A DNA stretch of 33,596 nt from Chloroflexota bacterium. Lineage in GTDB: Bacteria; Chloroflexota; Dehalococcoidia; Bin125. The stretch is from NCBI GenBank assembly GCA_028875225.1, contig JAPPFB010000023.1:1-33596 (forward strand), read 5' to 3'. Shown here in pieces: positions 1 to 33,596 of this stretch. Position numbers and translations under genes: made by a program. The notes under the pieces are model-generated. The model searched no databases and was not told the DNA's origin. It saw nothing but the letters and a program-made list of their open reading frames with translations. Each line of letters starts with the position of its first letter. Positions within the stretch are counted from its first letter, which is position 1.

Positions 1-311
1 ACCGGCCATGATCGCATATCCACCGGTTTACGCGCAGGTCTCCTCAGGGAGAGGGGATCCGAGAGGGGTTGGGTTCAGGAGCGATCGTCGCGGGGGACTG
101 ATTTCTCCCCATCGTCGGTGAAGACGACGCGGGACTTCTTGCCGCCATGGATCTGTGGTTCGCGGGCGAGCTTGCGGCGGATAAGGTCAATGGAGCTCGT
201 CAGGGAGATTAGGTGCCGGACATTCGTTCTTAGTTGGTGTAGCATGTGGGCAGGTCGCTGATTGCGATGATCAGAGAGCAAGAGGCGTCTTAGCATCAGA
301 CTTAGGGAAGG
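1..311. other. Left-edge region with no secure gene
   Basis: This stretch precedes the methyltransferase. I see no convincing gene. A minus-strand frame ending at position 75 could encode a small basic protein (for example from an ATG at 245, 56 codons), but it has no recognisable domain and no clear ribosome binding site. The base composition looks less G+C rich than the rest of the window, like the two genes that follow, which fits an acquired segment. A promoter for the restriction-modification-like pair should lie here, but I cannot identify one with confidence. Confidence 0.4.
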
Positions 312-1010
312 ATGATGCCCGTGAGTGGCCTTCTGAGAAACGTTGTTGAGCCTCGGCTTCCAATGGAAGAGGAGCAGTATCGGCCACTGAGCAGTGTGTG
401 GGAAGGGAGCGACGCAGAGCTGATCGAGCAAATGCTCGAGTTTTACCCGTCGATCACGCCGGAGCCCATCCTAGACGCAACCTACAACCGGGGACGATTC
501 TGGCGGGGATCCAGCCGCGACGTGGTCTCCATGGACATCAACCCGAAGTTCGAACCGATGATTTTAGGAGACAATCGCAAGATGGATGGCGTCCCCGACG
601 ACGCCTTTGGCGTTGTCGTCTATGACCCACCGCATGTCGGACCGCAAGGACGAGACAAAAGCAGCAAGAAGTTCGATGTGGACTTTGGCGCGACCGTTGA
701 ATGTGGCAAGGAGCAGGGCTGGACACTCAGCTATCTGTATCCGCCATTTCTTGAACAGGCCCGACGGGTGCTTAAGCCGCGTGGCCTGCTGCTCGCGAAG
801 ATCACCGACATGGTGAACTCTCACCGCTCACAATGGGCGCACTGCGACTTCATGCAGATGGCGGACGAAGCAGGGTTCACCGTCTGTGACTTGATCATCA
901 AGGTCCGTACGGGACCAATGGTCTCCACGAAGTGGAAGACCGCGCACCACGCTCGCAAGCGCCACTGTTTCTGGATCGTCTGTCGTAACGACCATCGGTG
1001 CGAGCGGTAG
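312..1010 (+). CDS. Class I SAM-dependent DNA methyltransferase (amino-MTase-like, DPPH motif)
   Basis: The 232-residue product has a Rossmann methyltransferase order: a motif I-like segment LDATYNRGRFW (about residues 54-64), an acidic motif II residue in SMDINP (Asp75), and motif IV as YDPPH (residues 104-108). It ends with the KRHCFWIVCR strand seen late in many DNA methyltransferases. DPP(Y/F/W/H)-type motif IV is the mark of enzymes that methylate exocyclic amino groups of adenine or cytosine; no Pro-Cys catalytic motif of a C5-cytosine enzyme is seen. It is short and has little room for a separate target-recognition domain. The nuclease gene starts 3 bases after its stop, so the probable role is to protect host DNA from that nuclease; this is inference. 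The start may be 312 or 315, since GGAAGG lies immediately upstream; Met18 (363) is an alternative. Substrate and target are unknown. Confidence 0.75.
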   Translation: MMPVSGLLRNVVEPRLPMEEEQYRPLSSVWEGSDAELIEQMLEFYPSITPEPILDATYNRGRFWRGSSRDVVSMDINPKFEPMILGDNRKMDGVPDDAFGVVVYDPPHVGPQGRDKSSKKFDVDFGATVECGKEQGWTLSYLYPPFLEQARRVLKPRGLLLAKITDMVNSHRSQWAHCDFMQMADEAGFTVCDLIIKVRTGPMVSTKWKTAHHARKRHCFWIVCRNDHRCER

Positions 1011-1013
1011 CCG

Positions 1014-1592
1014 ATGCGGGAGTACAACCCGCTCAGCCTTGACGAACTCGGGCGCAATGCCGTTCGAGCACTGATGGCATACACGACTGACGCACTCCCA
1101 CCGTCCGACTCCTTCGATGGAGCAGGTGTCTACACATTGCACTACCAGGGTTTCTACCCGGCATACCTCGACTTGGGTGACGAGCCGATCTATGTCGGGA
1201 AGGCCGATCCGCCTGGCCGACGACAAGGGAGAAGACAGGTATCACAGGAGTCGTCAGTGCTCTTCCAGAGGCTCGCGCATCACGCGCGGTCAATCGAAGC
1301 GGCGCAAAACCTGCTCCTCAGCGAGTTCTCTTGTCGCTGGTTGGTTCTCGATCCGGTTTGGATCGGACTGACGGAACAAGTGCTCATCGCCGAGTATCAA
1401 CCGATCTGGAACGTTGTCGTTGACGGATTTGGCAACAATGATCCAGGGAGGGGACGCTGGAATCAGCGGCGGTCTCAGTGGGACACGCTCCACCCGGGCC
1501 GCGAGTGGGCGTTCAACCTGCGAGACCGTGGAGAGACCGAAGAAGAAGTTATTGGTGCAGTCGCGGAACACCGGCAGCAACGACAGAGATAA
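1014..1592 (+). CDS. Eco29kI-family GIY-YIG type II restriction endonuclease
   Basis: The 192-residue protein resembles Eco29kI, which cuts CCGCGG, along almost its whole length as I recall that sequence. Shared blocks include GAGVYTLHY (GIY half, Tyr40), EPIYVGKA (YIG half, Tyr60), RLAHHAR (Arg86 and His90, with the same spacing as the Eco29kI Arg and His), a Glu at 121, PIWN (Asn133), and the family-typical VVDGFGN and HPGREWA segments near the C terminus. All expected catalytic positions are present, so it should be an active phosphodiesterase. It follows the methyltransferase gene by 3 bases and probably shares its transcript. The exact recognition sequence cannot be read from the protein; CCGCGG is the natural first guess. 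Size is close to Eco29kI (about 210 residues). Confidence 0.9.
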   Translation: MREYNPLSLDELGRNAVRALMAYTTDALPPSDSFDGAGVYTLHYQGFYPAYLDLGDEPIYVGKADPPGRRQGRRQVSQESSVLFQRLAHHARSIEAAQNLLLSEFSCRWLVLDPVWIGLTEQVLIAEYQPIWNVVVDGFGNNDPGRGRWNQRRSQWDTLHPGREWAFNLRDRGETEEEVIGAVAEHRQQRQR

Positions 1593-1653
1593 CGATAGTT
1601 TCAGGCTGCCGAGCCCGAGTCTCACTCAGGAATTGGCTGGCACCTTACTCGAC

Positions 1654-1845
1654 TTAGTCCTCCACCGAGATCGCGGCTCGGGGGCAGGTTCGGACAGCTC
1701 GGAGGACGTTGGCTTCTTCTTCGGTGGGGACGGTGTCGACGAGGACGTGGGAGAGGTCGTCGTCGCGGACATCGAAGACGACTTCGGTGGCTTCCATGCA
1801 CTTGGCGTGGCCCTCGCAGAGGCTGGTGTCGATCTTGACCTTCAT
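1654..1845 (-). CDS. Small ferredoxin, probable [3Fe-4S] type
   Basis: The 63-residue protein has the single-cluster ferredoxin layout with Cys10, Cys16 and Cys54 (CEGHAKC followed later by TCPRAAI). Histidine 13 sits where a fourth cluster cysteine would be in a [4Fe-4S] protein, the pattern of [3Fe-4S] ferredoxins that feed cytochrome P450s in actinomycetes and other bacteria. It is acidic, as usual for soluble electron carriers. A GGGAGG ribosome binding site precedes the ATG. It is the last gene of a minus-strand series and lies 71 bases after the luciferase-like oxidoreductase, so it could supply electrons to an oxygenase; no P450 is present in the window. It converges with the restriction endonuclease gene, with no clear terminator in the 61 bases between them. 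Confidence 0.88.
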   Translation of the reverse strand: MKVKIDTSLCEGHAKCMEATEVVFDVRDDDLSHVLVDTVPTEEEANVLRAVRTCPRAAISVED

Positions 1846-1916
1846 CTCGCCCTCCCCGTCATTCCGTCGCTCTGGATTGCATCGCCATACTACCGAATCT
1901 TGATGTCCGTTCCGCG

Positions 1917-2936
1917 CTAGCGGAACCTGGGGATGACCTCCTGAGCGAACAGCTCGATGCTGCGGCGGGCGAGGTCGCGGGAGGCGCCGGGCGGGACGGG
2001 TGAGGTGATGATGTGGTCGGCGGGGATCCAGTCGAGGGTGCGCTCGATGGCGGCCGCGACCTCGTCGGGCGTACCGGCGACGAAGCGGGCGCGGAGGTCC
2101 TCGTCGGTCTGGTGCAGGAACTGTCCGAGCGGGTCCTGCTCGCCGAGGTCAGAGGCGTCGTTGTACCACTTGCCGTAGGTGTCGCGCAGGTAGCGCTGAT
2201 GCGGCTTGAGCTCTTCCCAGAGCGCCTCAGGGTTGTCCGAGACGTAGCCGCCGGCCGACAGCAGCACTTCAAAGTCGTCGGGATCGTCGCCCTGTTCGCG
2301 CAGGGCGTCGGCCCAGGCGTCGTAGACGGGGCGGTCGGCGACGATCATCAGGTTGGCCTTGAAGCGGGCGGCTCGGCGGGCGGCGGCCACGGAGCGCGCG
2401 CCGACCCAGAGCGGGAAGGGTTGCTGGATCGGCGGCGGCGTAACCTGGACGTCCTTGACCTGGTAGTGGCGGCCGTCGAGGCTGACCGACTCGCCGGCCA
2501 TGGTGCGGGTGATGATCTCGAGCGACTCGTCCATGATCGAGGCGCGGTGGCGTCGGTTGACGCCGAAGCCGTCGAACTCCTCGATCCGGTAGCCGAGCCC
2601 GACGCCGAGGTCGAGTCGGCCGTTGGAGAGGACGTCGACTGTGGCAGCGTCCTCAGCGACGCGGATCGCGTTGTGGAGCGGGAGGAGCAGGACCCAGGTG
2701 CCGATCCGGACTCGCGTGGTCAGGCGGGCGATGGCGGCGGCGATGGGCAGGACGGAGGGCGTGTAGCCGTCGTCGATAAAGTGGTGCTCGGTGATCCAGA
2801 TGTGGTCGTAGCCAAGTTGTTCGGCGTAGACGATCTCGTCGAGGATCTCGTTGTAGAACTGCGCCCAGGGCTTGCGCCATTGGGGCGGATTGCGGAAGTC
2901 GTAGATCAGGCCGAACTTTGGATGGCGCGTGGGCAT
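1917..2936 (-). CDS. LLM-class flavin-dependent oxidoreductase (luciferase-like)
   Basis: The 339-residue product is a full-length bacterial luciferase-like TIM-barrel enzyme. The diagnostic segments are GYDHIWITEHHF (around residues 42-53), TRVRIGTWVLLLPLHN, and SNGRLDLGVGLGY, which shape the FMN or F420 pocket. Family members are two-component monooxygenases using reduced FMN, or F420-dependent dehydrogenases; the sequence alone does not decide which, and the substrate is unknown. Its ATG overlaps the stop of the upstream MBL-fold gene in a TGATG arrangement, which predicts translational coupling. The small ferredoxin gene follows downstream. This family is known to be strongly expanded in some marine Chloroflexota. 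Confidence 0.88.
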   Translation of the reverse strand: MPTRHPKFGLIYDFRNPPQWRKPWAQFYNEILDEIVYAEQLGYDHIWITEHHFIDDGYTPSVLPIAAAIARLTTRVRIGTWVLLLPLHNAIRVAEDAATVDVLSNGRLDLGVGLGYRIEEFDGFGVNRRHRASIMDESLEIITRTMAGESVSLDGRHYQVKDVQVTPPPIQQPFPLWVGARSVAAARRAARFKANLMIVADRPVYDAWADALREQGDDPDDFEVLLSAGGYVSDNPEALWEELKPHQRYLRDTYGKWYNDASDLGEQDPLGQFLHQTDEDLRARFVAGTPDEVAAAIERTLDWIPADHIITSPVPPGASRDLARRSIELFAQEVIPRFR

Positions 2937-3856
2937 CAGTAGAGGCCAATCCGTCCACCGAGCGGGATATCGAGCAGCTCCGAGCGCGGGGCGACGTGAT
3001 TGAGCTCGTTCTTGACCGGCGCGAGCGCGTCGGGGCCGGTCATGTCGTGCGTCATCGGCGGCATCCAGTCGTCGTGATGGCCGAGGACAATGCGCGGGGC
3101 GCGGAGCATGTCCGACATGCGGCCGACGAACTGCGCCAGCGAGCCCTGGATCGGCTCGCCGTCGATGTTGGGTCGGCCGGCCATGGCGACGATGGCGACG
3201 TCGGGTCGCATGTTCTGGACGACGCCTGTCCAGCAGCCCGAGGTGTCGTGGTAGAAGATCGAGCCGTAGGGCGTGTCGATCAGGTAGGCGAGCGCGCCGC
3301 CGGTGTCGTTGGAACCGAGGCAGGTGGCGACGTGGTCCATCATCTGCGTTTGCGCGTCGGGTCCCAGGTCCTGCGAGCGTTCGCCGAGCGAGCCGCCGAT
3401 GTCGATCGAGCCTCGGTTGCCCCAGCGTTCCTCCTCGGTCAGGCCGTACTGTCCGAGGACGACTTTGCCGGGATCCCAGGAGCCGGTGGTCCAGATGCAG
3501 GAGTGCAGGCTGGGGAAGACCTCGATGGTGATGTCTTTGGAGATGCGGTGGCGCTCGCCGCCCTGCGAGCGGAGCAGTTGGCCCTCGGAGATGCCAGCCT
3601 CGAGCAGGACGCGGGCGGACTCGTTAGAGCCGATCACAGGCGCGCCGGTATTGGCCGCGATCACCTCGGCGCCGGCGATGTGGTCGAAGTGTGAATGTCC
3701 GACCAGGACGGCGTCGGCGCGGGAGATGTCGGCGGCGGTCAGACCGACGTCGGGCGCAAGCGGCACGCGGTCGATGTAGGCGTCGAGCATGATCACGGTG
3801 TCGTCGACCTGAAGTCTGAAGGTCGCGCAGCCGAGCCAGTCAAGGGTGACGGTCAT
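2936..3856 (-). CDS. MBL-fold metallo-hydrolase
   Basis: The 306-residue protein has the metallo-beta-lactamase signature HSHFDH (His54, His56, Asp58, His59), with further candidate metal ligands in YHDTSGC and the late LGHHDDW. The N terminus (DWLGCATFRLQVDDTVIMLD) resembles UlaG-like and other phosphodiesterase/lactonase members of the superfamily. It is a cytosolic hydrolase of unknown substrate. GGAGG lies 6-10 bases before the ATG, but it is also the 3' arm of a perfect 7-bp hairpin (see the regulatory entry), so translation may be controlled. The stop overlaps the start of the luciferase-like gene (TGATG). A fragment of the 5' end of this gene is duplicated at 4324-4362. Confidence 0.87.
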   Translation of the reverse strand: MTVTLDWLGCATFRLQVDDTVIMLDAYIDRVPLAPDVGLTAADISRADAVLVGHSHFDHIAGAEVIAANTGAPVIGSNESARVLLEAGISEGQLLRSQGGERHRISKDITIEVFPSLHSCIWTTGSWDPGKVVLGQYGLTEEERWGNRGSIDIGGSLGERSQDLGPDAQTQMMDHVATCLGSNDTGGALAYLIDTPYGSIFYHDTSGCWTGVVQNMRPDVAIVAMAGRPNIDGEPIQGSLAQFVGRMSDMLRAPRIVLGHHDDWMPPMTHDMTGPDALAPVKNELNHVAPRSELLDIPLGGRIGLY

Positions 3857-3896
3857 GGGAGCCTCCGATGGTTGTGGTCGGAGGGTAGTGGGTGGA
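3830..3896 (-). repeat. 67-bp direct repeat, copy A (spacer plus 5' end of the MBL gene)
   Basis: This segment matches 4336-4402 at 63 of 67 positions (offset 506) without gaps. It covers the first codons of the MBL-fold gene, its ribosome binding site, a 7-bp hairpin and the spacer up to two bases before the stop codon of the upstream retropepsin gene. The two neighbouring retropepsin proteins are only about 49% identical, so the non-coding repeat is better conserved than the genes it borders. Confidence 0.9.
3862..3884 (-). promoter_or_regulatory. Hairpin that masks the Shine-Dalgarno of the MBL gene
   Basis: On the minus strand CCTCCGA and TCGGAGG form a perfect 7-bp stem with a 9-base loop. 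The 3' arm contains GGAGG, the only Shine-Dalgarno candidate for the MBL-fold ATG at 3856, so pairing would hide it. The same hairpin is perfectly preserved at 4368-4390 in the second repeat copy. No run of T follows, so it is not a typical intrinsic terminator. Function as a translational switch or protein-binding site is inference. Confidence 0.55.
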
Positions 3897-3898
3897 GT

Positions 3899-4255
3899 TC
3901 AGTACATGATCATGGCTGCGGGGACCAGCTGCTTCGCGCCCGGATCGACGGCGAGCGCCAGACCCTCAAGCGTGTAGGCACCAAGCAAGGCGGGCCCATC
4001 GTCCCGGCCGAAGAACACGATCGTCACCTCGCGCTCACCGTCGATCGTCGCCCAGGCTCGGCCATAGTCCATGTCGACTCGGCTTCCGTCCGCGAGGAGC
4101 AAGCGTCTGGTGCCAATCGTTTCGACGCCTAGCTCTCTGAGGAATCGACCGGGAAGCACTGTGTAGGACGCGCCCGTGTCGACGAGAGCCTCGATCTCCC
4201 CGGAGGAACGCTCATCGAGATCGGTGATTTCGATCGGGTAGGTGAAGGTGCCCAT
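3899..4255 (-). CDS. Retropepsin-like aspartic protease, copy 1
   Basis: The 118-residue protein has one retropepsin-type active-site motif, VDTGASYTVLP (Asp26, Thr27, Gly28), and the second hydrophobic-Gly motif LLGAYTLEGLALAVDP near the C terminus. Retroviral-type proteases of this size act as homodimers with one Asp from each subunit. No signal peptide or membrane segment is visible, so it should be cytoplasmic. It has a paralogue of identical length at 4403-4759, with about 49% identity by my residue-by-residue comparison. The ribosome binding site is weak. The MBL-fold gene follows 42 bases downstream. The target is unknown; cellular members of this clan are poorly characterised, and some may be inactive or act on a neighbouring protein. 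Confidence 0.82.
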   Translation of the reverse strand: MGTFTYPIEITDLDERSSGEIEALVDTGASYTVLPGRFLRELGVETIGTRRLLLADGSRVDMDYGRAWATIDGEREVTIVFFGRDDGPALLGAYTLEGLALAVDPGAKQLVPAAMIMY

Positions 4256-4323
4256 GTCAGAAGTCTATCGAGGGCGATCAAGAGCCTGAGCGGATCCTGG
4301 CCCCGGGGTGAGGAGGCGTGACG

Positions 4324-4362
4324 TCAGATTGCGCCGCCGAGCCAGTCGTGGGTGACGGTCAT
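4324..4362 (-). pseudogene. 12-codon remnant of the MBL-fold gene 5' end
   Basis: The minus-strand reading from ATG 4362 gives MTVTHDWLGGAI and then a stop. This matches the start of the intact MBL-fold protein, MTVTLDWLGCAT. It keeps the GGAGG ribosome binding site and the same SD-masking hairpin. It appears to be what is left of the hydrolase gene after a tandem duplication of retropepsin, spacer and hydrolase. It could also be translated as a short leader peptide for the downstream retropepsin gene. Confidence 0.75.
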
Positions 4363-4402
4363 GAGGGCCTCCGATGGTTGTGGTCGGAGGGTAGTGGGTG
4401 GA
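4336..4402 (-). repeat. 67-bp direct repeat, copy B
   Basis: This is the partner of 3830-3896, with 63 of 67 identical bases. It ends exactly at the base before the stop codon of retropepsin copy 2. It contains the hairpin CCTCCGA/TCGGAGG at 4368-4390 and the start of the hydrolase remnant. Confidence 0.9.
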
Positions 4403-4759
4403 CTAGGCGGGCAGATAGTCGATATGGACGAGGCGCTTGCCGTGAGGATCGACCGCCATCTCGAGCCCTTCCAACGTGAACGCGCCGAGCAAGAAGGGCC
4501 CCGTATCGCTCCCGAACGCAACGGTTGTGATTCGGCGACGACCATCAAGGGTGATCCATGCGTACCCGATGTCCATTTCGATTGGCTCATCGTTTACCAG
4601 TCTGAACGAAATGCGGTCGATCGGCTCGACATCCAGCTGGTGGAGCATGTACTTGGGGATGACCGAGTAGAAGGAGCCGGTGTCGACCACTGCGTCTATC
4701 TCGACCGAGTTCTCCCCTGAGAGGTCGGCAATAGTGATCCGTTGAGTGAACAGGCCCAT
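4403..4759 (-). CDS. Retropepsin-like aspartic protease, copy 2
   Basis: The start is ATG 4759, giving a 118-residue protein that aligns end to end, without gaps, with copy 1; a much longer open frame upstream overlaps tyrS antisense-free but out of frame and is not credible. The active-site motif is VDTGSFYSVIP (Asp26-Thr-Gly), where the usual small residue after DTGS is Phe; the flap and second motifs LLGAFTLEGLEMAVDP are conserved. Both copies keep the Asp-Thr-Gly triad, so both may be catalytic, as homodimers or as a heterodimer. The gene begins 5 bases after the tyrS stop on the same strand and so is probably read from the tyrS transcript. Substrate and role are unknown. Confidence 0.82.
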   Translation of the reverse strand: MGLFTQRITIADLSGENSVEIDAVVDTGSFYSVIPKYMLHQLDVEPIDRISFRLVNDEPIEMDIGYAWITLDGRRRITTVAFGSDTGPFLLGAFTLEGLEMAVDPHGKRLVHIDYLPA

Positions 4760-4764
4760 GGCGC

Positions 4765-6030
4765 TTACGTGCCCCTCACAATCCGATACCACTTGCGACG
4801 GCCCACGCGGAGCACTGCGCCGCTGGAAATCCGTGTGCTCTGGTCCTTGATGACTTCGTCGTCGATGCGGACGGCTCCCTGGGAGACGAGACGCTTGGCC
4901 TCGGCTCGGCTGGCGGCGGCTCCGATGTCGTGGAGCAGGACCGGGAGGGCGACTTCGACGGCGTCGGCGCCGGCGAAGTCGACTGGGGCGTCGGGAATGT
5001 CCTCGGGGACTGCTCGCTGGGAGAAGGTTCGGGTCCAGTGCTCCTCGGCGGCCTGGGCGGCTTCGTCGCCGTGCCACTCGGCGACAATCGAGCGGGCCAG
5101 CTGGCGCTTGGCGTCCATCGGCTTGAGGGCGCCAGAGTTCAGGTCGGATTCGATCCGGTCGACCTCGTCGTCGGAGACGTTGGTGCCGTAGTCGAAGAAG
5201 CGGACGATGACCTCGTCGGGGATCGACATCGCCTTGCCGTACTGCATGTTGGCCGGCTCGTCGATGCCGATGTAGTTGCCGGTGCTCTTGGACATGCGAA
5301 GGTTGCCGTCGGTGCCGACCAGGATCGGCGTGAGCACGGCGACCTGCGCCGACTGTTCCTGCCGCTCCTGGAGGGTACGGCCGCACATGATGTTGAAGGT
5401 CTGGTCGGTGCCGCCGAGCTGGACGTCGGCCTCGAGGGCGACGGCGTCGTAGCCCTGCATCAGGCCGTACATGAATTCGTGGACGTACACCGGCTGGCCG
5501 GCGTCGATGCGGTTGCTAAACGTGTCGCGTTCCGCGAATTGCTGCACCGTGAAGTTCGAGGCCAGGTGGATGACGTCGCCGAATGACATTTCGCCGAGCC
5601 ACTCGCTGTTGCGGCGCACTTCGGTGCGGTCGGGATCAAGAAGTTTGAAAGCCTGATCCTGGTAGGTCTCGGCGTTGCGATTGAGGATTTCCGCGGCCTG
5701 CATCGGGCGCAGCGAGTCCTTGTCCGACGGGTCGCCGACGAGACCGGTGAAGTCGCCAATCAGCAGGATCGACTGGTGTCCCAGCTGCTGGAACAGTGCC
5801 AGCTTGCGCAGCGTGACGCAATGACCGATGTGCAAGTCGGGGGACGTCGGATCAACGCCGAGATAGACGCGTAGCGGCCGATCTTCCATCAGCGACTCGG
5901 TCAGGCGGGTTCGCAGTTCGCGGTCCATGACGCGTCGCGTGCCTTCGTCGCCGTAGGCAGTCCCGCGCATGATCAATGCGTGCTGGCGCTCGACTTCGGC
6001 AGCGATCTCGGTTGGGACTTGCTGGTTCAT
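4765..6030 (-). CDS. tyrS: Tyrosyl-tRNA synthetase
   Basis: The 421-residue class I synthetase charges tRNA-Tyr with tyrosine in the cytoplasm. It has a perfect HIGH motif (residues 67-70), a KMSKS-type loop RMSKS (245-249), tyrosine-pocket segments such as GGTDQTFN, and a C-terminal S4-like RNA-binding domain (about residues 355-421, SRAEAKRLVSQGAVRIDD). Exact HIGH and KMSKS signatures mark the TyrZ-like branch rather than the TyrS type of Escherichia coli. Length is normal. It starts 2 bases after the ribF stop, so the two are almost certainly co-transcribed. I see no T-box leader in front of it, as it lies inside the transcription unit. Confidence 0.96.
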   Translation of the reverse strand: MNQQVPTEIAAEVERQHALIMRGTAYGDEGTRRVMDRELRTRLTESLMEDRPLRVYLGVDPTSPDLHIGHCVTLRKLALFQQLGHQSILLIGDFTGLVGDPSDKDSLRPMQAAEILNRNAETYQDQAFKLLDPDRTEVRRNSEWLGEMSFGDVIHLASNFTVQQFAERDTFSNRIDAGQPVYVHEFMYGLMQGYDAVALEADVQLGGTDQTFNIMCGRTLQERQEQSAQVAVLTPILVGTDGNLRMSKSTGNYIGIDEPANMQYGKAMSIPDEVIVRFFDYGTNVSDDEVDRIESDLNSGALKPMDAKRQLARSIVAEWHGDEAAQAAEEHWTRTFSQRAVPEDIPDAPVDFAGADAVEVALPVLLHDIGAAASRAEAKRLVSQGAVRIDDEVIKDQSTRISSGAVLRVGRRKWYRIVRGT

Positions 6031-6032
6031 TC

Positions 6033-7043
6033 CTACGATCCGGTTGACATGGCGGCGAGGAGTTCGCGGGCCGCGTCGCGATCCCTGCCGATCTGTTCGA
6101 CGAGTTCGTCGACGCCGCCGAATTTTCGCTCACCGCGCAGCCGCTGCACAAATTCTACGCGCAGGTCGGTTCCGTAGATGTCCTCGTCGAAGTCGATGAT
6201 GTGACACTCGATCGACAGTCCGCCGCCGTCGTCAAAGGTCGGGCGCATGCCGATGTTGGTGACGGATGGCGTCGGACCCGCTTCCAGATGCGCGATGGTC
6301 GCGTAGACGCCGGGCGCCGGGATCGCGCGGTCGTTGCCGATTGCCACGTTGGCCGTTGCGAAGCCGATCGAGCGTCCCCGCTTGAATCCGACCACCACCG
6401 GGCCGTGAAGCGAATAGCGGCGTCCCAGCAGGTCACCGACCTGGGTTACGTCTCCCTCGGCAAGCGCGTTGCGGATTTCGGTTGACGAGACCTTGTCCGT
6501 CGAATCGCTGGTCAGCAGCTCGATCACTTCAACCTCGTAGCCGAGCTCCTGCCCCAGTGCCTTGAGCGTGTCCGGGTCGCCGCCGCGCTGGCGGCCGAGG
6601 GCGAAGTCTTCGCCGATGATCAGCCGGGCGAGGTGGAATTCCTCCACCAGCATGCGGACGAAGTCGCCGGCGTCGGTGAGCGAAAAGTCCGAGGTGAACG
6701 AAACCGTTGCGACGCTGTCGAGGCCGGTCTCGAGGATCAGCGAGAGACGATCCTCCAGCGATGTGACGTACTCGGTGGGCAAGTCGGGCCGCAGCACCTG
6801 TCGGGGATGCGGGTGGAAGGTGATCGCGGCCGCGGCCAGATCGTGCTGCCTGGCGCTTTCGACGACGTGCTTGAGCACGATCTGGTGACCGCGATGGACG
6901 CCGTCGAACACCCCGATCGTCAGCGCCGTTGGCCGGCCCGGCGAGGCCCGACGCAGCTCAGACCGAGCCAGCTCTGTCACCACGAGGACGAGCCCTTCAC
7001 GCAGTCGGCCAACCGTCGAACGGAAGCCCAGCGTATCAGCCAC
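6033..7043 (-). CDS. ribF: Bifunctional riboflavin kinase / FAD synthetase
   Basis: The 336-residue enzyme phosphorylates riboflavin to FMN and adenylylates FMN to FAD. The N-terminal nucleotidyltransferase domain has GVFDGVHRGH (44-53), the FAD-synthetase form of the HxGH site, with FHPHP downstream. The C-terminal flavokinase domain begins near LGRRYSLHGPVVVGFKRGR and includes GFATANV and YGTDLRVEFVQRLRGERKF. An N-terminal extension of roughly 30 residues precedes the usual start, so translation may begin at a later codon. It supplies flavin for enzymes such as the luciferase-like oxidoreductase downstream, though the linkage is probably only operon proximity. It lies between scpA (40 bases upstream) and tyrS. 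Confidence 0.95.
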   Translation of the reverse strand: MADTLGFRSTVGRLREGLVLVVTELARSELRRASPGRPTALTIGVFDGVHRGHQIVLKHVVESARQHDLAAAAITFHPHPRQVLRPDLPTEYVTSLEDRLSLILETGLDSVATVSFTSDFSLTDAGDFVRMLVEEFHLARLIIGEDFALGRQRGGDPDTLKALGQELGYEVEVIELLTSDSTDKVSSTEIRNALAEGDVTQVGDLLGRRYSLHGPVVVGFKRGRSIGFATANVAIGNDRAIPAPGVYATIAHLEAGPTPSVTNIGMRPTFDDGGGLSIECHIIDFDEDIYGTDLRVEFVQRLRGERKFGGVDELVEQIGRDRDAARELLAAMSTGS

Positions 7044-7083
7044 TTGAAGCCTGAAAGCACGAACCGCTCCGAGCGCGCAGGCT

Positions 7084-7887
7084 TCATTCTTCCAATGACG
7101 ACGCGTCCGCTGCCGCCCAGGCGGAATCGGGCGCGTCGGGCAGGGCTGTGATCAAAATGTCCTCGAACTCGCCCTGCTGCTCGAACTCGATCGCGAGCGA
7201 TTTGTGCAGCTCCAACACGGCCATGAATGAGACGATCAACTCGAGCCGCGACTCGGCCGACTCGATCCAGAGGCGGAATGACACGACATGACTGCTCATC
7301 AACCGAGCGCGAAGATCGCCCGCGCGCTCGCGCACGGTGATTCGCTGGCGCTCGATCGCGGCGTCGTGGGCGACTTCCCGCTGGGCCTCCCGCTCTGCGG
7401 CGCGGTCGAGGACCTCCTGCGCGATCCGGGCCAGGGCGTCCAGCGTGAGATCTTCCGACATCCCGACCGGCAGCGTCTGTTCAATCGGCGGAGCCGAGAT
7501 CGGTGTGTACGAACGCAACTGTTCGCGGTCTCGCTCACTCAGTTGCAGGATGCCGTCGCGGTACATCTTGTACGCGCGTGCCATCTCAACCAGTTCGCGA
7601 GCGTCATTCGCTGTTTCCTCATCTTCAGCAGGCTCTTCGGTCGAGGGAAGCAACTGTCGCGCCTTGAGCAGCACCAGGCGTCCGCCGATGCTGATGAACG
7701 CGGCCAGGGCGTCTGCCTGTTCCCGGCTAATCGATCCCTCCGGGGAAGACATCGCAGCAACCTTGGCCAGGTATTGGTCGGCAACCTGCGCCAGCGACAG
7801 CTCGGAGATGTCGAGTTTGCGAGATTCGATCAGCTCGAGCAGGAGGTCGAGTGGACCCTCATAGGCCGGGAGTCGGAGCTGGACCAT
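7084..7887 (-). CDS. scpA: Segregation and condensation protein A (kleisin)
   Basis: The 267-residue protein is the kleisin of the SMC-ScpAB complex that organises and segregates the chromosome. The N terminus, YEGPLDLLLELIESRKLDI, is highly diagnostic and binds the SMC neck. The middle (LAAFISIGGRLVLLKARQLLP) is also typical; the C-terminal winged helix is around residues 205-250 and includes ELIVSFMAVLELHK. scpB normally follows scpA directly but is absent here: ribF comes next. The gap to leuS upstream is 25 bases. Confidence 0.94.
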   Translation of the reverse strand: MVQLRLPAYEGPLDLLLELIESRKLDISELSLAQVADQYLAKVAAMSSPEGSISREQADALAAFISIGGRLVLLKARQLLPSTEEPAEDEETANDARELVEMARAYKMYRDGILQLSERDREQLRSYTPISAPPIEQTLPVGMSEDLTLDALARIAQEVLDRAAEREAQREVAHDAAIERQRITVRERAGDLRARLMSSHVVSFRLWIESAESRLELIVSFMAVLELHKSLAIEFEQQGEFEDILITALPDAPDSAWAAADASSLEE

Positions 7888-7912
7888 GAGCCAATCCAGA
7901 CCACCGTGAATG

Positions 7913-10375
7913 TCAGTTCGCGACGAAATTGAGCAGCTTGTCCGGCACCCAGATCACTCGGCGCAAGGTCTTGCCGTCGAGTTGGTCCGCCACACGCGAT
8001 GAGGCGCGTGCAGCAGACTCCGCGTCATCCTGCGATGAGCCGGGAGCCAGAGCCAGTTTCTCTCGCAGCTTGCCGTTGACCTGCACGACCACGGTGACCG
8101 TCTCCGCCTGGGCCAGCGATTCGTCGTACTCCGGCCAGGCCTGATCGTGGATTGAACCGTCGTGCCCGGTTCGCTGCCAGAGTTCTTCCGTGATGTGCGG
8201 GGCCGAGGGCGCCAGGCAGAGCAGCAAGGCATCGATCGCCTCGCGCCAGGCGTCGGAGTCGACCGCTCCCTGTTCGCGCATGTCCTGCAGTTCGTTGGTG
8301 AACTCCATCATCGCGGCGATCATCGTGTTGAAGCGGAAACGCCCGATGTCGCCGGTGACCTTGCCGATCATCAAGTGCGTGGCGCGGCGGATCGCATCGG
8401 CCTGGCCGCCGCCCGTCTCGACATCGCCGAGCACCAGGTTCCAGACCCGGTTGAGCCAGCGCCACTGACCGGAAATCCCGCTGTCGTCCCAGTCGCCGCC
8501 GGCTTCCCAGGGGCCCAGGAACATCAGGTAGAGCCGGACGGTGTCGGCGCCGTAACGCTCGACCCACTCGTCCGGATTGACCACGTTGCCGCGCGACTTC
8601 GACATCTTGTGGCCGTCTTTGGTGATCGTGCCCTGGTTGAACAGTCGGGCGAAGGGTTCGTCGATCTCGAGAATGCCCATGTCGCGCGCCGCCTTGGCGA
8701 AGAAGCGGGCGTAGAACAGGTGCATGACCGCGTGCTCGGCGCCGCCGGTATAGGTGTCAATCGGCAGCCACTGACGAGCCAGCTCCGCATCAATCGGCGC
8801 GTAGTGATTGTGCGGATCGACGTAGCGGTACATGTACCAGTTGGAGCACATGAAGGTGTCCATTGTGTCGGTCTCGCGACGCGCCGCTTCGCCGCACTGC
8901 GGACAGTCGGCGTTGACGAATCCTTCGTGCCGCTCCAGCGGTGACGCGCCGGTCGGCAGGAACTCGGCGTCGTCGGGCAGCAATACAGGCAAATCCGACT
9001 CGGGCACGGGGACGATCCCGCACGACTCGCAATAGATCATCGGAATCGGCGCGCCCCAGTAGCGCTGCCGAGAGATCAGCCAGTCGCGCAGCCGATAGGA
9101 CACCGTCCGACCGCCGAGGTCCATCTCATTGAGCGCATCGGCGACGGCCAGCTTGCCCTCTTCCCAGTCGGTCCTGTCGAATCGACCCGAGTTCACCATC
9201 ACACCAGGACCCGTGTACGCCTCATCGAGGTCGTTGCCGTCCCAGTCGGGCGGTGCGATCACGACCGGAATCGGAATCCCGCGCTCCGATGCAAAGGCGA
9301 AGTCACGCTCGTCGTGTGCGGGCACGCCCATCACCGCGCCGGTGCCGTAGCTGAGCAGCACGTAATCGGCGATCCAGATCTGGATGTCCTCGCCCGTAAA
9401 CGGATGCTTCGTGTAGGCCCCGGTGAAGACGCCCGTCTTCTCCCGAGTCGTCGACTGCCGTTCGATCTCGTTCTGCCGACGCGCCTGCTCGATGTACGCC
9501 TCGACATCGGCGCGGCATTCCTCCGTGGTCAACTCCGCGACCAGCGGATGTTCCGGCGCCAGCACCATGAAGGTGCAGCCGAACAGCGTGTCGGGACGCG
9601 TCGTAAAGACCGTGATCCGATCCTCGCCGTTGACCTCGCGGCCGAGCGGGAATGAGATCTCCGCGCCCTCCGAGCGGCCGATCCAGTTGCGCTGCATCAG
9701 CTTGATCGGTTCCGGCCAGTCGATCCCGTCGAACTCGAGCAGCTCGTCCGCGTAGTCAGTGATCCGGAACATCCACTGTTCCATCTGCTTGGCCTCGACG
9801 ATCGACTCGCAGCGTTCACAGATGCCGACGCCCTCGTCGTTGCGGTTGACCTGTTCGTTGGCCAGGATCGTGGCGCAGCCGGGACAGTAGTTGCAGTCGG
9901 CCAGGTTGCGATAGGCCAGACCGTGCTCGTAGAGCTTGAGGAACCACCACTGCGTCCAGCGGTAGTACTCGGGATCCGACGTGGAGAACTCGCGCTTCCA
10001 GTCGAATGAGGCGCCCATCGTCTTGAGCTGCGCCGTCATGTTCTCGACGTTGGCGTAGGTCCATTTCTTCGGGTGCGTGTTGTTGTTGATCGCCGCGTTC
10101 TCGGCCGGCAGACCGAACGCGTCGAAGCCGAGCGGGAAGAGCACATTCTTGCCCTGCATCCGATGCCAGCGCGCCGCGACATCCGACGGCGCCATCGCGT
10201 ACCAGTGGCCGATGTGCAGATCGCCGCTCGTGTACGGAAGCATCGTGAGGAAGTAGTACGGCGGTCGCGGATCGTCGTCGTCGACCCGGTAGAGACCGTC
10301 GATCTCCCAGCGCTCGCGCCAGCGCGGCTCAATCTCGGACGGGTCATAGGCGGGAATCTGCGTCACGGTGGTCAT
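7913..10375 (-). CDS. leuS: Leucyl-tRNA synthetase
   Basis: The 820-residue class Ia synthetase charges tRNA-Leu. HIGH is at residues 54-57 (GDLHIGHW) and KMSKS at 590-594 (KMSKSRGNVVNPDEW). The CP1 editing domain lies between, with TTRPDTLFGCTF and the VPAHDERD segment, whose Asp holds the amino group of mischarged amino acids. Zinc-ribbon cysteines occur at CNYCPGC and near CERC, and a second set at CESC and CPQCGEA. The C-terminal LeuRS-specific domain with VVVQVNGKLREKL is intact. Length matches bacterial LeuRS. The divergent purE promoter region with a REP-like element lies upstream. Confidence 0.97.
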   Translation of the reverse strand: MTTVTQIPAYDPSEIEPRWRERWEIDGLYRVDDDDPRPPYYFLTMLPYTSGDLHIGHWYAMAPSDVAARWHRMQGKNVLFPLGFDAFGLPAENAAINNNTHPKKWTYANVENMTAQLKTMGASFDWKREFSTSDPEYYRWTQWWFLKLYEHGLAYRNLADCNYCPGCATILANEQVNRNDEGVGICERCESIVEAKQMEQWMFRITDYADELLEFDGIDWPEPIKLMQRNWIGRSEGAEISFPLGREVNGEDRITVFTTRPDTLFGCTFMVLAPEHPLVAELTTEECRADVEAYIEQARRQNEIERQSTTREKTGVFTGAYTKHPFTGEDIQIWIADYVLLSYGTGAVMGVPAHDERDFAFASERGIPIPVVIAPPDWDGNDLDEAYTGPGVMVNSGRFDRTDWEEGKLAVADALNEMDLGGRTVSYRLRDWLISRQRYWGAPIPMIYCESCGIVPVPESDLPVLLPDDAEFLPTGASPLERHEGFVNADCPQCGEAARRETDTMDTFMCSNWYMYRYVDPHNHYAPIDAELARQWLPIDTYTGGAEHAVMHLFYARFFAKAARDMGILEIDEPFARLFNQGTITKDGHKMSKSRGNVVNPDEWVERYGADTVRLYLMFLGPWEAGGDWDDSGISGQWRWLNRVWNLVLGDVETGGGQADAIRRATHLMIGKVTGDIGRFRFNTMIAAMMEFTNELQDMREQGAVDSDAWREAIDALLLCLAPSAPHITEELWQRTGHDGSIHDQAWPEYDESLAQAETVTVVVQVNGKLREKLALAPGSSQDDAESAARASSRVADQLDGKTLRRVIWVPDKLLNFVAN

Positions 10376-10433
10376 AGCGCCAGATTACACGGGGGTATCT
10401 TGTGATCTGCGTGCGGCTGGATCACTGCAGTGC

Positions 10434-10528
10434 CGTCATTGCCGCGCTGGTCCCGGCAATCTCGCCGTCGCCGCACCGACCTCAGTGCTCGACGCGGCGA
10501 GATACCCGCGGCAAGCGCGGGTATGACT
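10434..10528. repeat. REP-like paired-hairpin element 1 (alpha-beta orientation)
   Basis: The element is bounded by CGTCAT on the left and ATGAC on the right. The left hairpin (10438-10460) pairs ATTGCCGCG with CCCGGCAAT, with one mismatch and a 5-base loop. The right hairpin (10502-10524) pairs ATACCCGCG with CGCGGGTAT perfectly around GCAAG. Inner CTCGCCG and CGGCGAG also pair, so the whole 95 bp can fold on itself. It lies between the divergent leuS and purE genes. A second copy in the opposite orientation is at 19764-19943. Confidence 0.85.
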
Positions 10529-10558
10529 GAGATCACAGAGAACAGGAGTGGTTGCCCT

Positions 10559-11056
10559 ATGACCGACGGACCGCTGGTTGGTGTGATGATGGGTTCGCAC
10601 TCGGACTGGGACACGATCAAAAACACCGCCTCGACGCTGGAGTCGCTGGGGATCTCCTGGGAGGCGCGGGTGCTCTCGGCGCACCGCACGCCCGACGAAA
10701 CGGCCGAGTATGCGGCCGAGGCGCAGGGTCGAGGAATCAAGGTGATCATCGCCGCCGCCGGCGGCGCGGCGGCGCTGCCCGGCGCGGTGGCGGCCAAGAC
10801 GCCAATCCCGGTGATCGGCGTGCCCGTCAAGGGCTGGGCCACCGACGGTCTCGACTCGCTGCTCTCGATGGCCCAGATGCCGCGCGGCGTGCCCGTCGCG
10901 ACCGTGGCCATTGGCCGCACCGGGGCCGTCAATGCCGCCCTGCTCGCCGGACGCATCCTGGCGCTGTCTCATCCGGAGATCGCCGACGCGGTCAATCGCG
11001 ATCGCGCGCAACGCGCCGAAGAACAGCTGAGCCAACCGCATCCCACGCTGGACTGA
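10559..11056 (+). CDS. purE: N5-carboxyaminoimidazole ribonucleotide mutase
   Basis: The 165-residue protein is a class I PurE, which converts N5-CAIR to CAIR in purine synthesis. It has the GSHSDWDTI substrate loop, the catalytic-His region LSAHRTPDE, the glycine-rich [11 protein letters not shown] and the closing [14 protein letters not shown], all in the usual order. ATG 10559 is chosen because AGGAG lies about 10 bases upstream and the protein begins directly with the Rossmann-like strand; an in-frame 43-codon extension would run through the REP-like element and has no family support. PurK, its usual partner, is not in the window. def follows after 11 bases. Confidence 0.95.
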
Positions 11057-11067
11057 ACCCGAGGCCG

Positions 11068-11613
11068 ATGGCCGTCCACCCGATCACGACGCTGCCCCGA
11101 GACGCCGCTGTCCTGCGCACGCCGGCCCGGCGGGTGCGCAACTTCGACGCCTCGCTGCGATCGCTGGTCGCCGACATGATCGACTCGATGAACGCGGCCC
11201 ACGGCGTCGGCATCGCCGCGCCGCAGATTGGTATTGGTCTGCGCGTCGTGGTGATCGGCATGCCGGGCGAACGGCCCTTTGTCATGGTCAATCCCGAGGT
11301 GGTCAAGCGCAGCGGTGAGCGCGAGCTGATCGAGGGCTGCCTCAGCGTGCCCGGATATCGCGGCCGCGTGACGCGCTCGACTCGCGTCCTGGCCAAGGCA
11401 CAGGACCTCTCGGGACGCGAGATCCGCGTACGGGCGGAAGACGATCTGCTGGCGCAGTGTCTGGAGCACGAGATCGATCACATCAACGGCCGCGTCTACA
11501 TCGACCACGTCCCCTCAATCGAACAGCTCTGGACGCTGGACGAGATGATCGCTGATGACGATGATGAGGTTGACGTGGGCGATGAAGTCGACGAAGACGT
11601 CGATGTCGAGTGA
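11068..11613 (+). CDS. def: Peptide deformylase with acidic C-terminal tail
   Basis: The 181-residue enzyme removes the N-formyl group from nascent proteins. All three family motifs are present: GVGIAAPQIG, EGCLSVPG (metal-ligand Cys) and LEHEIDHINGRVYID (HExxH, two metal-ligand histidines). The last 20 or so residues are almost wholly Asp, Glu and Val, an acidic tail beyond the usual fold. It follows purE closely and its 3' end overlaps the start of the cca-type gene by 11 bases, so the three genes probably form one unit. Confidence 0.95.
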   Translation: MAVHPITTLPRDAAVLRTPARRVRNFDASLRSLVADMIDSMNAAHGVGIAAPQIGIGLRVVVIGMPGERPFVMVNPEVVKRSGERELIEGCLSVPGYRGRVTRSTRVLAKAQDLSGREIRVRAEDDLLAQCLEHEIDHINGRVYIDHVPSIEQLWTLDEMIADDDDEVDVGDEVDEDVDVE

Positions 11614-13072
11614 CGCGGCTGCAGCGCTGACCCCACTCGCTGAGTTGGAGGCGGACGACGTCTGGGTGGTCGGCGGCGCGGTTCGCGATGCCCTGGCCGG
11701 CATTCAGAGCGAGCGGTTCGACATCGATATCGCGGTCGCCAATGGCGAAGATTGGGCTCGCCGTGCCGGAAATGCACTCAACGCGCCCGCGGTCAAGATC
11801 AGCACCCACTTCAACATCTGGCGGATTCCCCTCGACGGCGGCCGGATCGACGTCTGGGATCTCCCCGACAACGACATCGAACGTGACTTGCGCCGTCGCG
11901 ATTTCACGGTCAACGCCATGGCCGTTCCGCTCGCAGATTTCCGTGGTGGAGAACTCGACGCCTCGCTGCTCGATCCAATGGGCGGGCGCTTCGACGTACC
12001 ACGGCGCTCACTTCGACTCGTCAGCGACGATGCGCTCAGGGATGATCCGCTGCGCATGCTGCGTGCGGTGCGGCTCGAAGCTGAGGCCGGGTGGCGTCCC
12101 GACGCCGAGTTGCGCTCGGCGCTCAATCGGGATGCCGCGCTGATCGTCGAGTCGGCGGCCGAGCGGCAATGGGAAGAGCTCCAGCGCATCCTCCTCGGTG
12201 ATCGGCTGCCGTGGGCATTGCGACGGATGGAACAGTCTGGTCTGCTCGATCGCATCTTGCCGGAGCTTGCCCTGGGGCGCGGCGTGGACCAGCGTCCCGT
12301 GCATCGGCGCGACGTCTTCTGGCACCAGATCGACGCCGTGCGCTGGATTGTCCGGCTGACATCTCCGAGCGCTCCGCTGGGATTGCGGGCGTCGGCGATC
12401 TGGCGCGAGTTGCGGCCGTTGCTGGAAGCGCCGGCGATCCGCGCCACGCTCGACGAGTGGCGCCTGCCGCTGCGCCTGGCGACGCTGTTGCACGACATCG
12501 GCAAGCCGCAGACCCGCAGCGTCGACGCCGATGGCGCAACGCACTTCTTCGGCCATTCGGAACTCGGTGCTGAGATGGCCCGCGACCGACTGACCGGATT
12601 GAGAGTCCCGGTGAGGACCATCAATCGGGTTGAACTCCTGATCGCTCAACACCTCCGTCCGGGACAGGTCAACTCGCCGGGACGGGCGCCGACGGATCGG
12701 GCGTTGCACCGATTTCACAATGCGCTCGGCGATGCAGCGGTGCCGCTCTGCTGGCTGTTCCTGGCCGATTCGCTCGCCACGGCCGGCGCCGAGGCGTTGC
12801 TCCCCCGTTGGCCCGCCTACGCAGCGCACGTGGCGCGCATTCTCGCCTGGCAACCGAGGCGGCCCGCACAGACCGGACGCCTGCTCGACGGCAATGCGAT
12901 CATGGAGGCGACCGGACTGGAACCCGGGCCGCTGGTCGGACAGCTCCGTGCGAAGATTGACGAGGCGGCGGCGGTCGGAGAGATCGCGACCGTTGAACAG
13001 GCCTGCGAATTGGCCTGCCGCCTCGCGCGCGACGCTGCCGCGCCCACCACTCACTTGACCACCGGCTACTAA
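11603..13072 (+). CDS. CCA tRNA nucleotidyltransferase / poly(A) polymerase family with HD domain
   Basis: The 489-residue protein adds or repairs the 3' CCA end of tRNA. The nucleotidyltransferase head has VGGAVRDAL (24-31) and the catalytic pair in FDIDIAV (Asp40, Asp42), then the RRRDFTVNAMA and DDPLRMLRAVRLEAE segments that recognise nucleotides and RNA. A C-terminal HD domain carries LLHDIGKP (His297-Asp298). ATG 11603 overlaps the def stop by 11 bases; earlier in-frame ATGs would overlap def further. Some Chloroflexota and other lineages split the reaction between A-adding and CC-adding enzymes; whether this one does the full reaction cannot be told from sequence alone. Confidence 0.92.
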   Translation: MSSDAAAALTPLAELEADDVWVVGGAVRDALAGIQSERFDIDIAVANGEDWARRAGNALNAPAVKISTHFNIWRIPLDGGRIDVWDLPDNDIERDLRRRDFTVNAMAVPLADFRGGELDASLLDPMGGRFDVPRRSLRLVSDDALRDDPLRMLRAVRLEAEAGWRPDAELRSALNRDAALIVESAAERQWEELQRILLGDRLPWALRRMEQSGLLDRILPELALGRGVDQRPVHRRDVFWHQIDAVRWIVRLTSPSAPLGLRASAIWRELRPLLEAPAIRATLDEWRLPLRLATLLHDIGKPQTRSVDADGATHFFGHSELGAEMARDRLTGLRVPVRTINRVELLIAQHLRPGQVNSPGRAPTDRALHRFHNALGDAAVPLCWLFLADSLATAGAEALLPRWPAYAAHVARILAWQPRRPAQTGRLLDGNAIMEATGLEPGPLVGQLRAKIDEAAAVGEIATVEQACELACRLARDAAAPTTHLTTGY

Positions 13073-13435
13073 CATAGTACGCCTGTACTGCAACCATTCG
13101 CCGCAAACGAAACCCGCCATGCCCGCTCCTGTTGAGTCACCGAACAACGGCCGAACAGACAATGAACTTCGTCGAACGGCATCGACCAACGGCCGTCCAT
13201 TTCCGAATAAATCCGAACAAATCCGAACAAACCCGAACACGTTGAGCCTTCCAGGATCTTCCAAACCTCACCACGCCAACCACCTGATCTCCCGTAAAAC
13301 ACTGGCATTTGCGCGTGTTGGCCCCGAGGAACAATTCGATCCTGACCACCTGAGTACTCGACATAACGAACAGAAGACCGAACACCCTGCCTCAAGCCAT
13401 ACGGCAGCCCGATCGGCCGCCTGGAGGAACGCCGC
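13073..13435. other. 363-bp intergenic region before yajC
   Basis: No convincing gene is seen; an open frame at 13119-13439 has low-complexity composition, no domain and runs into the yajC start. The region is less G+C rich than its surroundings and repeats the heptamer CCGAACA at 13140, 13151, 13213, 13223, 13233 and 13379 (approximate starts), with four copies in a tandem array described separately. AGTAC and GTACT form a small inverted repeat just after the cca stop. It probably holds the yajC-secDF promoter. Confidence 0.5.
13201..13240. repeat. Four tandem 10-bp repeats, consensus ATCCGAACAA
   Basis: The units are TTCCGAATAA, ATCCGAACAA, ATCCGAACAA and ACCCGAACAC, back to back with no spacer. 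The 10-bp period places each copy on the same face of the helix. They lie about 200 bases before yajC. Further single CCGAACA copies flank the array. Confidence 0.85.
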
Positions 13436-13741
13436 ATGACCGAAGTCATCCTGATCACGCTGCTCGTCGTGGCGCTGTTCTACCTCTTCTTCATCCGGCC
13501 GACGCGCTCGGAGGAGCGTCGGCGTCAACGTGACCTGAACGAGTTGCGCGTCGGCGACACGGTGCTGACTCGCGGCGGCCTGATCGCTGAGGTCGAGGGC
13601 GTTGAAACGCCCGAGGACGGACCCATGGTCGTCCTCTTGCGGCTGTCCGAGAACGTCGTCGTGCGGGCGCGAACCGGAGCGGTGGAGGAGCGGATCAGCA
13701 GCAGCTTGATCGACGACGCCGATGAGGAGGACGACGCCTGA
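13436..13741 (+). CDS. yajC: Preprotein translocase subunit YajC
   Basis: The 101-residue protein has one N-terminal membrane segment (about residues 4-19, ILITLLVVALFYLFFI) followed directly by the family's RPTRSEERRRQRD and then ELRVGDTVLTRGGL, a small cytoplasmic beta domain. YajC associates with SecD and SecF, whose genes follow, and assists the SecYEG channel. AGGA of TGGAGGAACG lies before the ATG. The C terminus ends in an acidic run (DDADEEDDA). Confidence 0.93.
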   Translation: MTEVILITLLVVALFYLFFIRPTRSEERRRQRDLNELRVGDTVLTRGGLIAEVEGVETPEDGPMVVLLRLSENVVVRARTGAVEERISSSLIDDADEEDDA

Positions 13742-13773
13742 CCGGCGGCATGCGGGTTGGCTGAACACAACCG

Positions 13774-13855
13774 TCCCGCTACTTATGCTGAACCGACATA
13801 AGCGGGATAGAGTGCGCAGAGCGCTCTCGACGCGCCGGCCGGATTCGCCGGCGCG
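13774..13855 (+). promoter_or_regulatory. Cluster of hairpins between yajC and secD
   Basis: Three dyads stand in a row. The first pairs TCCCG and CTTATG (13774-13787) with CATAAG and CGGGA (13797-13807), with a 3-base bulge. The second is the palindrome AGAGCGCTCT at 13818-13827. The third is CGCGCCGGC (13831-13839) with GCCGGCGCG (13847-13855), a perfect 9-bp stem with a 7-base loop. No T-run follows. The 145-bp gap holds no gene; the secD ATG at 13887 has only a weak ribosome binding site, so these structures may influence secDF expression. Confidence 0.5.
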
Positions 13856-13886
13856 CGCCAGCGGGTGATGGGCGGCACGATCGGCA

Positions 13887-15638
13887 ATGCAGCCGGCAAT
13901 CAACTTTTTCCGACGCTTCAAATTCCGCGACGCCTACATCTTTGCGGTGATCCTGATCCTGACCGCCTTCGCAATTGCATCGGCCTGGCCGGGCAATCCC
14001 GATCGATATCTGCCCAGCTTCATTCCCTGGCCCGAAGGCGGCGGCGTCTCGGTCGGCGATTGGGAACGCAACGAGTTCCGTCTCGGCCTGGACCTCGCCG
14101 GCGGCGTCTCGATCACGCTTGAGGTCGCGGGCGAGGCGGCGCCGGTCCGCCGCGGCGAGTCGCTCAATCAGTTCCTCGATCGCGAGGGTGTCTCGCTGGA
14201 CCAGATTCTCAGTCTCAACCCCGCGCTGGCTGAGTTGGAGTCTGAGTCCTTCGATCTGCCCTTGCCCGAGCGCATCGCCGAAATTGTCCTCCCGCTCAAC
14301 GTCGACGACGCCTCAATCGAGGAGGCGGTCGAAGAATCGCGCCGGGTGATTGAGGAGCGAGTCAACGGCTTCGGCATCTCCGAGGCCGAAGTGACGGTCG
14401 TCGGCGCAGATCGGATCAACGCACAGATTCCAGGGGTCGACGCGGATGAGGCGTCCGACCTGGTCGGCTCCACCGCCTTGCTCGAGTTCCGCTCCATCGA
14501 TCCGGCCCAGCCGCAACCACAACCGCCGCTCGACCGTCTCCAGGTCGGCGCGGCGATCGACGACGTCTGGGATTCAACCTTGCCGCAGAACGACAGTCGC
14601 TTCGTTCGCCGTGCAGATCCATACTTCATTCCCCCGCCGGATGAGGATGTGATCGTCGCCAACGGCGTGCGCTGGATGCCGGCCACGGGAATCAATGCTG
14701 AAGGCCTGACCATTCAGCTCTCCGGTCGACACCTGATTGCCGAGTCGATTTCGCGCACCATCGACCAGGGTGGATCACCGGCACTGCTGTTCGAGCTGGA
14801 CGACGAAGGCGCACGGCTGATGGAGCAGATCACCCGCCGGCTGTTCGAGAGTCGCGGCCTGCTCGGCATCTTCGTCGACGGCCGCCTGATTTCCAGTCCG
14901 TCGGTCAACGCGGTGATCTCCGACAGCGGGATCATCAACGGCCTCTCCGAGGAAGACGCGATCACGCTGCGCCGTCAGCTCCGCGCCGGCGCCTTGCCGA
15001 TCAATCTCCGCGTCCTGCAGAGCACCGAGGTCGCCGCAACGCTGGGCGAAGACTCGGTGATCGACACCGTTCAGGCCGGGGTGGTCGCCTTCGTCGCGAT
15101 CGTCGTCTTCATGATGATCTACTACCGGGTGCCGGGCGTCGTCGCGGCACTGGCGCTAATCGTCTACGCCGCCGGAGTGATGGCCACGTTCAAGCTGGTG
15201 CCGATCACCCTCACACTCGCGGGTGTGGCCGGTCTCGTGCTCTCGATCGGGTTCGCCGTCGACGGTAACGTGCTGATCTTTGAGCGGCTCAAGGAGGAGC
15301 TGCGGCTGGGACGCAGCCTGTCGGGCGCGGTCGACACCGCCTGGGCTCGAGCCTGGCCGGCGATCCGTGACGGCAACGTCTCGACGATCATCACGGTCGC
15401 GATCCTCTGGCTGTTCGCCGACGCCCTCAACCAGAACCTGATCAAGTCCTTCGCCCTGGCGCTGCTGGTCGGGACGGGATTCAGCTTCGTCACAGTGATC
15501 TTCGTCACGCGCAACTTCATGACCATCGCCGTCAGCACAGGTTGGATACGAGGATTGCGGCCGTTCGGTGTCCGCCAGATGACCGTCCGCCCGCGCGCCG
15601 GCGAGGCGGGAAGCGGTGAAGGGGGCAGCCCAGCATGA
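13887..15638 (+). CDS. secD: Protein translocase subunit SecD with a LysM-like insert
   Basis: The 583-residue membrane protein uses the proton gradient, with SecF, to pull exported proteins through SecYEG. It has an N-terminal membrane helix (about 18-34), the D1 motif FRLGLDLAGGV (64-74), the family segment EESRRVIEERVNGFGISEAEV (149-169), and a six-helix C-terminal half that includes VLSIGFAVDGNVLIFERLKEE, with the Asp involved in proton transfer. Between D1 and the rest (about residues 86-137) is an extra stretch, VRRGESLNQFLDREGVS then LDQILSLNPAL and ending EIVLPL, which resembles a LysM module. It overlaps secF by ATGA. Confidence 0.94.
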   Translation: MQPAINFFRRFKFRDAYIFAVILILTAFAIASAWPGNPDRYLPSFIPWPEGGGVSVGDWERNEFRLGLDLAGGVSITLEVAGEAAPVRRGESLNQFLDREGVSLDQILSLNPALAELESESFDLPLPERIAEIVLPLNVDDASIEEAVEESRRVIEERVNGFGISEAEVTVVGADRINAQIPGVDADEASDLVGSTALLEFRSIDPAQPQPQPPLDRLQVGAAIDDVWDSTLPQNDSRFVRRADPYFIPPPDEDVIVANGVRWMPATGINAEGLTIQLSGRHLIAESISRTIDQGGSPALLFELDDEGARLMEQITRRLFESRGLLGIFVDGRLISSPSVNAVISDSGIINGLSEEDAITLRRQLRAGALPINLRVLQSTEVAATLGEDSVIDTVQAGVVAFVAIVVFMMIYYRVPGVVAALALIVYAAGVMATFKLVPITLTLAGVAGLVLSIGFAVDGNVLIFERLKEELRLGRSLSGAVDTAWARAWPAIRDGNVSTIITVAILWLFADALNQNLIKSFALALLVGTGFSFVTVIFVTRNFMTIAVSTGWIRGLRPFGVRQMTVRPRAGEAGSGEGGSPA

Positions 15639-16837
15639 TCGACTTCGTCGGCCGCCGCCGCGTCTACGCCGTGGTCTCATTGTTGATGATCATTCCCTCC
15701 CTGATCGGGCTCGCCCTGTGGCAGTTCGAGGCGGGTCTCGACTTCGCCGGCGGACTCGAGACGGAAGTCCGCTTCCTTGGCGAGACGGATCTGGAAGATG
15801 TGAACGATGCAATCGCCGGAATCGAAGGAGCTCCGGAAGGTACCCGGTTCTCGGCGAGCGAGGGCGAAGACGGTGCGTTCGTCGTCAGCGCCACGTACGA
15901 CACCGGATCCCTCGACGACGGCTTCGCCATCGCCGATCTGATCGGCACCCGACTGGGCGCCGAGTTGCCGGCGAGTGTCAGCCTCGGACTGGACGTCGAT
16001 GAATCGGATGTCCGCACCGAGCTCTGGTTCCCCGGCCAGGTGAGTCAGGACGAGGTCCGAGACGCATTGGAGACGGTCGGACTGGGCGGCGCCAGGATCC
16101 AGGCAACCGCCGATTCAGCCTTCCGCATGCGCGTGGAGCAGCCGTCCGATGGCGACCTCGAGCGCCTTCGGCAGCGAATCAACGATTCGCTGCGCAGCGA
16201 GATCGGCCCAATCGTGGTCCTGCAAAGCTCTTCGGTCTCGGGGACGCTCTCAGTCGAGATCGCAAGAGACGCGGGCGTCGCGCTCGCCGTCGCCGCCGTC
16301 GCGATCCTGATCTACATCTCGCTCGCCTTCCGCCGACTGCCTAATCCCGTGCTCTATGGATCGGCGGCCATCGTCGCGTTGTTGCACGACGTGACGATCG
16401 TCGCCGGCGCGTTCGCGATCGGCGGACAACTCGCCGGCCTCGAGGTCAACGCGATGTTCGTCACTGCGCTGCTAGCGATTATCGGCTACAGCGTCAACGA
16501 CACCATCGTCGTCTTCGACCGGATCCGCGAGAACCTGCTGCTCGATCCGCGCGAGGACTTCCGCCGGGTCGTCAACGCGGCCATCACCCAGTCGCTCGGT
16601 CGTTCGCTCAACACCTCGATCACCGTGGTCCTGGCGCTGCTCGCCCTCTTGCTGATCGGCGGCGTCACGATTCGGCCATTCGTCGTCGTGCTGTTCATCG
16701 GTACCGTGGCCGGCACCTACTCGTCGATCGCAGTGGCCAGCCAGATCGTCTTCCTCTGGCAGGACGGCACGCTGCCGCGCTTGCTGCGCCTGGGCGGAGA
16801 GCGCCGGGTCGTTCGGCGGGTCGAGCGCCGGGTCTAG
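15635..16837 (+). CDS. secF: Protein translocase subunit SecF
   Basis: The 400-residue partner of SecD has the same fold: a first membrane helix (about 11-30), the DFAGGLETEVRF motif, an extracytoplasmic domain, and five further helices including ALLAIIGYSVNDTIVVFDRIR, the counterpart of the SecD proton-relay helix. Its ATG overlaps the secD stop (ATGA), giving equimolar translation. The C terminus is rich in Arg and ends at 16837, where its TAG lies within a CTAG shared with the selB stop on the other strand. Confidence 0.95.
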   Translation: MIDFVGRRRVYAVVSLLMIIPSLIGLALWQFEAGLDFAGGLETEVRFLGETDLEDVNDAIAGIEGAPEGTRFSASEGEDGAFVVSATYDTGSLDDGFAIADLIGTRLGAELPASVSLGLDVDESDVRTELWFPGQVSQDEVRDALETVGLGGARIQATADSAFRMRVEQPSDGDLERLRQRINDSLRSEIGPIVVLQSSSVSGTLSVEIARDAGVALAVAAVAILIYISLAFRRLPNPVLYGSAAIVALLHDVTIVAGAFAIGGQLAGLEVNAMFVTALLAIIGYSVNDTIVVFDRIRENLLLDPREDFRRVVNAAITQSLGRSLNTSITVVLALLALLLIGGVTIRPFVVVLFIGTVAGTYSSIAVASQIVFLWQDGTLPRLLRLGGERRVVRRVERRV

Positions 16838-18702
16838 CCTCTCCAGAGGACTCTTGCGTCACCCACCCGCCTGGTGATCCGGTTTGTATCCAGGTGTTCG
16901 AGGAAGGCCTGGGCGATCTTGCGGCTGGTACCCAGGCGATCGCGCACTTCCGCCAGTGTCGCCCGCTCCTGGGCCTCGAGCAGCACCCGCGTTGTGGCCA
17001 CCATGTCGTCGAACGTCCGGCGGTCAAGGTTGACGCCGCCCTTGAGCCTGACGATCTTGCCTTGCGCCTCGAGATACTCCAACAGGTCGCCGTCGAACGC
17101 GGCGTCGGTGTCGGGCCGCACGCCCTGATCCTTGAGCCGCGTCAGGAGCGCATCAACCTGCGCCTGTTGTACGTCGGAGAGGGCGACGCTGCGACCGGGC
17201 AGATCGAACGCACCGTCGCGAACGATGAGTTGTCCAGATTCGGTCATTAGTTCCTGCAGGAACGAGAACGCCCGTTGAGGCAGGTTGAGGCGGCTGCGCA
17301 GATCTTCGCGTGGCAGTCCGGCTCGAAGCGGATTTGAATTGACATAATCTTTCACTATCGCTTCGGCTCGCGCGCTCAAGGCTCCAAGGCCCGTGTCCGA
17401 GATCAATACCGCGGAGTCGGACATGACTGCCTCGTCGAGGACGACGACGGAGCCGCCCGAGATCTGGCGTTCAATCGCGGCCGTTGCTTCTTCGACGGCC
17501 AATTCGCTCCGCGCGAGCAGGTCGCTCCAGCGGACCGGCTCCATTCGTTGTAGGACGGTCAACAGGGTGTCGTCTGGGGACCCATCGAGCAGTCGCTGCA
17601 GGGCCTGGAGCGTAGACTGGTCGTTGCGATGGTGACGGCGCGGTCGCGTGTCGACGATGCGGCCGCCTGCGACGGTTGCTTCGGCGGATCGAAGCACGAA
17701 GTGATCGCCGCGGGCGGCAGCGATGGGCCGTTCCAGTCGCAGCTGCGCCCAGGTCGAATCGCCGGGCGCCAGCAGATCACCCTCGAGCAGCCGGATCCGC
17801 GCCTGTACCTCGTCGGCGCCGACATGCAGCGTGCGGGTCGCGTTGTGCGGCAACGGCCTCGACGCGCCGGCTACGGCGCGCAGACGGATGTCGATGGCGG
17901 AAGTCGGCTCCAGCCAGCCCGGCGAGGTGAGGACCATGCCTCGCTCGATGTCGTTAGCCGACACACCGCTGAGGTTGACGGCCGTGCGAGCACCCGGCGG
18001 AGCAGTGTCCAGCGATTCTTCATGTGACTGCAGCCCTCGAACGCGGCACTCGATCCGACCAGGCTCGATCACGACCGGATCACCGACCGAGATATCACCA
18101 TCGAGCAGCGTGCCGGTGACCACCGCGCCGAACCCGGAGATGGAGAAGGCGCGGTCGACCGGCATTCTCGGACGTCCCTGGTCGGGAATCGGCGGCAGGT
18201 CGTCGATCAGAGAATCGATCAGGGTGCGCAGTTCCTCGATCCCGTCACCGGTCAGCGCGGAGACTGGCGCAATCGGCGAACCAGCCAACGCCGTGTCGTT
18301 CAGCAGTTCGACAATCTCTTCTTCAACCAGTGCGAGCCATTCTTCGTCGACGAGGTCTGTCTTGGTCAGGGCGACGAGTCCGCGGTCGATGTCCAGGAGG
18401 TCGAGGATGTCGAGGTGTTCTCGGGTCTGGGGCATGACGCTCTCGTCCGCCGCGATCACCAGCAGGGCCAGGTTGATTCCGCCGACGCCGGCGAGCATGT
18501 TCTTGATGAAGCGTTCGTGGCCGGGCACGTCGACGATACTGACGGCGCGGCCGGACGGCAGTTCGCACCAGGCGAAGCCGAGGTCAATGGTCAGACCGCG
18601 CGCCTTCTCCTCGGCCCAGCGATCGGGATCGATGCCGGAGAGCGCCTGGACGAGGGCGCTCTTGCCATGGTCGACATGTCCGGCGGTGCCAATCACATAC
18701 AC
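16834..18702 (-). CDS. selB: Selenocysteine-specific elongation factor
   Basis: The 622-residue GTPase brings selenocysteyl-tRNA to the ribosome at UGA codons flanked by a SECIS hairpin. G1 is GTAGHVDHGKS (5-15), G3 is VDVPGHERF, and G4 is TKTD. The three EF-Tu-like domains are followed by the SelB-specific C-terminal half of winged-helix modules (from about residue 380 onward), which read the SECIS; the closing part, KGGVNLDRRTFDDM, is typical. It is full length and apparently intact, which predicts that the organism uses selenocysteine. selA, selC and selD are not in the window. It converges with secF and diverges from the quinone oxidoreductase gene across 59 bases. Confidence 0.95.
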   Translation of the reverse strand: MYVIGTAGHVDHGKSALVQALSGIDPDRWAEEKARGLTIDLGFAWCELPSGRAVSIVDVPGHERFIKNMLAGVGGINLALLVIAADESVMPQTREHLDILDLLDIDRGLVALTKTDLVDEEWLALVEEEIVELLNDTALAGSPIAPVSALTGDGIEELRTLIDSLIDDLPPIPDQGRPRMPVDRAFSISGFGAVVTGTLLDGDISVGDPVVIEPGRIECRVRGLQSHEESLDTAPPGARTAVNLSGVSANDIERGMVLTSPGWLEPTSAIDIRLRAVAGASRPLPHNATRTLHVGADEVQARIRLLEGDLLAPGDSTWAQLRLERPIAAARGDHFVLRSAEATVAGGRIVDTRPRRHHRNDQSTLQALQRLLDGSPDDTLLTVLQRMEPVRWSDLLARSELAVEEATAAIERQISGGSVVVLDEAVMSDSAVLISDTGLGALSARAEAIVKDYVNSNPLRAGLPREDLRSRLNLPQRAFSFLQELMTESGQLIVRDGAFDLPGRSVALSDVQQAQVDALLTRLKDQGVRPDTDAAFDGDLLEYLEAQGKIVRLKGGVNLDRRTFDDMVATTRVLLEAQERATLAEVRDRLGTSRKIAQAFLEHLDTNRITRRVGDARVLWRG

Positions 18703-18761
18703 GCGATTACCCTGACCTGCAGTTACTCGCAGCTACTCGCTATCGATTGAGGATATGTGCG

Positions 18762-19754
18762 ATGAAAGCGATCGTTGTCGATCCGCCCGGCAAGACGGCC
18801 GATTCTCTTCGGCTCGCAGACGTGCCCGATCCGACCCCGAGCGATGAGGAAGTGCTGCTGCGAGTACACGCGACGGCGCTGAACCGGGCGGACATGATGC
18901 AGCGGATGGGCAACTATCCGGCGCAACATGGCGCTTCTGAGATTCTTGGACTCGAACTGGCCGGCGAGGTGGTTGAGACCGGATCACAGGTTCGGGGGCT
19001 GTCGGTCGGCGATCGCGTGTATGGGCTGTCCGGGGGCGGCGGCTACGCCGAACTGGCGACCTTGCACCAGTCGTTGGCGATGCCGATCCCGGATAAGCTG
19101 ACCTATCACGAGGCCGCGTCGATACCCGAGGTGTTCTTCACGGCGAACACCGCCGTGCGCACGCTGGGAGAGACATTGCCGGGCGAGCGGATCCTGATCC
19201 ACGCCGGCGGCAGCGGCGTCGGTATTGCCGCGATTCAGATTGCGCGGTTGATCGGCGCGGAGGTCTGGATCACGGCCGGTTCGGAGGAAAAGTGTGAACG
19301 CGCTCGCGATCTGGGCGCCGACATGACGATCAACTACCGCGAGCAGGATTTCGCCGAGGTGGTGCAGGAGCAGACCAACGGCCAGGGGGTCCACGTCATC
19401 CTCGATGTGATCGGCCGCGACTATTGGGAGAAGAATCTGCGCTCGCTGTCGATGGCGGGCCGGCTGGTCCTGGTTGGGCTGATGGGGGGCGCGGTCGCGG
19501 AGACGAACCTGGGACTGCTGATGCAGAAACGGCTGCGGGTGCATGGCACGGTGATGCGCTCTCGACCACTCATCGACCGGGCTGAGATCACACGCGACTT
19601 CCAGCAGCACCTGGAACCGGCGATTGTCAACGGCGAGATGAAGCCGGTGATCGATTCGGTGTTTCCGCTGAGCCAGGCCGCCGATGCGCATCAATACATG
19701 GCCGAAAACCGGAACTTCGGCAAGATTCTGCTCGATTGCATTGATATCGAGTGA
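18762..19754 (+). CDS. NAD(P)H:quinone oxidoreductase, zinc-free MDR family
   Basis: The 330-residue protein belongs to the medium-chain dehydrogenase/reductase family, close to quinone oxidoreductases of the TP53I3/PIG3 type. The N-terminal GroES-like domain has ATALNRADMMQRMG and ILGLELAGEVVE without catalytic zinc cysteines; the Rossmann domain has HAGGSGVGIAAIQIAR (GxGxxA) and the segment ending INYREQDF. It should reduce quinones or enones with NADPH. ATG 18762 is preferred, since GAGGA sits about 9 bases upstream; a TTG at 18747 would add five residues and overlap that site. Substrate uncertain. Confidence 0.9.
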   Translation: MKAIVVDPPGKTADSLRLADVPDPTPSDEEVLLRVHATALNRADMMQRMGNYPAQHGASEILGLELAGEVVETGSQVRGLSVGDRVYGLSGGGGYAELATLHQSLAMPIPDKLTYHEAASIPEVFFTANTAVRTLGETLPGERILIHAGGSGVGIAAIQIARLIGAEVWITAGSEEKCERARDLGADMTINYREQDFAEVVQEQTNGQGVHVILDVIGRDYWEKNLRSLSMAGRLVLVGLMGGAVAETNLGLLMQKRLRVHGTVMRSRPLIDRAEITRDFQQHLEPAIVNGEMKPVIDSVFPLSQAADAHQYMAENRNFGKILLDCIDIE

Positions 19755-19763
19755 TTGATATTT

Positions 19764-19943
19764 CGTCATACCCGCGCTTGTCGCGGGTATCTCGCAGCCT
19801 GCTGCAGAGTGGGTGAATCGCCCTTGGCCGACTTAGCGTCGCGACGTTGCCGCATGGAGTGTGGGAAGTGCGAGTCGGAGCTTCACGCGATCCCGGTCTG
19901 TGCGGACCAGGGCGAGATTGCCGCGGCAAGCGCGGCAATGACG
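19764..19943. repeat. REP-like paired-hairpin element 2 (reverse orientation)
   Basis: The element is bounded by CGTCAT and ATGACG. The left hairpin (19768-19790) pairs ATACCCGCG with CGCGGGTAT perfectly. The right hairpin (19917-19939) pairs ATTGCCGCG with CGCGGCAAT perfectly around GCAAG. Compared with element 1, the two arm types are swapped, so this copy lies in the opposite direction. Its core of about 115 bp has no clear likeness to the core of element 1. It fills the gap between the convergent oxidoreductase and hemW genes. Confidence 0.85.
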
Positions 19944-19986
19944 GAGTGAAGATGGTGGATGAAGGACTCTCATCGCGTGCTGCGGT

Positions 19987-21168
19987 CTACTGCGAGATTG
20001 GTTGGAGCAACCGCACAAACACCTCGTTGGCGACTTCGTGGCCCCGCTTGGTGAGGCTGAGGCGGCCGTTGGCTCGTTGAGCCAGGGCGCTCTCGACGGC
20101 CCAGTCGAGGATGGGGCGGATTTGCTGGTACGCGACGGGCAAGCCAGATTCGTCGACGCCTTCCATTAGCCGTAGACCAGAGGTCAGTGTGTCGATGACG
20201 TTTTCGAGTTCACTGACCCGCTCGGCGCCCGCGATGGCCGGCGAGGGAAGGCCCTGGACTCCAAGAACGTCCTGTTCGGGGTCGCGCAATCGGTCGACAT
20301 AGGCCTTCGGGCTGCGGACGACGTGGTAGCGGACACCGTTGAAGAAGCCGTGGGCGCCTGGTCCGATGGCTGCGTACTCCTGGTTGCGCCAGTAGATCAG
20401 GTTGTGCCGGCAGCTGAGGCCGTCGCGGGCGTAGTTGCTGGTCTCGTACTGCTGGTATCCGGCTGCTGCGAGTCTGTCTGCGGTCCAGTCGGCAATCTCC
20501 GCGACATGGTCCGGGTTCGCTTCGACGACTCGGCCTGCGGCGACTCTGGTCGCCAGGGGCGTTCCTTCCTCGACGGTCAGGGCGTAGCAGGAGATGTGGT
20601 CGGGTCCATTGCCGGACCATTTCAGGACTTGATCGAGCGTCGATCGCCAGGACGCCAGCGACTGGCCGGGCAAGCCGTAGATCAGGTCGAGGTTGACGTT
20701 GTCGAATCCCGCGGAACGAATCTCGGCGAACGCCGCTTCGGCCCGTTCGGCGCTGTGGATCCTGTCGAGGAAGACCAACTCATCGGAGTCGAGCGACTGC
20801 ACGCCCATCGAGATTCGATTGACTCCGGCGGCCCGATACAGTTGCAGGCGTTCGGGATGCACACTCTCGGGATTGGCTTCCAGCGTGATCTCAGCGTCTG
20901 AGGAGAGGTTGAGGCCGGACCTGACCGCGTCGAGGATGCGTTCGATCGACTCGCCCGGCAACAGGCTCGGCGTGCCTCCTCCGATGAAAACGGTCGAGAC
21001 CTCACGTCCACGCAATCGCGGGGCCCAGAGCGACAGTTCGGTTAGCGCCGCTGCCTCCCACTCGGCCTGCATGTCGTCGATACCGGCGTACGAGTTGAAG
21101 TCGCAATACGAGCACTTGACCGTGCAAAACGGGACATGGATGTAGAGCCCGAGCGGCGTGTCTTGCAT
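19987..21168 (-). CDS. hemW: Radical SAM heme chaperone HemW
   Basis: The 393-residue protein has the radical SAM cluster motif CTVKCSYC (Cys15, Cys19, Cys22) preceded by the family's GLYIHVPF, followed by STVFIGGGTPSLLP and EANPESV. The later NRISMGVQSLDSDEL and LIYGLPGQ are typical of HemW/HemN-like enzymes. HemW binds heme and delivers it to respiratory proteins; it is often misannotated as oxygen-independent coproporphyrinogen oxidase (HemN), which has a longer N terminus. It diverges from aspS, separated by 95 bases. Confidence 0.93.
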   Translation of the reverse strand: MQDTPLGLYIHVPFCTVKCSYCDFNSYAGIDDMQAEWEAAALTELSLWAPRLRGREVSTVFIGGGTPSLLPGESIERILDAVRSGLNLSSDAEITLEANPESVHPERLQLYRAAGVNRISMGVQSLDSDELVFLDRIHSAERAEAAFAEIRSAGFDNVNLDLIYGLPGQSLASWRSTLDQVLKWSGNGPDHISCYALTVEEGTPLATRVAAGRVVEANPDHVAEIADWTADRLAAAGYQQYETSNYARDGLSCRHNLIYWRNQEYAAIGPGAHGFFNGVRYHVVRSPKAYVDRLRDPEQDVLGVQGLPSPAIAGAERVSELENVIDTLTSGLRLMEGVDESGLPVAYQQIRPILDWAVESALAQRANGRLSLTKRGHEVANEVFVRLLQPISQ

Positions 21169-21263
21169 ACGTCGAGTCTATGAGTCTGTCTGAGTGTTGG
21201 AACTGATTGCCCGCGTGCGGACTTGGTGACACAGTGGATTGGATTAGATGCTTGGAGGGCGTG

Positions 21264-23066
21264 GTGCTCAAGACACACGGTTGCGGAACATTGCGGGCGG
21301 CGCATGCCGCCGAGTCGGTCGTGCTGGCCGGCTGGGTACACCGACGACGCGATCATGGACAGCTGATCTTCATCGACCTGCGCGACCGCGACGGGATCGT
21401 CCAGGTCGTCGTTCGACCCGACGATTATCCCGAGGCCTACGCGACCGCCAACAACGTGCGGGGCGAGTACGTGCTGCGAGTGGCTGGCGAGGTGATCGCG
21501 CGCTCCGAGGCGACGCGCAATCCCAATCTCGGCACGGGCGACATCGAGGTCGTGGCGACATCGGTCGAGGTGCTGAATGCTGCCAAGACGCCACCGTTCT
21601 CGATCAGCGAGGACGACGACGTCAATGAACTCGTCCGACTGCAGCACCGCTACATCGATCTGCGCCGGCCGGCGATGATCTCGGCGCTCGAACTGCGGCA
21701 TCGGCTCAACCAGTACATTCGCGACTTCATGACCGAGCAGGGGTTTCTCGAGGTCGAGACGCCGATCCTCGTGGCGGCCACTCCAGAGGGGGCGCGCGAC
21801 TACGTCGTGCCCAGCCGGTTGACGCCGGGCGCGTTCTATGCCCTGCCTCAGGCTCCGCAGCAGTTCAAGCAACTGCTGATGGTTGCGGGTGTCGAGCGCT
21901 ACTTCCAGATCGCGCGCTGTTTCCGCGACGAGGATCTGCGTGCCGACCGGCAGCCGGAATTCGTGCAGCTCGACCTCGAGTGGTCGTTCTGCGAGGAAGA
22001 AGACATCCTGGGTCTACTGGAAGAGCTGTTCGCCGGCCTGGCGGCCGCGCTTCGCCCCGACCTGACGGTGCCGCGACCGTTTCCCCGGCTGACCTGGCAC
22101 GAGGCGATGGAGCGCTACGGATCGGACAAGCCGGATTTGCGTTACGGACTTGAGCTATCCGACTGCTCCGACATTGCCTCGACTTCGGGCTTTGGCGTGT
22201 TTTCCTCGACGATTGCCAATGGCGGGCGGGTGCGGGGCATTGTCATGCCCGGCGGCGCGTCGCTGTCGCGGCGCGAGGTCGACGGCTTCACGGCGCTGGC
22301 CAAGACGATGGGCGCGCCCGGACTGGTCTCGTTGCAGTTCAGCGCCGATCCGGCCGAGGCGACGGAGGACGATGTCCGTTCGCCGGTCCTGCGCCACCTG
22401 GGGATCGACGATGCTCGCCGGATCGGTGAGCGTTGCGGTGCTTCGAGCGGTGACCTGGTGTTGCTCGCAGCCGGTGACTCGGGGATGGTTTCGACGGTGC
22501 TCGACGGAGTACGGCGGGAGCTGGCGCGGCGGCTCGATCTGGTCGATGACTCGATTCTCAACTTCGGGTTCATCACTGATTTCCCGCTGGTGGAGTGGGA
22601 CGAAGACGGCCAGCGCTGGGATGCGCTGCATCATCCGTTCACGGCTCCCCACTCTGGGGATATCCACCGCTTAGAGACAGATCCGGCAAGCGTGCGTGCG
22701 CGCGCCTACGACACGATCTGCAACGGATTCGAGCTGGGCTCCGGATCAATCCGGATCCACGAGCGGGATTTGCAGATGACAGTGTTTGAGCTGCTCGGCG
22801 TTGGGGCGGAGGAGGCGCTGGAGCGGTTCGGTCACATGCTCAACGCGTTCGAGTACGGCGCGCCTCCGCACGGCGGGTTTGCCTTCGGGATCGACCGGGT
22901 GGCGATGCTGCTGGCCGGGACCGAGAACATTCGTGAGGTGATCGCGTTTCCCAAGACGATGTCGGCGTCGGACCCGATGACCGGCGCGCCCATGTTGATT
23001 CCAGACGAACAGCTGGAGGAGCTGCATCTGACCGTCCGTGAGGCCGCCACACCCGCCGCCCAGTGA
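21264..23066 (+). CDS. aspS: Aspartyl-tRNA synthetase
   Basis: The 600-residue class II synthetase has an N-terminal OB anticodon-binding domain (VVLAGWVHRRRDHGQLIFID), motif 2 in CFRDEDLRADRQPEF, the GAD insertion domain of bacterial AspRS, and motif 3 in FAFGIDRVAMLLAG followed by NIREVIAFPKT. GTG 21264 is preferred as the start because it gives the canonical LKTHGCGTLR beginning, and GGAGGG lies just upstream (21254-21259); a GTG at 21261 is too close to it. Whether it also charges tRNA-Asn depends on the presence of gatCAB elsewhere. Confidence 0.95.
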   Translation: MLKTHGCGTLRAAHAAESVVLAGWVHRRRDHGQLIFIDLRDRDGIVQVVVRPDDYPEAYATANNVRGEYVLRVAGEVIARSEATRNPNLGTGDIEVVATSVEVLNAAKTPPFSISEDDDVNELVRLQHRYIDLRRPAMISALELRHRLNQYIRDFMTEQGFLEVETPILVAATPEGARDYVVPSRLTPGAFYALPQAPQQFKQLLMVAGVERYFQIARCFRDEDLRADRQPEFVQLDLEWSFCEEEDILGLLEELFAGLAAALRPDLTVPRPFPRLTWHEAMERYGSDKPDLRYGLELSDCSDIASTSGFGVFSSTIANGGRVRGIVMPGGASLSRREVDGFTALAKTMGAPGLVSLQFSADPAEATEDDVRSPVLRHLGIDDARRIGERCGASSGDLVLLAAGDSGMVSTVLDGVRRELARRLDLVDDSILNFGFITDFPLVEWDEDGQRWDALHHPFTAPHSGDIHRLETDPASVRARAYDTICNGFELGSGSIRIHERDLQMTVFELLGVGAEEALERFGHMLNAFEYGAPPHGGFAFGIDRVAMLLAGTENIREVIAFPKTMSASDPMTGAPMLIPDEQLEELHLTVREAATPAAQ

Positions 23067-23169
23067 TAATCTTCGATTGATATAACGGGGAACGGGCTCT
23101 GTGGGTGATAACAGGAAGTTGCAGGCCGCAGCAGTGAAGGCTGATCGAATCGAGCGAGCGCTGACAAGC

Positions 23170-24933
23170 ATGACCAGCCTGAGATTCCTGTTGGTCGCCG
23201 CGCTGCTGGCGGCAGTGATGGCGTTGGCGGCGTGCGGTGGAGACGATGGGCAGCCGGAACAGGAAGCAGCATCGCAGGCGGCCCAACGCCAGGACCGCGA
23301 ACAGGACGATCAGGACGGACAAGAAGAAGTCACGCGGGAGGAACGTCAGGCCACGATCCAGCAGCAACAACAGCAGCAAGCGGGCGCGGCGCAGGCTGAA
23401 GCAGGCGAAGCCGCGACCGTGGCGCCGCGCGAGCGCGGCGAATTCCGGATCGCGCGAGCGGAGCCGATCAACCTCGATCCGGCGCAGATCACGGATGTCA
23501 GTTCGGCCGTGATCGCGGTCGAGATCTTCGGCGGCCTGGTCGTGCTCGACCGAGACTTGCGGATCGCTCCCGACCTGGCGGAATCGGTTCCCAGTCCGAC
23601 CGTCAATGACGACGGCACCGTGACCTACCGATTCACGATCCGGCGCAACGCCACGTTCCACGACGGCAAGCCGATCAGGGCTCAGGACTTCAAGTGGACG
23701 CTCGAGCGCAACCTGCATCCGGAGACGCTGTCGCCGACGGCGCCTGACTTCCTGGGCGACATCGTGGGCGCGGCGGAATACGTTCGCGAGCGGGTCGACG
23801 AGGTCGTCGGCATTCAGGTGGTCGACGACTACACGCTCGACATCACGATTCTCCAGGCGACTCCGGTGTTCCTGTACAAGCTCACCTATCCCACGGCGTA
23901 TGTGCTGGATCGGGAGCAGGTCGAGGCGGATCCGGAACGCTGGGCGCTCAATCCGAACGGAAGCGGACCGTTCAGGCTGACGGAGTGGCAGCTCGGCGAA
24001 GGGCTCACGCTGGAGCGCTTTGACGACTACCACCTGGAACCGGCCCAGGTGGCGAAGGTTTCCGTTCGGTTTGCCGGCGGATCGGTTGAACAGTTTGAGA
24101 ACGACGAACTCGACCAGGCATTCGTCGGGATCAACGACATTGAACGAGTCCGCGATCCGGCGAACGAATTGAACTCCCAGTATGTGACGCGATCCGAGCT
24201 CTCCATCTTCTACCTCGCGTTCAACGTGTCCACGCCACCGTTTGACGACGTGAATGTCCGCCTGGCCCTGGCCCACGCCATTGACAAGACCACGATCACA
24301 CAGGAGGTCCAGGCCGACCTATTGATCCAGGCGCGGCAGATTGTTCCGCCGGGGCTCGCAGCTCACGACACCGATTATCCGGGGCTGGTGTTTGATCCGG
24401 AGCTGGCGCAGGAGTACCTGGCGGCGTCGCGCTATGCCGGCTCGACCACACTGGAGGACATTCGCCTGACGATCTCCGGCGCCGGCGCCACGCCGGGGCC
24501 CAGCATCGAGGCGATTCAGGACATGTGGCGGCAGCATCTGGGCCTGGAGGTCGACATCCAGCAGGTGGAGTTCGCCAGCTTCATCTCCGATATCGACCGA
24601 GGCCTGTACGGATTCTTCTCGTTGGGCTGGAGCCTCGACTATCCCGATCCGCACAACGTGCTTGATTACAAGTTCTACAGCGCCTCGCTGGGCAACGATG
24701 TGCAGCTCGACGACGAGGCGATCGACGCGCTGTTGGAGGAGGCCCGCTACTCGTTCGACCAGGAAGTGCGGACGAGCATCTACCGGCAGGTCGACAACAT
24801 GCTGGTCGAGCAGGCGATCTGGATTCCGCTGTACTACTCGGTGGCCCACGAGCTGGTCAAGCCGTACGTGAAGAACTACGAACCGACGAGGATGGTGATT
24901 CCCCACCTGCGCTTCGTCAGCATCGAGGAATAG
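23170..24933 (+). CDS. Peptide/nickel-type ABC transporter substrate-binding lipoprotein
   Basis: The 587-residue protein belongs to the SBP_bac_5 (DppA/OppA-like) family. A hydrophobic signal with lipobox LAAC (lipidation at Cys22) anchors it to the outer face of the membrane. A low-complexity, glutamine-rich linker (about residues 30-80, including a run of Gln) precedes the binding domain, which starts near ERGEFRIARAEP and contains FTIRRNATFHDGKPIRAQDF, a family signature. ATG 23170 is chosen because it begins the signal peptide; a GTG at 23101 would place 23 extra residues in front of it. The two permease genes follow directly. Substrate not predictable: peptides, sugars or metal complexes. 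Confidence 0.92.
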   Translation: MTSLRFLLVAALLAAVMALAACGGDDGQPEQEAASQAAQRQDREQDDQDGQEEVTREERQATIQQQQQQQAGAAQAEAGEAATVAPRERGEFRIARAEPINLDPAQITDVSSAVIAVEIFGGLVVLDRDLRIAPDLAESVPSPTVNDDGTVTYRFTIRRNATFHDGKPIRAQDFKWTLERNLHPETLSPTAPDFLGDIVGAAEYVRERVDEVVGIQVVDDYTLDITILQATPVFLYKLTYPTAYVLDREQVEADPERWALNPNGSGPFRLTEWQLGEGLTLERFDDYHLEPAQVAKVSVRFAGGSVEQFENDELDQAFVGINDIERVRDPANELNSQYVTRSELSIFYLAFNVSTPPFDDVNVRLALAHAIDKTTITQEVQADLLIQARQIVPPGLAAHDTDYPGLVFDPELAQEYLAASRYAGSTTLEDIRLTISGAGATPGPSIEAIQDMWRQHLGLEVDIQQVEFASFISDIDRGLYGFFSLGWSLDYPDPHNVLDYKFYSASLGNDVQLDDEAIDALLEEARYSFDQEVRTSIYRQVDNMLVEQAIWIPLYYSVAHELVKPYVKNYEPTRMVIPHLRFVSIEE

Positions 24934-24981
24934 GGTCGGCGGCGGCCTCGGCGCCCACTCAATCGTTAGCGGTGGCAACTC

Positions 24982-25968
24982 ATGGCATCAGGCGCTATCC
25001 CGCTCCTGATTCGGCGAATGCTCCTGGTGCCGATTCTGGTGTTCGCGGTGATGGCGCTGTCGTACGCGCTGACCCACGCTGCGCCGGGCGACCCAGTCAA
25101 AATCATCGCCGGCGCGCGCGACATTGAGCCTGAACGCGCTCAGCAGATTCGGGAAGAGTTCGGACTCGAAGGCAACTACGTCGAACGCTTTGCCCGCTAC
25201 GTCTGGGGCGTGGTGTCTCGAGGAGACCTCGGGCCCTCGTACTACTACCGGTCTCCGGTGCGCTCGGTGCAGGAGCTGCTTGGCGAACGAATCTGGGTCT
25301 CGGCGCAGATCAATCTGATTGTCATGGGCCTGGTCTTCGGCCTGGGAATCCCATTAGGTGTGTATGCAGCCGTTCACCGAGGACGTTGGCAAGATCCCGC
25401 GCTGATCGGCGGCCTCAAGATCTTCGATTCAATCCCGTCGCCGATCTTCATCGTGCTGATCGCCGTGCTGATGGTTAATGGGTTGGCCGGATTCTTCAAT
25501 TTCCTGGGTTTCAATGTGCCCAACGTGTGGACGCCGGGCGACCCGGCGTCGTACATCATTCCCGTGCTGGCGTTGACGCTGCCGTCGATCGGAGGCATGG
25601 CGCGGTTTGTCCGAGTCAGTGCGCTGTCCACGATGGATGACGACTACGTCCGGACTGCCAGGGCCAAAGGACTGACCGAGCGGCGCATCCTGTACGGCCA
25701 CGTGCTGCGCAACGCCATGTTGCCGCTGTCCACCGTGTTCGGCCTGTCGATCGTGGGAATCATCGGCGGCTCGATCATCATCGAGACCGCCTATGGCGTG
25801 CCGGGGGTCGGACAGTTCATGTTCCAGTCGATCACCCAGCGGGATTTCAATGTCATCCTCGGATTCACCCTGTTGACCGCCACGTTATTCATCGTGGTCA
25901 ATGCGCTAATTGATGTGCTCTACATCTTTATCGATCCGCGCATCCGCTTCACGGCCCGGTTCTCATGA
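24982..25968 (+). CDS. ABC transporter permease, DppB/OppB family
   Basis: The 328-residue membrane protein has a first helix at residues 9-31, a large extracytoplasmic loop and five further helices. The family's HAAPGDP follows helix 1, and the coupling-loop (EAA-type) segment is RTARAKGLTERRILYGHVLRNAMLP in its usual place. It forms the transmembrane channel with the next gene product. The stop overlaps the start of the second permease by ATGA, so the two are co-translated. Confidence 0.93.
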   Translation: MASGAIPLLIRRMLLVPILVFAVMALSYALTHAAPGDPVKIIAGARDIEPERAQQIREEFGLEGNYVERFARYVWGVVSRGDLGPSYYYRSPVRSVQELLGERIWVSAQINLIVMGLVFGLGIPLGVYAAVHRGRWQDPALIGGLKIFDSIPSPIFIVLIAVLMVNGLAGFFNFLGFNVPNVWTPGDPASYIIPVLALTLPSIGGMARFVRVSALSTMDDDYVRTARAKGLTERRILYGHVLRNAMLPLSTVFGLSIVGIIGGSIIIETAYGVPGVGQFMFQSITQRDFNVILGFTLLTATLFIVVNALIDVLYIFIDPRIRFTARFS

Positions 25969-27131
25969 CGACCAGAGCTGAGGTTCAGCCGCAGTGGGCA
26001 ATGCCCGAGAAGTCGGAGACACCATGGGCCCGCGCGTTGCGCGCGATCCTGCGCAAGAAGATCGCGGTCGTCTGCATTGCCGTGATCATCGTGCTCTACG
26101 GCGCAGGCGCTTACACGATGCTGGACGCGTTCGGTATCGACATCGGGTTGCAGGATCCCACCCAGTCCAATCTGAGTCAGCGGCGCTCGATCAGGGCGGT
26201 GGACGGAGCGCCGGAAACTCTCGGCGCATTCACGCAACGACTCGATGTCGAGATCGCGACGATTTCGCAGCTGAATCCCGAGATTGTCGACGAGTACGGA
26301 CCCCTGACGGCCGAGACGATCTTGCCCGCTCGAACAGAACTGGTCCTGAGCGAGGACGAGACCCTGCAAGGGCCGTCCAGTCGACACTGGTTTGGAACGG
26401 ATCGAAATGGGCGCGACGCCTTCGCGCGAGCGATGTTCTCGCTTCGCACGACGCTGATCATCAGCGTGATATCCGTTGTCTTTGGGAATCTCTTTCTCGG
26501 TCTGGGATTAGGTCTGTTGGCCGGTTATCGGGGTGGACTGGTCGATCAGATCATCATGCGCATCGGCGATGTCATGCTGGCCATGCCCGGCCTCTTGTTC
26601 CTGATCGTGATCGTCGCGGTGTTCCGGGATCAGTGGGAGGAGTGGTTCCGATCGATTGAGGATGCGACCGGCATGGGCTGGCTGATTGACCAGGGTGTTG
26701 ACGACTATGTGTTGATCGTCTTTGCCACTTCGCTCGTTGGCTGGGCCGGATCGGCGCGGTTCTACCGCGCCCAGGTGCTGGCGCTTCGAGAGTCGGACTA
26801 CATCCTGGCGGCCGAGACGATTGGCGCACGCACGCCCCGAGTGTTGGTCAGGCATCTGTTTCCGGGAATTCTGCCCTGGTTCATTGTCGGCTTCAGTGCC
26901 TCGCTCGGTGAGATTGCCGGCGCTGAGGTCGTTCTGACCTGGCTCGGCATCGGCATCACGCCACCGACTCCGTCGTTCGGGATCATGGTCGAGAATGCGG
27001 GAGGACGAACAACATTCCTGCTTTACCCATGGTTGCTGCTCGCCCCGTTCTTTTTTCTCCTGGCACTGATGCTCGCGTTCAACCTGCTCGGCGACGCGAT
27101 CAACGACGTGCTCAATCCGCGCGGGCGATAG
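25965..27131 (+). CDS. ABC transporter permease, DppC/OppC family, with a LysM-like insert
   Basis: The 388-residue protein is longer than usual (about 290-310). After helix 1 (about 33-50) an extra extracytoplasmic stretch appears before the family's HWFGTDRNGRDAFAR (141-155). Within it, residues about 82-129 (ETLGAFTQRLDVEIATIS, QLNPEI, then TILPARTELVLS) resemble a LysM module. The five C-terminal helices and the coupling-loop segment LAAETIGARTPRVLVRHLFP are typical. It pairs with the DppB-like permease. No ATPase genes follow; tig is next. Confidence 0.92.
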   Translation: MTTRAEVQPQWAMPEKSETPWARALRAILRKKIAVVCIAVIIVLYGAGAYTMLDAFGIDIGLQDPTQSNLSQRRSIRAVDGAPETLGAFTQRLDVEIATISQLNPEIVDEYGPLTAETILPARTELVLSEDETLQGPSSRHWFGTDRNGRDAFARAMFSLRTTLIISVISVVFGNLFLGLGLGLLAGYRGGLVDQIIMRIGDVMLAMPGLLFLIVIVAVFRDQWEEWFRSIEDATGMGWLIDQGVDDYVLIVFATSLVGWAGSARFYRAQVLALRESDYILAAETIGARTPRVLVRHLFPGILPWFIVGFSASLGEIAGAEVVLTWLGIGITPPTPSFGIMVENAGGRTTFLLYPWLLLAPFFFLLALMLAFNLLGDAINDVLNPRGR

Positions 27132-27194
27132 CTTGAACCGCTGATATGCTCACCCGCAGCTATGCCCGAGTTCCTGGTCCGTGAAGGTTGACCG

Positions 27195-28589
27195 ATGAAA
27201 GTTTCCTCCGAACGCATCCCCGAGGCGCAGATGCTGCTCGAAATCGAGCTCGACGACGCCCGTGTCAAGAAGTCGCTCGACCAGGCTGCACGGCGTCTCT
27301 CGCAGCGCTTCCGCATCCCCGGTTTTCGACAGGGCAAGGCCCCGCGCCGCGTCGTCGAGAGCGCGCTCGGCGCCGACATGGTCTTTGAAGAGGCGGCCGA
27401 GCGGTTGATTCCGCAGGCGCTAACCGAAGCGCTCGAGCAGGAGGAACTCGATCCGGTCGCGCAGCCCAGCATCGAAATCACCGGACGCGAACCGGTCACG
27501 TTCACCGCAACCGTCCCGCTGACGCCAGAGGTGGAGCTGGGCGACTACCGCAGCATCTCAATCGCCAAGCCCGAGAGCGAATTCTCCGAGGAGATGGTTG
27601 AAGAGCGGCTGCTGGAACTGCGCCGGCAACATGCGCTGCTGGAACCGGTTGAGCGCGAGCCCGAACTCAACGATCGCGTCACCGCCGACGTGCGAGCTGA
27701 GGTCGATGGCGAACAGATCCTTGATCAGCCCGGCGCAGAGTTTCATCTCCGCGAAGGCGCCGTCATCGGCGTTCCCGGATTGAGCGAGCAACTGGTCGGC
27801 GTGGCGGTTGGTGAAGAACACACGATCCCGATCGACGTGGACGAAGACTGGGACGACGAAGAGGTCGCGGGCAAGACCGTGACCTTCACCGTCACCATTC
27901 ACGACGTCAAGTCGGAGGAGCTACCCGAGGCTGATGACGATTTCGCGATGGAGGTCTCGGAGGAGTTCGAGACGTTCTCTGAGCTGCGCGAGCGTGTCGA
28001 GTCGGGACTTCGGGAGCAGACTGAGCGGCAGGCAGACGAGCAGTTCAGCCAGGCCGTGATGCAGGCCGTCGTGGACCGCGCCACGCTCGAGTATCCGCCG
28101 GCCCTGGTCGAGCACGAGATTGAGCACATGCGGCAGGATTTCGCGCGTCAGATGGGACAGGATCCTGCGACGTTCCTGCGCGACGGCGGCGAACAGGGCG
28201 AACAGCTGATGGCCAGCTTCCGCACCCAGGCCAACGAGCGGGTGATCAACACGCTGGTGTTGCAGAACATCAGCGAGGCTGAAGAGATCGAGGTGCTGGA
28301 CGAAGAAATCACCGCCGACCTCGAGCAGATGCTGGCCGGGATGCCGACCCAGGACGTCGACGAAACCGCTCGCCTGCTTGAGGACGAGGGCGTTCGGGCG
28401 AACGTCCAGGCCCGGCTCGTGCGCGAGCGCACGATCGAGCGCCTCCAGCAGATTGCCCTGACCAACCACGCGGCGGGCGTCTCTGATGACGTAACCGACG
28501 AGGATGACGATCAGCCCGAAGGCGACGACGGCGACGTTGAGGAGGGCGCGGCGGAGGCTGCAGAGGAAACGGAGCCAACAGACGAATAA
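27195..28589 (+). CDS. tig: Trigger factor with long acidic C-terminal tail
   Basis: The 464-residue ribosome-bound chaperone and prolyl isomerase meets nascent chains at the exit tunnel. The ribosome-binding signature GFRQGKAPRRVV is at residues 43-54. The PPIase domain (about 150-240) and a helical C-terminal domain follow. The last roughly 35 residues are strongly acidic (DDVTDEDDDQPEGDDGD and onward), beyond the usual fold. GAAGG precedes the ATG. Location before clpP-clpX is a widely conserved order. Confidence 0.95.
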   Translation: MKVSSERIPEAQMLLEIELDDARVKKSLDQAARRLSQRFRIPGFRQGKAPRRVVESALGADMVFEEAAERLIPQALTEALEQEELDPVAQPSIEITGREPVTFTATVPLTPEVELGDYRSISIAKPESEFSEEMVEERLLELRRQHALLEPVEREPELNDRVTADVRAEVDGEQILDQPGAEFHLREGAVIGVPGLSEQLVGVAVGEEHTIPIDVDEDWDDEEVAGKTVTFTVTIHDVKSEELPEADDDFAMEVSEEFETFSELRERVESGLREQTERQADEQFSQAVMQAVVDRATLEYPPALVEHEIEHMRQDFARQMGQDPATFLRDGGEQGEQLMASFRTQANERVINTLVLQNISEAEEIEVLDEEITADLEQMLAGMPTQDVDETARLLEDEGVRANVQARLVRERTIERLQQIALTNHAAGVSDDVTDEDDDQPEGDDGDVEEGAAEAAEETEPTDE

Positions 28590-28687
28590 TCGCAGTCGAT
28601 ATGCCAGCGAGTTCTGTCCGCTGCTGTGCGCTGCGTAATCGTGCGTTTACGAATCGTGACTACACTTAACCCGCGAAGGAGGGTTCC

Positions 28688-29320
28688 ATGACCCTGACCC
28701 GACCCAGCGACATCATCCCCATGGTGGTCGAGACGACCAACCGCGGCGAACGCGCATACGACATCTACTCCCTGCTCCTGCGTGAGCGAATCATTTTCCT
28801 CGGCACGCCGATCGACGACCAGATCGCAAACGTGATCGTGGCGCAGTTGCTGTACCTCGACCGCGAGGACCCGGACCGCGACATCCAGTTGTACGTCAAC
28901 TCGCCCGGCGGCGTGATCACGGCTGGCCTCGCGATCTACGACACGATGCAGCTGATCAAGGCCGATGTATCCACGATCTGCGTGGGGATGTCCGCCTCGA
29001 TGGGCACGGTGCTGCTGTCTGCTGGGGCAGACGGCAAGCGCTTCGCGCTGCCGCACGCCACGATTCACATGCACCAGGCGCTCGGCGGCGCGCGCGGTCA
29101 GGCCTCGGACATCGAGATCGCCGCCCGCGAGATTCTGCGCAATAACGAGACGATCCGTCAGATCCTCGCCAGGCACACCGGTCAGCCGCTTGACCGTATC
29201 GCGGCCGACACCGACCGCGACTTCTACCTCGATGCCGAACAGGCCCAGGAATACGGACTCGTGGACTCGGTCCTCTCCAGCGAGGTCGCCGGAGATGCAG
29301 CCGCAGCCGCAGGCGCGTAG
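28688..29320 (+). CDS. clpP: ATP-dependent Clp protease proteolytic subunit
   Basis: The 210-residue serine peptidase forms the double-ring chamber that degrades proteins fed by ClpX. The catalytic triad is Ser104 (GMSASMG), His129 (IHMHQALGG) and Asp178 (DTDRDFY). The N terminus has [19 protein letters not shown], and the substrate groove [12 protein letters not shown] perfect ribosome binding site (AAGGAGGG at 28676-28683) precedes the ATG. A short Ala-rich extension closes the protein. clpX follows after 56 bases. Confidence 0.96.
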
Positions 29321-29376
29321 CATCTGGACAACCGGCCGGCGTAAGTGGCTGACGTGCAAGCGAAGGGCTTGAGCTG

Positions 29377-30705
29377 ATGAGCAGTGCACACGGTGGCGGT
29401 CGCAGTCAGTATCACTGTTCGTTCTGCATGAAAGACCAGGCCCAGGTGCGCCGCCTTGTCGCTGGACCGGGCGGCGTCTACATCTGCAACGAATGCGTCG
29501 AAGCCTGCCGCGCGGTCATCCAGGACGAGCAACTCAACTCCGGTCCACCCCAACCGCAGGCCGCAGCCAGTCCGCCGCAGACGCTGCCGCCGCTGGGCAT
29601 CTACGACCGACTCTGCGAGCACGTGGTCGGCCAGGACGAGGCAAAGCGCGTCCTCGCGGTCGCCGTCTACAACCACTACAAGCGAATCAACACCGTCGTT
29701 GACCCGGACGACGAGGTCGAGCTCGAGAAAAGCAACATCCTCCTGGTCGGTCCGACCGGCTCGGGCAAGACCCTGCTCGCCTCAACGCTGGCCCGAATTC
29801 TCGATGTCCCCTTCTCGATCGCCGACGCCACCGCGCTGACGGAGGCCGGCTATGTTGGCGAAGACGTCGAGAACATCCTGCTCCACCTGATCCAGGCGGC
29901 GGATTTCGACATCGCCCGTGCCGAACGGGGCATCATCTACATCGACGAGATTGACAAGATTGCCCGCAAGGCGGACAACCCGTCGATCACCCGCGACGTC
30001 TCAGGTGAGGGAGTGCAGCAGGCGCTGCTCAAGATTGTTGAAGGCACCGTCGCGTCCGTGCCTCCGCAGGGCGGCCGCAAGCATCCGCACCAGGAATTCC
30101 TGCAGATCGACACGAGCAAGATTCTCTTCATCTGCGGCGGCGCGTTCGAGGGACTTGATCAGGTCATCGACCGTCGCGTCACGACCGGAATCCGCAACAT
30201 CGGCTTCGGCTCGGCCAAACGCACGGCCGAAGACCGCGACCACCTGCTGCACCATCTCAGCCACGACGATTTGCAGAAGTACGGCCTGATCCCAGAATTT
30301 GTTGGCAGACTTCCTGTCGTGGTCACGCTCGACCAGCTCGACCAGGCCTCACTGGTCCGCATCCTGACCGAGCCCAAGAACGCCCTGGTGCGCCAGTACG
30401 AGCGCTTCTTCGACATGGACGGCGTCGAACTCAGCTTCACGCCAGAGGCGCTGGAGTCGATTGCCGAGCAGGCCATCGCCGAGGCGACCGGCGCGCGCGG
30501 CCTGCGCACCGTGGTCGAGGACCTGCTGCTGGATGTCATGTTCGAAGTCCCGGGCCGGCCCGAGGTGAAGAAGTGTGTAGTCAACGCCGACACCGTTCGG
30601 CGCGGGGAACGTCCTCTGCTGCTCAACGATCAGGGGCTGGCGGTCGAGTACGAGGCAATCCGTCGCCGCGACGGACGATTGGCGACACGCCAGGAAAGCG
30701 CCTGA
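29377..30705 (+). CDS. clpX: ATP-dependent Clp protease ATP-binding subunit ClpX
   Basis: The 442-residue AAA+ unfoldase recognises substrates and threads them into ClpP. The N-terminal zinc domain has Cys14, Cys17, Cys37 and Cys40 (YHCSFC and CNEC). Walker A is GPTGSGKT (125-132), Walker B is IIYIDEID (ending near 192), and the GYVGEDVE pore loop and sensor-2 GARGLR are present. Its stop overlaps the tlyA start (TGATG), an unusual coupling of protease and RNA methyltransferase genes. Length and architecture are otherwise normal. Confidence 0.97.
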
Positions 30706-31457
30706 TGGCACGAACCGCCGCGCCGGTCGGACGCCGCCGCGTGCGGGTTGATGAACTTCTGGTCCAGCGAGGCGACGCCCCAGACCTGACGCAAGCCCGA
30801 GCACTGGTGATGGCCGGTCGCGTGCATGGCGACGGCCGTCGCTACACGCAGGCGGGACTGCAGGTACCAGCCGATATCGAACTGCACGTCAAAAGCACTC
30901 GTGAGTACGTGTCTCGCGGCGGCGAGAAGCTGGCCGCCGCGCTCGATGAGTGGCCGATGGCTGTGAAGGATCGAATCTGTCTGGACGTCGGCGCCTCCAC
31001 CGGCGGATTTACCGATGTCCTGCTCAGGCGGTATGCGAGACACGTCTTCGCGGTCGATGTCGGCTACGGACAGCTCGCCGACGCATTGCGACACGACCCA
31101 CGGGTCACCTCGCTCGAACGCACGCACATCTGTGAACTGCCGGCGCTGCCCGATTTGCCGACGCTCGCAACCATTGATGTCTCCTTCATCGGACTGCAAC
31201 AGGTTCTGCCCTGCGTCGCCGAGGCGGTCTCCCACGGCGCGGACGTGGTTGCCCTGGTCAAGCCGCAATTCGAGGCCCCGCCGGCCGACGTCGACGAGCG
31301 CGGCGTGGTCCGCGACCGGCTCGCGCAAGGACGGGCGTTGAGCGGCGTGTTGTCCTGGGCCTTCGAGCATCACTGGCGCGTTGGCGGCGTGCTCAAATCT
31401 CCGCTGCCTGGTCCGGCCGGAAACGTCGAGTGGTTCGTCTGGCTTCGTACACCGTGA
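30705..31457 (+). CDS. tlyA: TlyA-family rRNA (cytidine-2'-O)-methyltransferase
   Basis: The 250-residue protein has an N-terminal S4 RNA-binding domain (RRVRVDELLVQRG... with ARALVMAGRV) and an FtsJ-like SAM domain with LDVGASTGGFTDVLL (93-107). The EYVSRGGEKLAAAL linker is a TlyA signature. Known TlyA enzymes methylate 2'-O cytidines of 16S and/or 23S rRNA and are needed for capreomycin action in mycobacteria. ATG 30705 overlaps the clpX stop; a longer upstream frame lies inside clpX. The 3' end overlaps nadK (GTGA). tlyA-nadK-recN is a common order in Actinobacteria and Chloroflexota. Confidence 0.92.
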   Translation: MARTAAPVGRRRVRVDELLVQRGDAPDLTQARALVMAGRVHGDGRRYTQAGLQVPADIELHVKSTREYVSRGGEKLAAALDEWPMAVKDRICLDVGASTGGFTDVLLRRYARHVFAVDVGYGQLADALRHDPRVTSLERTHICELPALPDLPTLATIDVSFIGLQQVLPCVAEAVSHGADVVALVKPQFEAPPADVDERGVVRDRLAQGRALSGVLSWAFEHHWRVGGVLKSPLPGPAGNVEWFVWLRTP

Positions 31458-32362
31458 CTGAAATCAAGTGCGTCGGCATCTACTACCATCCGCGCCTCGA
31501 CGAGGCGCGAGCCGCCGCCGATGATCTGGCCGCCTACCTGAGCCAGCGCGGCGTCGACGTCTGGACGTCGATGCCCTGGGAGCCGGAGCAATCAACCGAG
31601 CATCTGCCCCGGACGGACCTGCTGATTTGCCTCGGCGGCGACGGCACCATTCTCCGGGCGGCGCGTGCGAGCGCCGGGCACGATTGTCTGATCCTGGGCG
31701 TCGACCTCGGGCGCCAGGCATTCCTGACGGAGCTGTTGCCGGAACAGCTTGATGAGCACATTCCCGATCTGTTCAACGGCAACTTCATGATCGAGGATCG
31801 GACCATGCTCGAAGCTCGTCCGATCGGAGTCGATGGAGAAGCGCCCGGCAGGCTGCCGGCGCTCAACGACGTCATGATCGGGCGCGGCAGTCTGGGTCAG
31901 CCCGCGTACATCGCCGTCTGGGTCGGCGGCGACCTGGTTGGCGTCGTGCGCGCCGACGCGGTCGTGGTCGCCTCGGCGACCGGCAGCACCGGCTACTCCC
32001 TCTCGGCGGGTGGACCGATCCTGCATCCGCAGGCGCGAAACGTCGTGTTGACCCCGGTTGCGCCGCACCTCGCACAGGCCGCTCCGATGGTCCTGCCCGG
32101 CGACGCGGTGATCGAACTGCGTCTGGGCCGGGAACACCCCGGTTCGCTGTCCGTGGACGGGCAGCGTCCGTTCGCGCTGCATCCCGGCGGCGGCGTCGAG
32201 GTTCGGCGCAGCGAGTCGCTGGCCCGCCTGGTTCGCTTCGGCGAACGACCCTTCTTCGCGCAACTCGGCCGACGCCTCGCCTGGCTCGATGAACGCCGGA
32301 TCGAGGCTGTCTCGCGTACCGGCGTCGAAGCGTTCGACCAGAAGACGGCCGACCCGTCGTAG
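31454..32362 (+). CDS. nadK: NAD kinase
   Basis: The 302-residue enzyme phosphorylates NAD to NADP. The GGDGT nucleotide motif is at residues 61-65 with the family's LLICLGGDGTILRAAR; the substrate segments ALNDVMI and TGSTGYSLSAGGPI follow in order. GTG 31454 is chosen since it forms a GTGA overlap with the tlyA stop and begins shortly before the first strand (CVGIYYHP); an earlier GTG at 31430 would add eight residues. Translational coupling with tlyA is likely. Confidence 0.94.
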   Translation: MTEIKCVGIYYHPRLDEARAAADDLAAYLSQRGVDVWTSMPWEPEQSTEHLPRTDLLICLGGDGTILRAARASAGHDCLILGVDLGRQAFLTELLPEQLDEHIPDLFNGNFMIEDRTMLEARPIGVDGEAPGRLPALNDVMIGRGSLGQPAYIAVWVGGDLVGVVRADAVVVASATGSTGYSLSAGGPILHPQARNVVLTPVAPHLAQAAPMVLPGDAVIELRLGREHPGSLSVDGQRPFALHPGGGVEVRRSESLARLVRFGERPFFAQLGRRLAWLDERRIEAVSRTGVEAFDQKTADPS

Positions 32363-32387
32363 TTCTCAATCGCAGACACCGGGGATT

Positions 32388-32434
32388 CCGATAAGATGAA
32401 CATGTGCTCCAACGAGCACATCTTTCGTTATCGG
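32388..32434 (+). promoter_or_regulatory. Double-stem hairpin with SOS-like box before recN
   Basis: The outer arms CCGATAA (32388-32394) and TTATCGG (32428-32434) pair perfectly over 7 bp. The inner arms ATGTGCTC (32402-32409) and GAGCACAT (32414-32421) form a perfect 8-bp stem with a CAAC loop. GAACATGTGCTC (32398-32409) differs at one base from the Gram-positive LexA pattern GAAC-N4-GTTC, and recN is a common SOS gene. It could act as the nadK terminator, an SOS operator, or both; all are inference. The gap of 88 bases holds no gene. Confidence 0.45.
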
Positions 32435-32450
32435 CATCAGGAGATCCACG

Positions 32451-33497
32451 TTGCTGACCGGCCTGCATCTGCGTGACTTCGCGCTGGCCGAGCGGGTCGA
32501 CCTCGACCTGCAGCCCGGCTTTACGGTGATCACCGGCGAGACTGGCGCCGGCAAGAGCGTGCTGATCCAGGCGCTCACGTTTGCGCTGGGTTCGCAGGCC
32601 GACGCCGAGATGATCCGCCCGGGCGCGGAGGCGGCTGAGGTCGAGGCGACGTTCGATCTCTCCGGCCGTGACGCATACGGACCGGTCGCGCGGCTGCTCT
32701 CCGACGCGGATATTCCCTTTGAAGGTGAATTGATCGTCCGGCGAACGTTGACTCGTCCGCGAGACGGCTCTCAGCGCCTGGGAGGACGCCTCCGCGTGAA
32801 CGATCGAGCAGCGACGGTCGGCATGCTGCGCGAGCTGTCGCCCATGCTCGCCGACATCCACGGGCAACGAGAGCACCTCTCGCTGCTCCGTCCCCAGGAG
32901 CAACTCGAGCTGCTCGACCGGTTTGCCGGCGTCGAGCACCAGCGAGACGCCGTTTCGGCGTTGGCCAGGCGGCTTCGGGCGGTAGACCGTCAGCTCAGCG
33001 AGCGCTCGCAGAATGAGCGTGAGCGCATAAGGCGCATGGCGCTCTTGCGGCACGAGGCGGCCGAAATCGCCTCCGCAGGTTTGCAAGCCGATGAAGAGGC
33101 GGAGTTGTCGAATCAACATCGGCGTCTGGTCAATGCACAGAGCCTGGCGTTTGAAGCTGCCGACGCGATTGCATCGTTGGAAGACGACTCGCTGGGCCGA
33201 GGTCTCGGCGCAATCCGCCGCATCGCAGAGTTGGACGATACGGCTTCGCCGATATCCGAAATGATTGAGAGCGCCGCCGAACAGTCCGCAGAGGCGCTCC
33301 GCTCGCTGCGCCTGTACGCCGACGAGGTCGAGATCGACCCTCAGAAGCTGTCAGAAGTTGAGGCCCGAATCGCGCTGCTGGGCGACATGAAGCGCCGCTG
33401 GGGCGACACGATTGAGGAAGTCATCGCCTATGGCGAGCGGGCCACGAGCGAAGCCGATCGACTCGAGCAGGAGTCGGCCCACAGCGAGGAGCTGTAG
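32451..33497 (+). CDS. recN: DNA repair protein RecN, 3' end missing or damaged at contig end
   Basis: The 348-residue frame is the N-terminal half of RecN, an SMC-like ATPase that acts in double-strand break repair. It starts with MLTGLHLRDFALAERVDLDL, has Walker A GETGAGKS (29-36), the Q-loop region with DIHGQREHLSLL, and a coiled coil to the end. TTG 32451 is the start, with AGGAGA about 7 bases upstream. Full RecN is about 550-570 residues, so the coiled coil and the Walker B half are missing. The TAG at 33495-33497 stands where a GAG would keep the coiled coil open, and the bases that follow look unreliable. Confidence 0.9.
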   Translation: MLTGLHLRDFALAERVDLDLQPGFTVITGETGAGKSVLIQALTFALGSQADAEMIRPGAEAAEVEATFDLSGRDAYGPVARLLSDADIPFEGELIVRRTLTRPRDGSQRLGGRLRVNDRAATVGMLRELSPMLADIHGQREHLSLLRPQEQLELLDRFAGVEHQRDAVSALARRLRAVDRQLSERSQNERERIRRMALLRHEAAEIASAGLQADEEAELSNQHRRLVNAQSLAFEAADAIASLEDDSLGRGLGAIRRIAELDDTASPISEMIESAAEQSAEALRSLRLYADEVEIDPQKLSEVEARIALLGDMKRRWGDTIEEVIAYGERATSEADRLEQESAHSEEL

Positions 33498-33596
33498 GCC
33501 CCGGGCCAAATTATTGGGGGCGCAAATGCAACCCCCGCGGCCCCCCAAAATAAACCCCCCAGAGAAACCGCCCAGCGCCAGTGGGAGGGGGGGACC
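33498..33596. other. Low-quality contig tail
   Basis: This last stretch is full of short homopolymer runs of C, G and A (for example runs of five to seven C or G) and does not continue the RecN frame or any other recognisable gene. Its composition is unlike the rest of the window. The simplest reading is poor base calls or misassembly at the contig end. Confidence 0.7.

Follow-up and report, generated by a model that had tools for sequence, protein, structure and literature searches.

An enlarged loop in a peptide permease

The window, by which we mean the whole stretch of 33,596 nucleotides analysed here, derives from a genome of 3.22 Mb and carries on its forward strand three adjoining genes for an ABC peptide importer. 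A gene for the peptide-binding protein of the transporter (positions 23101 to 24933; SBP_bac_5, 256.8 bits) precedes one for the permease subunit DppB (24982 to 25968), which carries no LysM insert and overlaps by 4 bp the gene for a DppC-type ABC peptide permease subunit of 388 amino acids (25965 to 27131). The DppC protein matches the BPD_transp_1 family (PF00528) with 111.1 bits (E = 6.7e-32, cut-off 26.4), and its residues 19–45 give a partial match to OppC_N that covers 27 of 53 positions with 18.6 bits (cut-off 23.9). Its relatives of known structure are the Escherichia coli DppC and OppC chains. The order of the three importer genes is the same in eight loci examined from the family of this genome, and the longer series SecD-SecF-SelB-ADH-radical SAM-AspS-SBP-DppB-DppC-Tig is conserved across the loci examined, one of which is partial. 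The SelB-type selenocysteine elongation factor in this series (16834 to 18702, reverse strand) keeps its position in the family, which implies selenoprotein synthesis.

The first transmembrane helix of DppC (TM1, residues ~31–53, positions 26055 to 26123) was placed by hydropathy and by the partial, sub-cut-off OppC_N match. Between this helix and the segment GPSSRHWFGTDRNGRD (residues 136–151, positions 26370 to 26417), which forms the conserved end of the DppC/OppC loop and is where insert-free orthologues match again, lie about 60 extra residues. Because the loop ends align with insert-free orthologues, the additional residues are best described as an insertion in DppC. The preliminary description had proposed a LysM-like module at 26208 to 26351, and each of the motifs on which that proposal was built is present: E84-T-L86, followed by a helix, L103-N-P-E-I107 and L120-P-A-R-T-E-L-V-L-S129. 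The complete module extends somewhat further than described, spanning residues ~70–132 of the extracytoplasmic TM1–TM2 loop (26172 to 26360).

Positions E84, L86 and L103-N104-P105 are invariant in the aligned sequences of the genus, and the same E, L and LNP are invariant in an 18-row alignment of the loop. The insert is under purifying selection, with a pN/pS of 0.146 compared with 0.104 in the rest of the protein. The core motifs of LysM domains, [DE]-[TS]-L and then an N close to where helix 2 ends, are present; however, the G-D of the canonical G-D-T that begins the LysM groove is replaced, so that only E-T-L is left, and the second half of the insert is longer than that of a canonical LysM. 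Judged by these two sequence differences, binding by the DppC insert may be weakened or lost.

Relationship of the insert to LysM domains

A scan with the Pfam LysM model (PF01476) returned no LysM hit for the DppC inserts in any of the five family members tested, and profile–profile and structure comparisons were therefore used instead. The cut-off of that model, 20.9 bits, is a detection threshold and not a structural feature. When a profile of the 19 distinct DppC-insert sequences of the family was aligned by hhalign with one made from the genome's own LysM domains (20 copies), it scored 31.2 (probability 89), compared with 18.0 for the best decoy. The score against the insert that we describe below in SecD was 41.7 (probability 94; best decoy 25.7). 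The decoys numbered 362, comprising 162 real segments and 200 column-permuted profiles.

Structure prediction gives a corresponding picture. An AF2 model of the DppC loop, computed from 18 natural sequences, has pLDDT values above 90 over model residues 11–70 and the order strand-helix-helix-(helix)-strand. Most of the top Foldseek matches to this model are LysM proteins, with weak E-values of the kind that is usual for chains of about 50 residues. Superposition with VIA-align gave a Z of 5.2 and 2.0 Å over 47 of 47 residues for 4uz3, and a Z of 5.1 and 1.7 Å over 46 of 46 residues for 7r1l, a LysM bound to the trisaccharide GlcNAc3; Z values near 5 are middling. On the strength of the model and the profiles, we regard it as highly probable that the extra loop of DppC adopts a divergent LysM fold (beta-alpha-alpha-beta).

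A second module in SecD

The window holds a second host of such a module, SecD (13887 to 15638, forward strand), a component of the protein-export apparatus, which was recognised by matches to SecD_1st, SecDF_P1_head and SecD_SecF_C. About 60 extra residues follow GLDLAGGVSITLEV, and the putative module (residues ~81–139, positions ~14127 to 14303) is placed by hhalign, Pfam, AF2 and Foldseek between the GLDLAGG motif and the remainder of the P1 domain. Pfam LysM scores for SecD inserts reach 15.2 and 19.8 bits in two family members (19.8 at locus L068), and hhalign relates the insert to LysM as well as to the DppC insert. The AF2 model of the SecD loop likewise has LysM proteins at the top of its Foldseek matches, and its VIA-align matches are mixed. 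The claim that two unrelated membrane proteins of one window carry the same kind of module is supported.

The SecD insert retains G-E-S-L, and an E-[TS]-L...V...LNP core is common to the DppC insert, the SecD insert and canonical LysM domains. Selection on the SecD insert is weaker, with a pN/pS of 0.29 compared with 0.09 in its flanks. In genome G017, this loop of SecD (L069:1252-1737) holds two LysM-like copies in tandem, which suggests that the module was duplicated in place.

In a tree based on 22 columns, the DppC and SecD modules group together in one split (38 of 38 tips, support 0.96), but mean similarity between modules of the two hosts is 42.4, no higher than that of ordinary LysM pairs (41.9). 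One copy was possibly shared between the two genes, which lie about 10 kb apart.

Distribution and further hosts

A DppC orthologue was found in 19 of the 20 family genomes, and all 19 have the insert; the exception, G017, is 79% complete and gave no DppC orthologue match at the cut-off used. SecD with its insert is present in all 20. Across 226 further genomes of the class, no match to DppC begins before residue 118; the matches start at or past the end of the insert. No insert was seen in the 18 DppC loops from outside the family that were read directly, or in the 11 SecD proteins from outside the family that were inspected. Among the orthologues inspected, the DppC and SecD inserts are lineage-specific, as had been proposed. 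Bin125 is treated as a lineage within Dehalococcoidia in a taxonomic revision (PMC10608941), and bin125 is mentioned in a paper on sponges (PMC5649159). From that paper and from isolate names, several family-related metagenome-assembled genomes (MAGs) appear to come from marine sponges.

A search of the same genome for further hosts, which the preliminary description had suggested, revealed a pattern wider than the one it reported. One LysM profile used in these scans was built in part from the very proteins that it recovers, and its hits are a measure of consistency rather than an independent discovery. Two DppB-type permeases on contig C2 (L117:6004-7629, and a 528-residue open reading frame of L017, G000:C2) carry LysM domains in the TM1-side loop with scores of 38.2, 29.1 and 30.5 bits, above the Pfam cut-off. 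Their LysM array occupies the position of the scoop motif of E. coli DppB, and when 400 genomes of the phylum were searched, this LysM-bearing loop was found in this genus only. The DppC partners of these permeases (L117:4729-5970; G000:C2, ~156.7 kb) have a different extracytoplasmic insert of about 110 residues (RYDSQDVFKIANASFADDKIANELDG...). A LysM in every DppC paralogue was considered and rejected, given that these two from C2 have the helical-looking ~110-residue insert and the others have short loops.

Furthermore, an RseP-type M50 site-2 protease (L112:954-2666; G000:C29:20453-22162) has two LysM-like copies between its PDZ domain and the next membrane segment. The boundary of this insert is clean: 14 orthologues from the class are without it, whereas each of the nine genomes sampled from the family has it, as do families f50 and f59. 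A restriction of LysM-bearing loops to the family of the window was rejected, since the double insert of RseP extends to those two families. An acyltransferase-3-like membrane protein (L016; G000:C21:52532-52663) carries a LysM above the Pfam cut-off after its membrane part, and this LysM precedes a domain that appears, by eye, to be of the SGNH type.

Occurrence of LysM with peptidoglycan synthesis

The preliminary description found the modules striking in a phylum in which some members lack peptidoglycan. This surprise does not apply to the present family: penicillin-binding transpeptidases occur in all 20 of its genomes, and LysM proteins track transpeptidases throughout the class. Specifically, 146 of 148 Dehalococcoidia genomes agree in the two features (62 have both, 84 have neither and two are discordant), in a count of LysM proteins generally and not of the DppC insert. 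The association has a Fisher p of 1e-39, a value calculated with no correction for shared ancestry. One discordant genome, G053, has a transpeptidase only, and the other, G113, has a single LysM only. Peptidoglycan has been lost in many orders of Dehalococcoidia (PMC10284905), and the agreement between LysM and transpeptidases fits this published loss, which points to peptidoglycan as the usual ligand of LysM domains here. If LysM domains do sit in loops of these membrane machines, they could serve as marker features for envelope type in the class.

Proposed docking to the cell wall and its alternatives

We consider the odds slightly in favour of a model in which the DppC module is a divergent LysM that docks the importer to peptidoglycan; if the LysM fold alone is granted, wall docking through glycan binding becomes moderately probable. 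In this model, the roughly 60 residues inserted between TM1 and TM2 of DppC would form a LysM-fold domain outside the membrane that binds GlcNAc-containing strands of peptidoglycan, and the bound module would hold the importer against the inner face of the wall or position it within that face. SecD, DppB and RseP would be docked equally through their own LysM-bearing loops. In the E. coli DppABCDF importer, DppB and DppC have their TM1–TM2 regions in the periplasm and are both capped by DppA (PMC12136057), which would place the module outside the membrane and beside the dock of the binding protein.

The main rival, which we judge unlikely yet plausible enough to be weighed in earnest, keeps the LysM fold but dispenses with glycan binding: the module would be a protein–protein or gating element that contacts, for example, the peptide-binding protein as this caps DppB and DppC, or neighbouring envelope proteins. 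The loss of the G-D that starts the groove makes this reading plausible, as does the longer second half of the DppC insert. Moreover, the host machines work with soluble partners outside the cytoplasm; a TM1-side scoop of E. coli DppB enters DppA where the latter caps the permease (PMC12136057), and the LysM array of the DppB paralogue in this genome sits in the corresponding loop. Nevertheless, one kind of module recurs in hosts whose partners differ (SecD, RseP, DppB and DppC), a recurrence that a common ligand would explain more readily, and LysM domains in the class occur almost only where transpeptidases are present.

Other explanations fare less well. LysM domains also bind chitin, and a module that recognised an external chitin-like or host glycan, aiding the uptake of host peptides or adhesion, would suit a family in whose records MAGs appear to be sponge-associated. 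Nonetheless, the permease and SecD loops are near the membrane and under the wall, from where they would hardly reach host polymers, and a sponge origin cannot be shown for all members; we consider this reading improbable. A similarly small chance attaches to the insert being an almost neutral leftover of shuffled modules that acts only as a spacer. The SecD insert does evolve faster than its flanks, but purifying selection on the DppC insert is strong, core residues are conserved across the family and no family genome in which the gene was found has lost the insert. Least probable of all, in our view, is that the loop has no homology to LysM and reached its beta-alpha-alpha-beta shape by convergence: although the DppC insert has no Pfam hit and its Foldseek E-values are weak, the profile scores lie far above all decoys and the core is the one found in the SecD insert and in canonical LysM domains.

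A tentative extension of the docking model, which we hold to be possible but doubtful, is that a peptidoglycan-making lineage of Dehalococcoidia repeatedly put LysM domains into extracytoplasmic loops of SecD, DppC, DppB, RseP and the acyltransferase, and that SecD and DppC possibly share one such copy. It would amount to a general wall-docking design that physically ties protein export, the import of peptides and envelope-stress proteolysis to peptidoglycan. LysM domains that sit within loops of multi-pass transporters, SecD and a site-2 protease would mean that core membrane machines can acquire wall attachment as a grafted property. For an uncultured lineage, this would open a way to test how uptake, export and the sensing of stress are positioned with respect to the wall.

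Comparison with known systems

The LysM domain is a small module that ordinarily grips the cell wall, and it is usually found attached to hydrolases of the wall, to secreted proteins or to landmark proteins with a single membrane pass. In the literature searched, coverage of which was incomplete, we found no description of a LysM inside the loops of DppC, DppB, SecD or a site-2 protease. LysM and DppC are themselves known families; what is new, as far as this literature goes, is the occurrence of LysM within these host loops.

The DppC insert resembles the LysM family (PF01476, CBM50) in its predicted beta-alpha-alpha-beta fold, its size, its E-T-L...LNP core and its profile–profile match, and departs from it in having no Pfam hit, no G-D in the first loop and a longer second half. 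Whereas a usual LysM is attached to a hydrolase or secreted protein, this one lies inside a loop of a polytopic transporter. The window SecD shares the P1 and SecD_SecF_C domains of known SecD proteins but differs in the ~60 LysM-like residues after GLDLAGG, which the 11 SecD proteins from outside the family do not have. With E. coli DppC and OppC (8z1v, 8z21), the window DppC has in common the core of the permease and the end of the loop that precedes GTD..GRD; however, those chains have about 300 residues compared with 388, and the matches to the E. coli DppC chain start at residue 130, past the insert. The closest functional precedent for docking is FimV/HubP, in which a periplasmic LysM is thought to tie a polar machine of the inner membrane to peptidoglycan (PMC12918733, PMC5285504). 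The likeness is that a protein of the inner membrane bears a LysM outside the cytoplasm; FimV/HubP, however, are landmark proteins that cross the membrane once, whereas the DppC module is built into a conserved subunit of a transporter.
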